Part shown: positions 1 to 64,000 of the stretch, in pieces | Layout of the letters: every line of letters begins with the position of its first letter | Numbering within the stretch: the first letter of the stretch is position 1 | Assembly: GCF_013204825.1 (NCBI RefSeq) | Contig: NZ_JABMKV010000002.1 | Span: 558,001-622,000, forward strand | DNA length: 64,000 nucleotides | Source: Pedobacter boryungensis | GTDB taxonomy: Bacteria; Bacteroidota; Bacteroidia; Sphingobacteriales; Sphingobacteriaceae | Direction of reading: 5' to 3' | Translations under genes and position numbers: made by a program | The notes under the pieces: generated by a model | The model's input: the letters and a program-made list of their open reading frames with translations, nothing else | The model's database searches: none | Told to the model about the DNA's origin: nothing

Positions 1-506
1 TCGGTATTGTTTTCGGTACTATATTGATTGCTAGTTTTAGTGAAAACCTTATTAGCCCAACTATTACCAATTTTAATGGTTTTATCAAAGAAGAATTCTG
101 GGCCTGCATTTCTCATCCATTGGGTGTACGCTCTAATTCTATAATTTCCCTCTCCTAAAGAATCTGTCAATTTAAAATCGCCCCATGAAATCCCGCTTTG
201 CAAGGGTAATTTGATTTGTCTTTTTACAGAATCTTTCTCATTAATTAATTCCACATATAAAATACTGCTAAGGGTTGAGGGAAGAGCAGTTTTACTATCA
301 ACAACATATGCTTTAAACCATATATCATCACCTATGGCATAATAAGGTTTATCGAGATGTAGGTAAACTTTTTCTTGAGGAAACTTTTTAGTGAATTCTT
401 CCAGCTTTTTAAGCAGGTCAGTAAATGGATCATCGTCTGTGATAAAGGCAGAAAAACTGAATAATGAAAGTAGCGTAATAGCTAAGATGATAAGTTTTTG
501 TTTCAT
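1..506 (-). CDS. Secreted MG2-like / CarboxypepD_reg-type protein, N-terminal part only
   Basis: The gene runs off the left edge of the window; about 168 N-terminal residues are visible. The ATG at 504-506 begins MKQKLIILAITLLSLFSFSA, a clear signal peptide, followed by PFTDLLKKLEEFTKKFPQEK and then VYLHLDKPYYAIGDDIWFKA, which resembles the first macroglobulin-like (MG2) domain of large Bacteroidota outer-membrane-associated proteins. It aligns along its visible length with the N-terminus of the 902-residue protein at 25937-28645 (shared KPYYA(I/V)GDDIW, GNYRIRAYT and MRN), so the two are paralogues. By analogy the missing part probably contains further beta-sandwich domains and a TonB-plug-like segment. 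Its function is unknown. It lies downstream of dcd, from which a hairpin terminator separates it. Confidence 0.75.
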   Translation of the reverse strand, partial: MKQKLIILAITLLSLFSFSAFITDDDPFTDLLKKLEEFTKKFPQEKVYLHLDKPYYAIGDDIWFKAYVVDSKTALPSTLSSILYVELINEKDSVKRQIKLPLQSGISWGDFKLTDSLGEGNYRIRAYTQWMRNAGPEFFFDKTIKIGNSWANKVFTKTSNQYSTENNT

Positions 507-519
507 AGTGTAGATAAAT

Positions 520-550
520 AAAGCCTTAAGTTACAAAAACCTAAGGCTTT
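520..550 (-). terminator. Hairpin terminator after dcd
   Basis: A 9-bp perfect inverted repeat (aaagcctta / taaggcttt) with a 13-base loop lies between the dcd stop and the start of the next minus-strand gene. A/T runs at both ends suit an intrinsic terminator. Confidence 0.6.
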
Positions 551-584
551 ATTAAAATATGTAATTAAAAATTTAGTTGATAAC

Positions 585-1121
585 CTAAAATGTGTTTTTC
601 CACATCATGCTTTCTACAGGTTTAGTGGTTTTATTATTGTATTTAGCATCATTTTTAGTGTTGTACATATTCTCTATACTGCCATCAACCAAAAAATAAA
701 TAAGTTGACCAATTGGCATACCTGCATAAATACGAACAGGTTGGGCGCAAGAAATTTCTAAAGTCCAAGTGTTGCAAAAACCAACATCGCCTTTGCCAGC
801 TGTAGCATGTATATCTATACCCAAACGACCCGTACTACTTTTACCTTCTAAAAATGGAACATGAGCATGAGTTTCAGTATATTCTAAAGTTACGCCTAAG
901 TATAAAGTGCCAGGTTGTAATACAAAACCTTCTTTTGGTATTTCGAAATGGTCTATTTTATTGTGGGCTTTAGCGTCTAAAACGCGATCTTTATACGTAG
1001 CCAAATACTTGCCTAAATGCACATCGTAAGAATTGGTGCCGAGGCAATTTAAATTAAAAGGTTCTATGATGATGGTGCCTTTATCAATTTCTTCTAGTAT
1101 GCGTTTATCTGAGAGGATCAT
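585..1121 (-). CDS. dcd: dCTP deaminase
   Basis: A 178-residue protein of the dUTPase-fold deaminase family. It would convert dCTP to dUTP and ammonia for dTMP synthesis, as a cytosolic trimer. The diagnostic block GKSSTGRLGIDIHATAGKGD (residues 93-112) carries the conserved Ser and Arg99, and TWTLEI supplies the conserved Glu122. The QPGTLYLGVTLEY strand pair is also typical. Length is close to the family norm (about 180-195). The ATG start at 1121 immediately precedes the conserved MILSDKRI N-terminus. The gene is divergent from the phosphopantetheinyl transferase gene. Whether it is mono- or bifunctional (deaminase plus dUTPase) cannot be decided by eye. Confidence 0.93.
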   Translation of the reverse strand: MILSDKRILEEIDKGTIIIEPFNLNCLGTNSYDVHLGKYLATYKDRVLDAKAHNKIDHFEIPKEGFVLQPGTLYLGVTLEYTETHAHVPFLEGKSSTGRLGIDIHATAGKGDVGFCNTWTLEISCAQPVRIYAGMPIGQLIYFLVDGSIENMYNTKNDAKYNNKTTKPVESMMWKNTF

Positions 1122-1161
1122 TTTATGAAGTATTTTGGACTAAATTATGATTAATTTAAGA

Positions 1162-1169
1162 TACTTTTG
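1162..1169 (+). promoter_or_regulatory. Possible Bacteroidota -7 box (TActTTTG)
   Basis: An exact match to the Bacteroidota primary-sigma -7 consensus TAnnTTTG lies 21 bases upstream of the phosphopantetheinyl transferase ATG. A TTTG that could serve as the -33 element is at 1134-1137, but the 24-base spacing is longer than usual, so this is tentative. Confidence 0.35.
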
Positions 1170-1190
1170 CATTGATTTTCTAAATAAGAG

Positions 1191-1832
1191 ATGCCAGTAG
1201 TTTTTAATAAAAGAATTGATGATCAAACCGTACTTGCAGTATGGAAGATTGAGGAAACTGAAGAACAGTTGCTCTCTGGTTTGCAACTTAAACAACATGA
1301 ACTAGATGTCATTGCTTCTTTAAGTAATGGAAAAAGAGCATTACATTGGTTAAGTACACGTTTATTGCTGCGGACCATGCTTAACACAGCAGATTACATA
1401 GATTGCCAAATGGATGATCATGGCAAACCTTACCTCGTTAATTCTGAAGCTTTTATTTCCTTAAGTCATTCGTATGATTATGCTGCGGTTATTATTAGTA
1501 AAGAAAAACAGGTTGGTGTTGATATTGAATTGATTAAAATGAAAATCAAGAGCATTAAGCATAAATTTTTATCTGATGTAGAGCTTGCACAAAAACAAAT
1601 TGGAGATAACACTTGTGGTTTGTATGTAGCTTGGTGCGCCAAAGAAGCCATTTACAAATGGCATGGAAAGAAAGGCTTAGAGTTTAAACAACATATCCAT
1701 ATAAAGCCTTTTAAATTGAAAGATGAAGGTTCATTGCAAGTACTTGTAGAGTTGCCAAACGGAACTAGAGAATTAACTGTAAACTACTTTAAAACGAAAG
1801 ATGGTTACATGTTAGGATATGTAGTTGCTTAA
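1191..1832 (+). CDS. 4'-phosphopantetheinyl transferase superfamily protein
   Basis: A 213-residue Sfp/AcpS-superfamily enzyme. It would move the 4'-phosphopantetheine arm of CoA to a conserved serine on a carrier protein. The two magnesium/CoA-binding motifs are visible: GVDIE at residues 109-113 and WCAKEAIYK at 148-156. The length fits a Sfp-type single chain of two pseudo-repeats rather than the ~120-residue AcpS. It is the first gene of a plus-strand run with lipB 9 bases downstream, which pairs two enzymes that act on carrier domains. The target (fatty-acid ACP or a secondary-metabolite carrier) cannot be read from the sequence; no polyketide or peptide synthase gene is in the window. 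Confidence 0.88.
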   Translation: MPVVFNKRIDDQTVLAVWKIEETEEQLLSGLQLKQHELDVIASLSNGKRALHWLSTRLLLRTMLNTADYIDCQMDDHGKPYLVNSEAFISLSHSYDYAAVIISKEKQVGVDIELIKMKIKSIKHKFLSDVELAQKQIGDNTCGLYVAWCAKEAIYKWHGKKGLEFKQHIHIKPFKLKDEGSLQVLVELPNGTRELTVNYFKTKDGYMLGYVVA

Positions 1833-1841
1833 TAAATTAAA

Positions 1842-2537
1842 ATGAACAAAAAAGTTAAATATATAGATTGGGGTTTAACTGATTATCAAAATGCTTGGAC
1901 AAAACAAGAAGAGATTTTTGAAAAAACAGTCGCTTTAAAAGGGAAAAACAGAACTGAAAATACTGAAATTGAAACACCAAATTACCTTGTTTTTTGCGAG
2001 CACCCACATGTATATACTTTAGGTAAAAGCGGACATCCAGAAAATTTATTATTGGATGAAGACGATTTAAAAAATAAACAAGCAACTTATTATAAAATTA
2101 ATCGTGGAGGTGATATTACTTATCATGGTCCAGGTCAAATTGTAGGTTATCCGATTTTAGATTTGGATAATTTTTTTACAGATATCCATTTATATCTCAG
2201 AACACTAGAAGAAGCGGTAATTTTAACGCTTGCCGATTACGGAATTACAGCAGGTCGCTATCCTGGTTATACAGGAGTTTGGTTAGATGCTGATAATGAA
2301 AAGGCTCGAAAAATTTGTGCCTTAGGTGTGCGCTGCAGTAGATGGGTAACCATGCATGGTTTTGCGTTTAATGTAAATACAGATTTGGCTTATTTCAAAA
2401 ATATTGTTCCTTGCGGGATAGATGATAAAGATGTTACTTCTTTGGAGAGAGAGCTAGGTAGAAAATTAGAGATGGAAGAAGTGAAAGAAAAGCTTAAAAA
2501 CCATATTGCCAATTTATTTAAAATGGAATTAATTTAA
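1842..2537 (+). CDS. lipB: Octanoyl-[acyl-carrier-protein]:protein N-octanoyltransferase LipB
   Basis: A 231-residue LipB that transfers octanoate from ACP to the lipoyl domains of 2-oxoacid dehydrogenases and GcvH, the first step of lipoate assembly. The family signature RGGDITYHGPGQ is at residues 88-99. Lys157 in KICALGVR and Cys191 in PCGI match the Lys/Cys acyl-transfer pair known from LipB. HGFAFNVNTDL is also conserved. It follows the phosphopantetheinyl transferase gene by 9 bases and probably shares its transcript. Confidence 0.95.
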   Translation: MNKKVKYIDWGLTDYQNAWTKQEEIFEKTVALKGKNRTENTEIETPNYLVFCEHPHVYTLGKSGHPENLLLDEDDLKNKQATYYKINRGGDITYHGPGQIVGYPILDLDNFFTDIHLYLRTLEEAVILTLADYGITAGRYPGYTGVWLDADNEKARKICALGVRCSRWVTMHGFAFNVNTDLAYFKNIVPCGIDDKDVTSLERELGRKLEMEEVKEKLKNHIANLFKMELI

Positions 2538-2579
2538 TCGATTAAAATCCCAATTCTAAAAATTTCCGTAAATTAAAAG

Positions 2580-3287
2580 ATGAAATTTAGCTTTGGTTTC
2601 CTGTCTTTATGTTTATTATTGGCCTGTAATAAAACTGCAGAAACGGCAATGATACAAAATCCAACTCCTACGAATAATTCGTCCTTAAATTACCTAGCCT
2701 TAGGCGATTCTTATACCATTGGTGAAGCTGTTTCGCAAAAAGAAAGTTTCCCTTATCAAGTTACTGCACAACTAAATGAACAAGGGCTAAAATTCGGAGC
2801 ACCAAAAATTATTGCAAAAACTGGGTGGACAACTGATGAACTTCAAGCTGCTATCAAAGCTGAAAAAATTACAGGAACTTATGATGTGGTTACTTTATTA
2901 ATTGGTGTTAACAATCAGTACCGGGGAAATTCACAAACTACTTATCGAAAAGAATTTGCAGCGTTATTGCAAACGGCTATCAGTTTTGCGGGCGGAAATA
3001 AAAAACACGTTTTTGTAGTATCTATTCCCGATTGGGGTGTAACTCCTTTTGGAAAGGGGAGCGGAAGAAATACAACAACCATTGCGCAAGAAATTGATGC
3101 ATTTAATGCGATCTGTAAAGAAGAAACTTTAGGAATGAGTGTTAAATATATCGATATCACACCTGGTTCTAGAAATGCTGCAACAGATGCTTCTTTAGTA
3201 GCTACTGATGGTTTACATCCCTCTAGGAAAATGTATAGCGAATGGGCAGTTAAAATCTCGAATGCTATTGCTTCGAATTTTAAATAA
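2580..3287 (+). CDS. SGNH/GDSL-family hydrolase lipoprotein
   Basis: A 235-residue secreted esterase-like protein. The N-terminus has a lipoprotein signal with lipobox LLAC (Cys16). Block I is LGDSYTIGE with the candidate nucleophile Ser44. Block III is LIGVNNQYRG with its Asn, and block V is DGLHPS with the Asp-x-x-His pair. The substrate is unknown; the family includes acyl-esterases and carbohydrate deacetylases. It lies 42 bases after lipB. Its stop codon directly abuts the stop of the convergent RDD gene with no spacer. Confidence 0.85.
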   Translation: MKFSFGFLSLCLLLACNKTAETAMIQNPTPTNNSSLNYLALGDSYTIGEAVSQKESFPYQVTAQLNEQGLKFGAPKIIAKTGWTTDELQAAIKAEKITGTYDVVTLLIGVNNQYRGNSQTTYRKEFAALLQTAISFAGGNKKHVFVVSIPDWGVTPFGKGSGRNTTTIAQEIDAFNAICKEETLGMSVKYIDITPGSRNAATDASLVATDGLHPSRKMYSEWAVKISNAIASNFK

Positions 3288-4019
3288 TTAAACAGCTCTT
3301 GAAGTAAGCTGATTATAATCCATTAGTACGGTACTTAAAAATTCCAATTCATTCATCCCGCTAGGTACAGTTATGCCTAAATGAGCAGAAACTTTGGCCG
3401 CCATGTGATAAATTAAATCGTGGTTTCGAGTTTTGTAATATGTATTTAAAACTTCGTGAACAAGTTCTATGTCTCGATCTGTCATCTGATTTACACCGTC
3501 AAAAACTGGATTGTATTCTTCGGCAACTGGATGAAAAGCAATATGCTGAAATTGTGTTCTTGGAACTGTTTTAATTAATGTTGTACCCGCAACAATATCT
3601 CCAATACGCTGCTTATTTTCCGTAACGGCTACACAAATTAATCCTCCTACCCATGATGTTAAAGGGAAATCGACAATTCTAAAAACCCATCGTATAAAAT
3701 ACTGACCAAGGCTTGCTTGTGCGCCATTTAAACTGATTACTTTTATTTTTACTAACCTTTTTCCAATGCTTTGGCCATTCATAAAAACCTCACACAGCAA
3801 ATCATAAAATACATAGCCAACTCCATAAATAATAAGCATTATGGTATCAAATAAACCAGAACCTGATAGCCCTGTCATGGAAAATAAGATGAGGAAAATT
3901 AAAAAGATGGCAATAAATAAACCCATGTCAATTAACCAGCCTGCAAAACGTTCACCTAAACCGGCAACGGGATAATCAATATCAATATGTTGACTAGTAT
4001 TTACTTTTACGGTTTCCAT
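3288..4019 (-). CDS. RDD family membrane protein with C-terminal extension
   Basis: A 243-residue protein with an RDD domain: GLGERFAGWLIDMGLFIAIF near the start, followed by the characteristic second and third helices (IIYGVGYVFYDLL, NGQSIGKRLVKIKV). About 100 soluble C-terminal residues follow (MTDRDIELVHEVLNTYYKTR). RDD proteins are small membrane proteins of mostly unknown role, some implicated in ion transport. The gene is transcribed divergently from the SpoIIM-like gene 91 bases away; RDD and SpoIIM genes are neighbours in many bacteria, so they are probably functionally linked. Confidence 0.85.
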   Translation of the reverse strand: METVKVNTSQHIDIDYPVAGLGERFAGWLIDMGLFIAIFLIFLILFSMTGLSGSGLFDTIMLIIYGVGYVFYDLLCEVFMNGQSIGKRLVKIKVISLNGAQASLGQYFIRWVFRIVDFPLTSWVGGLICVAVTENKQRIGDIVAGTTLIKTVPRTQFQHIAFHPVAEEYNPVFDGVNQMTDRDIELVHEVLNTYYKTRNHDLIYHMAAKVSAHLGITVPSGMNELEFLSTVLMDYNQLTSRAV

Positions 4020-4110
4020 GGTCTCAAATATAATAGGGATTTTTATTTTTTATTGACTAATTAAAATTTTGTTTTATTTTAACAGAAATTTAACCGGGGA
4101 AATTAATTTT

Positions 4111-5073
4111 ATGAGAGAAGCGCTGTTTGTGAAGCAGAATTCCGATAAATGGAAGAGCTACGAAGTTTTGCAAACGAATAACCCCGATGAATTAGCCCAT
4201 CGTTTTATTGATATTACAAACGATTTGGCATATGCAAAAACCTTCTATCCCAAATCTCAAACAACAAACTATTTGAACGGTATTGCATCCGTTTTACATC
4301 AAGCTATTTATAAAAACAAAAAAGAGGAAAAAGGTCGTTTTGCTCGCTATTGGAAATATGAATTGCCTTTGTTGTTTTATCAATACCGCAAGCAAATAGT
4401 TTACTCTTTTATTTTTTTTATTATCGCAGCTAGTATTGGTGCGCTATCTGCTAAGTACGATGATCGTTTTGTTCGCTTAATTATGGGAGATAGTTATGTG
4501 AACATGACAAATGAAAATATTGCAAAGGGAGATCCTTTTGGGGTTTATAAGAAAACTGGAGAGTTTCAAATGTTTTTTCAAATTGCCGCAAACAACGTTT
4601 GGGTTTCGTTATTAATGTTTGTGAGCGGTATACTTTTAGCTATTGGGCCAGTATTTTTTCTACTCAGAAACGGCATAATGCTTGGTGCATTTGAATATTA
4701 TTTTTTTAGCAAAGGCTTAGGTACGCAATCTATTTTAGTAATCTGGATTCACGGAACTTTAGAAATATTAGCCATCATTATTGCAGGCGGTGCCGGATTA
4801 GTTTTAGGGCACGGATTGCTTTTTCCAAAAACACACACCCGTTTATTTGCTTTTAAAAATAGCGCAAAAGATGCCACAAAAATAGCTTTAGGCATTATTC
4901 CTATCATTTTATTAGCGGCATTTTTCGAAAGCTTTATTACCCGTCATACCGAAATGCCAATTTGGTTAAGCATAAGCATTTTAGCTGGCTCCTTAATTTT
5001 TATGGTATGGTATGTAATCATTTATCCAATACAACTATATAAACGCAATCAAACTAGTTACGATGAAAGATAA
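4111..5073 (+). CDS. SpoIIM-like (stage II sporulation protein M family) membrane protein
   Basis: A 320-residue protein starting MREALFVKQNSDKWKSYE. I chose the ATG at 4111 because upstream in-frame extension only reaches a TTG at 4069 and adds residues of no recognisable family. A soluble N-terminal part of about 100 residues is followed by several membrane helices (IVYSFIFFIIAASIGAL; VWVSLLMFVSGILLAIGP; ILVIWIHGTLEILAIIIAGG). The conserved HGTLEI...AGGAGL segment is typical of the SpoIIM/DUF95 family. The organism need not sporulate; Bacteroidota homologues are of unknown function. It is the first gene of a six-gene operon and overlaps the next gene by 11 bases. Confidence 0.85.
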   Translation: MREALFVKQNSDKWKSYEVLQTNNPDELAHRFIDITNDLAYAKTFYPKSQTTNYLNGIASVLHQAIYKNKKEEKGRFARYWKYELPLLFYQYRKQIVYSFIFFIIAASIGALSAKYDDRFVRLIMGDSYVNMTNENIAKGDPFGVYKKTGEFQMFFQIAANNVWVSLLMFVSGILLAIGPVFFLLRNGIMLGAFEYYFFSKGLGTQSILVIWIHGTLEILAIIIAGGAGLVLGHGLLFPKTHTRLFAFKNSAKDATKIALGIIPIILLAAFFESFITRHTEMPIWLSISILAGSLIFMVWYVIIYPIQLYKRNQTSYDER

Positions 5074-5938
5074 AATAGAATTTAAAAAAATAAGAGAATT
5101 TGGGGATATTATAGGAGATACTTTTGTCTTCATTAAGCAGAATTTTAAGCCTTTGATGGCAGCTTTTTTCTCGTTAACAGGGATTTTTATTTTGGGTGGA
5201 ATGATAAGTGCAATAATTGCTCAGTTGCAACTAGTAGATTTAGCACAAGGTGAGGGCTATACGGGCGGGCCTTTTGCCAAAATGTATAACATGGGTTTTA
5301 GTTATATTTTAATGATCATTTTTTTGATTTTAAGCTACACCTCTATGTATGTTTCAGTTTTAAGCTTTGTTGCACTTTATATAGAAAAAGGAAATGTACC
5401 ACCTACTGTTGCTGAAGTATGGGTTTACTTTAAATATTACTTTTTTAGAATGTTAGGTAGTGGGGTTTTAATGTCGATTTTCTTAGGATTATGTTTTATA
5501 TGTTGCATAATTCCTGGTATATATGTTTTCCCAGCAGTAACATTATTTTATGCAGTAATGATTTTAGAGAATGGGAATTTTTCTCACGCATTTGAACGAT
5601 CTTTTAAACTGTTAAAAAATGAATGGTGGATAACCGCTGCTACTATCCTTGTGGTGTATGTTATATTTTATGCTTGCAGTTTGATTGTACAAATTCCTTC
5701 ATTTATCATTGCAATAGTAGGGGCATTTACACATGCTGAGCAGCCCATTACAAGAACATACGCCTTTGTTTCTTCAATATTTCAACAAATTGCTTATATA
5801 TTTATGATTATTCCAATCATCAGTTCAACGTTTATTTATTATAATTTGGTAGAACGAAAAGAAAGTCTTGGCTTATTAAATAGAATTGATGGTTTGGGTC
5901 AGAACTCAAACCAGGCCGAAACTCCTGAAGAATATTAA
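5063..5938 (+). CDS. Multi-pass membrane protein of the SpoIIM/MoxR cluster
   Basis: A 291-residue protein with about six hydrophobic segments (PLMAAFFSLTGIFILGGMIS; YILMIIFLILSYTSMYVSVL; LMSIFLGLCFICCIIPGIYV, and later ones). The region around FERSFKLLKNEWWITAATIL resembles the membrane domain found in glycerophosphodiesterase-type or YciC-like membrane proteins. There are no catalytic motifs. It overlaps the SpoIIM-like gene by 11 bases and is followed with zero spacing by the DUF4129 gene, which implies translational coupling. Function unknown; probably a structural partner in the same membrane complex. Confidence 0.75.
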   Translation: MKDKIEFKKIREFGDIIGDTFVFIKQNFKPLMAAFFSLTGIFILGGMISAIIAQLQLVDLAQGEGYTGGPFAKMYNMGFSYILMIIFLILSYTSMYVSVLSFVALYIEKGNVPPTVAEVWVYFKYYFFRMLGSGVLMSIFLGLCFICCIIPGIYVFPAVTLFYAVMILENGNFSHAFERSFKLLKNEWWITAATILVVYVIFYACSLIVQIPSFIIAIVGAFTHAEQPITRTYAFVSSIFQQIAYIFMIIPIISSTFIYYNLVERKESLGLLNRIDGLGQNSNQAETPEEY

Positions 5939-6676
5939 ATGCGCTCAATACTGGTTTTTCTTATCTTTTTTATTTGGGCAAATACTGTTCAAGCTACTGC
6001 TGTAGAAAAGCCAGTTGTTAAACCAGTAATTAAAAAAGGTTTTGTTTTAAAAACAGATAGCAGTACTATAGATTTAAGGAAATTTGATGAAACTGCTGTT
6101 AAAAAGTATAGTAAGCAAAAGGAATTTATTTACGATGATGTTGCACCGCAAAGTTTAAGCTTATGGGATCGTTTTTGGAGATGGTTTTGGCGTCTAATTA
6201 ATAAGATTTTCAGTGGAGGAATTACCGGCAGCATTATTAAATACATTTTAATAGCTGTTGTAATTGCTATTGTTGTGTTTGTGGTTATCAAATTAATTGG
6301 CATAGATTATAAATTTCTAATAGGGAAATCTAAAACTGTTACTGTGCCATTTGAAGAAAGTTTAGAAAATATCCATGAAATTGATTTCGACGAACAAATT
6401 GATTTCGCTTTACAAAATAAAAATTATCGTCTTGCGGTACGACTTCTTTATTTAAAAACATTAAAAAAATTGAGCGATAAAGAACTCATTAACTGGCAGC
6501 CAGAGAAAACTAATCAGGCTTATGTTTTAGAGTTGGAAAACGAAAATTATAAACAAGAGTTTAATGTATTAACTAATCAATTCGAATACATTTGGTATGG
6601 TGAATTTTTCATAGATAAACTAGATTTCGATTCAATTAATCAATCCTTTTTACAGTTTAATCAAAAAATGATATGA
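5939..6676 (+). CDS. DUF4129 domain protein
   Basis: A 245-residue protein with an N-terminal signal segment (MRSILVFLIFFIWANTVQAT), a periplasmic stretch, one membrane helix near residues 100-122 (YILIAVVIAIVVFVVIKLIG) and a C-terminal cytoplasmic domain. That domain contains RLAVRLLYLKTLKKLSDKEL and FEYIWYGEF, the pattern of DUF4129 domains found beside MoxR/DUF58 genes. It begins at the base after the previous stop and overlaps the DUF4350 gene by ATGA. The role is not established for the family. Confidence 0.82.
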   Translation: MRSILVFLIFFIWANTVQATAVEKPVVKPVIKKGFVLKTDSSTIDLRKFDETAVKKYSKQKEFIYDDVAPQSLSLWDRFWRWFWRLINKIFSGGITGSIIKYILIAVVIAIVVFVVIKLIGIDYKFLIGKSKTVTVPFEESLENIHEIDFDEQIDFALQNKNYRLAVRLLYLKTLKKLSDKELINWQPEKTNQAYVLELENENYKQEFNVLTNQFEYIWYGEFFIDKLDFDSINQSFLQFNQKMI

Positions 6677-7857
6677 ACAGTGGGTTGAGAAGGTACTTAA
6701 TGATTGGTGGCATTTTAATAGTGGGATATTTGGTTATCCAATATTTTAAACCAAAACCAACTAACTGGGCTCCAACTTATCTTTCCGAAGATAAAATCCC
6801 GTTTGGAACTTACATTTTACGTCAAAGAATTAATGACATTTTGCCGAATACCACTATAAAAACAGTGCAATCTGCAGTTTATAATAACCTAAAAGAAAAG
6901 CCAAATGGCCAATCGAATTATTTTATTATTGCCTCAAATTTAAAAGTAGATAAACTGGATTACCTAGAAATGGTAAAGTATATGCAAAGTGGAAATAACA
7001 TTTTTATTGCCGCTTTCCAAATACAAGGAGTTTTATTGGACAAGTTAAAATTGCAAATTACCTCCGATTTTAACTTTCAAAATAAACGTAAATATCCAAT
7101 CAACTTTGTGAATCCATCCTTAAAAAGAGAATTAGATTATTATTTTGATAAAGGAATAAGCGGACAATATTTTTCAAAAGTAGACTCGACAAGAGCCATT
7201 GTTTTAGGCAAAAAGCAAGATGAATTTGCGAATTTCATACAATATAAGTTTGGAAAAGGTTCTTTGTTTATACTCCCAAATCCACAATTATTAACTAATT
7301 ATAGCTTATTAAGGGAAGATGGTTTAGATTATGCAGCCAAAGCGCTTTCTTATTTGCCAAAGGCCGAGACTTTAATTTGGGATGAACATTTTACTAGGCC
7401 AAACACAAAGGACAGCTCAGTTTTAAGAGTGCTTTTTAAATACGATGAATTGAGATGGGCGTATTACATTGCGTTATTTAGTTTAGTTGCCTTTATAGTA
7501 TTTGAGATCAAAAGAAGACAGCGGATTATTCCTGTAGTAGAACGTTTGAAAAATACTTCTGTAGAATTTGTAGAAGTAGTAGGAAGAGTTTACTACCAGC
7601 AACGCAACAATAGAGACATTGCAGAGAAAAAGGTTAACTATTTATTAGAGTACATCCGAACAAAGTATCGTTTAAAAACTAGTGATTTAGACCAAGAATT
7701 TAAAGCATCGCTGATTAACATTTCTAGTGTATCAGCAGATATAATCGATGAACTATTTGAAGAAATAACATATCTTAAAGCGGGGCAAATGGTAAAAGAC
7801 CAGCAGCTAATCCGCTTAAATAAATTAATTGAACAATTTTATAAACAAGACCAATAA
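6673..7857 (+). CDS. DUF4350 domain protein
   Basis: A 394-residue protein with an N-terminal membrane anchor (YLMIGGILIVGYLVIQYF), an extracytoplasmic domain with a Rossmann-like DUF4350 region (ADxLIWDEHFTR-type and GKGSLFILPNPQLLTNYSLL segments), a second membrane helix (WAYYIALFSLVAFIVFEIKR) and a cytoplasmic tail. DUF4350 resembles glutamine-amidotransferase-like sensor domains, but I see no catalytic Cys-His pair. It starts within the previous stop (ATGA) and is followed after 2 bases by the MoxR ATPase, so one mRNA is nearly certain. Confidence 0.82.
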   Translation: MNSGLRRYLMIGGILIVGYLVIQYFKPKPTNWAPTYLSEDKIPFGTYILRQRINDILPNTTIKTVQSAVYNNLKEKPNGQSNYFIIASNLKVDKLDYLEMVKYMQSGNNIFIAAFQIQGVLLDKLKLQITSDFNFQNKRKYPINFVNPSLKRELDYYFDKGISGQYFSKVDSTRAIVLGKKQDEFANFIQYKFGKGSLFILPNPQLLTNYSLLREDGLDYAAKALSYLPKAETLIWDEHFTRPNTKDSSVLRVLFKYDELRWAYYIALFSLVAFIVFEIKRRQRIIPVVERLKNTSVEFVEVVGRVYYQQRNNRDIAEKKVNYLLEYIRTKYRLKTSDLDQEFKASLINISSVSADIIDELFEEITYLKAGQMVKDQQLIRLNKLIEQFYKQDQ

Positions 7858-7859
7858 AT

Positions 7860-8837
7860 ATGGAACAGGAAATGTTTAATCAACGAACCGATTTAAGCCA
7901 ATTGAGTGCTGCAGTAGATCAAATTAGGCAATCTTTAAGCCATGTAATTATTGGTCAGAAAGATACAATAGATCTTTTAATTGCAGGTTTATTGGCAGAC
8001 GGACATCTTTTGTTAGAAGGTGTACCAGGGGTAGCGAAAACCTTAAGTGCTAAACTCGTAGCGAAATGTATTTCGGCAACATTTTCGAGGATACAATTTA
8101 CGCCAGATTTAATGCCGTCGGATGTATTAGGTACAGCAGTATTTAGTCCTAAAACAGCAGAATTTCAATTTAGGCAAGGGCCTATTTTTGGTAATATTAT
8201 TTTGGTAGATGAGATTAATCGTGCACCTGCCAAAACCCAATCTGCTTTGTTCGAAGCAATGGAAGAACGTCAAATTACGGTGGATGGAAACACCTATAAG
8301 TTGGAAGAACCTTTTATGGTTTTGGCAACTCAAAATCCAATAGAACAAGAAGGTACATATCGTTTGCCAGAAGCTCAGTTGGACCGTTTTCTGTTTAAAA
8401 TCGAAGTTAAATATCCTTCCTTAGCAGAAGAAATAGAAATTTTAACTAGCCAACATCAACAAAAAACAGAAGATCAATTAAAAGAAATTAAAGCTGTTTT
8501 ATCGGTTGAGCAAATTAAAACGTTAAGAGCAACAATTAAATCATTATTTGTTGAACCTAAATTGCTGGCTTACGTTGCGCAAATTACGCATGAAACTCGA
8601 CACAATAAATCATTGTATTTGGGAGCATCTCCAAGAGCATCTTTGGCTATAGTAAATGGAGCAAAAGCTATTGCTGCAATGGCTGGGCGTGATTTTGTAA
8701 CGCCAGATGATATTATAAAAGTAGCTGCGCCAGTGTTAGCTCATCGCATTATGCTAAGCCCAGAAAAGGAAATGGAAGGATTAACTACGGCAGATGTAGT
8801 TGCTCAGATCATTAAAAAGATAGAAGTGCCGAGATAG
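7860..8837 (+). CDS. MoxR-family AAA+ ATPase
   Basis: A 325-residue AAA+ chaperone-like ATPase. Walker A is GVPGVAKT (residues 54-61), Walker B is ILVDEINRAP (from 114) and sensor 1 is VLATQNPIEQEG. LPEAQLDRF is the MoxR arginine-finger region. MoxR proteins typically work with vWA-domain partners in maturing or remodelling protein complexes. Here the DUF58 (vWA-like) gene follows by 26 bases and the membrane partners precede. The start ATG at 7860 is two bases after the DUF4350 stop. Confidence 0.93.
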   Translation: MEQEMFNQRTDLSQLSAAVDQIRQSLSHVIIGQKDTIDLLIAGLLADGHLLLEGVPGVAKTLSAKLVAKCISATFSRIQFTPDLMPSDVLGTAVFSPKTAEFQFRQGPIFGNIILVDEINRAPAKTQSALFEAMEERQITVDGNTYKLEEPFMVLATQNPIEQEGTYRLPEAQLDRFLFKIEVKYPSLAEEIEILTSQHQQKTEDQLKEIKAVLSVEQIKTLRATIKSLFVEPKLLAYVAQITHETRHNKSLYLGASPRASLAIVNGAKAIAAMAGRDFVTPDDIIKVAAPVLAHRIMLSPEKEMEGLTTADVVAQIIKKIEVPR

Positions 8838-8863
8838 TATGTCGATGCGACGAAAATCAAAAA

Positions 8864-10210
8864 ATGAAAAGTTTTTTTAGAAAATATTATACAGATCTGT
8901 TTTTAGGTAAACGATTATTCATCGCCCTTGGTGTATGTGTAGTGTTGTTTCTATTTTCTTTTTTTATGCCATTTTTAGGCGATTTACCTTATATCCTTTT
9001 TGGTATAGTATTAATCTTAGTTGGGCTAGATCTCTTTTTATTGTATGCAAATGATAAAGGAGTCTTTCTTCGCAGAGATGTGCCAGAAAGATTAAGCAAT
9101 GGCGATGATAATGAACTCAAAATCTATATCGAAAACTTTTATCCTTTTCAAGTAAGTGTAGGAATTATCGATGAAATTCCGTTCCAGTTCCAAAAACGTG
9201 ATCTGTGGTTTACAGCGGATTTATCTTCGCGAGAGCAAAAAATAATTACCTACACGTTAAGGCCAACTAAACGTGGTGAATATAATTTTGGCTTAACACG
9301 ATTATATGTTCAATCTCCCTTAGCGTTAATTAGTCGCCGGTTTAACGTTGGTGAAGATAAATTGGTGCCAGTTTATCCTTCTTTTTTAAAGTTGAGGCAA
9401 TATGAATTAATGGCTGTTTCAAATCGTTTAACCGATATTGGGATAAAGAAAATGAGGAGAATTGGTCATAGTATGGAGTTTGATCAAGTTAAAAATTATG
9501 TTGCTGGTGATGATTACAGAACCGTAAACTGGAAAGCTACAGCTCGCAAAGGAGATTTAATGGTAAACTCTTTTACAGATGAAAAAGCACAACATATTTA
9601 TTGCGTAATTGATAAGTCGAGAGCAATGAAAATGCCTTTTGAAGGGTTAAGCTTACTCGACTACGCCATTAACGCCAGCTTAATTTTAAGTAATGTAGCT
9701 TTAGTAAAACAAGATAAAGCTGGGCTAATTACCATTGCGGAAAAAACAGGTAGTTTAGTGCCCGCAGATCGCCGACCAACACAGCTAAACAAAATTATGG
9801 AGGTGTTGTATAAAGAGAAAACTCGCTATCTGGAAACCGATATGGAGGCTTTGTATATTAGTGTTAGGGCAGTTTTGAAACAACGTAGTCTAGTCGTTTT
9901 TTTTACCAATTTCGAAAGCATGTCGGCACTAGAAAGACAATTGCCCTTTTTAAAACGCATTGCTAAATTTCATTTGTTGTTAGTGGTATTTTTTGAGAAT
10001 ACAACATTGAAATCATTAAGTGAAGAACCTGCACAAGATATAGAGGGTATTTACATTAAAACCATTGCAGAAAAATTTGCTTTCGAAAAGAAATTAATGG
10101 TTAAAGAATTAACCAAGCATGGTATTTTAAGTTTGCTAACTCCACCTCAAAAATTAACAGTTAATGTGGTGAACAGATATTTAGCAATTAAAGCAAAACA
10201 ACAAATTTAG
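8864..10210 (+). CDS. DUF58 domain (vWA-like) membrane protein
   Basis: A 448-residue protein with two N-terminal membrane helices (FIALGVCVVLFLFSFFMPFL; LFGIVLILVGLDLFLLYAN), a beta-rich extracytoplasmic-type region and a C-terminal vWA-like region. The DUF58 signature is VKNYVAGDDYRTVNWKATAR, followed by the MIDAS-like DKSRAM. It ends the SpoIIM-to-DUF58 operon. Family members are predicted partners of MoxR ATPases; a biochemical role for this version is not known. No clear terminator follows. Confidence 0.88.
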   Translation: MKSFFRKYYTDLFLGKRLFIALGVCVVLFLFSFFMPFLGDLPYILFGIVLILVGLDLFLLYANDKGVFLRRDVPERLSNGDDNELKIYIENFYPFQVSVGIIDEIPFQFQKRDLWFTADLSSREQKIITYTLRPTKRGEYNFGLTRLYVQSPLALISRRFNVGEDKLVPVYPSFLKLRQYELMAVSNRLTDIGIKKMRRIGHSMEFDQVKNYVAGDDYRTVNWKATARKGDLMVNSFTDEKAQHIYCVIDKSRAMKMPFEGLSLLDYAINASLILSNVALVKQDKAGLITIAEKTGSLVPADRRPTQLNKIMEVLYKEKTRYLETDMEALYISVRAVLKQRSLVVFFTNFESMSALERQLPFLKRIAKFHLLLVVFFENTTLKSLSEEPAQDIEGIYIKTIAEKFAFEKKLMVKELTKHGILSLLTPPQKLTVNVVNRYLAIKAKQQI

Positions 10211-10270
10211 TTTAATTAGTTGTATCCATTCGAAGGAAAAGATTTGCGACTGGAATATAGATAAGAGTAT

Positions 10271-11434
10271 TTATTCGTAAAGTAAGTAAGGTTTAACTTT
10301 TTCTTGAAATGCGGATACAGTACACAAATTATTTATAGTACTTTCAAAATCCGATAAGGGTAGCTCAAATAAATCTTCACTATTTGCAATACCTAAAAGT
10401 TTATCCAGGTGTTTAGTGCCATCGGGATTAGCATTAGTTAAGTAGGGTTGCCATTTAAAATGCAAGGGATGGCTATCTTTAATGAGCTTAATCAGCAATA
10501 GACCAGTCTTTACGGCATCAAATTCATTATAGTTTTTCGGAGAAATATAAAGCCCATTGCAAATTTCGCCAGCAAATTTCGCTTCTTTAGGAATGGTAGT
10601 AATAGCTTCTATGTGTAAAACATCTTCTAGCTGTTTTTGTATTTCTGAAGCATGCATTAGCCAAGGTGCAGCAACCATTTGAAAGGATAGATTTGTCCCT
10701 CGTCCTTCGGTTAAATTTGTAGCTTCGAGCATTCCTAGTCCGGGGTATAAAATTGCGGCATTAAAGCTATTAATGGCTGGAGATGTAGGTGTGAAATTTA
10801 TCCCCCAGTTGGGGAAAAAGTCACTTCTGCTTAATTGCTCACACTTAATAACTGTAACTGAAGCATTAATGTTTTTTATATCGTTAAAGTACAATGCTAA
10901 TTCGCCCAAAGTACAGCTGTGGCGTAAAGGAATGTCCCACCGACCAATAAACGATGAACAATTTAGCTCATCTAACATTGGACCTTCAATTTGAGCTAGA
11001 TCTAAACCAATGGGATTGGGTCTGTCTAAAATTATAAGTGGTTTATTATATTCTTTACAGGCTTCAATTAGGTAAGTTAAAGTCCACAAATAGGTGTAAA
11101 ATCTGGCGCCAATGTCTGGAATATCAAATAGAACAAGGTCTACATCTGCTAAATCAGTAGCATTTGGTTTTAATTTTTCACTGTATAAACTGATGATGGG
11201 TAATTTTGTTGCCACATCAAAACCATCGGGCATTTTCTCGCCATCGGCACCTTTAGTGTTAAAACCATGTTCTGGAGAGAATAGTTTAACAATATTAAAA
11301 CCAGCTTTGATCAATGCTAAATGCGATGGAATATCGTTTTCAGTTGTAGCAGCATTATTGGTAACAAGGGCAATTTTTTGTTTTCGCCAATCGGGACGTT
11401 CAGCAAGTAAAATGCTTATTCCGAATTTAATCAT
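10271..11434 (-). CDS. DUF1343 / NamZ-like exo-beta-N-acetylmuramidase
   Basis: A 387-residue DUF1343 protein. The family includes NamZ, an exo-N-acetylmuramidase of peptidoglycan turnover. Visible conserved blocks are IALVTNNAATTEND, LFSPEHGF, LVFDIPDIGARFYTYLWTL, ILDRPNPIG, EGPML and GRWDIPLRHSCTLGEL. The Glu of SPEHGF is a plausible catalytic residue but is not proven by the sequence. No signal peptide is visible at the chosen start, although many relatives are secreted, so this copy may be cytoplasmic or the true location is unclear. It starts 9 bases after the serine deaminase stop and is probably co-transcribed. Confidence 0.85.
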   Translation of the reverse strand: MIKFGISILLAERPDWRKQKIALVTNNAATTENDIPSHLALIKAGFNIVKLFSPEHGFNTKGADGEKMPDGFDVATKLPIISLYSEKLKPNATDLADVDLVLFDIPDIGARFYTYLWTLTYLIEACKEYNKPLIILDRPNPIGLDLAQIEGPMLDELNCSSFIGRWDIPLRHSCTLGELALYFNDIKNINASVTVIKCEQLSRSDFFPNWGINFTPTSPAINSFNAAILYPGLGMLEATNLTEGRGTNLSFQMVAAPWLMHASEIQKQLEDVLHIEAITTIPKEAKFAGEICNGLYISPKNYNEFDAVKTGLLLIKLIKDSHPLHFKWQPYLTNANPDGTKHLDKLLGIANSEDLFELPLSDFESTINNLCTVSAFQEKVKPYLLYE

Positions 11435-11443
11435 TGCTTTTGG

Positions 11444-12871
11444 TTAACATTCTGGCAAACTTAATGGAATATTGGTCGCCAATCCGCCATCAGAAGTTTC
11501 TTTATATTTAGAGTTCATATCTAAAGCAGTTTCCCACATGGTATTTACTACGGCATCTAAACTTACTTTAGCCTTATCAGGATTACTTTGTAATGCCAAC
11601 TGACTTGCTGTTATCGCTTTGATGGCACCCATCGTATTTCGTTCTATACATGGAATTTGTACTAGCCCACCAATTGGATCGCAGGTTAATCCTAAATGAT
11701 GCTCCATTGCTATTTCTGCAGCCATTAAAACCTGTCGTTGAGAACCACCTAAACATTCTGTTAACGCAGCAGCGGCCATAGCAGATGATACGCCAATTTC
11801 TGCCTGACAACCTCCCATAGCTGCTGAGATTGTGGCGCCTTTTTTAAAAATACTTCCAACTTCAGATGCGCAAGCTATAAATTGAATTATCTTTTCTTCC
11901 TCATAACCATCGCAAAAAGCAATATAATATTGTAAAACTGCTGGTATAACTCCCGCTGCTCCATTTGTTGGCGCTGTAACTACTCTTCCAAAAGCAGCAT
12001 TTTCTTCGTTAACAGCTAAAGCGAAGCAGCTTACCCAGTCTAGAATATAATTAAAACCATTACCACCGTTTCTAATAGCGGCTACCCAACTATCGTAATC
12101 CGTATAAGTTTGTCCGTTAATTAATCGTTTATTTAAAGCTGATGCTCTGCGGGCAACATTTAATCCGCCAGGTAAAAAACCACCAGTATGACAACCGCGA
12201 TAAATACATTCTTTAATTACTTGAAAATGCTTTAAAATACCTTTTTTAGTTTCAGCTTCTGGTCGCCAGGCTGCCTCGTTTTCTAACACTACTCCGCTTA
12301 CTTTTAAGCCTGTAGATAAGCACCAGTGTAAAAGTTCACTTGCTTTTTCTACTGGAAATGGAAGATCTACCTGGTCTTTTTCACTACCATTTTCACCTTC
12401 TTTAACAACAAAACCACCGCCAATTGAATAATAGGTTTCCGTAAAGGCTTTGCCTGTACTTAAAAATGCTTGGAAGGTGACTGCATTCGGGTGAAAAGGT
12501 AAACTTTCTGTAAAGAGGAACATCAAATCATCTGTGTAAGAGAATTCGATGGTTTTTTCGCCCCCTAAAAGTAATTTCTGACTAATTTTAATTTCTTCAA
12601 CGGTGCTATCAATTGCGTTTACATCAAAAGTTACGGGATCGCCACCAGCTAAACCCAATAAAATGGCGATATCAGTTCCATGTCCTTTACCTGTTTTGGC
12701 CAAAGAACCATATAAAAGTATTTTTACTTGCTCAACTTCATTTAATAAATCTTGCTTTTTTAAGGAAGTTGTAAATTGTTGTGCAGCTCGCCACGGCCCT
12801 AAAGTGTGGGAACTCGAGGGACCAATACCTATTTTGAATATGTCGAAAACTGAAATCTGTTCGTTTTGCAT
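11444..12871 (-). CDS. sdaA: L-serine ammonia-lyase, iron-sulfur type
   Basis: A 475-residue single-chain L-serine dehydratase converting serine to pyruvate and ammonia. The N-terminal beta domain has [20 protein letters not shown]. The C-terminal alpha domain has [18 protein letters not shown] and [20 protein letters not shown], whose cysteines are expected [4Fe-4S] ligands. I start at the ATG at 12871; the further upstream TTG at 12880 would add only three residues. The gene is divergent from the fucosidase gene and precedes the NamZ-like gene. Confidence 0.93.
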
Positions 12872-12938
12872 CGTTAACAAAGCTATATACTTTTAATGAT
12901 ATTTGTGTATTTTGTGATACGAAGTTTAAAATCGTTTT

Positions 12939-14339
12939 ATGAAAAAAATACCAGCTTTAATTTATTTCCTTTTCATCAGTTTTTTAACTTTTGCACAAAT
13001 CTATCAACCACCTACAGATGCCAAAGTTGCGGCTAAATTATCTCAATGGGGAGGTAAAAAATTTGGGCTCTTTATGCATTGGGGTATTTATAGTATTCCT
13101 GGGATTGTAGAATCGTGGAGTATTAATTCTGAGGATGCATCTTGGATACCTCGTGACAGCACCCTTAATTATGAAAAATATAAAAAGTGGTATTTCGATC
13201 TCAATAAACAATTTAATCCTGTAAATTTTGACCCCACTATTTGGGCGGGTTATGCTAAAAAAGCAGGAATGCAGTATGTGGTGTTTACGACTAAACATCA
13301 CGATGGTTTTGCAATGTTCAATACTAAACAATCTAATTACAAAATTACAGGGGCTGATGTTCCTTTTTCTTCAAATCCAAAAGCGAATATTGTTAAAGAA
13401 GTTTTCTCGGCTTTTAGAAATGAAGGATTTATGATTGGTGCTTATTTTTCTAAACCAGATTGGCATAGCGAATATTATTGGTGGCCACGTTATGCGACTC
13501 CAGATCGTAATAACAATTACGATATTCGTTTGCATCCACAACGTTGGCAACAGTTTAAACAATTTACTTATAATCAAATAGAAGAATTGATGAGCGATTA
13601 TGGTAAAGTTGATATTTTATGGCTTGATGGCGGTTGGGTAAGACCGAAGGCAACGGTTAATGAAGAGGTTTTGTCTTGGGGTGCGCCTATCCCGGCTTGG
13701 GATCAAGATATTGACATGCCAAAAATCGCCAAGATGGCTAGGGCAAAACAACCAGGATTAATCATGGTAGATAGAACAGTACATGGCGAATATGAAAACT
13801 ACCAAACCCCTGAGCAAAAAATTCCTGAAAAGCCATTAAATTATCCTTGGGAGACCTGTATGACAATGGGTGATGCTTGGGGGTATGTGCCAAACGACAA
13901 CTATAAAAGTGCCAATACGCTAGTTCATTTATTAGTAGATATTGTTGCTAAAGGCGGCAATTTTTTATTAGATGTTGGTCCAAAGCCTGATGGAACTTTT
14001 CCTGAAATTGTTTTGCAGCGCTTAACCGAGATTGGGCAATGGATGGATATCAATAAGGAATCCATTTATGAAACTGAGCCAATTGCTCCTTATAAATCTG
14101 AGAATGTCTGTTTTACAAAAGGTAAAAGGGGGAATATTTATGCGCTGTATTTGATTAATGAAAAAAGTGTAGTTCCTGCTAAAATTATGCTTAAATCATT
14201 GCCTAAAATACCTAAAAGGGTTTCCTTATTAGGGGTTAAAAGTGTTGTAAAATGGAAACAGATTGGTAATGATTTTGAAATTGTTTTGCCAAAAGATACA
14301 AAGGGTTTGAAACATGCTTTGGTTTTTAAATTTGATTAG
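12939..14339 (+). CDS. Secreted alpha-L-fucosidase, GH29
   Basis: A 466-residue glycoside hydrolase family 29 enzyme. The signal peptide is MKKIPALIYFLFISFLTFAQ. The domain starts with WGGKKFGLFMHWGIYSIPG and continues with VFTTKHHDGFAMFNT. Asp230 in VDILWLDGGW is the expected catalytic nucleophile, and WETCMTMGDAWGY and GGNFLLDVGPKPDG are also conserved. A short C-terminal beta domain follows. It would release L-fucose (or possibly galactose-like residues) from glycans in the periplasm or outside the cell. No SusC/SusD pair is next to it, so it is not in a standard polysaccharide-utilisation locus. Confidence 0.93.
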   Translation: MKKIPALIYFLFISFLTFAQIYQPPTDAKVAAKLSQWGGKKFGLFMHWGIYSIPGIVESWSINSEDASWIPRDSTLNYEKYKKWYFDLNKQFNPVNFDPTIWAGYAKKAGMQYVVFTTKHHDGFAMFNTKQSNYKITGADVPFSSNPKANIVKEVFSAFRNEGFMIGAYFSKPDWHSEYYWWPRYATPDRNNNYDIRLHPQRWQQFKQFTYNQIEELMSDYGKVDILWLDGGWVRPKATVNEEVLSWGAPIPAWDQDIDMPKIAKMARAKQPGLIMVDRTVHGEYENYQTPEQKIPEKPLNYPWETCMTMGDAWGYVPNDNYKSANTLVHLLVDIVAKGGNFLLDVGPKPDGTFPEIVLQRLTEIGQWMDINKESIYETEPIAPYKSENVCFTKGKRGNIYALYLINEKSVVPAKIMLKSLPKIPKRVSLLGVKSVVKWKQIGNDFEIVLPKDTKGLKHALVFKFD

Positions 14340-14391
14340 TATGATATATTCAGTAGCTTAAAGGCAATATTAATTTAGTAATGAACCTAAA

Positions 14392-14883
14392 ATGGAAATT
14401 CAAAGTAGTAATATAAATTTAGAATATTGTAGAGCGAATTCAGGGAAGCGATTGGCAAACTATCTTATCGATGGTACTGTTTATTACATCATTATTGTTT
14501 TTATAAGTTTTATTATAGAGATGTTAATTCCATATAGTGTTTCTGAGATGAACATCAATAGGATAGAAGAGAGATTGGTTGGACTGGTTCTGTATGGTTT
14601 AGTTATGTTTCTGATTGAAGCTGCTTTTCAAGGGAAATCGTTAGGTAAGTTAATTACAGGAACCAAAGCAGTTAAGAATGACGGTGGTACGTTAAATATG
14701 AAAGATGCATTTATTAGAAACTTTATTAGAGCAATACCTTTTAATGCACTGAGTGCTTTAGGAACACCTTGTAGACCATGGCATGATAGTCTATCAAATA
14801 CAATAGTTGTAGACGAAAAAGTGCTAAATCTTCAACTAAGGAAGGAAAAGTTTTTTGAGAACCTCAAAAATCAAAGACAATAA
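14392..14883 (+). CDS. RDD family membrane protein
   Basis: A 163-residue RDD-domain protein. NSGKRLANYLIDGTVYYIII near the N-terminus, GLVLYGLVMFLIEAAFQGKSLGK in the middle and RNFIRAIPFNALSALG near the end match the usual three-helix RDD layout. It is not the same lineage as the longer RDD protein at 3288-4019, having no soluble C-terminal extension. It stands alone, 52 bases after the fucosidase gene. Function unknown. Confidence 0.85.
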   Translation: MEIQSSNINLEYCRANSGKRLANYLIDGTVYYIIIVFISFIIEMLIPYSVSEMNINRIEERLVGLVLYGLVMFLIEAAFQGKSLGKLITGTKAVKNDGGTLNMKDAFIRNFIRAIPFNALSALGTPCRPWHDSLSNTIVVDEKVLNLQLRKEKFFENLKNQRQ

Positions 14884-14912
14884 TTTCCGTTATTTCATTT
14901 GAAGCTGAATTA

Positions 14913-15320
14913 CTATTTATCCTTGGCATTAATTAGTTTATTCATTACTTCTATCGTTTTAGCTTGCGCCGCAATTGTTCCTTCTTGTAAAGTAATAATT
15001 TGATGTAAACGTTCTATTTCGGTAAGTTGATTATATTCAGTTTGGTTTTTTACTTCTTGTTCTGTGACAGTTGAAGCACCATTTTCTTCTGTATTTGTAT
15101 ATGCTTTTGTTGGCCGACCTTCGCCTGTAATAATCCAATTGGGATTTAGTTCATCGCATTTTGTGAATATCAAATCATAATTAATTGTATTCCTTGTGTA
15201 CCAATTAGCGAGTGTGTTTGTTCCTAGACCTAGAAATCTTGCTAACTGTGCATCTGATTTAAATTTATAGTGAAATTTTATTCTGCTTAAAATCAGTGAT
15301 TTGTCGATTTTATCCTTCAT
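14913..15320 (-). CDS. Phage CI-repressor-type HTH regulator
   Basis: A 135-residue protein with an N-terminal helix-turn-helix domain of the bacteriophage CI-repressor type: DAQLARFLGLGTNTLANWYT is the HTH, and IITGEGRP is the hallmark end of that domain. The C-terminal part (ERLHQIITLQEGTIAAQAKT) looks like a short coiled coil, probably for dimerisation. There is no LexA/S24-like peptidase domain, so it would not be cleaved in an SOS response. No phage genes are nearby. It is divergent from a small unknown gene across a 121-base spacer that holds a possible operator. Confidence 0.85.
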   Translation of the reverse strand: MKDKIDKSLILSRIKFHYKFKSDAQLARFLGLGTNTLANWYTRNTINYDLIFTKCDELNPNWIITGEGRPTKAYTNTEENGASTVTEQEVKNQTEYNQLTEIERLHQIITLQEGTIAAQAKTIEVMNKLINAKDK

Positions 15321-15351
15321 TTTGTGAATTTAAAACTCTTTTGGTATTGTA

Positions 15352-15372
15352 TTGCTCATTTATTGTGAGTAA
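15352..15372. promoter_or_regulatory. Candidate operator between the repressor and a small divergent gene
   Basis: Imperfect inverted repeat ttgctca-N7-tgagtaa (6 of 7 positions pair) in the divergent spacer, 32 bases from the repressor ATG. Position and symmetry suit autoregulation, but this is inference from shape alone. Confidence 0.3.
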
Positions 15373-15441
15373 ACTTGTATTATTATTATAAATGTAATAG
15401 AAAAAATTAAATTGATGAATAGAATTTAAACAAAGTAAGAT

Positions 15442-15693
15442 ATGGAAGAGACAAATACAACACAAACAAATACATTAGTAAATGCTGAAATCTCTGAAAA
15501 TATCTTACATGAGTTTAAGGTTTTTATAAAAACAGTTCCTGCAAAGAGATTAAATAGGAATTTAAGAAAAATGTTAGCTGATTATCTTTTTTATAATATG
15601 GACGCTTTGCCAATAGATTTTAAAGATTTATTAACTGATTTATATTGGTTGCATGAATTGTTAGATGAAATTGAGGGAAAAGAATTCATTTAA
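15442..15693 (+). CDS. Small protein of unknown function
   Basis: An 83-residue, acidic, probably helical cytoplasmic protein (MEETNTTQTNTLVNAEISEN at the start; KDLLTDLYWLHELLDEIEG near the end). I do not recognise a family. There is no signal peptide or membrane helix. It is divergent from the CI-type repressor, so it is the most likely regulated target. Its stop codon overlaps the stop of the convergent MgtC/SapB gene. The pairing resembles small regulator/partner pairs from phage remnants, but this is not shown. Confidence 0.6.
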   Translation: MEETNTTQTNTLVNAEISENILHEFKVFIKTVPAKRLNRNLRKMLADYLFYNMDALPIDFKDLLTDLYWLHELLDEIEGKEFI

Positions 15694-16346
15694 AAATCAA
15701 ATGCAATAATCTTATGATCTTGCAACATTCTATCTACAAATTTTTTATGGTTTTTGGGACTGCCTACTGCTACCCACGTACCACTAATTATACCGTTTGC
15801 TAATTCTTGTTTGCCTCTGTGAAGTTTCAGTTTTGAAGTTCTGATATATTCCTCATAAGCATCTAAGCTTTCATTTTCATATTTTTTAACTATTCGGTAT
15901 GTTCTTTTAGTAAAGCGTCTTTCTACGAAATTCTCTACATACGGAAAAATAAGTAGAGCAAGTAGTACCACTATCGTTACACCTATTGCTTGTTCGTGAT
16001 AGCCAGATCCAACGGCCATGCCTATTGCTGCTACAATCCAAATTACACAGGCAGTTGTTAAACCTTTTACTTGATTATCCTCCTTAAATATTACTCCAGC
16101 ACCTAAAAAACCAATTCCAGTCACAATATTAGAGGCTATACGATCTTGACTATTCAACCCTATTTTAACTGATAAAATAGTGAATAGCGTTGAACCCAAA
16201 CCAATCATAATCATGGTTTTTAGACCAGCTTGTTTGCTTCTAAATTCTCGTTCTACGCCAATTAATCCACAAAGTAGTGTGGCTATTAAAAACTTATTGA
16301 CTTCACTTTGTGTGATAAAATGACTGCTATCAAAAAAACTTTGCAT
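15690..16346 (-). CDS. MgtC/SapB family membrane protein
   Basis: A 218-residue protein. The N-terminal MgtC/SapB domain has conserved LIATLLCGLIGVEREFRSKQ, AGLKTMIMIGLGSTLFTILS, ASNIVTGIGFLGAGVIFKED and VKGLTTACVIWIVAAIGMAV. A cytoplasmic C-terminal domain of about 80 residues follows. MgtC proteins are linked to growth under low magnesium and to modulation of the F-type ATPase, but the transport activity of this family is unsettled. It is convergent with, and overlaps, the small gene before it. Confidence 0.92.
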   Translation of the reverse strand: MQSFFDSSHFITQSEVNKFLIATLLCGLIGVEREFRSKQAGLKTMIMIGLGSTLFTILSVKIGLNSQDRIASNIVTGIGFLGAGVIFKEDNQVKGLTTACVIWIVAAIGMAVGSGYHEQAIGVTIVVLLALLIFPYVENFVERRFTKRTYRIVKKYENESLDAYEEYIRTSKLKLHRGKQELANGIISGTWVAVGSPKNHKKFVDRMLQDHKIIAFDF

Positions 16347-16403
16347 ATGTATTGGGTTATAACGTAATAGTTAAATAACGCTGATTAGGAGTGTTAAGTT
16401 TGC

Positions 16404-17429
16404 CTAGTAAAAGTTAGAGCAGCGTAATCCATTGTATTTTTTAGTGCGTGTACTATTTGGCCAGTATTTTTCGTAACCTATGCTTGCTTCTGTTGTACCA
16501 CTGGTATTTGTATAATTTAATTTAGAAGTGGTTGCATCATGACTTAAGCCTACTCTTATTTTTTCAGTATCGCTACGTTTTAGAAAGATATCTATAATTA
16601 AAGAAAATACCAGGGCATCTGATCCACCTTCTTGATTGGTACGGTACCAAATGCCGGTATTGAAGCCTTTGTATTTGAATTGAGCGCCTGCACTTATGGA
16701 ACTTACGTTGCCTTGTTTGTAATAAACAACGGATGGGATTAGAAAGGCACCTTCATCTTCGGTATAATCGTAATTGTAACTTAAAGGCATTTTAAAGCTG
16801 GCATTTATGGACATACGCATGGGTAGCTTAGCTTGTGTACCACTAAAAGATTCATCTGGTTTATTGATATGATATACTGATGCACCTAACATTGCATTGC
16901 GATATACAAAATTTACTCCAACCGCAGGATCAAAGAAAAAGCGGTTTGAAACATCTGGTAATTGTGCCGATGATATGCTGCCAGGTATGTAACCCAATCT
17001 TCTGTCAATTTGATCTCCAAAAACCAATTTACTCCAATCAATTGAACGATTGGTAAAACCAGCTTGTATACCAAAAGATGCTAGAAAATCATCACCCCCT
17101 ACACTATAGGAATATGTTGCTGCAATATTGTTTTTGGTTAAATATGCTGTGCCTTCGCTGCTTCTGTTGAATGATAAGCCAACACCGCCGGCTAATTTTG
17201 GAACGGCCACATCTACTGAGGCATTGATATAAGATAAATCTCCACCCAATGAGCTCCATTGATTTCTATAAATCATGTTTAATCTAATATCTCCATCAAA
17301 TTGACCAGTTAGTGATGGATTTAAATAGATAGGAGCATTAAAAAACTGAGAGAATAGATGATCTTGAGCTTTTAGTATATTACAGCTTAAGGTTATTAAT
17401 AAAATCCCTATGGCAATTCTTTTCATCAT
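16404..17429 (-). CDS. PorP/SprF-like type IX secretion outer-membrane protein
   Basis: A 341-residue protein with signal peptide MMKRIAIGILLITLSCNILK and the family opening DHLFSQFFNAPIYLNPSLTG, then QWSSLGGDLSYINASVDVAV and a predicted outer-membrane beta barrel. PorP/SprF proteins act with the type IX secretion system and are often encoded beside a CHU_C-domain adhesin that they help export or anchor. Here the ATG at 17429 overlaps the stop of the giant CHU_C gene (ATGA), so the two are translationally coupled, as with sprB-sprF. Confidence 0.9.
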   Translation of the reverse strand: MMKRIAIGILLITLSCNILKAQDHLFSQFFNAPIYLNPSLTGQFDGDIRLNMIYRNQWSSLGGDLSYINASVDVAVPKLAGGVGLSFNRSSEGTAYLTKNNIAATYSYSVGGDDFLASFGIQAGFTNRSIDWSKLVFGDQIDRRLGYIPGSISSAQLPDVSNRFFFDPAVGVNFVYRNAMLGASVYHINKPDESFSGTQAKLPMRMSINASFKMPLSYNYDYTEDEGAFLIPSVVYYKQGNVSSISAGAQFKYKGFNTGIWYRTNQEGGSDALVFSLIIDIFLKRSDTEKIRVGLSHDATTSKLNYTNTSGTTEASIGYEKYWPNSTRTKKYNGLRCSNFY

Positions 17430-20400
17430 CTTATTAAATATATAGAGCCAGTTCGTTTAGGAGGCGAGCTATCGTACGTCATTCCCTTCCACTCTGAGCC
17501 GTTTATAAATTCTATGTCTATTTTCCAGAAATAAATTCCTTGCGGCTGCGGTGTGTTTTTATATGTTCCATCCCAACCTTCTACTGGTTTGCCATCATTT
17601 AACTGAGTGGTTTCCCAAAGTACTTGACCCCATTTATTAAATACAGACATGTGCCAAGATTTAATACCAGAACCTATTGCCATGAATTTTTGTAATTGTG
17701 TACTTGTGCTACCAGGTATGAATGAATTTGGTACAAACATATAACCAGGTACACCTATTATTTGCACTTGCTTTTGGATGCTATCTACACAACCATATTC
17801 ATTGTATGTTCTCATGGTTACCATATATTTTCCGGTATCAGCATAAGTATGCGTTGGATCTCTTTGTAAAGAAGCATCACCGTCACCAAAAGTCCATTTA
17901 TATGTTTTAGGAGAGTTTGTACTCTCATCAGTAAACTTAAATGTGTAGGTTGGAATGCTAATTACTGGTGCTGGTGAGACAGAAAAATCTGCTTTTGGTG
18001 GTCCAACAATTCTAATGTAATCGGTAAGGGTTGCTGTATTTGGACAGCCTAAATTATTATAGGTAGTTAGCTTTACTGTGTAGTAGGCGGCTGGTCCATT
18101 GTAAATATGGCTTGGTGCTACATCTCGAGAAGTGCTTCCATCACCAAATTCCCACAAGTAACTTATACCATCTGTACTATTGTTGGTGAATTTAACATTT
18201 AATCCGGCACAACCCACTAATATATCGCCATGAAATTCTGCCTTTGGTTGTGGAAGAACTGTAATGGTTTCGGTAGTGCTAGCATTAGAACAACCATTGG
18301 TGGCATCTAGCCTAACAGTATAGGTTCCAGGTTGTGTAAAAATATGGGTAACGGTTTCCGGGGCAGATAGTGTAGTTGCAGTTGCTCCATCACCAAAAGT
18401 GTAGGTGAATGAATTTGCCCCTGAAGTATTGTTGAAGAAATGTACTGTTAAGGGAGCGCAGCCACGTAACTCATTACTATTTACCACTAACTCAGGGGTA
18501 ATTGTATTTGGTGAAACCTGTATCGAATATTGAGATACATCTGAACTGCAATCGTTTTGGGCAGTCATGGTAACGATATAAGTTTTAATGCTATTGCCTG
18601 TTGTATAGATGTGAGAAACCGAGTTTTTATTGTTGGTAGTTATGAGAGCACTTCCATCGCCAAAATCATAAGTATAGGTATTTGTTCCACCTGGAGAGGT
18701 ATTACTAAAGTTTACTGTAAAAGGCGAGCAGCCAACAACTTTATCAGGAGAAAAGACTGAAATTGGATTTGCTTTTATAAACACAGTTGATGAAGTAGAA
18801 CTAGAACCACAAGGTGTTGTAGCTGTTAATGTAATGGTATAGGTAATATCTTTTCCAGTCGGATCTACTAAAAATCTTATTGGCGGTGGGCTTGCTAGGT
18901 TAGATGTTGTACCATTGCCAAAATCCCATAGAAATGTTACTCCAGTTAACGATGTGGAAGTATTGGTAAAGGTAACGTCTAATGGACCGCAACCTTCTGT
19001 TGCTGTTTGTCTATAAGACGATGTAATAGTTTGCCTTGTGCTAAACGTATGTTTCATTTCGTCTTGAACACAGCCCAAGCTACTCGTTACAACTAATTTA
19101 ATTTCTACACTACTATTATCTGTATTTATAGTATAACCTGCACTTGGGAAATTAACTCCTGTTCCAATCTGTGTTCCGTTTGCAAACCATGTGTACGTTG
19201 CATTACGAGTTGGATATGGTACTGCTTTAACGTTATTGCCATCAATTTTAAAAGGAACACAACCTACATCGGCAGTAAAAGTAAATTCTGCTTTTGCATT
19301 GAGGTTAACCGTAATTTTTACCACATTACTTATGCTTTGTTGGCTACCTGTACAGGCACCGCTACTAACTAAACGACGGTATACTGTTGTTTGTGTAATA
19401 GCAGGTGGAGAATAATTAGGTGAATTACCAGCTGGTGCCAAGCTCCAAGTTGTTCCATTATCTATACTTTGCTCCCATTGGTAAGTATAGTTTGTTCCAT
19501 CTCCTCCCGTTGGTTGTGTGCCTGTAAGTTGAGTAGGAGTTGTAGTGATACAAATGGTTTGATCGCCAGCAATTGTATTTGTCGCAATTGGGGGTAAAAC
19601 CGTTATTGCAATAGGGTTGCTAGGAGTTGAGCATGTTCCACTATTTACGATACGACGATACGATAAACTAGTAGAAACGGTTAGTGTAAGATCGCGGTTA
19701 GTTTGACCGTTAATTGTGTTCCAAGTTGTGCCACCATCTGCGCTGCTTTGCCATATGTAAGTATAGATATTATTTCCACCAGTTGGTGCACTACCTACTA
19801 AGGTGATGGTTTGACCGTTACATACTATAGTTGTTGGAGTAGAAATAATATTGTTTTGCAATGCTGATAAATTGGTAATGGTTACCTCGTCACTTGTTGC
19901 AGGACATGGTGCCAACCCAGAAACCGTCCAACGGAAAATATAAGTTTGACCACCAACTAAGCCAGTTACTCTAGTGTCAAATTGATTGGCTGTAAATAAT
20001 ACTCCGGTTTGTCCAGAAATTAAGGTCCATACCCCAGTATTTGGAGAAGGGTTATTTCCAGCAAGGGTAGTTGTATTCTCATTACATAGAACTTGATCCA
20101 TACCGGCACTTGCTGCTACTGCGCCTTGATTTACAGTTATTATAGAAACGCTAGAGTTTGCAGGTGCGCATGCTCCACTTTGTACAACCGCTCTATATTG
20201 AGTTGTAGCATTTAAATTGTTATATGTTAATGTAGTTGTGGTATTTGTTATTGGTGACCATGTAACTCCATTATCTGTAGAACTTTCCCATCTTATTACA
20301 TTCCCAATTTGACCGCTCAATGTAATTGTACCTGTATTACTGCCAGCACATACAGGTGCATCACCAGACGTAGTACCCCCAACAGACACAGGATTAACGG

Positions 20401-23400
20401 TTATTAAAACATCATCAGAGGTTGGTGTGCAACTCGCAGATCCAGTTATTGTCCATCTAAAGGCATAGGTATTGCCAGGTTGTAAACCACGAGCAGTTGT
20501 ATTGTACAAGGTTTCATCATCAAAAGTAACTCCCCCAATGTTAGAAATCTCAGTCCATTTCCCCGTGCCTACATCAGGTCGATTTCCTTTCAAGGCATAA
20601 TCATTAGCATTGCAAATACTTTCATCTACTCCTGCATTTGGAGGAGTAGGTTGGGGTTCAACAGTTATGGTAATTGGTACTGGTGTTCCAGGACATCCAT
20701 TGGCAGAAATAGGAGTGATGGTATAGGTTACTGTGCCAGTCGCATTGCCTATGTTTGTTAAAATTTGGTTTATCCTAGCTGTTGTAGTAGGAGTAGCGTT
20801 AGGTGTATTTCCGGTTACTCCTCCTGTTGCACTAGTTGTCCATGTGTATTTTGTTGTAGGTCCAAGGTTAGAAGTTAACGTAATTCCAGCACCTTGTCCA
20901 CTACAAATAGTTGGATTTGCAGCAGTTGGCGTAACAATTGGATTTGGAGTTACTGTAACTGTGAATGTAAAAGGATTGCCTACACAGCCGTTTGCAGTGG
21001 GAGTAATGGTGTATGTTACGGTTGCATTAACATTAGGGTCGCTATTTGTAAGTACATCCGAAATAGTTAAGCCGCTCCCATTGTTGAAACCGCTCGCATT
21101 TGTATTCCCTGATGCTGTCCAAGTAAAACTAGCTCCAGCAGTTGTAGAAGTGATGTTATAGTTTACATTATTTCCTGTACAAATAGTTTTAGCATTCGCA
21201 CTGCTTACAATTACGTCCTTTCTAATCGAGATAATTATATCATTATCTATTTGATTACACGGAGCTGGTAAAGAAGTTGTAGCTCTTAAAGTTAATGTTA
21301 CCTGACCTGCATTTCTCTCAGTAGTTGTTGGCGTATAAGTAGCATTTATTGCATTTCTATTAGGTAGGAAAACTCCATTACCACCTACCCAAACTACATT
21401 TGTAGTAGTGCCTGTAACACTTCCATTTAAATTTACTAATGGATCATTATAACAAATAATTTGATCAATACCTGCATCTACAACTGGTGCACTTGTAAAG
21501 GAAATAGTTTGACTTCGTGTAAGCGTACCACAAGAATTAGTATGGGTAACAGTTACAGTATAAGTGGTATAATCAGAAAATTGAATGGATGGATACTTTG
21601 TGTTAGCATTTGTTCCACCTGTGAAAGTATAAGCCCCTCCTGTAACTGTCCATGTATATGTTGTTGGTAAATCAACCTGTGTACCTGTAAATGAAGTTTT
21701 GGTTGGCCCATTTGTAGTTGGGTTAAAATCGTATGTGCTTATATTACAAAGAGCAGCATTAGGAGATAAACTTATGGTAGGTGGGCCATTCACTATAACA
21801 GTTTGTGATGTAGAAGATACTGTGCCACATGATGCTGTTGAAACAGATAAAACCACTTGATAAATGCCAGGTGTTGTAAAGTTGAATTCTGGCTCGGCGC
21901 TGTTTGCGTTTGTTCCGTTTGAAAATGTAACAGCAGGTGATACCGACCATGAATATGTATTATTTGGATTACAAATATTATCTATAATAGATGTATTTGT
22001 TGGTTTTAAAATACTTGGAACACAAACTGTTGCACCATTATTTCCATTAAAGTTAAAACTTGGCACAGGTGGGTCTTGAATACAAATGGTTCTTATTTCT
22101 TCAGATGGTGTACAAATTCCAACATTATTCTTTGCTATTAATTTAACTTGATAAACTCCGTGTGTCGTGAAAGTGTGTGTGAAATTTTGTGATACCGCTG
22201 TTAATATGCCATTTACATACCATTCATATAACATTGTTGTACTACAATTAGAGTTATTACCTGCTACGGTATTATTGGTAAAAGTAACGGGCTGATTTGT
22301 ACAGGCAGTTGGTAAGCTTGGGTTTATTCGTGCAATTGGCTTAATAAATATTTTAGCAAAAGTTGTTGCTGAATTCGGGTCTGCTGAACAGAAGGGATTT
22401 ATCGTACTGATACTTACATTAAATGCATTTTGGACAATATTACCATTGCCTAAATTGATTGCAGGTTGACCGCATGAGGTTGCCATAAAATTATGGGAAA
22501 TAACCCCATTTTGATTAATTAACTGACAATGGGTAAATACATCAGAAGATGTCCCATCACCCCAATTGATGCTATATCTAGATCCTGGATAATTATTTCC
22601 AATCCCAGTTGTTGTATTAATATTTACTGAATAAGAAACCATAGCGCCAAGTCCAGTAGTAGGATCAATACATCCAAAGCCATCGCCTGTTGATTCTATA
22701 CTGACTTTAGAGGAACTATTAAGAAGTAAATATGATTTTATTGATTTAATAGTTTCCCCAAGAACAACACGAGATCCTTCTAGAACTGCTGTGTAATATG
22801 AATTATTGATATTAGTTATTTGAAAGCCAACTGGACCAGGAGCATAATTTTGAGTTGTATTTGAAAGCTCATTTTTAACAGTCAAATTTAAACTGGTCCA
22901 TGAACTATGACTGTTATTTGTTAATATGATAGATTGATTATCACTAATTGAGCTTCCGCAGTAACCGTAGGTATCTATTCCAAGCACTTGATCTGCTTGA
23001 GACGGTGTTACTGCAGCGTTCTGAACTGCAATCGCTCTAATGCGTATCGTTCCTGGATAAGTTACAATCGTATTGTTTCCTGAAACTTTAATCCTTAGTT
23101 TATAATTATCACTTGGGAGTAGAGGAGGCAATGTAGGAATGACTCCATTTATAAAGGTGGAATAAAACCCATTATATTCCCCAATTTTCTGTTCAGTTAG
23201 AAAACTTCCTGTTGCATCAGAAATAAAAAGTTCAAATCTATTGTTTATCGGTAAGCAATTGCCTGTAGTAGGAACAATTATGGGGACTGTAATATTACTC
23301 CCATAACCATATGGCCCTGGGTCTACTGTGCCAATCGTGATTTGTGCAAACGCAGGAAACGCAAGCGCACAAAAAAAGCTGATAAGCAGTATACGGGCTA

Positions 23401-23407
23401 ATTTCAC
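17426..23407 (-). CDS. Giant PKD-repeat surface protein with CHU_C (gliding-motility-type) C-terminal domain
   Basis: A 1993-residue type IX secretion substrate. I place the start at the GTG at 23407, which begins a proper signal peptide (KLARILLISFFCALAFPAFA). The longer reading starts at a TTG inside the groEL terminator hairpin. The middle is made of many Ig-like and PKD domains, with repeated motifs such as YTFGDGA, FLWDFGNGT, YLWEFGDGST and YKWTFGDGDA. The last ~100 residues (FVPNSFIPGS, MSVFNKWGQVLWET, GWDGTYKNTPQPQGIYFWKI) form the CHU_C sorting domain. It is probably a cell-surface adhesin. The PorP/SprF gene downstream is coupled to it. Confidence 0.92.
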   Translation of the reverse strand: MKLARILLISFFCALAFPAFAQITIGTVDPGPYGYGSNITVPIIVPTTGNCLPINNRFELFISDATGSFLTEQKIGEYNGFYSTFINGVIPTLPPLLPSDNYKLRIKVSGNNTIVTYPGTIRIRAIAVQNAAVTPSQADQVLGIDTYGYCGSSISDNQSIILTNNSHSSWTSLNLTVKNELSNTTQNYAPGPVGFQITNINNSYYTAVLEGSRVVLGETIKSIKSYLLLNSSSKVSIESTGDGFGCIDPTTGLGAMVSYSVNINTTTGIGNNYPGSRYSINWGDGTSSDVFTHCQLINQNGVISHNFMATSCGQPAINLGNGNIVQNAFNVSISTINPFCSADPNSATTFAKIFIKPIARINPSLPTACTNQPVTFTNNTVAGNNSNCSTTMLYEWYVNGILTAVSQNFTHTFTTHGVYQVKLIAKNNVGICTPSEEIRTICIQDPPVPSFNFNGNNGATVCVPSILKPTNTSIIDNICNPNNTYSWSVSPAVTFSNGTNANSAEPEFNFTTPGIYQVVLSVSTASCGTVSSTSQTVIVNGPPTISLSPNAALCNISTYDFNPTTNGPTKTSFTGTQVDLPTTYTWTVTGGAYTFTGGTNANTKYPSIQFSDYTTYTVTVTHTNSCGTLTRSQTISFTSAPVVDAGIDQIICYNDPLVNLNGSVTGTTTNVVWVGGNGVFLPNRNAINATYTPTTTERNAGQVTLTLRATTSLPAPCNQIDNDIIISIRKDVIVSSANAKTICTGNNVNYNITSTTAGASFTWTASGNTNASGFNNGSGLTISDVLTNSDPNVNATVTYTITPTANGCVGNPFTFTVTVTPNPIVTPTAANPTICSGQGAGITLTSNLGPTTKYTWTTSATGGVTGNTPNATPTTTARINQILTNIGNATGTVTYTITPISANGCPGTPVPITITVEPQPTPPNAGVDESICNANDYALKGNRPDVGTGKWTEISNIGGVTFDDETLYNTTARGLQPGNTYAFRWTITGSASCTPTSDDVLITVNPVSVGGTTSGDAPVCAGSNTGTITLSGQIGNVIRWESSTDNGVTWSPITNTTTTLTYNNLNATTQYRAVVQSGACAPANSSVSIITVNQGAVAASAGMDQVLCNENTTTLAGNNPSPNTGVWTLISGQTGVLFTANQFDTRVTGLVGGQTYIFRWTVSGLAPCPATSDEVTITNLSALQNNIISTPTTIVCNGQTITLVGSAPTGGNNIYTYIWQSSADGGTTWNTINGQTNRDLTLTVSTSLSYRRIVNSGTCSTPSNPIAITVLPPIATNTIAGDQTICITTTPTQLTGTQPTGGDGTNYTYQWEQSIDNGTTWSLAPAGNSPNYSPPAITQTTVYRRLVSSGACTGSQQSISNVVKITVNLNAKAEFTFTADVGCVPFKIDGNNVKAVPYPTRNATYTWFANGTQIGTGVNFPSAGYTINTDNSSVEIKLVVTSSLGCVQDEMKHTFSTRQTITSSYRQTATEGCGPLDVTFTNTSTSLTGVTFLWDFGNGTTSNLASPPPIRFLVDPTGKDITYTITLTATTPCGSSSTSSTVFIKANPISVFSPDKVVGCSPFTVNFSNTSPGGTNTYTYDFGDGSALITTNNKNSVSHIYTTGNSIKTYIVTMTAQNDCSSDVSQYSIQVSPNTITPELVVNSNELRGCAPLTVHFFNNTSGANSFTYTFGDGATATTLSAPETVTHIFTQPGTYTVRLDATNGCSNASTTETITVLPQPKAEFHGDILVGCAGLNVKFTNNSTDGISYLWEFGDGSTSRDVAPSHIYNGPAAYYTVKLTTYNNLGCPNTATLTDYIRIVGPPKADFSVSPAPVISIPTYTFKFTDESTNSPKTYKWTFGDGDASLQRDPTHTYADTGKYMVTMRTYNEYGCVDSIQKQVQIIGVPGYMFVPNSFIPGSTSTQLQKFMAIGSGIKSWHMSVFNKWGQVLWETTQLNDGKPVEGWDGTYKNTPQPQGIYFWKIDIEFINGSEWKGMTYDSSPPKRTGSIYLIR

Positions 23408-23462
23408 GATAAAACAAATAGGGTATCGTAAATATAAAAAATTAACTATAATTTTTGAGCAC

Positions 23463-23499
23463 AAAAAAACCCTTAGAGCATATTGCTCTAAGGGTTTTT
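23463..23499 (-). terminator. Terminator after groEL
   Basis: A perfect 15-bp inverted repeat (aaaacccttagagca / tgctctaagggtttt) with a 3-base loop and a U-tract lies just past the groEL stop. It also shows that the TTG at 23464 is not the start of the next gene. Confidence 0.9.
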
Positions 23500-23519
23500 A
23501 TTAGTGTGAATTGGAGGGA

Positions 23520-25229
<1,710 letters not shown>

Positions 25230-25270
25230 CTAACATTGCAACATTAAAACGTCGCAACATTGCAGCGTTT

Positions 25271-25564
25271 TTAAAGTGTTCCTAAAATATCAGAATCTCT
25301 CATGATTAAATACTCTGTACCTTCTATAGTAACTTCAGTGCCACCATATTTGCTGTATAAAACTTGATCACCCACTTTAACGCTTAAAGGGATTAAATTT
25401 CCAGTTTGATCAGCATATTTTCCTGGTCCAACAGCAACAACAATACCTTGCTGAGGTTTTTCTTTAGCAGTATCAGGGATATAGATACCAGAAGCCGTTT
25501 TTTCTTCTGCAGCAGCAGCTTCAACAACTACTCTGTCTGCATTAGGTTTAAAGTTTAAAGCCAT
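25271..25564 (-). CDS. groES: Co-chaperonin GroES (HSP10)
   Basis: A 97-residue GroES with the mobile loop [20 protein letters not shown] and [14 protein letters not shown]. It caps GroEL during ATP-driven protein folding. It is first in the groES-groEL operon. No CIRCE element (HrcA operator) is visible upstream; a different small inverted repeat at 25663-25678 overlaps a possible promoter. Confidence 0.97.
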
Positions 25565-25637
25565 AAATACTTTTATTTTTAGTTTTCTGTAAATTAAATT
25601 AATTCGTAATGTAATACGATGAAAAGGAATAAACAGT

Positions 25638-25666
25638 TTTTATGCCAATACGTTTTTACTTGTCAA
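25638..25666 (-). promoter_or_regulatory. Possible groES-groEL promoter
   Basis: On the minus strand TTGACA (25661-25666) and ATAAAA (25638-25643) are separated by 17 bases, 74 bases upstream of the groES ATG. This resembles a generic sigma70-type promoter rather than the Bacteroidota TTTG/TAnnTTTG form, so it is tentative. The upstream inverted repeat tcaaat-ttac-atttga (25663-25678) overlaps the -35 part. Confidence 0.3.
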
Positions 25667-25732
25667 ATTTACATTTGATGTCAGTTATTAGATTTTAGGA
25701 TATAATTTCGGGTGTCAGACTGGCAGAAAATA

Positions 25733-25764
25733 AAAAACTCCTTAGCGTAAGCTTAAGAGTTTTT
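25733..25764 (-). terminator. Probable terminator of the 902-residue protein gene
   Basis: An imperfect hairpin (aaaaactccttagc / gcttaagagttttt, two mismatches, loop gtaa) with flanking A/T runs lies 170 bases past the stop of the minus-strand gene. Confidence 0.55.
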
Positions 25765-25936
25765 ACTTAAAAGATTAATCAACAAACTTTACTATTACAT
25801 TATTTTGTAATGACATCTTTTTATTTCGGCAATTCTATTATTTTTTGAAATATTGATTGTATCACTAAGAAGTGCACTTTTTTCTTAACTATAACCTGTA
25901 TTTGCAAGAAAGATAAAGCAACATATTAAAATTATT

Positions 25937-28645
25937 TTAAATCCCACTTTTTACTTGATAATTAAAACTTACTCTCGATAACTGTCCGATCTTGTTCATG
26001 CCCTCGATTACCACACGATAATTGCCCTTTGCCTTGGTATTAAAAAAGCTGATGTCGTAAATCCCTTTTTCTTCTTTTATAATGTTCGGATCCCAAAATA
26101 CCGTTGTCCGGTAATCAGCAGGAATGTTATTCCCATCTTGGTTATACTGTGGAACATAGAACTTCCTAGCCGTATAAAAACCTTTGGGCTGGATGTTAGC
26201 ATAATTAAAATCAACTCTCGCGGGTTTTTTTGAGGAGTAGCCGGGCCCTCTTTTGGTGGTCACTAATATAATGGCGATGTCATTAGGGTCATAGAGCGCA
26301 ACTTTACCAGGGCTGGTTAACACCTCAACAGCCTGTACATCCATTGCCATGATATTACTAAGATCACTATCAGAATATCGGGTACCGTTAACATATAAAG
26401 CCATTGCTTTGGTGTTTGCCCAACCCCTGTAGTTCCTTATCAAATAAGCTTTTCCTCTAATAATTTTAACACCATGAATCATGTTGCCCAGTGCCAGGTC
26501 CAAGAGTGAGTAGTATGGTGGTAGTTCATCTGCGGTAATGGTCTGATCTGCATTTCCAGGACCATTTAAGTTGGCTGAGTTCTCGAAGTGCTTTTGGCGT
26601 TTTTCGGTGGTGATCGTTACCGTATTAAGCTGTATGGTCTTCTTCAAAAAACCCATTTGTTCCATTCCGCGGAATAAGGGCTCGCTTTGTCCCACATATT
26701 TCTTTAAAGTACTGTTCACATTCGGGTCCATCTCTGCTGGAGTTCTGTTATAGGTCATGGCCTGGTTAATTTGCTCATCAACCCTAAGCTCTAAAAAAGA
26801 ACCCTTCTTTAAAGGACTGGCCTGAACCAGGAACCGCAGACTGTCTTTAAAAACCAGCTGATCGAAATTGAATTTCCCTTCTTTGTCAGTGAGTGTATCT
26901 CGTACAATATTCCCTCCGTTCTTGGACATCAGGAATACAGGTATCTTTGACAGCACTTTCTTTCCGTTTACCACTTTGCCAGATACGGCAATTGCTGTCT
27001 CGGGCTTAAAACTGATCGTTGGTGTATTGTTCTCAATTACGTCTTGCCAGCTAAACCTTCTCCATCCCTGAGTCATCATTAGGTTATCGAGCTCTCTATT
27101 GGTTTGTTGGTCATCGTTGAGGAAATAATGATTGGGCTTTTCGATATACCCTACAAGGTCGCCAGTAAGCAACAAGGAAGTAAGGATGTTTCCTTCGCTA
27201 TTCAAATCGGGGGCTACAAGGTCGCTGTTGGTAACTGATACAGAAAAACTACCGCCAAGTTCACCGGCGGTAAATTTGATATGCGATTTTCCACTTGGGG
27301 CATGCGATAACCCTGAAGTATCTATCTTCAGTTCTAGGATATCGGAAGGCTGTTTGATGAATACCAAGCGTTCTGCAACGGGTTTGTTATCTGGCGAAAA
27401 AATAGTGATCTGTGTAATGCCGGCAGTGAATTTCTTCTTTGGTAAGGTAGCTACCAATGTTTGACTATTCAATTTTCCGCTTAAAACAAAGCGGATGTTT
27501 CCTGCCTGTTGACCTACGATTTTGATCTCACCACCATTAGCAAGGGCTGTACTAGCCGTTACCCTAACGCTTAGGTTGGTAGCGTCCATGTTGTTTACCG
27601 ATAGCGTATACCCTTGGGCAGATACCGCTGGTAACTGCACTTTCTTTTGCGAACCATCTGTAAACCTAACATCGGCAAAATATTTCTTATCTGCCTGTAA
27701 CTGTGTAACAAAGCTGCCCATGCCAATATAATCGGTACGAAAACTGGTAATAAGGGTACCCGATTCATCCACTACATTGCCCGTAACATCTATTCCATGA
27801 CCTTTAGGGTCAGTAGCTTTAATGGCTATTCGCTGTGGATGATCCTCTACTAGCTGTCCGCCTTCAGGAAAGAACTGAACATCCGAATTGGTGGCAAAGG
27901 AACTAATGGCAATGGTTTTGGAAACGGTCTTGTTGCGATCTATACTTATCTCTAGTTTGATGGTGCCAGCCTTAGTTGTGCTATTTGGGCTTGAGAAAGC
28001 AATTTCTACATTCCCTGCTGCATCTGTTCTGGCCCAGCCTTTGTCAACCACCGTAACTCCAGAAAAGACTTCATAGCCTACGCTCTTGTTCTGGTAAGGT
28101 TTTTCATTTTGATCATTTAAGCGGATGCTTGCAATTGTCTTTTCAATGTTTTTATCTTTTCTATAACTGAAATTGGTATTCACAAAGACATTGTTCGACC
28201 AACTTTTCCCTATTTTGATGTTTTTTTCGAAAAAGAAATCGCTGGAAAAGTTTCTCATATAGGGAGTATATGCCCTGATGCGGTAGTTGCCCTCTATAAG
28301 CGAATCGGGTAGACTGAAATCGCCCCAGCCAGCTCCTTTATTCAGTGGAAGTTTGATAGATGCTTTAATCCGATTCATCTCGTCTATCAGCTCAATGTCC
28401 AGCATCCCACTCAGTTGCGAGGGTTCTTGGCTTTTGGTATTCAACACGTAAGCCTTCAGCCAAATATCATCACCTACGGCATAATAGGGCTTATCAAATT
28501 GAATGTACACTTTTTCCTGTGGATAGGTGGAGGTAAAGGTTTCGAACCTTTTCAGTAGTTCTAAGAATGGATCGATGTCTTTTCTAAAACTTAGGGTGAT
28601 CACCCCAATCAAAAGTAGTAAACAGAGCTTGATTGTTAATTTCAT
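25937..28645 (-). CDS. Large secreted MG2-like protein with TonB-plug-like region
   Basis: A 902-residue exported protein. After the signal peptide (MKLTIKLCLLLLIGVITLSF), PQEKVYIQFDKPYYAVGDDI begins a macroglobulin-like (MG2) domain. More beta-sandwich domains follow. Near residue 545 there is a carboxypeptidase-regulatory-like segment (AVSGKVVNGKKVLSKIPVFL), and near residues 715-800 a plug-like segment (LDLALGNMIHGVKIIRGKAY; MAMDVQAVEVLTSPGKVALY). There is no full beta barrel, so it is not itself a TonB-dependent transporter. It is a paralogue of the gene cut by the left edge of the window. Its DNA is visibly richer in G+C than neighbouring genes. Precise role unknown. Confidence 0.85.
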   Translation of the reverse strand: MKLTIKLCLLLLIGVITLSFRKDIDPFLELLKRFETFTSTYPQEKVYIQFDKPYYAVGDDIWLKAYVLNTKSQEPSQLSGMLDIELIDEMNRIKASIKLPLNKGAGWGDFSLPDSLIEGNYRIRAYTPYMRNFSSDFFFEKNIKIGKSWSNNVFVNTNFSYRKDKNIEKTIASIRLNDQNEKPYQNKSVGYEVFSGVTVVDKGWARTDAAGNVEIAFSSPNSTTKAGTIKLEISIDRNKTVSKTIAISSFATNSDVQFFPEGGQLVEDHPQRIAIKATDPKGHGIDVTGNVVDESGTLITSFRTDYIGMGSFVTQLQADKKYFADVRFTDGSQKKVQLPAVSAQGYTLSVNNMDATNLSVRVTASTALANGGEIKIVGQQAGNIRFVLSGKLNSQTLVATLPKKKFTAGITQITIFSPDNKPVAERLVFIKQPSDILELKIDTSGLSHAPSGKSHIKFTAGELGGSFSVSVTNSDLVAPDLNSEGNILTSLLLTGDLVGYIEKPNHYFLNDDQQTNRELDNLMMTQGWRRFSWQDVIENNTPTISFKPETAIAVSGKVVNGKKVLSKIPVFLMSKNGGNIVRDTLTDKEGKFNFDQLVFKDSLRFLVQASPLKKGSFLELRVDEQINQAMTYNRTPAEMDPNVNSTLKKYVGQSEPLFRGMEQMGFLKKTIQLNTVTITTEKRQKHFENSANLNGPGNADQTITADELPPYYSLLDLALGNMIHGVKIIRGKAYLIRNYRGWANTKAMALYVNGTRYSDSDLSNIMAMDVQAVEVLTSPGKVALYDPNDIAIILVTTKRGPGYSSKKPARVDFNYANIQPKGFYTARKFYVPQYNQDGNNIPADYRTTVFWDPNIIKEEKGIYDISFFNTKAKGNYRVVIEGMNKIGQLSRVSFNYQVKSGI

Positions 28646-28731
28646 AAGGTTATGATGGCTTACATTGAAGATAGTTAAAATTAATATATTAGCGATGGTT
28701 TTTTCTATTCATTGATTGGCAATTTTTTTAA

Positions 28732-29958
28732 ATGAGATCTACATTCTTTCTGTTCATAGCTATTATATGTTTTTTAAACGCAAGAGCACAGCAATCATTT
28801 ACTATAAGTGGTACTGTTGAAGATTTAAAAGGTAGAAAATTACCTGGAGCAGGGGTGTATATTAGCGGTAGTAGATTTGCTACATCTACAAACAACAATG
28901 GTAGTTATAGCCTCACCTTAACACCAGGGAGCTATGAATTAGGAGTGAAAATGATAGGGTTTGAAACTAAGGTCGTTAAAATTGTGATTAGCAGTCAATC
29001 TGAGAAAATGGATTTTAAGTTGGTCGAGCAAATAACAAACTTAGCAGAAGTAACCATTAGTAACCGTCCTGCTAATTCAAAATATGTAAGTCAATTTACC
29101 GAGCTATTTATAGGTACAACACCTAATGCGCAATTATGCCATATTTCTAATCCAGAAGTTCTTGTTTTTGATTATGACCGAGTTCGATCAAAATTAAGTG
29201 CTCATACAACAGATTTTCTGGTCATTGAAAATAAAGCGCTTGGTTACAGAATTAAATATATTGTTGAAACGTTTGTATATGATGAAGAAAAAAAGAGCAT
29301 TTCGTATAAAGGATCTTCATACTTCGAAGAATTAGAGGGCACAGTAATTGAGCAAAAAAAATGGAATTTAAACAGATTAATGACCTACTATGGTTCTCCT
29401 CGTCATTTTTTTACGAATTTATATCGCGGAGAGGTTGAAAAAGATGGTTTTTTTATCGCAAAGATTACCAATAAGCCTAATGCAGACAGACCACCTGATA
29501 GCTTAATCAAATCGAATATTAAACGACTTATGTTAAGTAAGCAAACAGAATCAGGTTTGGTTGATTTTTCGAAAGGAGATTCTTTAAGTTATTGGATGAA
29601 GCAAAAAGAAAAACCATTATTTTCTGCCGAATTGGTAGCGAAACAAATTTTAACAGATACTTTAGTGCATGATGCTGGAAATCAATTAAAAAAGATAAGT
29701 TTTAAAGATCAACTATATGTAGTCTATAAAAAAGACAGAGAAGATCCACTATATAAGAATAGCCTCAATCCCTTTTTAATAAAGGTGTTAAATATGCCGA
29801 AAACTCAAATGTCAATGATCATGATGCTAGAAGATGAGGCTACTTTCTCTTCAAATGGAAATCTAGCAAATCCACAATCCATGTTCTTTTCTGGTTATTG
29901 GGGTTGGAAAAATGTAGCGGACTCTTTGCCAAGCGATTATATACCAGTTGCTATGTAA
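28732..29958 (+). CDS. Secreted CarboxypepD_reg-like domain protein
   Basis: A 408-residue exported protein with signal peptide MRSTFFLFIAIICFLNARA. The carboxypeptidase regulatory-like beta-sandwich (FTISGTVEDLKGRKLPGAGV; GSYELGVKMIGFETKVVKI) covers residues about 20-105. The remaining 300 residues form a domain common in Bacteroidota proteins with this N-terminus (FLVIENKALGYRIKYIVETF; YGSPRHFFTNLYRG), of unknown role and without plug or barrel. It is divergent from the 902-residue gene, 86 bases away. Confidence 0.8.
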   Translation: MRSTFFLFIAIICFLNARAQQSFTISGTVEDLKGRKLPGAGVYISGSRFATSTNNNGSYSLTLTPGSYELGVKMIGFETKVVKIVISSQSEKMDFKLVEQITNLAEVTISNRPANSKYVSQFTELFIGTTPNAQLCHISNPEVLVFDYDRVRSKLSAHTTDFLVIENKALGYRIKYIVETFVYDEEKKSISYKGSSYFEELEGTVIEQKKWNLNRLMTYYGSPRHFFTNLYRGEVEKDGFFIAKITNKPNADRPPDSLIKSNIKRLMLSKQTESGLVDFSKGDSLSYWMKQKEKPLFSAELVAKQILTDTLVHDAGNQLKKISFKDQLYVVYKKDREDPLYKNSLNPFLIKVLNMPKTQMSMIMMLEDEATFSSNGNLANPQSMFFSGYWGWKNVADSLPSDYIPVAM

Positions 29959-30013
29959 ATACAGAACAAAGATATCAGCTCTTTCACTACCTAAATTTTA
30001 GACAGAAAAAGAT

Positions 30014-30463
30014 CTAATTTTTCCTTATACGTGAATCTTCCATTTTTTCAATGAATGCATTAGGATGCTGCATATACAAACTAATATTTGTGCTCATTGA
30101 ATAAAGTCCGAAATCAATAAGCGAAGTTTCTACAATTCCACCTCCAGGATTTACAGCAGAAATTTTGAAAGCTCCCGATTTCCATAATAATTTATAGCGC
30201 CCCTTATTATCAGATGTTGTATATGAAACGACCTTGTCATTCTCATCAATAATTCGGACTATAGTTCCTTTTGCTATAGTCTTATCATCACAATACCTAG
30301 TTACACCTTGTATAGTTACACTATCTTCAGCGCTGTTTTTTCGAGCAAACTTAAAGTCGTGCAGGATAGTATATCGAGCACAATCAAAGTTGTCATTTGA
30401 TTGCTTGTTAAATAAAGAGCAAGAAGATAATAACAGCAAAAGTAACATTGATATCTTATTCAT
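30014..30463 (-). CDS. Small lipoprotein with CarboxypepD_reg-like fold
   Basis: A 149-residue lipoprotein (signal MNKISMLLLLLLSSCSLFNK; lipobox LSSC). The middle (VTIQGVTRYCDDKTIAKGTI, then SDNKGRYKLLW) fits a carboxypeptidase-regulatory-like beta-sandwich. It is the last gene of the six-gene operon that starts at 34242, 12 bases after the previous stop. Function unknown. Its place behind a putative secreted protease gene suggests a protective or partner role, which is inference. Confidence 0.65.
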   Translation of the reverse strand: MNKISMLLLLLLSSCSLFNKQSNDNFDCARYTILHDFKFARKNSAEDSVTIQGVTRYCDDKTIAKGTIVRIIDENDKVVSYTTSDNKGRYKLLWKSGAFKISAVNPGGGIVETSLIDFGLYSMSTNISLYMQHPNAFIEKMEDSRIRKN

Positions 30464-30475
30464 GGCAATGTTTAT

Positions 30476-30934
30476 CTATTTCTGCTTTATAATAACACCA
30501 TCAGTAGTAGGAGCAGTTTGTGGCATCAATTCCACCTTAATGGTTTGATATCTATTTTCTGACAGAACTTCTATGATATATAAATCGTACTCGTCATTAA
30601 AATATCGAAAATGCCCATTAACTAAATTTAATAATTCCTTTAAACTGATATATTTAAAACAAGGTTTCTTAGACTCAATTTTAGGCTTGGGATTTTTTTT
30701 GTCAACCCAACAAGAAAATTCGAGGTAATTATAGTATGGTGCTTTATAACTACTTTTAAAAATAAATGAATAGTGAAATGGGCTTGTCCATTTAATTTCT
30801 AAAATCTTATCACTTGATTTTGCTGTGTTTATTATTGTAGTATCAGCGAGAAAATATAACTTCTTTACATTTCCTTGCGAAAAGGCATGGTGAACAAGAA
30901 ATATAAATAACCAACTTAGAAATATTTTTTTCAT
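30476..30934 (-). CDS. Small secreted protein, paralogue A of the HELGH-lipoprotein operon
   Basis: A 152-residue exported protein. I use the ATG at 30934 because it begins a proper signal peptide (MKKIFLSWLFIFLVHHAFSQ). It shares KxLYFLADT near the N-terminus, the segment YISLKELLNLVNGHFRYFND and DLYIIEVLSENRYQ with the protein at 32232-32681, so the two are paralogues within one operon. No known family is recognised. The gene is very AT-rich. The spacing to the next gene is 12 bases. Confidence 0.65.
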   Translation of the reverse strand: MKKIFLSWLFIFLVHHAFSQGNVKKLYFLADTTIINTAKSSDKILEIKWTSPFHYSFIFKSSYKAPYYNYLEFSCWVDKKNPKPKIESKKPCFKYISLKELLNLVNGHFRYFNDEYDLYIIEVLSENRYQTIKVELMPQTAPTTDGVIIKQK

Positions 30935-30995
30935 AGTAAAGCGCCTTGTCAAACTGGTGGAAAGCAAAAACTTCTTTAGATTTTTTACTTAGAGA

Positions 30996-31529
30996 TTAAA
31001 TTATATAAGGAGCTATAGTTTTTATAAGTACCCATTTATCAGACTGTTTGATAAAAAAATAAACCTTTACCTCATAAACTTCAATTGAAGAATTTTTCTG
31101 ACAAATTAAAAATGCTTTTTTATTATCTTCTGAAAATATTATTGGACTAAGACTGTAACTAAAATTTAAATTACTCTTAATAGTCATATTGTCTATGAAT
31201 AGATTTAATCGCCTCGTGTGAATTTTCTTGAATCTCCTCAATAAACCCAAAGTATCTACATCTTTAATGAAACCCCAACCATTTTCTGTAACGTATTTTT
31301 TAACACTAAGAGATGTGGAGTTCTTTCCTAAAAATTCACTTATATATGATAACATATCCCCATTTACCGTAAATGTTTTTGGTAAGTCTTTTTTCAATAT
31401 CATATTTTTCTCAATTTCCTTAAACGTAATCGCGTATAATTCTAGGTTATCTTTCCCATCAAATGAAACTACTTGAGAATAAGAGAGCTTACTAAATAAT
31501 AAAAACAATATGATTATACTAATTTTCAC
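30996..31529 (-). CDS. Small secreted protein of unknown function
   Basis: A 177-residue exported protein with signal peptide KISIIILFLLFSKLSYSQ. The start codon is GTG (31527-31529), 7 bases after the preceding gene's stop. The C-terminal third (SPIIFSEDNKKAFLICQK; VYFFIKQSDKWVLIKTI) resembles a beta-sheet motif seen in many Bacteroidota secreted proteins of unknown role. AT-rich like its neighbours. No function can be assigned. Confidence 0.6.
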   Translation of the reverse strand: MKISIIILFLLFSKLSYSQVVSFDGKDNLELYAITFKEIEKNMILKKDLPKTFTVNGDMLSYISEFLGKNSTSLSVKKYVTENGWGFIKDVDTLGLLRRFKKIHTRRLNLFIDNMTIKSNLNFSYSLSPIIFSEDNKKAFLICQKNSSIEVYEVKVYFFIKQSDKWVLIKTIAPYII

Positions 31530-31536
31530 AGCGTTT

Positions 31537-32220
31537 TTATTCTAAAATCGGTGTATAAGTCCATTTAAGGTTTAGCTTTTTTCCCTCTTTGGATTTCAAT
31601 ATCAATTCCTTATTTGATTTTTTCAATATATCATAATATATCACAGTTTGTTTTTGAAAATTTTGGGCACCTTGCTCATTTAGAAACACATTTAAAACAA
31701 CATTATTTCCCATGATTTTAGAAATGGGGATTTCAACAGAATTATATCCAATGCTTCCTATCACAACAGATTTGAAAATTTTAGAATCATATAGTGATAG
31801 CTGTGCTTTTCCTATTGTATCAGTAATGTATAATGCTACCATTTTGTTTTCAAAATTATTTAAGGCGCAAAATGCCGAAGGAAAGGGTTTGTTATTATTC
31901 GCTATGTCAAAAACTTTTATTGAAAATTGAAGAATTGAAGGATTATTAATTTTACTTAGTTTTAGTACATATTTCGAACTATCAATGGTTTTTGAATTTT
32001 CAAAATTTAATATAAGCTTTCCATTCTCAATTTTATAAGTACCATAGCCTTCTGTTCTTCCAATATTATCGTCAAGGTATATTTGATAAAAGTTATTGCC
32101 ATTAAAAGTTATTTTAATTTCATTATTAAGCAATTTTTGTTGATAAGTTCCACTTAATACTTGAGCATTGATTTGCGATGTAAAAAGAAATAAACCTATT
32201 ATAAAATATAAGATTCTCAT
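31537..32220 (-). CDS. Secreted protein with lipocalin-like start and CarboxypepD_reg-like end
   Basis: A 227-residue exported protein (signal MRILYFIIGLFLFTSQINAQ). The first ~70 mature residues (LSGTYQQKLLNNEIKITFNG; GYGTYKIENGKLILNFEN) look like a small lipocalin-type beta sheet. The second half (IKVFDIANNNKPFPSAFCAL; VIGSIGYNSVEIPI) looks like a carboxypeptidase-regulatory-like domain. It is the third gene of the operon, 11 bases after the previous stop. Function unknown. Confidence 0.6.
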   Translation of the reverse strand: MRILYFIIGLFLFTSQINAQVLSGTYQQKLLNNEIKITFNGNNFYQIYLDDNIGRTEGYGTYKIENGKLILNFENSKTIDSSKYVLKLSKINNPSILQFSIKVFDIANNNKPFPSAFCALNNFENKMVALYITDTIGKAQLSLYDSKIFKSVVIGSIGYNSVEIPISKIMGNNVVLNVFLNEQGAQNFQKQTVIYYDILKKSNKELILKSKEGKKLNLKWTYTPILE

Positions 32221-32231
32221 ACTACGTTTTA

Positions 32232-32681
32232 CTATTCTACTTTGCTATACTTTGCCAACTTAACAAGATTCATTTTGTACCTCTTGCCGGGCAATACTTC
32301 CACAATATATAAGTTATACTTTTGGTCAAAAGCGTTTTGATGCTTTTCTATAAGTGCCATTAGTTCTTGCCAACTTAAATAATTGTGAATAGGTTTTGCA
32401 TAAAAAATTTCTTCTTTGCTGCCCCTCTGTGTATTGATATAAAAGAACATTAGATTTTGTTTAAAAGGAGGAAGACATTTGCAAAAAAACTCGTATTTCT
32501 TTTCATATAAGGTAAAAGGGACACTTTTGTTTATATTCAATAGTCTTTGGTCTTTAGGTATATTGACAGTGTCAGCCAAAAAATAGAGATTTTTGTCTTC
32601 TTGTGCTTTTAAATCCTTATGAACTATAGAAAGTAAAATTAAGGTTAACAAAAATGATATTGAGTTTAAGAATTTTTTCAT
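32232..32681 (-). CDS. Small secreted protein, paralogue B, directly after the HELGH lipoprotein gene
   Basis: A 149-residue exported protein. The ATG at 32681 is used; it lies 4 bases after the stop of the metallopeptidase-like lipoprotein gene and starts the signal MKKFLNSISFLLTLILLSIV. An upstream in-frame ATG would overlap that gene by 32 bases. Shared motifs with paralogue A (30476-30934) are KNLYFLADT, YLSWQELMALIEKHQNAFD and NLYIVEVLPGKRYK. Being first behind a putative secreted toxin or protease, it is a candidate immunity or inhibitor protein. No family is recognised. Confidence 0.65.
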   Translation of the reverse strand: MKKFLNSISFLLTLILLSIVHKDLKAQEDKNLYFLADTVNIPKDQRLLNINKSVPFTLYEKKYEFFCKCLPPFKQNLMFFYINTQRGSKEEIFYAKPIHNYLSWQELMALIEKHQNAFDQKYNLYIVEVLPGKRYKMNLVKLAKYSKVE

Positions 32682-32685
32682 TGGA

Positions 32686-34242
32686 TTAAGGGCAATTGTT
32701 GGGTAATCTGTTGGCAATTGGTGTATTAATTAGATTATTTCTATTAAAAGTGTTTAACTCTACTGATGTAATGTTATACTTAGTTAAAATATTATTATAA
32801 GTTTGTTGCAAAGTATTTTTATAAATATTGAACAAATCGATACCATTATAATTTGTTAAAAGAGGGTCATTAGGACGGTCACCCGCATTATCCATACCAT
32901 ATAAAGCAGCCATACGATATTCATTATCTGTATAGGCATTGCCATTTATCGATTTCAAAATTTCTACTGTCTTTTCAAAATAATTGTTCAATAGAATAGA
33001 GTGATCAATAAAATTACCCATTTGCATCTCTCCATCAAGGAGGGCTCCATAATTAATTATACCCATAGACCATGTTAATCCTTCTCCTATAGGTGGAGCA
33101 ATATTGTATTGGCCATTTTTGATATAATAATGAGTATATGCATGCCCTAATTCATGAATAGCTGTCACTTGGAGAAATAATTGGGATGCATTTGCCATAG
33201 CAAATGTATTAAAGTTAATGGTAGAATTCCATGAAGTATTAATGTACTCTGTTTCTCCTAGGCTATATTTATTATTAGGCCCCCAGGTTTGACTAGAGAA
33301 ACCAAAAGTTAATTCTGGCAGACCCTTAAAATTAACGTTTCCAATTCCAGGCACATATACACTCTGAAATGGCTGTATTAATTTTCCGTAAGAGCTATTA
33401 GCCAAAAGTTTATTCAGTACTTCTTTTACCATGCATGGATAATATTTCTGAAGAGAATCTTGTTTTGTTTCAATAGCTGGCGGGCACTCCGTTATTCCTG
33501 TAGTTCCACCCATACAGGTTTTGCAATCTGTACTCCTGTAAGCTGTGCCATTTACTACGCCCGCACAATCCACTACTCCTGTGCCACTGCCATTTCCAGT
33601 ACCATCTCCATTAGTAGATGAACATGTTTTGTAAAGATATGTTTCTGTAGTATACGCTATCGTACCATCAGAATACCAAAAAGTCTCTACCAGGTACCAA
33701 TATGTACATTGTGGCTCATCGCTCATGCCACCACCACCTTCGTCTGACATCAGTTCGCCATTCCTGTTTACCGATAGGGATTTTCCGTTCAAAGATATTT
33801 TATTAAGGCTTTTATAAAGCTGCCCAATTTCGGCAGTAGAGAAACCGGCTTTAAAATAGTTGCCTTTTTCGTTGTAAGCTATCTGAGATTTAAATGATTC
33901 ACCAGCCCTGCTTATCAATAACATATAGCTTCCCTGTGCATTGCCCTGTGCCATTTTTATGGACATGGGTACGCTAACAATCTCGGTGCCATCATCAAGT
34001 TTATGGGCCCTTGCCTCATCCCATTGTATCACTTGCTCAACTTTCAATATAATACCTTTATTTGATTTAAGAACTGATGTCTCTTTCGCATTAGATCCCA
34101 TATACCATTTCTTTGCACTGCTTAATAAGCTTTCTGGTTTTTCTTCTTTTTTGCAAGAATTTACTAGTAGTAACAGGCTTGATAGGCCAAAAATTAACAG
34201 GTAGTTAATTTTTTTAATAAAGAGCTTAAATAGTTTCTCCAT
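32686..34242 (-). CDS. Lipoprotein with C-terminal HExxH metallopeptidase-like domain (polymorphic-toxin-like)
   Basis: A 518-residue lipoprotein. The signal ends at lipobox VNSC (Cys30). An N-terminal module spans residues about 40-168 and ends in ISLNGKSLSVNRNGELMSDE. A Gly-rich linker follows, then a Cys motif (VDCAGVVNGTAYRSTDCKTC, about 224-243, then MGGTTG) of a kind seen in surface and toxin proteins. The C-terminal domain carries AIHELGHAYTHYY, with His363, Glu364 and His367 forming an HExxH zinc site. Base composition drops sharply within the gene: the C-terminal coding half is far more AT-rich. It leads an operon of five small secreted-protein genes. Confidence 0.75.
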   Translation of the reverse strand: MEKLFKLFIKKINYLLIFGLSSLLLLVNSCKKEEKPESLLSSAKKWYMGSNAKETSVLKSNKGIILKVEQVIQWDEARAHKLDDGTEIVSVPMSIKMAQGNAQGSYMLLISRAGESFKSQIAYNEKGNYFKAGFSTAEIGQLYKSLNKISLNGKSLSVNRNGELMSDEGGGGMSDEPQCTYWYLVETFWYSDGTIAYTTETYLYKTCSSTNGDGTGNGSGTGVVDCAGVVNGTAYRSTDCKTCMGGTTGITECPPAIETKQDSLQKYYPCMVKEVLNKLLANSSYGKLIQPFQSVYVPGIGNVNFKGLPELTFGFSSQTWGPNNKYSLGETEYINTSWNSTINFNTFAMANASQLFLQVTAIHELGHAYTHYYIKNGQYNIAPPIGEGLTWSMGIINYGALLDGEMQMGNFIDHSILLNNYFEKTVEILKSINGNAYTDNEYRMAALYGMDNAGDRPNDPLLTNYNGIDLFNIYKNTLQQTYNNILTKYNITSVELNTFNRNNLINTPIANRLPNNCP

Positions 34243-34346
34243 AGTTGGTTTGTGTTTATCTGTTATTAAAGATATTTAAAATCTATAATAAACACATGAA
34301 ATCTATAATAGTCTTTTAGGGGGATATGAAGAAAAAAGGCATAAAA

Positions 34347-34376
34347 AAACTCCTTAGCAATTAAACTAAGGAGTTT
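34347..34376 (-). terminator. Terminator after secG
   Basis: A perfect 11-bp stem (aaactccttag / ctaaggagttt) with an 8-base loop lies 20 bases past the secG stop. Confidence 0.8.
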
Positions 34377-34396
34377 CTATTTCCGGTTAAGAAAAA

Positions 34397-34774
34397 TTAT
34401 TTTTTAGTGCTATCTCCAGTTTTAGGAGTTGCAGCTGGAGTAGTAGTCGCAGCAGGTGTAGTTGTTGCAGGTGCACCGCCTCCTAATACTGATGGAGTTG
34501 CAGCTTTATTAATTTGCTCATCTATTTTAGAACCTGTTCCCGTAGAACCGTTACCAGATTTACCTACAGTTGTAATCGCTAATGATGCAACTACAATTAA
34601 GGTTAACAATACCCAAGTTCCTTTTTCTAAAACATCGCCTGTGCGTTGCACACCAAACATGTTACTGCCAGATCCACCAGTTGCTAAACCACCACCTTTT
34701 GGGTTTTGTATTAAAACGAAAAAGCCCATTGCGATGCAAAAAATAATTAATAAAATGATTAATAAGGTTACCAT
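34397..34774 (-). CDS. secG: Preprotein translocase subunit SecG
   Basis: A 125-residue two-helix membrane protein of the SecYEG channel. The conserved pattern is VLIQNPKGGGLATGGSGSNM, then VQRTGDVLEKGTWVLLTLIV. The C-terminal tail is a low-complexity Thr/Ala/Pro stretch (TPAATTTPAATP), a frequent feature in Bacteroidota SecG. It follows a TPR-like protein gene by 14 bases on the same strand. Confidence 0.93.
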   Translation of the reverse strand: MVTLLIILLIIFCIAMGFFVLIQNPKGGGLATGGSGSNMFGVQRTGDVLEKGTWVLLTLIVVASLAITTVGKSGNGSTGTGSKIDEQINKAATPSVLGGGAPATTTPAATTTPAATPKTGDSTKK

Positions 34775-34788
34775 ACTATGTTATGTTG

Positions 34789-35976
34789 TTAAATTTTCTT
34801 TTCTAAAGACTGAATAAGGTCGGCAAAGTAACGGCTTTTTTCTGGAAACTTCAAACTTAATTTTTCATAAGTGTCTATCGCCTTGTGATAAAGCATTTGC
34901 TCGATATAAATAGCGGCCAAAGTTTCAGAAACTAAATCGTAATTATCTTCAGCACTTTTCTTGGCTTTATTTTCATTGTTAATTTGCTCTGGTTTCGGTG
35001 CTCTAATTTGTGGTTCGTTCTTAATAAATGAATCAATAATTTCTAAACCTTTTGCGGCTACTTGTCGGTTTTGTGGGCCTTTATTGGCTTCATCGGCAAC
35101 ATTAAATGGAGTTTGAATATGAAAAATATGCTCCACATATTGTTGTTGTAATTCGCCAGGAGCAGCTGGAGCTGGATTATCGTTCTTTTTAGGGGTAACG
35201 TAAGGTTGAAATATTTGGTCGTGTTCTTTACGTGTTTTTGCTAGCCACCATAAAAAAGTATAGGGAAGTTTGTCGTCATCGTATTTACTTACCGTTTGTG
35301 CTTCTGCTTCCTGATTATATTCTTCTGGCATTGCAACATTTACAGGCTCTGTTTTAAGATTTTCGACAGCTTGCTCTGTGCTAAAACTTTTTTCAAATGC
35401 GAAAAAATCTGTAGCAACAATACTTTCAATAGCTAATTCATCTGGAACGGCTTCTGCTAAAGGTTCTTCATTTTCACTTTCTTTTGCTGTTGCTTGAGCT
35501 ACAAATTCTGAAGAATCTACTTCAACAATCTCATCGAAAACTTCTTGTTCATCGGTTTTACTTTCTGTTGTAGGAATAGTTTGGATCTCAGCAATTTCAT
35601 CAAAAGTTTCCTGATCATCTGTTAAATTGTCTTCAATTGGAGTAGGTTCAATCAACTCAATATCTTCTGCAGGTTCAATTTGTTCATTATCAATTTCATC
35701 TGCATTAAATGAAGATGAAAAAACAGTAGCTAAAGTTTCAGGCTGATAAATTACACGATGCACTAAACTGCCACCATTATAGAGTGCTGCGGTAGCTAAG
35801 CTATTGGAATGATTGGCTTCAAGTGCATTGGCTTTTGCGAGCAATAAATGCAAAGGCTGATAATATGGATATTTTTTAACCAGCGTAGTCAACATACCAG
35901 CATGCGCTTGCGTTACCATGGCTGGCTTTGCAAGTAAATCTGCTAGTTGTTCTTTCGTGCTTAAATCGATCTCCAT
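34789..35976 (-). CDS. TPR-like protein of unknown function in the lptE-secG operon
   Basis: A 395-residue cytoplasmic protein. The N-terminus (EQLADLLAKPAMVTQAHAGM; KKYPYYQPLHLLLAKANAL) and the C-terminus (ETLAAIYIEQMLYHKAIDTY; KLSLKFPEKSRYFADLIQSL) look like tetratricopeptide-type helices. They are separated by a long acidic, Glu/Thr-rich, probably disordered linker (about residues 95-215). The protein is recurrent in Bacteroidota between lptE and secG, but I know of no assigned function. Its gene is 33 bases after lptE and 14 before secG. Confidence 0.7.
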   Translation of the reverse strand: MEIDLSTKEQLADLLAKPAMVTQAHAGMLTTLVKKYPYYQPLHLLLAKANALEANHSNSLATAALYNGGSLVHRVIYQPETLATVFSSSFNADEIDNEQIEPAEDIELIEPTPIEDNLTDDQETFDEIAEIQTIPTTESKTDEQEVFDEIVEVDSSEFVAQATAKESENEEPLAEAVPDELAIESIVATDFFAFEKSFSTEQAVENLKTEPVNVAMPEEYNQEAEAQTVSKYDDDKLPYTFLWWLAKTRKEHDQIFQPYVTPKKNDNPAPAAPGELQQQYVEHIFHIQTPFNVADEANKGPQNRQVAAKGLEIIDSFIKNEPQIRAPKPEQINNENKAKKSAEDNYDLVSETLAAIYIEQMLYHKAIDTYEKLSLKFPEKSRYFADLIQSLEKKI

Positions 35977-36009
35977 GCCGCTAAGTTAATAATTGAAAGT
36001 TCAATTTCT

Positions 36010-36519
36010 TTACCATTGTGCAAAAGCACGGTTAAAAATATTATCGGTCAGTTTTGCATTAACCTTTTTAATGAGTGCCTGCTCTTGCGATTGTAAAGAT
36101 TGACCAGCTAAAGAGAAATCTTCGAAAGCAGTAAAGCTCTCATCAAAACTTTTGCTCAGCGTTCCTTCAGTTTTAGTGTTATTAGTGTATTTAACCTGAA
36201 CAGTAATAGTTAATCTATTTGCACCTGCAATTGGCCTAGCATTATCTTGTATCGCAATAGGTTTAATGTCGTAACCCGTAATTCTGCCTTCGAAAGTAGC
36301 ATCAGCTTCGTTTTGTGTAATGCTCAGCTTACTTTGTGTACGAATTCGCTCCTTTAAATCTTCAGTAAATAATTGACTCATATTTGGAACAACCAATGGT
36401 GCATTGTTTTCGAAGAATTCAACTCTTATCGTTTTTAATCCTTCTGTAGAAGCGCCATTAAATTTATAACCACATCCGCTGAGGGCGATAACTACTAAAA
36501 TGAATAGTGCTTTTTTCAT
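36010..36519 (-). CDS. lptE: LPS-assembly lipoprotein LptE family
   Basis: A 169-residue lipoprotein (lipobox LSGC, then GYKFNGAS) of the LptE family, the plug and partner of the LptD outer-membrane LPS translocon. The start MKKALFILVVIALSGCGYKF, VEFFENNAPLVVPNMSQLFT and DATFEGRITGYDI fit the Bacteroidota form. It sits between the sigma54-type regulator and a TPR-like protein gene, a frequent arrangement in this group. Confidence 0.85.
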   Translation of the reverse strand: MKKALFILVVIALSGCGYKFNGASTEGLKTIRVEFFENNAPLVVPNMSQLFTEDLKERIRTQSKLSITQNEADATFEGRITGYDIKPIAIQDNARPIAGANRLTITVQVKYTNNTKTEGTLSKSFDESFTAFEDFSLAGQSLQSQEQALIKKVNAKLTDNIFNRAFAQW

Positions 36520-36602
36520 CTGTATCTACTTTTTAATGGTGATGAAGCTATCATAATTTATCATGCCACGGTGTGCTTTTGAAAATCATGATGGTTCATG
36601 CT

Positions 36603-37832
36603 TTATAAATTTAATTCTTTGATTTTACGGTACAATGTACGTTCGGAAATTCCCAACTCTTGTGCGGCAAATTTGCGTTTGCCTTTGTGTTTTTTGAGCG
36701 CTTTTTTAATTAAATCCGATTCTTTATCAATTAAGGATAATGATTCTTCTACTTCTTCCGCATCATGCGCATAATTGTACTCAGTTGGTACATTTTGCGA
36801 AGGATGTTTAATGGTTAAAGTAGGTTCGCTATGATTAGGAAGATCTACTTCTTGGTACAGTTGACTGATGTATTGCGGATTATCTGCCATGATATGTGAA
36901 GTATTACCTCCATTCTGGATAATCTCAGCAACCAATTTCTTCAATTCCATCATGTCCTTTTTCATATCAAAAAGAACCTTGTACAAAATATCTCTCTCCG
37001 AAAAATCTTCTTTGCTACTTCCGTTTATCGCCATTGGCAAATTACTCGTTTGCTCATTCGGAATATAGTTTAACAAAGCTTGCGCACTAACATTTCTGTC
37101 TTTCTCTAAAACGCAAATCTGCTCTGCAATATTTTTTAATTGACGAACATTACCTGGCCAACTGTAATTACTTAAAATTTGGATAGCTTCAGGTTCTAAT
37201 TGAATACCAGGACTACGGTATTTATCACTAAAATCTGCTGCAAACTTGCGGAAAAGCAGATAGATATCTTCTTTACGCTCATGCAAAGCAGGAATACGCA
37301 ATGGAACTGTATTTAAACGATAGTATAAATCTTCACGGAATTTGCCAGATTTTACACGATTATAAACATCCACATTTGTGGCTGCAATAATTCGCACATC
37401 TGTTTTTTGAACTTTAGATGAACCTACACGTAAATACTCACCACTTTCTAAAATACGTAATAAACGAGCTTGCGTTCCCAGTGGTAATTCGGCAACTTCA
37501 TCTAAAAAAATAGTACCACCGTTGGCAACTTCAAAATAACCCTTACGAGCTTCATGAGCGCCAGTAAACGAACCTTTTTCGTGTCCAAATAATTCTGAAT
37601 CAATAGTACCCTCTGGAATGGCACCACAGTTTACTGCAATAAAAGCACCATGTTTGCGGGTGCTCATTTGATGAATTATGTGAGAAAAGACTTCTTTACC
37701 ACTACCACTTTCACCAGTAATTAATACTGACATATCGGTTGGTGCAACTTGTCTGGCTGTATCTATAGCCCGGTTTAACAGCGGCGAACCACCAATTATT
37801 CCGAACCTATTTTTAATATCTTGTATATCCAT
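36603..37832 (-). CDS. Sigma54-type AAA+ transcriptional regulator without receiver domain
   Basis: A 409-residue bacterial enhancer-binding protein. The AAA+ domain starts almost at residue 1: Walker A GESGSGKE (40-47), the sigma54-contact loop GSFTGA (87-92, usually GAFTGA) and Walker B TIFLDEVAEL (107-116). A Fis-type HTH ends the protein (KRKFAAQELGISERTLYRKI). There is no N-terminal sensory or phospho-receiver domain, so any control must act on expression or through a partner. It lies between miaB (25 bases) and lptE (83 bases). Confidence 0.9.
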   Translation of the reverse strand: MDIQDIKNRFGIIGGSPLLNRAIDTARQVAPTDMSVLITGESGSGKEVFSHIIHQMSTRKHGAFIAVNCGAIPEGTIDSELFGHEKGSFTGAHEARKGYFEVANGGTIFLDEVAELPLGTQARLLRILESGEYLRVGSSKVQKTDVRIIAATNVDVYNRVKSGKFREDLYYRLNTVPLRIPALHERKEDIYLLFRKFAADFSDKYRSPGIQLEPEAIQILSNYSWPGNVRQLKNIAEQICVLEKDRNVSAQALLNYIPNEQTSNLPMAINGSSKEDFSERDILYKVLFDMKKDMMELKKLVAEIIQNGGNTSHIMADNPQYISQLYQEVDLPNHSEPTLTIKHPSQNVPTEYNYAHDAEEVEESLSLIDKESDLIKKALKKHKGKRKFAAQELGISERTLYRKIKELNL

Positions 37833-37857
37833 TTAGTGTCTAGTAGTTCCTTAAATA

Positions 37858-39399
37858 TTAAACTATTCTTCCCAACAAAGTGGCAGATGTACAACGTTCA
37901 ATATAAACATTTGCATAATCGCCAGGTTTTACAGAGTCGGTAACAGGAAAAACAACCATCGCGTTTTCATCATTACGACCTCTATATTCTTTGTCGGATT
38001 TTTTAGAAAAACCTTCGATTAAAACTTTAACTGTTTTACCTACAAAATCTTCTAAACAGGCCAGTGAATCTTCTTGTTGTTTTTTAAAGATCTCTGCCAA
38101 ACGACGAGCTTTTACGTCTTCAGGAACATCATCTTTATATTTACGAGCAGCTAAAGTTCCAGGTCTTTCTGAATAAGAGAAAGTGTAAGCAAAATTATAC
38201 CTTGCATAATCCATTATACTCAAGGTATCTCGATGTTCTTCTTCAGTTTCAGTACAGAAGCCTGCAATAATATCCGCCGAGATGGCGCAACCTGGAATAA
38301 TACGACGAATAGCATCAATTCTATTCATGTACCATTCGCGAGTATAAGTACGATTCATTAGCGCCAAAATTCTCGAGTTGCCCGACTGAACTGGCAAGTG
38401 AATGTAATTACAAATGTTATCGTATTTAGCGATGGTGTATAATACTTCATCGGTAATATCTTTTGGATGAGAAGTAGAAAAACGAACTCTCAATTCTGGG
38501 CTAATTTCTGCAACTAAAGCTAATAATTGTGCGAAGTTCATCGATCCTTCTTCATTAACTTCATTTTCATTTCTACGCGTTGCAGGTAAATCAGTTTTAT
38601 TGGTTAAAGCTTCTAACAATGCATCGCCAGTTAAGGTGTTCATTTCGTCTGCCAAATCATCAATAGCAACTTTTTCTGCTTTAGGCTTATTCCAATGATA
38701 TGAATCTACGTTTTGCCCTAATAAAGTAACTTCACGGTAGCCGTTTTCAAATAATTCTCTTGCTTCATTAATGATAGAAAAAGGATCTCTGCTACGCTCA
38801 CGGCCGCGAGTAAATGGTACTACACAAAATGAACACATATTATCGCAACCACGCATAATGGTTACAAAAGCTGTAATTCCGTTACTGTTTAAACGAACAG
38901 GACTTACATCTGCATAAGTTTCTTCACGAGATAAAATTACATTTACCGCTTTATGTCCTTCTTCAACCTGACTAATTAGCCCTGGCAAATCACGATAAGC
39001 ATCCGGTCCAACCACAACGTCAACTAACTTTTCTTCTTCTAAAAATTTAGCCTTTAACCGTTCGGCCATGCAGCCCAAAACACCTACAATTAATTTCGGA
39101 TTTCTTCTTTTTTCTACACCAAATTGCGATAAACGATTACGCACACGTTGCTCTGCATTTTCGCGAATAGAACAGGTGTTTATAAAAATCACATCAGCCT
39201 GATGATAATCTCCAGTCGTTTCAAAACCTGTATCAGATAAGATGGAAGCAACAATTTCACTATCTGCGAAATTCATTTGGCAACCATAACTTTCAATGTA
39301 CAGTTTTCTTCCATCGCCTTTTTGTGGAGTTTCTAATACTAAAGCCTCTCCTTGGCGTTCTTCATCATGTTTCTTATCCGTAAGCTGTAAATCAATCAT
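37858..39399 (-). CDS. miaB: tRNA-2-methylthio-N6-dimethylallyladenosine synthase MiaB
   Basis: A 513-residue radical-SAM methylthiotransferase modifying A37 of tRNAs. I start at the ATG at 39399; the further upstream start is TTG. The N-terminal UPF0004 domain has Cys40, Cys76 and Cys110. The radical-SAM cluster motif is GCDNMCSFC (Cys185, Cys189, Cys192), and a TRAM domain ends the protein. It is longer than the usual 440-480 because about 40 extra residues ([20 protein letters not shown] and following) sit between LLGQNVDSY and [11 protein letters not shown]. Divergent from the first AsmA-like gene. Confidence 0.95.
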
Positions 39400-39449
39400 C
39401 AAATATTCAAATTTTATGGGTTTCAAAAATACTAAATTTAATTTGTAAA

Positions 39450-39462
39450 TGACAAATTGTCA
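39450..39462. promoter_or_regulatory. Palindrome TGACAAATTGTCA in the miaB divergent spacer
   Basis: A perfect 6+6 palindrome around a central A, in the 135-base spacer between miaB and the AsmA-like gene. It has the form of a dimeric regulator site. The regulator is unknown. Confidence 0.35.
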
Positions 39463-39534
39463 GCATCAAAAATATCTCTCCTTACAAATTTCAAACAAAA
39501 CAACTCCGTTTTAAGTTATTAGGTAAATCATTTT

Positions 39535-41301
39535 ATGCCAGCCAAAAAACGCAACACAAAGAAAATACTTGGATGGGTTGGAGGCATTTTCCTTCTCCTT
39601 GTTCTTTTAATTGGTGGAATAGCTATTTATTTAAGCGCCAAATGGAAACCATTGTTAACTGAGAAGATTAAAGAAGGTGTATATAATAGCTCAAATCACT
39701 TATACCAAGTAGATTTTAAAGACATTCATTTAAATATAGTTACTGGAAATGTAGTATTGGATAGTATTTCGCTAATGCCTGATACAAATGTGTTTAATCA
39801 GTTGAAAGCAGTAAGAAAAGCGCCTACGCATTTATTTAGAGTAAAATTAGCGCATTTAAAATTGAGTAGAATTGGAATCTTAACAGCTTATTTCGACAAA
39901 AAGATAAAAATAAATACCATTCAATTGGATCATCCATCCATTGATATGATTTATCATAAAGTGCCAAAAAAAATAGACACAACTGAAGTCGAAAAAACAC
40001 TTTACCAACAAATTTCTAAGTCAATAAAATCGATTAGAATAGGAGGGATTAATGTGATAGATGCTGATTTCGATTATTATAGTGGATTGAAAAAGCTGAA
40101 TGGGGTAAAACATCTCACCATAAACGTAAAAGATATTTTAGTCGATTCACTTTCTCAGTACGATACTACTCGTGTTTTTCATGCAAAAAATATTGGCTTC
40201 GAATCAATTGGTTACAAAAGCACTACGAAAGATAAAATGTACACCATTACGGTAGATACAGTTCGTGGTTCATTAAGTAAAAAAACACTTAATGTATTGG
40301 GTGTAAAACTTACGCCTTTGTATCCTGATTTAACGTTTAGCCGTAAATACAATACTCAAAAGGATAGATATGATATAAAGTTTACTGAAATTAATTTAAC
40401 TGGTGTAGATTTTATAGCCTTAAATAATGATGGAAATTTACATGCAAAACGATTAACCATAGGACCGGGGAAAGTTGCGGTATTTTTAAACAGAGAATTA
40501 CCACCATCAAATATTGATAAAGGGAGAAACTATCCACATAATGCTTTAAAAAGGTTGTCGATTGAAACTTTAATAGATACGCTAAGTATGCACAAAGTTG
40601 ATATTGATTATACAGAATATAACCCCAAAACTAAAGAAAGAGGAACGTTACACTTAACAGATTTAGGGGGAAAAATCTTAAACATCACTAATGATTCGTT
40701 AAGGTTAGTGAAAAAAAACCATGCATATGCCGATTTAACTACTCATGTGATGGGTACAGGAAAACTGAATGTTAAAATCGACTTTAATTTAACAGATAAA
40801 GCAGCATCGTTTAGTTATGTTGGTCATGTAAGTCCATTTAATTTAAAAGTATTAAACCCACTTTCTAAATCGTTAGGCTTGGTTAGCATTGAAGATGGTA
40901 ATGTTAAAAGCGTAGATTTTGCAATTTCTGCTAATGAAAGAGGGAGTTCTGGGACAGTTAAATTTGCGTATAACGATCTTAAAATTAATTTGTTGAAGGA
41001 AGATGAAAATGGCGTAAAAGAAAAGAAAGGACTATTGTCTTTTCTAGCAAATACCATTTTAATTAAAAATGATAATCCGACTAAAGGCGAAGCCCTCAGA
41101 ACAAGCAATGTTACTTTTGTACGTGTGCCACAAGCTTCATTTTTTAATCTAATGTGGAAAAGCGTTTTTATAGGCATAAGGGAAACTGTGGGAATTGGTG
41201 TGGTACCTATAAAGCCAATGGAAAAACCAATTTCTAGTAAGAAGGCTGAACGTCTAAAAAAGCGAGCAGAGCGCAGAGCCGAGCGAGAAAAGAATCAATA
41301 G
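39535..41301 (+). CDS. AsmA-like / DUF748-type envelope protein (first of two paralogues)
   Basis: A 588-residue protein with one N-terminal membrane helix (GGIFLLLVLLIGGIAIYL) and a long beta-rich periplasmic body. VDFKDIHLNIVTGNVVLDSI and SLMPDTNVF match the start of AsmA/DUF748-like proteins, and the C-terminal part (HVMGTGKLNVKIDFNL; FAISANERGSSGTVKFAYND) is typical of their lipid-transfer-like repeats. It ends in a very basic tail (AERLKKRAERRAEREKNQ). Clearly paralogous to the next gene. A role in moving or organising lipids between membranes is inferred from the superfamily. Confidence 0.75.
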   Translation: MPAKKRNTKKILGWVGGIFLLLVLLIGGIAIYLSAKWKPLLTEKIKEGVYNSSNHLYQVDFKDIHLNIVTGNVVLDSISLMPDTNVFNQLKAVRKAPTHLFRVKLAHLKLSRIGILTAYFDKKIKINTIQLDHPSIDMIYHKVPKKIDTTEVEKTLYQQISKSIKSIRIGGINVIDADFDYYSGLKKLNGVKHLTINVKDILVDSLSQYDTTRVFHAKNIGFESIGYKSTTKDKMYTITVDTVRGSLSKKTLNVLGVKLTPLYPDLTFSRKYNTQKDRYDIKFTEINLTGVDFIALNNDGNLHAKRLTIGPGKVAVFLNRELPPSNIDKGRNYPHNALKRLSIETLIDTLSMHKVDIDYTEYNPKTKERGTLHLTDLGGKILNITNDSLRLVKKNHAYADLTTHVMGTGKLNVKIDFNLTDKAASFSYVGHVSPFNLKVLNPLSKSLGLVSIEDGNVKSVDFAISANERGSSGTVKFAYNDLKINLLKEDENGVKEKKGLLSFLANTILIKNDNPTKGEALRTSNVTFVRVPQASFFNLMWKSVFIGIRETVGIGVVPIKPMEKPISSKKAERLKKRAERRAEREKNQ

Positions 41302-41631
41302 AATTTTTTGAAAATTAACGAGAAAGAAGATTCACTTAGTGCATTTTCTTTAAAGTATAATTTTTACGCACATTCACTATTTAATTATTAAAATATGATA
41401 GGGAAATAACAGGAATTATCCAAGGTCAATGACACTGTTTACACCCTGTTTGCACCCTGTTATCACCTTGTTAATACCCTGTAAAATCGGGCGCAGTTGC
41501 GAAGCTTTAATAAGGGTGATTTGACAAGGCTTTGGTATTAACTATAACGATAATCTTAATGCATTTAAAATAGTATTAAGTGACATCATTTCTTAAATGC
41601 CCATATTTTTACTATATTGGAACACACAAAA
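41302..41631. other. Intergenic region between the two AsmA-like genes
   Basis: This 330-base gap contains a five-unit 11-bp tandem repeat at 41431-41485 and otherwise AT-rich sequence without an obvious terminator, promoter box or RNA gene. No coding sequence is seen. Confidence 0.55.
41431..41485. repeat. 11-bp tandem repeat, five units
   Basis: Units are gacactgttta, caccctgtttg, caccctgttat, caccttgttaa and taccctgtaaa, strictly 11 bases each, sharing the core (c/t)accctgtt. The period is close to one helical turn, so a protein could bind the same face of each unit. It lies 147 bases upstream of the second AsmA-like gene. Confidence 0.8.
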
Positions 41632-43446
41632 ATGAAATCCAATATGGCTGAAAAAGCACCAAGAAAATTTAAAGTTTTAAAATGGTTTGTTGGAATTGTA
41701 CTGTTCATTTCTTTAATTTTAGTTGGCGCATCTTGGTATATCAGTGTAAAGTTTAAACCTTTAATTAGGCGAGAAATAACTGAACTGGTGCAAAAATCTA
41801 CTCATGGTTTGTACCGTATAGAATTTTCACAAATACACACCAATTTTATTACGGGTTCTGCTACAATTAGTGATGTAAATATTACGCCAGATACAAATGT
41901 TTTTAAATTGTTGGTGGCAGCAAAAAATGCACCTAATAATCTGTATTACATTAGGTTAAAAAAACTTTCCATTAATAGATTTCATCCTTATGGTATCTAT
42001 TTCAATAAAAAAATTGATATCAGTTTACTGTTGTTCGATAATCCAGATATCACAATGGTAAATAAGCATTTTGATTTTAATGACAACCGTCCACCTAGAC
42101 CGCGAAAGTCACCGTATGATTACATTAAAAAATTATTTAAATCTTTAAGAGTTGAAGTAGTAGATTTTAAAAATGTGAGATTTAAATATGTGAACAACAA
42201 TGAGCTTTTGCCCGAAGTAGATTCTGTTTCAAATCTTAATGTAACCTTAAAAGATTGGTTAATTGATTCACTTTCTGCACAAGATACAACAAGACTATAC
42301 CTGCTAAAAGATGTCAATGTAAATCTTAGAAATTATACTTATGCTACACCCGATAGCATGTACCACATTAATGTTAATCAACTAGATTTTAACGCATCTA
42401 GCGGAAAAGTAAACATTAAACAATTCGGATTAGTTCCTCGTTACAGCGAAAACAATTTTGCAAAAGTTGCAGGTTACGCTCGTGATCGTTTTAACATTCA
42501 ACTGAATAATATCAGCCTTGATGGCATTGATTTACCCGCTTATATCCAAAAAAGAGAATTAATTGCAAATCAGATGAATATAGCTGACGGAGGGGTTGCG
42601 GTTTTCAATAACAATACTTTTCCAAAATTGGAGAAAATAAAAACCGGAAGATTTCCTCATCAGCTTTTGCAGCAATTAAAAACACAGTTAACGGTAAAGA
42701 AAATAAAATTGAGTAATATCAATGTTAGTTATACGGAGTTTGATAAGGGCAGTCAGCAAAGAGGAAAAATAAGTTTTGAAAACACATCTGGAACCATAAC
42801 AAATGCAACCAATGCAGTAAAAGTGAAAACAGTAAACCCGATCATGCAAGCTGATTTGCTTAGTTATGTAATGGGACACGGGAAATTAAACATCAACTTT
42901 AAGTTTGATCTAAATTCGCCAGTTGGAGCATTTACCTATAAAGGCGCAATTACCAATTTAGATGGGCGACAGCTCAACCAAATTACTAAACCTTTGGGCA
43001 TGGTACAGGTAAATAAAGGGATAATTAAAAGTTTAGCTTTTGATATCAAAGCAAATCAAGATGTTGCTAAAGGAAAAGTCGATTTTGCTTTTAATGATCT
43101 TTCGGTTGCATTGTTAAAAAAAGAAGAAGGAAAGACAAGATTAGTTAAACAAGGGTTATTGTCTATTTTGGCTAATGCATTGGTTATTTATTCTGATAAC
43201 CCTAGTAAAGATGGCAAGTTTACCTCTGCGCCCATTAATTTTACCAGGCAACCTACAGGATCTTTCTTCAATTTTATTTGGAAAACACTTTATCAGGGTG
43301 TTAAATATAGTGTTGGAGTTACGCCGCAAAAAGAAGCAGAAATTAAAGCGCAAGTAGCCAAGTTTGAAAAAATGAAAGAAGATAGAGATGAGCGGAGAAG
43401 GCGTAGAGAAATACGAATAAAGAAAAGGGAAAGAGAACAGCGTTAA
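41632..43446 (+). CDS. AsmA-like / DUF748-type envelope protein (second paralogue)
   Basis: A 604-residue paralogue of the gene before it. An in-frame TTG at 41617 was rejected in favour of the ATG at 41632. Membrane helix VLKWFVGIVLFISLILVGAS is followed by FSQIHTNFITGSATISDVNI and TPDTNVFKLL, the equivalent of the first gene's start, and later VMGHGKLNINFKFDL and VDFAFNDLSVALL. The tail is again extremely basic (DERRRRREIRIKKREREQR). Divergence between the two is substantial, so the duplication is old. A strong terminator follows. Confidence 0.75.
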   Translation: MKSNMAEKAPRKFKVLKWFVGIVLFISLILVGASWYISVKFKPLIRREITELVQKSTHGLYRIEFSQIHTNFITGSATISDVNITPDTNVFKLLVAAKNAPNNLYYIRLKKLSINRFHPYGIYFNKKIDISLLLFDNPDITMVNKHFDFNDNRPPRPRKSPYDYIKKLFKSLRVEVVDFKNVRFKYVNNNELLPEVDSVSNLNVTLKDWLIDSLSAQDTTRLYLLKDVNVNLRNYTYATPDSMYHINVNQLDFNASSGKVNIKQFGLVPRYSENNFAKVAGYARDRFNIQLNNISLDGIDLPAYIQKRELIANQMNIADGGVAVFNNNTFPKLEKIKTGRFPHQLLQQLKTQLTVKKIKLSNINVSYTEFDKGSQQRGKISFENTSGTITNATNAVKVKTVNPIMQADLLSYVMGHGKLNINFKFDLNSPVGAFTYKGAITNLDGRQLNQITKPLGMVQVNKGIIKSLAFDIKANQDVAKGKVDFAFNDLSVALLKKEEGKTRLVKQGLLSILANALVIYSDNPSKDGKFTSAPINFTRQPTGSFFNFIWKTLYQGVKYSVGVTPQKEAEIKAQVAKFEKMKEDRDERRRRREIRIKKREREQR

Positions 43447-43449
43447 ATT

Positions 43450-43487
43450 AAAAATCCCTTACATATTTTAAAATGTAAGGGATTTTT
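43450..43487. terminator. Bidirectional terminator between AsmA-like gene and ilvE
   Basis: A perfect 15-bp stem (aaaaatcccttacat / atgtaagggattttt) with an 8-base loop and A/T tracts on both sides lies between convergent genes and can serve both. Confidence 0.9.
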
Positions 43488-43496
43488 ATTTATAGA

Positions 43497-43520
43497 TCCT
43501 TCGACGAGCTCAGGATGACA
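43497..43520. repeat. Short extragenic repeat (tccttcgac...caggatgaca)
   Basis: A 24-base element with TCCT/AGGA ends around a gagctc core sits between the terminator and the ilvE stop. It matches a short extragenic repeat that I recognise from many Bacteroidota genomes. Only one copy is seen in this window. Confidence 0.45.
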
Positions 43521-43523
43521 AAA

Positions 43524-44588
43524 TTATACGATCCAGTTCCAGCCAAATCTATCTTCAGTTAAACCATTTCTAATGTCATTTAATTCTTTTGCAAGACTTG
43601 TAGAAACTGTACGGGTGCTCACATCACTTAATTTGTGCAATTCACCTTCGTAACCTATTTCGCCAATTTGGGTAACTGTAGCTGCGGTACCCACTGCAAA
43701 TGCTTCTGTTAATTTTCCGTTTTTAGCACCTTCAATAATCTCTGCAATCGTTACTTTTCTTTCTTCGACAGTAATTCCTTTGTCTTTTGCTAAAGCAATA
43801 ATTGTATCACGTGTTACGCCATTTAAAATGGTTTCACTTACTGCGGCAGTAATTAATTTGTCATCTAAAACAAACATCACATTGGCTGCACCAGATTCTT
43901 CAATTAATGTATGTGTAGCAGAATCTGTCCATAATAGCTGATCAAACCCTTCTTTTTGCGCTTCTGCAAATGGATATAACGAACGAGCATAATTGCCTGC
44001 GGTTTTGGCATAACCAACACCACCTTCATTTGCACGAGTATATTTTGTTTCGATTTTAACTTTTAAAGCTTTGGTATAATATGGGCCAGTTGGCGTAGCC
44101 AGTAAAACGAATTTATAGGTGTCGCTTGCTCTCACACCTAAAGAAGAATCGGTAGCAAACATTACTGGTCTCAAGTACAATGAGTAATTTTCTTGCGTTG
44201 GTACCCAACCTTTATCAATATTAATTAAAGCAGAGATAGCTTGCATAAAAATCTCTTCCGGGATAGTAGGCATCGCCATGCGATCAGCAGAAATATTAAA
44301 ACGCTCAAAGTTTTTGTTGGCTCTAAACACACTAACATCACCATTTGGTAAACGATATGCTTTCATACCTTCAAAAATTGCTTGTCCGTAATGTAAAGCA
44401 GAAATTGCAGGACTCATTGGAATTGGTCCATAAGGTAAAATCTGCAAATTCTTCCATTCTCCATCTTCAAAATCGGCCATAAACATATGGTCTGTAAAAA
44501 TTTTTCCGAATGGGATGTCTTTAAATTCTGTTTCAGCTAATCTAGGATTGCTGGTTTCAGTAACCTTAATTTGTAAAGTATCTATCAC
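43524..44588 (-). CDS. ilvE: Branched-chain amino acid aminotransferase
   Basis: A 354-residue fold-type IV PLP enzyme interconverting Leu/Ile/Val and their 2-oxo acids. I use the GTG at 44588, giving IDTLQIKVTE and the usual length; the TTG at 44615 adds nine residues not expected in the family. FGKIFTDHMF, HYGQAIFEGMKAYRLPNGDV, the PLP-lysine region VGYAKTAGNYARSL and FAVGTAATVTQIGEI are conserved. It lies 63 bases after kynA on the same strand. Confidence 0.93.
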   Translation of the reverse strand: MIDTLQIKVTETSNPRLAETEFKDIPFGKIFTDHMFMADFEDGEWKNLQILPYGPIPMSPAISALHYGQAIFEGMKAYRLPNGDVSVFRANKNFERFNISADRMAMPTIPEEIFMQAISALINIDKGWVPTQENYSLYLRPVMFATDSSLGVRASDTYKFVLLATPTGPYYTKALKVKIETKYTRANEGGVGYAKTAGNYARSLYPFAEAQKEGFDQLLWTDSATHTLIEESGAANVMFVLDDKLITAAVSETILNGVTRDTIIALAKDKGITVEERKVTIAEIIEGAKNGKLTEAFAVGTAATVTQIGEIGYEGELHKLSDVSTRTVSTSLAKELNDIRNGLTEDRFGWNWIV

Positions 44589-44651
44589 TGCCTTAAGTAT
44601 TAAATTAAGCTGCAAAATTAAGAAAAAAATGGCTCTAAACCCAAATTAATC

Positions 44652-45611
44652 TTATTTCCGAAGTGTTTGCAATACACTAAGCACCCATCCTTTTCCCCAT
44701 TCTTCCATTTGCTCAGTAGTCCATAAAAACGGATAAAAAATGCGCTTTTGAAAACGGGGAGGCAAATACTTTTGCCAATTTGTTCCGCCTGTTGCAGCAA
44801 TATCAGTTGGGTCTTTCTCTAAATAACGCACAGCGGATTTATAGTGAGATAATGGCCATTCCACGTTTACATACAAATCTAATTTTCGCAATTCTTCTCC
44901 CAACTCGCTTACATCTTCTCCTTTTGCTTTTAATTGATGATACAAAGCAGAGAAATTGCTGTTTTCACGCTCTTTTGCCAAGGCTAAAAACTGAGCTGCG
45001 TATTTTTTGATGAATTGTTTTAAGGTTAAGGTTTGTTTACCGCTAGCTAATTCAGTTGCGCCAAACTTCCAATAAATGAATTCAAATCTTTGCTCAATTG
45101 TTGCGTTTCTTAATGCTTCACGCTGACTTTTATCTATCAGTTGTGTAAAATCTGTAGCGTTAATTTCAATCATTCTATATTGGCCCGATTGAAAACCACT
45201 TGCAGGTAATAATGACATTCGGAATTTTAAGAATTGTTCTTTTTCCATTCCATTTACCATCACCTCAAATGAACTGGTTAAGGCATTAAAATAAGCGTTA
45301 ATTCGTTTTAAACGTTGGGTAAAGAATGCGGCTGTTAATTCTTGGTGTGTGGATATTTGGTTGCATTCGTGTAAGCAAAGTTTAAAGTACAGCTCCGTAA
45401 TCTGATGATACATGATGAAAATTTCTTCATCAGGGAAAGGTGTTTTTGGGCTTTGCAAACTTAGCAAGGTATCTAAGTGAATATAATCCCAATAGGTTAA
45501 AAAATCTGCATACAATAAGCCATCTAAATAAGCGGACATATCTTGGCCCATTGCTTCGTATTTTTCTTGAAGCTTGTTTATTTTGTCTTTTATTTCTGGT
45601 GTAAAATCCAT
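44652..45611 (-). CDS. kynA: Tryptophan 2,3-dioxygenase family protein
   Basis: A 319-residue haem dioxygenase-family protein that would open the indole ring of tryptophan to N-formylkynurenine. Conserved blocks: LTYWDYIHLDTLLSLQSPKT, FIMYHQITELYFKLCLHE (with a family histidine), FRMSLLPASGFQSGQYRMIE and TGGTNWQKYL. These match the TDO family even though the chain is somewhat divergent, so haem dependence and substrate are likely but not proven. A REP-like hairpin lies 17 bases upstream of the ATG. It is probably co-transcribed with ilvE. Confidence 0.85.
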   Translation of the reverse strand: MDFTPEIKDKINKLQEKYEAMGQDMSAYLDGLLYADFLTYWDYIHLDTLLSLQSPKTPFPDEEIFIMYHQITELYFKLCLHECNQISTHQELTAAFFTQRLKRINAYFNALTSSFEVMVNGMEKEQFLKFRMSLLPASGFQSGQYRMIEINATDFTQLIDKSQREALRNATIEQRFEFIYWKFGATELASGKQTLTLKQFIKKYAAQFLALAKERENSNFSALYHQLKAKGEDVSELGEELRKLDLYVNVEWPLSHYKSAVRYLEKDPTDIAATGGTNWQKYLPPRFQKRIFYPFLWTTEQMEEWGKGWVLSVLQTLRK

Positions 45612-45627
45612 GGTAGTTAAATTTGGT

Positions 45628-45658
45628 ACTTTGCCAATCTTTTACAGATTGACAAAGT
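45628..45658. repeat. REP-like hairpin 1 (kynA leader)
   Basis: Inverted repeat actttgccaatct / agattgacaaagt with 5-base loop tttac and one mismatch. The same 13-bp arm recurs at three other places around the RAYT gene. Confidence 0.8.
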
Positions 45659-45810
45659 TTATTGATATAGTTTACTTATGATTCAAATATTGACAATCTA
45701 AAAAAAGAAATATCAATGTAATTTAACTAATCAATTAACTTGGTCTAGATATAATTAGACTAATGAAAGAAGTTGATTTCCAAGTTTTAAAATCCATGTG
45801 CACAGTTATT

Positions 45811-45841
45811 ACTTTATCAATCTACTGAAGATTGACAAAGT
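45811..45841. repeat. REP-like hairpin 2 (3' side of RAYT gene)
   Basis: Inverted repeat actttatcaatct / agattgacaaagt with loop actga, ending 5 bases before the RAYT stop codon region. Confidence 0.8.
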
Positions 45842-45846
45842 TCTAA

Positions 45847-46470
45847 TTAAAAATCATCAATTATAAAATTATAATTTAATAAATGTTTTCCTACGTTGTG
45901 AAAGTTTAGATATTCTTGTTCATTTCCAAACCACTTAATTACTTCGGTTTTCATTAATCGGGTAGGTTTGTTGCTAATTATCCCTTTATACGAGCTCCAT
46001 TTCCAGTCTTTAAAATCATTAATAAGATTATGCTTCTGTGGATTGCAGTGGATATAATAAATTAAATGTGCTAAATAGTTATCGTCATTTACCAATGCTC
46101 TTTTAAAAGGAGTTTGAAAAAGTGTGCCAGATCTATTTTGCTGTTTGTTAAAAGCTAGGGCATAACTCTGAAAAAACACTCGAAACTGTTTGCTTACTAT
46201 AGAATGAACATCAGTTGCATCATCAATTTTATTTATAAATCTATACTTACTCAAATTTTCATTAACCCTAATTAAAAGATGAAAATGATTATCTAATAAA
46301 CAATAAGCATAGACATCGGCAACATCTGAAAGATAAAGTCGTAATTTTTGTAAGAAGAATTCCTTATTCCCATCATTAAAAAACATTGGTTTTTTATCAA
46401 TTGTACGATTGTAGATGTGATAAAATCGACCTTCTTCAAACCTGGTATAATAATGTTCTTCTTTAGCCAT
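45847..46470 (-). CDS. REP-associated tyrosine transposase (RAYT, IS200-like Y1)
   Basis: A 207-residue Y1 (IS200/REP-associated) transposase. The metal-binding HUH motif is NHFHLL (His62, His64). FFQSYALAFNKQQNRSGTLF carries the expected catalytic Tyr103, and YYIHCNPQKH and DWKWSSYKGI are typical of RAYT-type proteins. RAYTs nick hairpin (REP) elements and are usually domesticated single-copy genes. Four hairpins of one family flank the gene, two on each side, with no IS-style partner gene. The reading frame is intact, so it may be active. Confidence 0.9.
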   Translation of the reverse strand: MAKEEHYYTRFEEGRFYHIYNRTIDKKPMFFNDGNKEFFLQKLRLYLSDVADVYAYCLLDNHFHLLIRVNENLSKYRFINKIDDATDVHSIVSKQFRVFFQSYALAFNKQQNRSGTLFQTPFKRALVNDDNYLAHLIYYIHCNPQKHNLINDFKDWKWSSYKGIISNKPTRLMKTEVIKWFGNEQEYLNFHNVGKHLLNYNFIIDDF

Positions 46471-46490
46471 ATTGAAAAATTGGTTTGCTT

Positions 46491-46520
46491 AATTGTCAAT
46501 CTTTCACAGATTGACAAAGT
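46491..46520. repeat. REP-like hairpin 3 (5' side of RAYT gene)
   Basis: Arms aattgtcaatct and agattgacaaagt with loop ttcac. It starts 20 bases upstream of the RAYT ATG. Confidence 0.8.
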
Positions 46521-46550
46521 TTTATTAACTAATGCAGCAAAATGCTTCAA

Positions 46551-46583
46551 ACTTTGACAATCTAAGAAAAAGATTGTCAAAGT
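46551..46583. repeat. REP-like hairpin 4 (after the SerB-like gene)
   Basis: A perfect 13-bp inverted repeat actttgacaatct / agattgtcaaagt with loop aagaaaa. Compared with hairpins 1 to 3 the 7th arm base and its partner are exchanged, so pairing is kept. It lies just past the stop at 46593 and may also end transcription. Confidence 0.85.
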
Positions 46584-46592
46584 AGATATATC

Positions 46593-47891
46593 CTAATACA
46601 ACACTCTAAATTTAATGGTATGATCTATCTTTTTTAAAGATTTGAATAATTGTTTATCGTATTCGGCATTGATATCTGTTATGGCATATCCCAAAGTGGA
46701 GTTTGTCATTAAAAATTGTCCAACAATGTTGATATTATGCTTTGCAAAAATAGTGTTAATCTGCGCCATAATACCAGGAACATTTTTGTGAATGTGAATT
46801 AAGCGATGTGATTTATCAATAGCTGGTAATTGCAAATTGGGAAAATTAGTGCTCATGTAAGTTGTTCCCTTATTCATAAAATCTATTACACGTTTTGGAA
46901 TAAAGGAAGCGCTTCTTGGATTACTTTTTGGATCATCAAAAACTACAATCCCCATATCGGTGCAAGTTTGAAAAGAGAATTTATTTTTGGCGCTCCCTAA
47001 ATAACCAACGGTTTTAAGTTTAACAGCTCGTTCTAATTTATCATTTTCTATTTTTTCACCATCAGCTAATAAGATCATCCCAACATCAGCAACATATTTT
47101 TCTTCAAAAGAAGATTTATGTCGAATAGAAAAGCCATCTTTTTTAAGTAGCGCAATACTTTCAGTCGGAACATTACCAATGACCAAGCACAAAATTCTGT
47201 TTTTAGGGTAGGAGATCGCCCTTGGCAAATTATTTACATACAAAAACTCATCAAAGCTAGGAGTAACGTGATCGGCTTTTGAAACAATACTTTCTCGAGC
47301 AATATTTTCAGTAAAGGCAAAAAACTTTTTAATTAATCCACTTTCTCTAAGTTGAAAATCCGAATACCCATCACCTATTCCATACAAATCTCCCTTTAAA
47401 TCCATTTGGCGCATTAGCTTGACTTTTCCACCTTCTTCACTTAATGGATTTGCATGGTCGTAATCTATAATCTTTCCATCACCTGTGGTTACAAAAGTGT
47501 TGGCATAGATATTTTCTTTCTTAATGTGATATTGACTTACAACGGGTGTGATAAATTCTTTAAATCCGCCAGAAACAATTAAAACTTCATCTGCATGTTT
47601 TTTGAAAAACGCAGCATTACGAGAAAACGAAGCCGAAACTTTCTTTTTCAACCGTGTAATTAATTGCTTTAAATGATCTTCGTTAGCTTCTAACAATTGA
47701 ACACGTTTTGCTAAACTTTCAGAGAAAGAAAGTTTACCTTCCATAGCTAAATTGGTATAATCTTCAATTTTCTTAAAAATCGCTTCCTTATCTGGATGTT
47801 TGTTTAACGAAATACGGGCCAGTTCATCTAATGCTTCTACTTGGGTAAAAGTGCTATCAAAATCAATAATGTAAAAATTCTGCTGTTTCAT
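46593..47891 (-). CDS. Phosphoserine phosphatase fused to a SerA-like domain with ACT
   Basis: A 432-residue fusion. Residues 1 to about 215 form a HAD phosphatase of the SerB type: DFDST motif (Asp10, Asp12), SGGF and GIGDGYSD. Residues about 230-360 resemble the split substrate-binding domain of D-3-phosphoglycerate dehydrogenase: GFSIRHKSSF, then DMGIVVFDDPKSNPRS, then GTTYMSTNFPNLQLP. The ~180-residue NAD-binding domain between the halves is absent. Residues about 362-432 are a SerA-type ACT domain (HIHKNVPGIMAQINTIFAKH). The phosphatase half is probably active and ACT could bind serine as a regulator. It starts 6 bases after the epimerase stop. Confidence 0.85.
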   Translation of the reverse strand: MKQQNFYIIDFDSTFTQVEALDELARISLNKHPDKEAIFKKIEDYTNLAMEGKLSFSESLAKRVQLLEANEDHLKQLITRLKKKVSASFSRNAAFFKKHADEVLIVSGGFKEFITPVVSQYHIKKENIYANTFVTTGDGKIIDYDHANPLSEEGGKVKLMRQMDLKGDLYGIGDGYSDFQLRESGLIKKFFAFTENIARESIVSKADHVTPSFDEFLYVNNLPRAISYPKNRILCLVIGNVPTESIALLKKDGFSIRHKSSFEEKYVADVGMILLADGEKIENDKLERAVKLKTVGYLGSAKNKFSFQTCTDMGIVVFDDPKSNPRSASFIPKRVIDFMNKGTTYMSTNFPNLQLPAIDKSHRLIHIHKNVPGIMAQINTIFAKHNINIVGQFLMTNSTLGYAITDINAEYDKQLFKSLKKIDHTIKFRVLY

Positions 47892-47897
47892 CTAAAA

Positions 47898-48860
47898 TTA
47901 TTTCAAAGCTTGGCAAACTTCCAGAATGCTCTCTTTTAAAGGTTTAAAATTAATATTAATCGCTTTTTTAACTTTGTCATTGCTGTAATAACTTAAATTA
48001 AAGCTACTTCTAGCCGCATCTCGCGTTAAGGCTGGTGCTTTTTGCGTAAATAGTGCAGCTAGTTTTGCCGCTCTCCAAGCAATGCCGAGCATCCAAGGTT
48101 TTGCTTCAATTTTTGGAGGTTTAATTCCAAATCCTTTAGCAATTTCTGCAAAAAAATCTTTGTAATTTAAATTATCAGCAGATAAGGTATATCGTTCGGC
48201 GGTAATTTCGCTCTGCATTAAAAGTATCATTGCTTTTGCAACATCTGCTACATCAACAATTCCTGTTGCACCATCAGTGTAAAATTTTAAGCCATCTTTT
48301 ACCAATTTAAAAATTGCACCACTACCTTCAAAACCAGCATTTTTACCAATAATTACCGCCGGATTCACAATAACGGCATCTAATCCTTCGGCTATGCCAC
48401 GCCAAACTTCCATTTCACCTTCGTATTTAGAAATAGCATAGGCATGAACTTTCGAATCGTATTCCCAAAAATCTTTCTCGGTAACTTGATCACCTTTTTT
48501 TGCATTTCCCAAAGCCGCGATAGAACTTACATGTACCAATCGAGCTTGATGCTCAGCACAAAGATTTACAATATTTGAAGTTCCCTCAATATTAATTTTT
48601 AGCAATTTAGCTTTATCCTTAGGGTCGAAAGATATAAAAGCAGCGCAGTGATAAACTTGAGTAACGTTTTCAAAAGCATCTGCTAAACTTTCTGTCTCGT
48701 TGATATCAGCTACAAACCACTCTATCAATTTATTTTCTTTTAAAGAATCTGGAATAATTGAGGTAGTTCTTTTTAGTGCTCGGACATTTAAATTTTGAGC
48801 CGTTAGCTGTGTAATTAATTCTGCTCCTAAAAACCCTGTAGCGCCAGTTACCAGTATCAT
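47898..48860 (-). CDS. NAD-dependent epimerase/dehydratase family protein
   Basis: A 320-residue extended SDR protein. I start at the ATG at 48860, which opens directly with MILVTGATGFLGAELITQL, the Rossmann glycine motif; a longer reading would overlap the divergent gene. The active-site triad is suggested by SSIAALG and YAISKYEGE (YxxxK). CAAFISFDPKDKAKLLKINI is typical of dihydroflavonol-reductase-like SDRs. Substrate unknown. It precedes the SerB/SerA-like gene by 6 bases, so one transcript is likely. Confidence 0.88.
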   Translation of the reverse strand: MILVTGATGFLGAELITQLTAQNLNVRALKRTTSIIPDSLKENKLIEWFVADINETESLADAFENVTQVYHCAAFISFDPKDKAKLLKINIEGTSNIVNLCAEHQARLVHVSSIAALGNAKKGDQVTEKDFWEYDSKVHAYAISKYEGEMEVWRGIAEGLDAVIVNPAVIIGKNAGFEGSGAIFKLVKDGLKFYTDGATGIVDVADVAKAMILLMQSEITAERYTLSADNLNYKDFFAEIAKGFGIKPPKIEAKPWMLGIAWRAAKLAALFTQKAPALTRDAARSSFNLSYYSNDKVKKAININFKPLKESILEVCQALK

Positions 48861-48936
48861 ATCATTTTTTTTAGATAGCTCATTAATATATGCGCCCAAA
48901 AATAGATATTTGATGCCAAACATTTATATCGCTTTT

Positions 48937-50118
48937 ATGTCTTTATCAGATTTTTTTTCGCCTATTAACCCCGATAAGTTTAGCCCTAAACAGGGATTTT
49001 TAACTAGTCAGCTGGGATTAAAGGCTAATTTTTATACCGATCGTTTTCCTGATTTGGAAGAAAACACCTATGATATTGCCATTTTTGGAGTGAAAGATGA
49101 TAGAGGAGCGGTAAATAATAATGGCTGTGCCTTAGGTGCAGATCATTTTAGATCTCAATTTTATGCCTTAAACGAAGGTGCTTTTACGAGTAAAATAATC
49201 GATTTAGGAAATATTATTGCAGGTAAAGAAATATCGGATACTTATTTCGCAGTAAAGACCGTAGTAGCTGAGCTGATAAAATTGAATGTTTTACCTGTAA
49301 TTATTGGCGGAGGTCAGGATATTACGTATGCTCAATACATGGCATATGAAAGTTTAGAGCAAAAGGTAGATTTAGTGGTTGTCGATTCTAAATTTGATTT
49401 AGATGAAGACGAGCATGAAGGAATTGCAACTGGTTCTAATTCGTATTTGAGTAAAATATTTTTACACCAACCTAATTATTTATTCAACTTTAGCAATGTT
49501 GGTTATCAAACATATTTTGTAAATCAGGATAGCTTAAAAGTAATGGATAAGTTGTATTTTGATGTACATCGCTTAGGAGAATTTTTATCGGATATTTCAT
49601 TGACGGAACCAATTATCCGTAATGCGAACATGATGAGTTTTGATATTGGAGCTGTCCGTTCTGCAGATGCTGGAGCAAATATAAATGCTGGTCCGAATGG
49701 TTTTTATGGTGAAGATATTTGCAGAATTACACGTTATGCGGGGATGAATGATAAATTAACTTCAATCGGTTTTTACGAGTTTAACCCAGCGTATGATCGC
49801 AATGGTCAAACAGCAATGCTTTTAGCCCAAATGGTTTGGTATTTTGTAGATGGATTTTACAATCGAAAACAAGATTTTCCTTTAACGCCAAAATCTCAAT
49901 ATATTATTTACCGAACAAGTTTGAAAGATGGCTCTGGTGAAATGAATTTTGTTAAGAGTAAACGCTCAGATCGTTGGTGGATGCAGGTGCCATATCCAAC
50001 TGGAATTTCTAAAAATGAAAGATATCACCTTGTGCCATGCCGTTACGAAGATTACAATACTGCTGTAAATGGTGAAATGCCAGATTTATGGTGGAGAACC
50101 TACCAAAAGCTAGGATAA
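48937..50118 (+). CDS. Ureohydrolase (arginase/formimidoylglutamase) fold protein with altered metal site
   Basis: A 393-residue protein of the arginase family. The ATG at 48937 (MSLSDFFSPI) is chosen over upstream ATG/TTG codons. Ureohydrolase signature positions: GGGQDITYAQ instead of GGxHD; VVDSKFDLDED instead of DxHxD; MSFDIGAVRSADAG matching SxDxDxxD only in part. Thus histidine metal ligands are replaced by Gln and Lys. A C-terminal tail (RYHLVPCRYEDYNTAV, LWWRTYQKLG) is extra. It may be a non-catalytic family member. Annotation as formimidoylglutamase should be treated with caution. Confidence 0.75.
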   Translation: MSLSDFFSPINPDKFSPKQGFLTSQLGLKANFYTDRFPDLEENTYDIAIFGVKDDRGAVNNNGCALGADHFRSQFYALNEGAFTSKIIDLGNIIAGKEISDTYFAVKTVVAELIKLNVLPVIIGGGQDITYAQYMAYESLEQKVDLVVVDSKFDLDEDEHEGIATGSNSYLSKIFLHQPNYLFNFSNVGYQTYFVNQDSLKVMDKLYFDVHRLGEFLSDISLTEPIIRNANMMSFDIGAVRSADAGANINAGPNGFYGEDICRITRYAGMNDKLTSIGFYEFNPAYDRNGQTAMLLAQMVWYFVDGFYNRKQDFPLTPKSQYIIYRTSLKDGSGEMNFVKSKRSDRWWMQVPYPTGISKNERYHLVPCRYEDYNTAVNGEMPDLWWRTYQKLG

Positions 50119-50156
50119 TTTTACAAATAGAATTCGCTTTAAAAAAAATCGTTTAC

Positions 50157-50164
50157 TATTTTTG
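50157..50164 (+). promoter_or_regulatory. Possible -7 box (TAttTTTG)
   Basis: An exact match to TAnnTTTG lies 30 bases upstream of the TlpA-like gene ATG. The -33 TTTG partner is not clear. Confidence 0.35.
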
Positions 50165-50193
50165 ATAAATCACCCCCCTAAAACCTATTGATA

Positions 50194-51333
50194 ATGAAAA
50201 AAATAATTTTATCTGCCTTTTGCCTATTGCCACTAGGCTTAATGGCGCAAGATTTTACTGTAAAAGGTAAAGTTGGTAACTTAAATCAACCAGCCAAAGC
50301 ATTTTTGGTTTATCGTGTTGGCTCAAACAGCATCACAGATTCTGCAACGTTAGTAAATGGAGCTTTCGAATTTAAAGGCACGATAGATGGCCCGACCTCG
50401 GCATCTATACGAGTTAAACATGATGCTACACCAGTTGATCCTAAAAAAAGAGTTCCATCTGATGTGATTTCTCTTTATTTAGAAAAAACTACAATTAATG
50501 TTAACGCGACGGATTCAATTAAATATGCTAAAATAACTGGATCAAAGGTAAACGATGACTATGCTAGGTTTAGAGGTTTATTTAAACAAATGGATGCTGA
50601 TGTAGCTGTTTTAATGAAAGAGTACAACGGATATACCACTGAGCAGAAAAAAGATACAGTGTTCATGAAACCTTTTATGGACAAGTACAATGCTGCAAAT
50701 AAAGAGAGAGATCCATTGACTAAGAAATTTGCATCTGAAAACCTAGATTCATACATAGGTTTAGTTGCCTTTAGAAGTTCAATGGGATATGATATTGATC
50801 CAAAGGTTGTTGAGCCAGAATTTTTAAAATATTCGCCAGCAATTAGAGCGACTAAATTTGGTAAAGATATTCAGATGGTAATTGATGGAGCTAAGAAAAC
50901 TCAGATTGGAATGGTAACTGATTTTACACAAAACGATCCAAATGGTAAACCAGTTAAGTTATCTGATTTTAAAGGTAAATATGTTTTAGTAGATTTTTGG
51001 GCTTCTTGGTGCGGACCATGTAGACAAGAAAATCCTAATGTAGTTGCGGCATTTAACAAATGGAAAGACAAGAACTTTACTGTGTTAGGTGTTTCTTTAG
51101 ATCAGCCAGGAAAAAAAGATGCTTGGTTAAAAGCAATTGCTGATGACGGCCTAACTTGGACTCATGTTTCAGATTTGAAATGGTGGGATAATGAAGTTTC
51201 TAAAAGCTATGGTATAAGCGCTATTCCATTTAATTTTATGGTAGATCCGACTGGAAAAATTGTTGCTAGAAACATTACTGGTGAAGCTTTACAGAAAAAA
51301 CTAGAAGAGCTTTTAGGCACTAAATCAAAATAG
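50194..51333 (+). CDS. TlpA-type thioredoxin-fold protein with DUF4369 domain
   Basis: A 379-residue exported protein. The ATG at 50194 begins the signal MKKIILSAFCLLPLGLMAQ (an upstream TTG was rejected). The N-terminal DUF4369 beta domain (DFTVKGKVGNLNQPAKAFL) is followed by a helical middle and a C-terminal TlpA/ResA-like domain with WASWCGPCR (Cys273, Cys276) and a cis-Pro in GISAIPFNF. It would act as a periplasmic thiol-disulfide oxidoreductase. The partner is unknown. A strong terminator follows. Confidence 0.92.
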   Translation: MKKIILSAFCLLPLGLMAQDFTVKGKVGNLNQPAKAFLVYRVGSNSITDSATLVNGAFEFKGTIDGPTSASIRVKHDATPVDPKKRVPSDVISLYLEKTTINVNATDSIKYAKITGSKVNDDYARFRGLFKQMDADVAVLMKEYNGYTTEQKKDTVFMKPFMDKYNAANKERDPLTKKFASENLDSYIGLVAFRSSMGYDIDPKVVEPEFLKYSPAIRATKFGKDIQMVIDGAKKTQIGMVTDFTQNDPNGKPVKLSDFKGKYVLVDFWASWCGPCRQENPNVVAAFNKWKDKNFTVLGVSLDQPGKKDAWLKAIADDGLTWTHVSDLKWWDNEVSKSYGISAIPFNFMVDPTGKIVARNITGEALQKKLEELLGTKSK

Positions 51334-51348
51334 ATAAATGATTAAATA

Positions 51349-51387
51349 AACAAGAAAGGCTTCGAGATATTCGAAGCCTTTCTTGTT
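51349..51387. terminator. Bidirectional terminator between the TlpA-like gene and purD
   Basis: A perfect 17-bp stem (aacaagaaaggcttcga / tcgaagcctttcttgtt) with a 5-base loop lies between convergent genes. Confidence 0.92.
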
Positions 51388-51400
51388 ATTAGGATTTGCT

Positions 51401-52672
51401 CTACATTAAATCAAATCCTATATCTTCTCTAAAATATTTACCATCAAAATATATACGGCCAGCATCTGCAGTAGCTCGTTGTAATGCATTAAACTGATCA
51501 TCTTGTAAACTCGTAATGGCAATCACTCTACCGCCATTTGTTTTAACATTACCACCTTCTAAAGTAGTGCCGGCGTGGAAAGCTAAAGAATCACGCAGGT
51601 TTTCAATTCCAGAAATTGTTTTCCCTTTTTCGTATTCACCAGGATAACCACCTGCAACAATCATAATAGTTGCTGCACTTTTCTCGCTGATGTTCAATTG
51701 GTAATCAGCTAATTTCTTATCCGCACATGCGATAAATAATTCAACTAAATCGCTTTCTATCCTAGGAATAACACTTTCTGTTTCTGGGTCACCCATGCGA
51801 CAATTGTATTCAATTACGTAAGGTTTATTGCCAACTTTAATCAATCCGAAGAAAATAAAACCAGTATAATCAATGTTGTCTTTTAATAAACCATCAATTG
51901 TTGGCTGAATAATTTCTTCCTTTACTTGAGTCATAAATGCCTCATCAGCAAATGGGACTGGAGAAACTGAACCCATTCCACCAGTATTTAATCCTGTGTC
52001 ACCTTGTCCAATTCTTTTGTAGTCTTTCGCTTCTGGCAAAATCACATAGTTTCTTCCGTCAGTCAACACAAAAACTGAAAGTTCAATACCTGTTAGAAAT
52101 TCTTCAATTACAACAGTACTACCAGCGTTACCGAACTTTCCGCCTAGCATTAATTTTAATTCTTCTTGCGCTTCTGCAACATTATCTAAAATTAAAACTC
52201 CCTTTCCGGCAGCTAAACCATCAGCCTTTAATACAATTGGTGTAGCATGGTTTTGTAAATATGCTAATCCATCTGCCAAGGTTTCATTTGTAAAAGATTT
52301 AGAAGCTGCAGTAGGAATACCATGACGTTCCATAAATTGCTTAGAAAAATCTTTACTCCCTTCTAAAATTGCTCCTTCTTTTTTTGGTCCGATAACAGGG
52401 ATATGAGCTAATTGTTCATCATTCGTAAAAAAATCATGAATACCATTTACCAAAGGCTCTTCTGGTCCAACTACTAAAAGACTAATATTTTCATTTAGAG
52501 CAAAAGTTTTTACAGCCTCAAAATCATTTGGGTTTAGTGTTACATTTTTACCGTAAGCACCAGTGCCAGCATTACCAGGAGCAATAAATAGTTTTGAGCA
52601 GTGAGCAGATTGGCTGATTTTCCAGGCGAAAGCACATTCTCTTCCGCCAGAACCTAATAATAAAATATTCAT
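51401..52672 (-). CDS. purD: Phosphoribosylamine-glycine ligase
   Basis: A 423-residue GAR synthetase, the second step of de novo purine synthesis. Conserved: MNILLLGSGGRECAFAWKI, the ATP-grasp region with LKADGLAAGKGVLIL, GLNTGGMGSVSPVPF and VIEYNCRMGDPETESVIP. Length is normal. It stands alone rather than in a purine operon. Confidence 0.97.
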   Translation of the reverse strand: MNILLLGSGGRECAFAWKISQSAHCSKLFIAPGNAGTGAYGKNVTLNPNDFEAVKTFALNENISLLVVGPEEPLVNGIHDFFTNDEQLAHIPVIGPKKEGAILEGSKDFSKQFMERHGIPTAASKSFTNETLADGLAYLQNHATPIVLKADGLAAGKGVLILDNVAEAQEELKLMLGGKFGNAGSTVVIEEFLTGIELSVFVLTDGRNYVILPEAKDYKRIGQGDTGLNTGGMGSVSPVPFADEAFMTQVKEEIIQPTIDGLLKDNIDYTGFIFFGLIKVGNKPYVIEYNCRMGDPETESVIPRIESDLVELFIACADKKLADYQLNISEKSAATIMIVAGGYPGEYEKGKTISGIENLRDSLAFHAGTTLEGGNVKTNGGRVIAITSLQDDQFNALQRATADAGRIYFDGKYFREDIGFDLM

Positions 52673-52873
52673 GAGAGCAAAGATATTGCTTTGGATTAAA
52701 AGCGCAGTAAATAAATCGGCTAATTCCTAAATACTTGCAATTAACTAATTAGATTTCTGTATGTAAAAGATTAAAATTAGATTTGCCGCAAGAATGAACT
52801 AGCCATGTGCCAAATAGAATGCATTAATACATGGCGTACTCCATCTAACAATTAAAAACAATAGAATCTATAG

Positions 52874-53176
52874 ATGAAACACGTTGTTGCCATATCACTC
52901 GTATTTTTTAGCCTTACTCATCTCGCAAAAGCGGAAGATGTAGGGAGGTTAAAACTATTAACCGAAAGGTATTGTAACAAAACTCAAAATGATTCTCAAG
53001 TTGTTAATTCTGATGTTAATCAGCTTAATGATCATAGAAATCCATTCTTATTATCTTATAGTGAATTAACTTTAATTGGTTTATTACCAGAAATTAAAGT
53101 TGCTAAACGCGTTAACTATAATCACATCGTTGCCGATTTAACGATAAGGAAAAAGCCTAAAAACAATAGCCCCTAG
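52874..53176 (+). CDS. Small secreted protein of unknown function
   Basis: A 100-residue protein with signal peptide MKHVVAISLVFFSLTHLAKA and a basic end (LTIRKKPKNNSP). No family recognised. It lies between purD (divergent) and secA. A 7-bp inverted repeat gccatgt / acatggc (52802-52835) is in the leader, which otherwise shows no clear signal. Confidence 0.5.
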   Translation: MKHVVAISLVFFSLTHLAKAEDVGRLKLLTERYCNKTQNDSQVVNSDVNQLNDHRNPFLLSYSELTLIGLLPEIKVAKRVNYNHIVADLTIRKKPKNNSP

Positions 53177-53322
53177 TTAATTCCTCTTTACTATATCTCC
53201 CAATCTCATCAGATTAGGGAAGGAATTTATATGCCTCAACTGCCAAGTTGACTTAATTTAAGCAATGGCTTGGTTGTTGCAAATCGAATAATTTAGAATA
53301 ATATAAAACACAATCATAAAAC

Positions 53323-56300
53323 ATGTTAGGATTTTTAGCCAAGATATTTGGGAGCAAATCAGAAAGAGATATTAAAGCATTACAGCCTTTAGTACAACAA
53401 ATTAATGAAGAATACGCAAAACTTTCGTCTTTAAGTAACGACGAATTACGCCATAAAACTGTTGAGTTTAAAGCAACTATAGCTGATGCATTAGCCGATA
53501 TAGATGCGAAAATTGCAGATACTAAGCTTAAAGCAGAATCACAAGATTTAGCATTACATGAAAAAACCGCTCTATACGATGAGGTGGATGCACTTGTTAA
53601 GGAACGCGATGTAGAATTAGAAAAAGTGTTGTTGCAAATTATGCCATCTGCTTTCGCAGTGGTAAAAGATACTTCTCGCCGTTTAAGCGAAAACGAACAA
53701 TTAGAAGTTACCGCAACTCAATTTGATAGAGATTATGCAGCTCGCAAAAGCAATGTGAAAATTGTTGGCGATAAAGCTTATTGGGCTAACAAATGGGATG
53801 CATCTGGAACGGAAGTAGTTTGGAATATGGTTCACTACGATGTACAGTTGATAGGTGGTATGGTTTTAAATAGTGGCAAAATCGCCGAGATGGCAACTGG
53901 TGAGGGTAAAACCTTGGTAAGTACATTGCCTGCCTATTTAAATGCATTAGCTGGACAAGGTGTTCACATTGTAACAGTGAATGATTATTTAGCTCGTCGT
54001 GATAGTGAATGGAACGGACCATTATTTGAGTTCCACGGTCTAACTGTAGATTGTATAGATAAGCACGAGCCAAACTCACAAGAACGTAGAAATGCTTATT
54101 TAGCAGATATCACTTACGGAACAAACAACGAATTTGGTTTCGATTATTTACGTGATAACATGTCTCAAACGCCAGATCAATTGGTGCAGCGCAAATTGCA
54201 CTTTGCCATGGTAGATGAGGTCGATTCAGTATTAATTGATGATGCTCGTACACCATTAATTATTTCAGGCCCAGTTCCTTTTGGAGATCAACACGAATTC
54301 CACGAGTTAAAACCACGTATCGAGCGTTTGGTAAATGCACAAAAAACGTATGTTTCATCAGCATTAAATGAAGCAAAAAAATTAATTAATGAGGGCAAAG
54401 TAGGAACTGAAGAGGGTGAAGGTGGTTTAGCATTATTACGTGCTCACCGTGGTTTGCCAAAAAGTAAAGCCTTAATTAAGTTTTTAAGTGAAGGAAGTGT
54501 TAGACAAACTTTATTGAAAACTGAAAATCATTATATGGCTGATCAGTCTAAGAATATGCCTAAGGTAGATTCGGAGCTGTTCTTCTATATTGATGAGAAA
54601 AATAACCAAGTTGAATTAACAGAAAAAGGTATTGAGTTAATTACTCAACAAGGTGAAGACCCTAACTTTTTCGTTTTACCAGATGTAGGTACAGCAATTG
54701 CTGAGATCGAAAAATCTGATTTAACTAGTGAACAAAAAATTGCTCAAAAAGATGCCTTGATGCGTGATTATTCTGTAAAAGCAGAGCGTATTCATTCAGT
54801 AAATCAGTTGTTAAAAGCTTATACTTTATTTGAAATTGATGTAGAGTATATCATCGATGAAGGTAAAATTAAAATTGTAGATGAGCAGACTGGTCGTATT
54901 ATGGATGGTCGCCGTTACTCTGATGGTTTGCATCAAGCAATTGAGGCTAAAGAGAATGTTAAAGTAGAAGATGCTTCACAAACTTACGCAACAGTAACCT
55001 TGCAAAACTTCTTCCGTATGTACCACAAATTGTGCGGTATGACGGGTACAGCAACTACAGAAGCTGGCGAGTTTTGGTCAATTTATAAATTAGATGTGGT
55101 AGAAATTCCTACCAACCGCGTAATGGCTCGTAAAGATGAGCAGGATTATGTGTACCGTACTATTCGTGAAAAATATAATGCAGTTGCAGAAGAAATCGTA
55201 AAATTAACTGAAGCTGGTCGCCCTGTATTGGTAGGTACAACATCAGTTGAGATTTCTGAATTATTAAGTCGTATGCTTAAGCTTCGCGGAATAAAACACA
55301 ATGTGTTAAATGCCAAAATGCACCAAAAAGAAGCAGATATTGTTGCAGAAGCTGGTCAGGCTGGAACGGTTACTATTGCAACAAACATGGCTGGTCGTGG
55401 TACAGATATTAAATTGGGCCCAGGCGTTAAAGAAGCTGGAGGTTTAGCAATTGTAGGTACAGAACGTCATGAATCTCGTCGTGTTGATAGACAGTTACGT
55501 GGTCGTGCTGGTCGTCAGGGAGATCCAGGAACTTCGCAATTCTTCGTATCATTAGAAGATAACTTAATGCGTTTATTTGGTTCGGAGCGTATTTCTAATA
55601 TCATGGTGAAAATGGGAATTGAGGATGGAGAAGTAATTCAACATTCAATGATTACCAATTCGATCGAGCGAGCTCAGAAAAAAGTAGAAGAAAATAACTT
55701 CGGCGTTCGTAAACGTTTGTTAGAATATGATGATGTAATGAACTCACAACGTACAGTTATTTACGCTAAACGTCGCAATGCTTTATTTGGCGATCGCTTA
55801 GATGTAGATATGAACAACATGGTGTTTGATGTTGCTGAAGATATTGTAACAGAATACAAAGAGGAAGGTAATTACGAAGGTTTTAGATTAGAAGTAATTA
55901 AAAATTTCTCAGCAGATACTGCAATTTCAGAACAAGATTTTAATTCGAAAAATATCCATGCTTTAACGGATACATTATTCGAAGAGGTTACTGCTTTTTA
56001 TGCTCGTAAATCTGAAGGAATTATCAATCAGTCTATGCAAGTGTTAAAACAAGTTTATGCAGAGCGAGGACAACAAATTGAACAAGTTGTGGTGCCATTT
56101 ACAGATGGAATTAGACATATACAAGTTCCTGTTAACTTGCAAAAAGCAATTGATAACAACGGTCGTGAAGTAACAAAAGCATTCGAAAAAACCATTATTC
56201 TTGCTTTAATTGATGATAGTTGGAAAGAGCATTTACGTGAAATGGATGAGTTAAAACAGTCTGTACAAAATGCTGTCTATGAGCAAAAAGATCCATTAAT

Positions 56301-56625
56301 TATTTATAAAATGGAAGCCTTCAACTTGTTCAAAAGCATGTTAAATGTGGTAAATAAAGAAGTTGTAAGTTTCTTATATAAGGGTGGTATTCCAGTTCAA
56401 CAAGAGGTTGATGATGTTAGAGAAGCTCCAGCAGCTAAAAAACAACCAAAATTACAAACCACTAAACAAGAATATGGCTCAGAACAACCAGGTGTTGAAT
56501 TTGGCGATACTCGTGAGTCAGTTCCACAACAACCAATTCGTAAGGAAGCTACAGTTGGTAGAAATGAGCCTTGTCCTTGTGGTAGTGGCAAAAAATATAA
56601 AAACTGCCATGGTGTAAACGGATAA
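53323..56625 (+). CDS. secA: Preprotein translocase ATPase SecA
   Basis: A 1100-residue SecA, the motor that pushes preproteins through SecYEG. It has Walker A ATGEGKT, DEAD-like VDEVDSVLIDDARTPL, the helicase motif TNMAGRGTDIKLGPG, LRGRAGRQGDPG and the zinc-binding C-terminus CPCGSGKKYKNCHG. It is about 200 residues longer than the E. coli enzyme, mainly through an insertion after IISGP (around KKLINEGKVGTEEGEGGLAL), as in other Bacteroidota. A hairpin terminator follows. Confidence 0.97.
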   Translation: MLGFLAKIFGSKSERDIKALQPLVQQINEEYAKLSSLSNDELRHKTVEFKATIADALADIDAKIADTKLKAESQDLALHEKTALYDEVDALVKERDVELEKVLLQIMPSAFAVVKDTSRRLSENEQLEVTATQFDRDYAARKSNVKIVGDKAYWANKWDASGTEVVWNMVHYDVQLIGGMVLNSGKIAEMATGEGKTLVSTLPAYLNALAGQGVHIVTVNDYLARRDSEWNGPLFEFHGLTVDCIDKHEPNSQERRNAYLADITYGTNNEFGFDYLRDNMSQTPDQLVQRKLHFAMVDEVDSVLIDDARTPLIISGPVPFGDQHEFHELKPRIERLVNAQKTYVSSALNEAKKLINEGKVGTEEGEGGLALLRAHRGLPKSKALIKFLSEGSVRQTLLKTENHYMADQSKNMPKVDSELFFYIDEKNNQVELTEKGIELITQQGEDPNFFVLPDVGTAIAEIEKSDLTSEQKIAQKDALMRDYSVKAERIHSVNQLLKAYTLFEIDVEYIIDEGKIKIVDEQTGRIMDGRRYSDGLHQAIEAKENVKVEDASQTYATVTLQNFFRMYHKLCGMTGTATTEAGEFWSIYKLDVVEIPTNRVMARKDEQDYVYRTIREKYNAVAEEIVKLTEAGRPVLVGTTSVEISELLSRMLKLRGIKHNVLNAKMHQKEADIVAEAGQAGTVTIATNMAGRGTDIKLGPGVKEAGGLAIVGTERHESRRVDRQLRGRAGRQGDPGTSQFFVSLEDNLMRLFGSERISNIMVKMGIEDGEVIQHSMITNSIERAQKKVEENNFGVRKRLLEYDDVMNSQRTVIYAKRRNALFGDRLDVDMNNMVFDVAEDIVTEYKEEGNYEGFRLEVIKNFSADTAISEQDFNSKNIHALTDTLFEEVTAFYARKSEGIINQSMQVLKQVYAERGQQIEQVVVPFTDGIRHIQVPVNLQKAIDNNGREVTKAFEKTIILALIDDSWKEHLREMDELKQSVQNAVYEQKDPLIIYKMEAFNLFKSMLNVVNKEVVSFLYKGGIPVQQEVDDVREAPAAKKQPKLQTTKQEYGSEQPGVEFGDTRESVPQQPIRKEATVGRNEPCPCGSGKKYKNCHGVNG

Positions 56626-56640
56626 TTTGTAATACCAGAT

Positions 56641-56679
56641 AAGAATGCCGAATTTTGTAAAAAGTTCGGCATTCTTTTT
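56641..56679 (+). terminator. Terminator after secA
   Basis: A perfect 12-bp stem (aagaatgccgaa / ttcggcattctt) with a 12-base loop and U-tract, 16 bases past the secA stop. It rules out the apparent start at 56645 for the next gene. Confidence 0.88.
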
Positions 56680-56692
56680 ATACTACCTGCTC

Positions 56693-56712
56693 GTCATTCT
56701 AAGAAGATTGAC
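56693..56712. repeat. Degenerate REP-like element
   Basis: gtcattct / agattgac (one mismatch) with a short loop, followed by aaag, matches the arm of the RAYT-flanking hairpins 10 kb away. It lies 22 bases upstream of the SPOR gene. Confidence 0.45.
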
Positions 56713-56734
56713 AAAGCAATCTATCTTAATAACT

Positions 56735-57175
56735 ATGATGAAAATTTATCTATCTATTATTTTTCTACTGTGCATTCAGTCTTCTTTTGCTCAGACTAAA
56801 GGCGAAGTTACGGTTGTTAAAGATCCTTTAATAGATAGCCTAATTGCAAAACGGATCGAGTTAAATAGAGCAAAACCAACAACTACTAATCCTACAAGCA
56901 AGGCAATAGTGTCTGATATGGGTTACAGAGTACAAGTTTTTTACGGTTCTGATCGGCGAGAAGCATTTAATGAACAAAGTAAATTTAAAGCACTTTTTCC
57001 TCAACACAGAACATACATTACGTATAAAGAACCTAATTATTATTTACGCGTAGGCGATTTTAGAACTCGAATGGATGCCCAACGTTTATTAAATGAGTTG
57101 AGACCAAATTTTCCCACACTATTTATTTTCAGAGAAAAAATAAATGCACCAGAACTAGATGATGTAAATAAATAG
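56735..57175 (+). CDS. SPOR domain secreted protein
   Basis: A 146-residue exported protein. The ATG at 56735 (or the adjacent one at 56738) starts the signal MMKIYLSIIFLLCIQSSFAQ; the longer reading begins inside the secA terminator. The C-terminal SPOR domain (YRVQVFYGSDRREAFNEQSK; NYYLRVGDFRTRMDAQRLLN) binds denuded peptidoglycan glycan strands, often at division sites. It is 16 bases upstream of the amidohydrolase gene. Confidence 0.88.
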   Translation: MMKIYLSIIFLLCIQSSFAQTKGEVTVVKDPLIDSLIAKRIELNRAKPTTTNPTSKAIVSDMGYRVQVFYGSDRREAFNEQSKFKALFPQHRTYITYKEPNYYLRVGDFRTRMDAQRLLNELRPNFPTLFIFREKINAPELDDVNK

Positions 57176-57191
57176 CCTAGCAAACAGATCT

Positions 57192-58373
57192 ATGAAACAG
57201 AAGATACAAGAACTATCCGCTAAAATATATAACGACGTTGTTGGTTATCGCCATCATATTCATGCAAATCCAGAACTCTCTTTTAAAGAATTTCAAACTT
57301 CTTTGTTTATCAAAGAAAAGTTAACCAAATGGGGCATTGAATTTACCGATATGGCAAATACGGGAGTTGTTGGTTTAATCAAAGGCAAAATTCCGTCAGA
57401 CAATATCATCGCCTTGCGTGCTGATATGGATGCTTTACCTATTCATGAAGCAAATGATAAGCCTTATCGTTCTAAAAATCAAGGTGTAATGCATGCATGC
57501 GGACATGATGTACATAGCTCCTCACTTTTAGGTACGGCCTATATTTTAAATCAATTGAAAGATGAGTTTGCAGGTACGATAAAACTAGTTTTTCAGCCAG
57601 CAGAAGAAGTTTTGCCAGGTGGTGCAAGCATCATGATAAAGGAAGGAGTGCTCGAAAATCCAAAGCCTCAAGCGATAGTTGGCCAACACGTTATGCCACT
57701 AATCGAAACTGGCAAAGTTGGTTTCCGTTCTGGTATTTACATGGCATCAACAGATGAATTGTATGTAACTGTTCATGGAAAAGGTGGTCATGGTGCACAA
57801 CCACATCAAAATATAGATCCAGTTTTAATTACGGCTCACATCATCGTAGCATTACAGCAAATAGTTAGTCGTAATGCAGACCCTCGTTTACCTTCAGTAC
57901 TTTCTTTTGGTAAAGTAAATGCGAATGGCGCAACTAACATCATTCCTAATGAGGTAAAATTAGAAGGAACCTTTAGAACGCTAAACGAAGATTGGAGAAA
58001 TGAAGCGCATAAGCTGATGAAGAAAATGGCAGAAGGCATTGCAGAAAGCATGGGTGGAAGTTGTGAATTTACAATCATGCGTGGATATCCTTTTTTAATT
58101 AACGAAGAAAAGCTAACCGATAATGCTCGTACTTTTGCTGAAGATTATTTAGGCAAAGAAAACGTTATCGATTTGGATATTTGGATGGCAGCAGAAGATT
58201 TTGCCTATTATTCGCAAGTGACTGACGCATGTTTTTATCGTTTAGGAACAGGTAATGCCGAAAAGGGAACTACTTATTCAGTTCATACGCCAAACTTTGA
58301 CATTGATGAAGATGCTTTAAAAACTTCAACAGGATTAATGGCCTATATTGCGCTAAAACAGCTTGGAAATTAA
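57192..58373 (+). CDS. M20-family amidohydrolase (N-acyl-amino acid hydrolase type)
   Basis: A 393-residue di-metal M20D amidohydrolase. Metal ligands are seen in MHACGHDVHSSSLLG and in PAEEVLPGG; the dimerisation domain starts near ELYVTVHGKGGHGAQPHQ. MAAEDFAYYSQ is the late conserved block. It would cleave N-acyl amino acids or similar amides. No signal peptide, so cytoplasmic. It follows the SPOR gene by 16 bases. Confidence 0.93.
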   Translation: MKQKIQELSAKIYNDVVGYRHHIHANPELSFKEFQTSLFIKEKLTKWGIEFTDMANTGVVGLIKGKIPSDNIIALRADMDALPIHEANDKPYRSKNQGVMHACGHDVHSSSLLGTAYILNQLKDEFAGTIKLVFQPAEEVLPGGASIMIKEGVLENPKPQAIVGQHVMPLIETGKVGFRSGIYMASTDELYVTVHGKGGHGAQPHQNIDPVLITAHIIVALQQIVSRNADPRLPSVLSFGKVNANGATNIIPNEVKLEGTFRTLNEDWRNEAHKLMKKMAEGIAESMGGSCEFTIMRGYPFLINEEKLTDNARTFAEDYLGKENVIDLDIWMAAEDFAYYSQVTDACFYRLGTGNAEKGTTYSVHTPNFDIDEDALKTSTGLMAYIALKQLGN

Positions 58374-58433
58374 TTAAGGACTTGCAATTTTAATAATTTA
58401 TTAAAGGGGCAAGATTTTTGTATTTAACTCACT

Positions 58434-59378
58434 ATGAAAAAAATAGTTCTATTATTAGCCTTATCTATTCTCTTTTTAAAAGCTAATAGTCAAGAAATTC
58501 CGCGTTTTAATCCAGATACCATCAAAACTATTCAATTAGATTCTGTAGTAGTAATTAAAGCGCAGCGTTTAAATGTAGAACGATTTATCAATGCAATTAT
58601 CAACGATACTAGTTTTTATCAGGCATTTCGCAATATGAAAAAGTATACTTTCATAGCCGAAAATAGAATTTACACTTATGATAAAAATAACAAAGTTGAT
58701 GGGAAGGTATATCGGAAAATCAGGCATAATAACGATGGCCCTTACAAAATGGAATATTTGGTAAAGGAAGATAACGGTAAGATTTACAAGAAGAATGGTA
58801 AATACCAATTGTATACGGTAGAAATGTTTGATTACATTTTCATGAATGCCTACAACACAGATTTTGTACCGAATGCACCTAGTAGTGATGGTAAAGGTGG
58901 CTCGAATGAAAGTTATAAGGATAAATTAAAAACATTAATTTTCAATCCTGGTCGACCAATTAAGGGATTGCCATTTATAGGAAGTAAAACTCAAATATTT
59001 ACTGCCAATATGCGTCAGTATTATGATTATACTTTTTATAGCGGCACTTATTTAGATTCAATTCCTGTATACCGATTTAAAATTTCTGTAAAACCAGATT
59101 TAAGTAGCTGGACAAAAGATGGCTTAATGATTAAAGAATTGGTAACCATTTTTGATAAAAGAAATTTCGAGATATTGGGTCGTTATGTCGACATGAAATA
59201 CAGTAATATGTTGTTTGATTTCGATGTGCAAATGAATATCGAAATGAGCTATTTTGATGAAGTTAAACTGCCTACCAAAATTACCTATCAAGGTAACTGG
59301 GATTATCCTTTTAAGAAAGAAGAAAGAGCTAGTTTCTTAGTTGTGCACAAAGATTATAAATTAGCCAGAGGCAAATAA
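58434..59378 (+). CDS. Secreted protein of unknown function
   Basis: A 314-residue exported protein, signal MKKIVLLLALSILFLKANSQ. VVVIKAQRLNVERFINAIIN follows, then a beta-rich body (DGPYKMEYLVKEDNGKIYKK; LPTKITYQGNWDYPFKKEER). The pattern resembles Bacteroidota outer-membrane-associated proteins with a VxVxA-R start, but I cannot assign a family or function. Confidence 0.6.
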   Translation: MKKIVLLLALSILFLKANSQEIPRFNPDTIKTIQLDSVVVIKAQRLNVERFINAIINDTSFYQAFRNMKKYTFIAENRIYTYDKNNKVDGKVYRKIRHNNDGPYKMEYLVKEDNGKIYKKNGKYQLYTVEMFDYIFMNAYNTDFVPNAPSSDGKGGSNESYKDKLKTLIFNPGRPIKGLPFIGSKTQIFTANMRQYYDYTFYSGTYLDSIPVYRFKISVKPDLSSWTKDGLMIKELVTIFDKRNFEILGRYVDMKYSNMLFDFDVQMNIEMSYFDEVKLPTKITYQGNWDYPFKKEERASFLVVHKDYKLARGK

Positions 59379-59462
59379 ACGAGGTACTTAAATATTGGAT
59401 TGTTAAAATGCTAATTACAGTTCTAACAATTTAATTATCTTTAACTCTCAAAACCCTCATTT

Positions 59463-61025
59463 ATGCAATCACTTTATCGCACTAAAACAAAGTTGTTATT
59501 AGCCATTGCGCTATTTTCAACTAGTAGCTTACATGCTCAAATCTTAACCTCCAAGCAAATAGATAGCGTAGCTGAAAAAACGCTAAGTACATTCAATGTA
59601 CCTGGAATTGCAGTTGCTGTTATTAAAGATGGAAAAGTTATTCATGCTAAAGGTTACGGTGTTCGTTCGATCAAAACAAATTTAAAAGTTGATGAAAACA
59701 CGCTTTTTGGAGTGGCATCAAACACTAAAGCATTTACAGCTGCGGCTTTAGGTATGTTGATTGATGAGAAAAAATTAACATGGGATACGAAGGTAATAGA
59801 TGTTATCCCTGAATTTAAAATGTACGACCCTTACGTAACCAGCGAATTTACAGTAAGAGATTTGTTAACGCACCGTAGTGGTTTGGGTTTAGGTGCAGGC
59901 GATTTAATGATTTGGCCAGATTCATCAACAGTAGATAAAAAACAATTGATTCATAATCTTCGCTACTTGAAGCCTGTTTCTTCTTTCCGCACAAAATACG
60001 ATTATGATAATTTAATGTATATCGTAGCTGGTGATGTTGTGGCAAGAGTTTCTGGAATGACCTATGAAGATTTTATAGAAAGCAGAATTATAAAACCTTT
60101 GGGCATGTCAAAAACTGCAGCATCGTGGTATCGCTTAAAAGATAAATCTAATGTAATTGATGGTCATGCACCTTATGAAGACAAATTATTACCAGTTGGG
60201 TTAAGTTTTGGTGAAATAGCTAATGCTGCTGGCGGAATTTATTCAAGTGTAACTGATATGAGTAAATGGGTTATTGCGATGATTAATGGAGGTAAATACG
60301 GCGATAACTTAGATAAAAAATTATTTAGTCCTGCGGTAGCTCGAGAACTTTGGACGCCACAAACGATTATTGCTGGTGGTAACCCGAGTAGTTTTAGTAG
60401 CTATGGATTAGGCTGGTTTTTGAGCTCGGTAAATGGAAAATTTCAAGCAACACATACTGGCGGTTTATCCGGAATAGTTACTCAGGTTACTATTTTACCA
60501 GAACTTAAATTAGGGATTATCGTTTTGACTAATCAGCAATCTGGTGCTGCATTTAATTCTATAACCAACTCTATAAAAGATGGTTACTTAGATATTAAAG
60601 GCATGAATAGAATTAAAACGTATAATGATAATAGATTAAGAAACGAGAAAGAAGCAAAGGAAATTGTCGATAAAATTTGGGCAGATATAGCGACAGCACA
60701 AAAAGCTAATAATGCAAAACCTGAGATTAAAAATTACTTGGGTACATTTAAAGATGCATGGTTTGGAGAAGTGACCATTAGCGAAGTAAATGGCAAAATG
60801 CATTTTCAAGCAAAAAATTCACCAAAATTAAGAGGCGATATGACTTATTATAAAGGCAATACGTTTATAGTAAAATGGTACGATAGGAGTTTAGATGCAG
60901 ATGCTTTTGTAAACTTTAGTTTGAACAATAATGCAACGGCGGATGGATTTAAATTAGAAGCAATTTCTCCACTAACAGATTTTAGCTTTGATTTTCAAGA
61001 TTTAGATTTTAAAATAATCAAATAA
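59463..61025 (+). CDS. Secreted serine hydrolase (class C beta-lactamase fold) with DUF3471
   Basis: A 520-residue exported protein with signal MQSLYRTKTKLLLAIALFST. The class-C beta-lactamase/D-peptidase fold has Ser86 in SNTK, a Tyr-x-Asn motif in YDYDN and HTGGLSGIV as the third motif. The last ~110 residues (YLGTFKDAWFGEVTISEVNG) look like DUF3471. Such proteins are often esterases or D-amino-acid peptidases; the substrate is unknown. It is followed by an SGNH hydrolase gene 4 bases later. Confidence 0.9.
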   Translation: MQSLYRTKTKLLLAIALFSTSSLHAQILTSKQIDSVAEKTLSTFNVPGIAVAVIKDGKVIHAKGYGVRSIKTNLKVDENTLFGVASNTKAFTAAALGMLIDEKKLTWDTKVIDVIPEFKMYDPYVTSEFTVRDLLTHRSGLGLGAGDLMIWPDSSTVDKKQLIHNLRYLKPVSSFRTKYDYDNLMYIVAGDVVARVSGMTYEDFIESRIIKPLGMSKTAASWYRLKDKSNVIDGHAPYEDKLLPVGLSFGEIANAAGGIYSSVTDMSKWVIAMINGGKYGDNLDKKLFSPAVARELWTPQTIIAGGNPSSFSSYGLGWFLSSVNGKFQATHTGGLSGIVTQVTILPELKLGIIVLTNQQSGAAFNSITNSIKDGYLDIKGMNRIKTYNDNRLRNEKEAKEIVDKIWADIATAQKANNAKPEIKNYLGTFKDAWFGEVTISEVNGKMHFQAKNSPKLRGDMTYYKGNTFIVKWYDRSLDADAFVNFSLNNNATADGFKLEAISPLTDFSFDFQDLDFKIIK

Positions 61026-61029
61026 GACA

Positions 61030-61695
61030 ATGAATAAATACATTAAATCAGCAAGTACAGTAGCACTAATTGCTATTTTATTTTTATCAATGGCGATGAA
61101 AGCTAAACCTAAAAAAGTAATTTTCTTTGGCGATTCAATTACACAAGCAGGAGTTCAAGGTAATGGTTATATCAACTTATTAAAAAAGACTCTAGATCCA
61201 AATCAATATGAGTTAATTGGAGCTGGTATTGGTGGAAATAAAGTTTATGATCTTTACTTAAGATTGGAAGATGATGTGCTAAATAAAAAGCCTGATTTGG
61301 TTATTATATATGTAGGTATAAATGATGTTTGGCATAAGTTAGGAGCGCATACAGGAACCGATTATGATAAATATTTAAAGTTCTATCAAGCCCTAATTAA
61401 TAAAATTCAAGCGAACGGAAGTAAGATTGTAATGTGCACACCTTCAGTTATTGGCGAAAAGAAAAACGATGCAAACGAAGTGGATGCGGATTTAAATAAA
61501 TATGCTGCTGGCATTAGAGAATTAGCTGCAAAAAATAATATTCCACTTTGCGATTTAAGAAAAGCTTTTACAGCATACGAAGAAAAGAACAATACTGCCG
61601 ATATAGAAAAGGGCGTTTTAACTGTCGATAAAGTACACTTAAATGATGTAGGTAATCAATTAGTTGCCGATACCATGTTGCCTTTTATAAAATAA
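61030..61695 (+). CDS. SGNH/GDSL-family hydrolase
   Basis: A 221-residue exported hydrolase with hydrophobic N-terminus STVALIAILFLSMAMKAKP. Block I is FFGDSITQAG with the nucleophile Ser, block III is VGINDVWHK and block V is DKVHLNDVG with the His. It is an acyl-esterase-like protein of unknown substrate. It directly follows the serine hydrolase gene, which suggests two secreted hydrolases expressed together. Confidence 0.9.
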   Translation: MNKYIKSASTVALIAILFLSMAMKAKPKKVIFFGDSITQAGVQGNGYINLLKKTLDPNQYELIGAGIGGNKVYDLYLRLEDDVLNKKPDLVIIYVGINDVWHKLGAHTGTDYDKYLKFYQALINKIQANGSKIVMCTPSVIGEKKNDANEVDADLNKYAAGIRELAAKNNIPLCDLRKAFTAYEEKNNTADIEKGVLTVDKVHLNDVGNQLVADTMLPFIK

Positions 61696-61702
61696 TGTTA
61701 CA

Positions 61703-61764
61703 AGTTATAGGGTATGATTACAAGTCTGTTTCATGCCCTTAGCACGCACTTGTAACCCATAACT
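61703..61764. other. Imperfect hairpin just upstream of dnaG
   Basis: An 8-bp perfect stem ttacaagt / acttgtaa (61718-61725 with 61748-61755) is extended outward by agttataggg / cccataact with small bulges. The lower arm ends 4 bases before the dnaG ATG. It could act as an attenuator or terminator for the hydrolase genes. Confidence 0.45.
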
Positions 61765-61767
61765 ACT

Positions 61768-63708
61768 ATGATAAACCGCGAAACGATAGACAAAATAATG
61801 GATACTGCCAGAATAGAAGAGGTAGTAGGCGATTTTGTACATTTAAAAAAACGTGGGACAAGTTTAATTGGTAATTGCCCTTTTCATGGGGAAAAAACAC
61901 CATCATTTCATGTTTCGGTAACCAAAGGAATTTATAAATGCTTTGGTTGTGGTAAAGGCGGAGACTCCGTTCGCTTTATTATGGAGCATGAGAAATACTC
62001 CTATCCAGAAGCACTTAAGTTTTTAGCTCAAAAATACAACATCGAGGTTGAAGAAACCGTTGAAACTGTACAAGACCTGGAGGCCCAAAACGCGAAAGAA
62101 AGCTTATACATTGTCTCGCAATTTGCGGCTACTTTTTTTGAAGATCAATTATGGAATAATTCAGAAGGTAAGGCAATTGGATTAAGTTATTTTAAAGAGC
62201 GTGGCTTTAGAGAAGATATCATCAAGAAGTTTAACCTAGGCTATTCGCCAGATGTTTGGGATGCACTAACTCAAGATGCTGTTAAAAATAAACATGCAGA
62301 AGAATACTTAGAAAAAACAGGTTTATCTATCAGAAATGATAAAGGTAAATTGTACGATAGGTTTAGAGGAAGAGTAATGTTCCCCATCCACAATTTTACA
62401 GGTAGGGTAATAGGTTTTGGCGGACGAACGTTAAAAACTGATAAAAATGTTCCGAAATATGTAAATTCTCCAGAAAGTGAAATATATCATAAATCAAACG
62501 TACTGTATGGGCTTTTTCACGCTAAAAAAGCAATTAGAGATTTAGATAATTGTTATTTGGTAGAAGGTTATGCAGATGTACTTTCTGTGCATCAGGCTTA
62601 TATAGAAAATGTAGTTGCCTCTTCAGGAACGTCTTTAACAATTGAGCAAATACGTTTAATTGGTCGTTTTACACAAAATGTAACTATTCTTTATGATGGA
62701 GATGCAGCAGGTATAAAAGCATCTTTACGTGGATTGGATATGATTTTGGAGGAAGGATTAAATGTAAAAGTGGTTTCTTTCCCTGCTGGAGATGATCCTG
62801 ATTCCTATATGCACAAAGTTGGTGCGGGTGAGTTTAAAACGTATATAGAAAATAATCGTCAAGATTTTATTCTGTATAAGGCAAATATTCTTTTAGCAGA
62901 GGCTGGTAATGATCCGATAAAAAGAGCTGGAATTATTAGAGATATTGTAGAAAGTATCGCTAAAATCCCCGATAATATTAAAGCATCAGTTTTTATTCGT
63001 GAGTGCAGTAGTTTGTTGGCCATTGAAGAGCGAGTTTTGTTAAGTGAATTGAACACAATGCGAGCTGCGAAGTTCAAAAAGGCATCATCTCCGCAAGCAA
63101 GACCAGCTCAATATGAAGATATGCCACCAGCAGATCTGATGGCGGATAATGAACCTCAGGTAACGGCTACTGCTACAACAAATGACGACCTGCAAGAACA
63201 AGAAATTGTACGTTTATTATTAGCTTTTGGACATGAATTAGTCAGTTGGGATAAGATAGATAACATGTACATTGGCTCTTTTATCATGCAAAATTTAACA
63301 GATGTTACATTTGAAAACGCACTTTGTAAAAAAATTATCGACCATTATAGAACTGAAATTGAAAATGGACAATTACCAACTGCAAATCAGTTTATAAAAA
63401 GTGAGGATAGAGAAGTTGCTGATTTAGCCATTACACTTTCTACTTCGCCATACACGTTAAGCGAAAATTGGTATAACAAACATAATATATACGTTCGTGA
63501 TGAGACCATAAACCTAAAAGCAACCATTTTAGGGGGATTATATCATCTTAAAAAGAGAAAAGTAGATCGAATTTTATTAGACTTATTAAAAGAAATAAAA
63601 ATGGAAAGCGATGCTGCTAATCAAGAAATTTTGATGCAACGTTATGCTTTTATTAAAAATGTAGAAAAGGAAATTTCTAGATTTCTAGGTTCTGTAATTG
63701 TAAAATAA
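61768..63708 (+). CDS. dnaG: DNA primase DnaG
   Basis: A 646-residue primase that makes RNA primers for replication. The zinc-binding domain has Cys37, His40, Cys58 and Cys61 (CPFHGEKTPSFHVS...KCFGCG). The RNA polymerase domain follows, with FPIHNFTGRVIGFGGR. The TOPRIM motif set is LVEGYADVLS and YDGDAAGIKA. A C-terminal helicase-binding domain ends the protein. The stop overlaps the ATG of the YraN gene. Confidence 0.97.
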   Translation: MINRETIDKIMDTARIEEVVGDFVHLKKRGTSLIGNCPFHGEKTPSFHVSVTKGIYKCFGCGKGGDSVRFIMEHEKYSYPEALKFLAQKYNIEVEETVETVQDLEAQNAKESLYIVSQFAATFFEDQLWNNSEGKAIGLSYFKERGFREDIIKKFNLGYSPDVWDALTQDAVKNKHAEEYLEKTGLSIRNDKGKLYDRFRGRVMFPIHNFTGRVIGFGGRTLKTDKNVPKYVNSPESEIYHKSNVLYGLFHAKKAIRDLDNCYLVEGYADVLSVHQAYIENVVASSGTSLTIEQIRLIGRFTQNVTILYDGDAAGIKASLRGLDMILEEGLNVKVVSFPAGDDPDSYMHKVGAGEFKTYIENNRQDFILYKANILLAEAGNDPIKRAGIIRDIVESIAKIPDNIKASVFIRECSSLLAIEERVLLSELNTMRAAKFKKASSPQARPAQYEDMPPADLMADNEPQVTATATTNDDLQEQEIVRLLLAFGHELVSWDKIDNMYIGSFIMQNLTDVTFENALCKKIIDHYRTEIENGQLPTANQFIKSEDREVADLAITLSTSPYTLSENWYNKHNIYVRDETINLKATILGGLYHLKKRKVDRILLDLLKEIKMESDAANQEILMQRYAFIKNVEKEISRFLGSVIVK

Positions 63709-64000
63709 TGGCAACTCATAATGATTTAGGTGTTAAAGGAGAAACCATTGCAAAAGAATATCTAGAAAAAATCGGCTACGAGATTTTAGATGTAAATTGG
63801 GTTCATGGAAAAGCAGAAGTAGATTTGGTGGCATATTTAAACAGACAAATCATTTTTGTAGAAGTAAAAACCCGGAGCTCAGTAGCTTTTGGTTTCCCCG
63901 AAGATTTTGTAAGCAATGCCAAGCAAAAGCAACTAGAATTAGCCGCAAATGAATATATAGAATTGATGAATCATCAAGACGAAATACGTTTTGATATAAT
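63708..64000 (+). CDS. YraN family (UPF0102) protein, N-terminal part
   Basis: 97 residues before the window ends. MATHNDLGVKGETIAKEYLE opens the protein and the nuclease-like core motif follows (KAEVDLVAYLNRQIIFVEVK, then TRSSVAFGFPEDFV). YraN proteins have an endonuclease-like fold (D...EVK motif), and a role in DNA processing has been proposed. The ATG overlaps the dnaG stop (TAATG), so it is translationally coupled to it. Confidence 0.9.
   Translation, partial: MATHNDLGVKGETIAKEYLEKIGYEILDVNWVHGKAEVDLVAYLNRQIIFVEVKTRSSVAFGFPEDFVSNAKQKQLELAANEYIELMNHQDEIRFDI

Follow-up and report, generated by a model that had tools for sequence, protein, structure and literature searches.

Among the described enzymes of serine synthesis, one that is close in composition to the protein considered here is the mycobacterial SerB2, a phosphoserine phosphatase joined to ACT domains, with serine reported as its inhibitor (PMC4270767, PMC10564941). 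For MtSerB2, the IC50 of L-serine is given as 0.78 uM with the full protein and as 824 uM with the phosphatase domain alone (PMC4270767), and its oligomeric state is described as responding to serine (PMC10564941). The inhibition is, at the same time, called partial and predominantly competitive (PMC10564941), and hence this precedent is a mixed one. On the side of the phosphoglycerate dehydrogenases (PGDH), Type III enzymes are described as consisting of the nucleotide and substrate domains only, with no serine feedback regulation (PMC6300728). The ORF reported here combines elements of both sides, as it carries a SerB-like phosphatase in front of a SerA-derived part that has kept its ACT domain and lost its NAD-binding domain.

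Architecture of the ORF and its kept and lost residues

The window, by which is meant the whole stretch of 64,000 nucleotides of Pedobacter boryungensis DNA that was analysed, contains the ORF and its upstream neighbour with the following features:

46593..47891, minus strand: whole ORF, SerB-like phosphatase plus SerA remnant with ACT but without NAD domain; ATG start, 432 aa
47217..47891, minus strand: HAD phosphoserine-phosphatase domain, residues 1-225 (Pfam, structure match, kept residues)
46911..47216, minus strand: first part of the SerA substrate domain, residues 226-327 (phmmer, MAFFT, fold; key residues changed)
46910..46911, no strand: deletion junction, residues 327/328, site of the NAD-binding domain in full-length relatives (193 alignment columns)
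46809..46910, minus strand: returning helix of the substrate domain and linker to ACT, residues 328-361 (alignment, predicted model)
46596..46808, minus strand: SerA-type ACT domain, residues 362-432 (Pfam, phmmer, fold)
46728..46790, minus strand: putative serine-site stretch with H368, N370 and N388 (equivalents of E. coli SerA H344, N346 and N364)
47898..48923, minus strand: SDR/epimerase-like gene directly upstream of the fusion, 6 bp before its start codon (best NCBIfam model HpnA, below cut-off)

Pfam places a HAD match at residues 9-181 of the ORF (E 7.7e-8), a 2-Hacid_dh match at residues 236-328 (E 4.9e-6) that covers only profile positions 2-98 of 134, and an ACT match at residues 364-427 (E 1.1e-11), and the NAD-binding domain PF02826 is absent from the four Pfam matches obtained at E up to 1. 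A PF02826 profile search of the genome finds five places, none of which is the fusion ORF. In phmmer comparisons with solved structures, the front of the ORF aligns with phosphoserine phosphatases, while residues 226-329 and 333-432 align in the same order with residues 4-113 and 310-410 of E. coli SerA; residues 112-304 of the latter are without counterpart (193 gap columns by MAFFT). An AlphaFold2 model based on 71 sequences (the ORF itself and 70 of the best 80 related loci) reaches a mean pLDDT of 77.4 and a pTM of 0.51. In this model, residues 230-432 superpose on residues 8-410 of E. coli SerA (Z 23.6, rmsd 2.1, 201-202 residues) and the front superposes on human PSPH (Z 17.6, rmsd 2.9, 199 residues), with the predicted placing of the phosphatase part relative to the SerA part not being reliable. 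The initial annotation had proposed a HAD domain fused to a SerA-like part devoid of the NAD domain, and this is borne out by Pfam, phmmer, MAFFT and the predicted fold; its assignment of the middle region to the SerA substrate domain likewise stands on both sequence and fold, the sequence matches and the fold superposition ruling out a chance similarity of this part. As to the two halves of the substrate domain of which it spoke, both are present and in order, but they are very unequal, with about 102 residues in one against a helix-and-linker part of 34 residues in the other.

The phosphatase residues D10, D12, E19, R63, S107, K156, D174 and D178 are all kept in the ORF. The HAD motifs are the elements DxDST, SGG, K and GDGxxD, and E19 and R63 are substrate residues of phosphoserine phosphatases. 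Among the 73 fusions compared in the next section, all eight residues are kept in 71, the exceptions being L227, in which E19 is changed to D, and L199, which is cut before them. The ORF scores 64.6 bits in TIGR00338 (serB), below the cut-off of 144.15, and hence is not filed as an equivalog of this model, which is counted against the feedback reading proposed below; a full fusion tested also stays below this cut-off (73.8 bits), and the broader HAD-IB model TIGR01488 is passed by the ORF (61.6 against a cut-off of 45). In the SerA model PRK11790 the ORF obtains 153.5 bits, below the cut-off of 404. By alignment, R60, S61 and C83 of E. coli SerA are replaced by A276, D277 and G299, and R240, E269 and H292 (E. 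coli SerA numbering) fall within the missing part. R60, S61 and C83 are changed in 10/10 truncated sequences and kept in 19/19 full fusions, and R60 and S61 are changed throughout the own family (14/14 sequences) and in the fusion of genome G269. Judging from its sequence, the ORF cannot be an active phosphoglycerate dehydrogenase, since the NAD domain and the catalytic residues are absent. The earlier description of the SerA-like part as a non-redox remnant therefore holds, given the absence of the NAD domain and the changes of R60 and S61. There is a risk that the SerA-like C-terminal half leads to this ORF being named, wrongly, a phosphoglycerate dehydrogenase.

In the ACT domain, H344, N346 and N364 of E. 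coli SerA, which we take to be its serine site, align with H368, N370 and N388 of the ORF. Equivalents of these residues are kept in 10/10 truncated and 19/19 full fusions of this alignment, are invariant in the 71-row alignment and are found in 73/73 fusions, thus also in each of the 24 whose dehydrogenase is broken. The ACT motif is kept in 109/109 sequences, of which 80 come from named loci and 29 from the order sample, with some genomes represented in both, and the phosphatase motif pattern matches 108/109, the exception L084 having AGK for GGK with the lysine kept. Retention of the serine-site residues fits serine sensing; the triad could also be kept for folding or assembly, and it is equally kept in the fusions with an intact dehydrogenase. 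In E. coli SerA, the Gly336-Gly337 hinge contributes to passing on the serine signal. The ORF has K360-S361 in its place, and the glycine pair is found in none of the 10 truncated and 19 full fusions compared (0/29), a lack that is counted against the serine-feedback reading. In a search of the genome with the ACT family PF22629, the fusion ORF is the strongest match. The second lies in a frame of 222 aa, whose length and family name may point to an acetolactate synthase small subunit, and two further matches are weaker and below cut-off.

Conservation of the fusion and decay of its dehydrogenase half

The fusion is matched in 249/250 sampled genomes of the own order, in 16/16 genera and with one match each, and in the order-sample matches listed a single uninterrupted match spans almost the entire query, in stop-free frames of 430-474 aa. 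The sole genome of the 250 without the fusion, even at E 10, is G388, which is rated 99% complete and has a separate SerA. In the set of close relatives, comprising the best 80 of 228 at 80-98% identity, the frames are 432 (44), 433 (30), 431 (5) or 430 aa (1) long, and the titles name 75 Pedobacter, one Nubsella, one Flavobacteriaceae, two Sphingobacteriaceae and one Bacteroidota bacterium. Over 15 close pairs, dN/dS is low in all parts of the ORF (0.016-0.040); dS is near saturation, which leaves 9, 8, 3 and 7 pairs to be used for the individual parts. The domain loss as such might suggest a decaying pseudogene or an assembly artefact, but both are for practical purposes ruled out by the conservation in 249/250 genomes, the lack of stops among the matches listed and these dN/dS values. 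Of 97 plasmid records obtained in a plasmid search, none covers 80% of the query, and the 20 plasmid matches listed are confined to residues 326-432 or less, corresponding to the ACT end of SerA-like genes.

The SDR/epimerase-like gene, perhaps co-transcribed with the fusion, lies directly upstream of it and in the same orientation in 78/80 loci (best 80 of 228 relatives); it is found in only 7/44 wider-sample loci with 1.5-kb flanks, all of the own family, and hence is no general partner. Just behind the fusion, at 45847-46580, a REP-associated-type Y1 transposase with palindrome-like repeats is present (64.5 bits, cut-off 80), with a relative in only 7/80 related loci (best 80 of 228).

In other families of the phylum, a full SerB-SerA fusion in one frame is found in the phylum and class samples, the intact fusions compared having 627-643 aa and mostly giving two match pieces to the ORF as query. 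The full-length fusions L094-L112 and others share with the ORF the domain order, the junction and the ACT triad, the junction reading SYPKNRI or SYPKSRI among the rows listed and SYPKNRI in the ORF itself. One of them, L096, scores 646.5 in PRK11790 (cut-off 404) over residues 224-629. Because of such one-frame full fusions with the same junction motif and this SerA-model score, the truncated form is most likely derived from a full fusion by loss, and not by a fresh fusion, as judged from the sequences.

For a wider comparison, 73 fusions were collected, in which intact was defined as R60, R240, E269 and H292 all being kept. By this measure the dehydrogenase is intact, with its NAD domain kept, in 49/73 and broken or missing in 24/73. 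The NAD domain is gone in 14 fusions of the own family f1, in that of G269 (family f2) and in two of f63, with borders slightly different among these three; it is shortened by 22-27 residues in five fusions of f60 and one of f86, with R60, R240 and H292 lost in 6/6; and in one fusion of f71, R60 and R240 are changed. The own family thus contributes 14 of the 73 rows, drawn from the 249 fusion-bearing genomes of the order sample. Dropped before the count were L200 and L201 (G619, two contig pieces, NAD-less), L225 (G778, cut by a contig end), L228 and L229 (G695, two contigs), L230 (G817, a frame with SerA and ACT but no HAD match) and, from the own family, G302. Matches consisting of a HAD domain by itself or of ACT only, e.g. 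L113, L114, G568, G587, G724, G747 and G787, were excluded from the outset.

On a tree of the HAD and ACT columns with 72 rows (the partial row L199 of G588 is counted in the 73 and left out here), parsimony requires at least five changes of integrity, of which three are forced by well-supported branches. A single clade of all broken forms is rejected (p-AU 0.0002), and a single clade of the NAD-less forms of the own family, G269 and f63 gives a borderline p-AU of 0.042, in tests whose groups were defined by residues and which were run after the tree had been seen. Because this second rejection is only borderline, two separate excisions of the NAD domain are likely but not firm. The direction of change was presumably loss and not gain, considering the universal form of SerA. 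Relatives thus appear from their sequences to have lost the dehydrogenase part several times, with the sensor kept in every case examined. The truncated fusion of G269 (L093, C1:15838-17130), although from another family, nests in the own family with support 98/93 in the larger tree, an earlier and smaller tree having left its placement open, and gene transfer is likely behind it.

Changes in constraint accompany the truncation. Identity of the substrate part is 68% among 19 full fusions against 51% among 10 truncated ones, while the HAD domain rises from 54% to 78% and the ACT domain from 65% to 72%, all these values resting on an alignment that contains two rows with faulty starts. As the narrower truncated group would be predicted to give higher values throughout, the lower likeness of the substrate part indicates that it has lost its old constraint.

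Separate SerA and the remaining pathway genes

The own genome (3.5 Mb, 9 contigs) encodes a separate SerA of 316 aa, which adjoins a gene that we take from its sequence to be serC-like. This SerA keeps R60, S61, R240, E269 and H292, and an ACT domain is absent from it. It thus has the make-up of the Type III enzymes, for which serine feedback is described as lacking (PMC6300728). A separate full-length serA, a possibility that the initial annotation had raised, is thus found in this genome and in 250/250 genomes of the order, hence in all 249 with the fusion. The fusion ORF is the only credible SerB found in the own genome (TIGR00338, 67.9 bits), the other match to this model being weak and partial (20.1 bits, in a 678-aa frame). 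Elsewhere in the genome, at C2:283179-283436 (L003:1369-1800, minus strand), there is a 143-aa frame in which a D-lactate-dehydrogenase-like catalytic domain is represented by its first part only, with a cysteine-rich tail behind it; this frame is a second hydroxyacid-dehydrogenase remnant without an NAD domain and lies beside a gene which from its sequence is presumably hemN-like.

Among the 73 fusions, a separate SerA was called where a match to the own SerA with an E-value of at most 1e-60 lay elsewhere than in the fusion, and 12 rows were called as lacking it from best E-values of about 1e-35 to 1e-42. The separate SerA of f61 and of G088 is 43-48% identical to the own SerA, and that of G588 is split over two frames. 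Broken fusions occur with a separate SerA in 22 cases and without it in two (G269 and G853), and intact fusions with it in 27 and without it in 22, the rows being related to each other. Fusions without a back-up SerA are thus nearly all intact, which fits a redundancy that allows decay. A tree-aware pair test gives no support to this link, since only three supported pairs exist and the SerA status is the same in most. The strict rule that broken fusions occur only where a separate SerA exists fails (22/24), and the converse, that a separate SerA implies a broken fusion, is false, as 27 intact fusions coexist with one. G269 has no own-type separate SerA but a 389-aa SerA-family frame. In G853, which carries the half-decayed fusion L190, no own-type separate SerA was found in the genome.

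Proposed serine control and relation to known systems

With a probability of roughly 0.6, the fusion is a working phosphoserine phosphatase on which a SerA-derived serine sensor feeds back. The ancestor would have carried the full SerB-SerA fusion still present in relatives. Since the separate, ACT-less SerA beside serC would perform the first step, the dehydrogenase half would have been free to decay, with its catalytic residues lost and its NAD domain excised, while the serine site and the ACT domain that contains it would have been kept, along with as much of the substrate domain as is needed to support them. With the protein as a homodimer, L-serine may then bind between its paired ACT domains and reduce the phosphatase activity, and feedback would shift from the first step of the pathway to the last. 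The last step of serine synthesis is irreversible and hence a sensible control point. From the kept residues and the likeness to SerA and SerB we infer activity on phosphoserine, binding of serine, the dimer and the direction of control. The broader reading, that in several lineages the sensor survived the loss of the enzyme it belonged to and now controls the last enzyme, with the half-decayed forms of f60, f71 and f86 as stages of this process, is about an even bet.

A remnant serving as scaffold only, whose ACT domain dimerises and stabilises the phosphatase without serine control, would agree with the missing hinge glycines, with the substrate-domain part being the fastest-evolving one and devoid of its catalytic residues, and with the model, in which no trustworthy HAD-ACT contact is given at a pTM of 0.51. 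It is not obvious, however, why exactly the three serine-site side chains, which are kept in 73/73 fusions, should be required for this, and in mammalian PGDH, which is described as not serine-sensitive, the ACT residues are altered (PMC6300728), so that the triad can drift when unused; this explanation is accordingly considered unlikely. Action in trans, in which the remnant binds the ACT-less SerA, or SerC, and confers serine sensitivity or channels intermediates, draws on the separate SerA that accompanies the fusion in all 249 fusion genomes and on the lack of ACT in the copy of the own genome. E. coli SerA is, however, described as assembling via its NAD and ACT domains (PMC6300728), and neither pairing is available here; moreover, the fusion and the separate SerA lie on different contigs in the own genome, and the remaining contact surface, the substrate-domain part, is the least conserved. 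We regard this action in trans as improbable. Tethering of a separate SerA, as suggested initially, is likewise less favoured than serine sensing, since the ACT domain is missing from the separate SerA and the NAD domain from the remnant.

For some bacteria, a role as histidinol-phosphate phosphatase has been proposed for SerB-like HAD enzymes (PMC5764234), and together with the score of the ORF below the SerB cut-off this could point to a phosphatase with another substrate, such as histidinol phosphate, or to an ACT domain that senses another ligand. Such a reading is highly improbable, as no other credible SerB-like protein was found in the genome, the best solved-structure matches of the HAD part are phosphoserine phosphatases or so named, E19 and R63 are kept and the ACT domain carries the serine-site triad. 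If feedback by serine on the phosphatase holds, these fusions would amount to a natural and repeated experiment on allosteric control moving between enzymes of a pathway, in which two steps are first united by a fusion, a second gene copy then allows one half to degenerate, and the partner retains the sensor. Since present-day genomes still contain full, half-decayed and excised forms, every stage is open to assay.

With respect to known systems, E. coli SerA (Type II PGDH) matches the ORF in its substrate parts, ACT domain and serine-site residues, in order and in fold, whereas the ORF lacks the NAD domain, the catalytic residues and the Gly-Gly hinge and has an N-terminal phosphatase. We know of no ACT domain in the HAD-dehydrogenase fusion of Dunaliella. 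That protein, a glycerol-3-phosphate dehydrogenase (PDB 6iuy) that is among the structure matches of the ORF, has a phosphatase-like HAD domain and a dehydrogenase in one chain, but the dehydrogenase is of another family. An oomycete PGDH-aminotransferase also fuses enzymes of the serine pathway, but those of steps one and two, and is called bifunctional (PMC2705460). Within the text available from open-licence PMC papers, no description of the SerB-SerA fusion or of its truncated form was found, which does not imply its absence from print. SerB2 has two N-terminal ACT domains, and such a tandem is not present in the ORF by Pfam, which has instead one C-terminal ACT domain from SerA with a partial substrate domain in between. 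Thus, ACT-regulated phosphoserine phosphatases are known already, and a C-terminal ACT domain taken over from a dead SerA would, on the present comparisons, be the new element.
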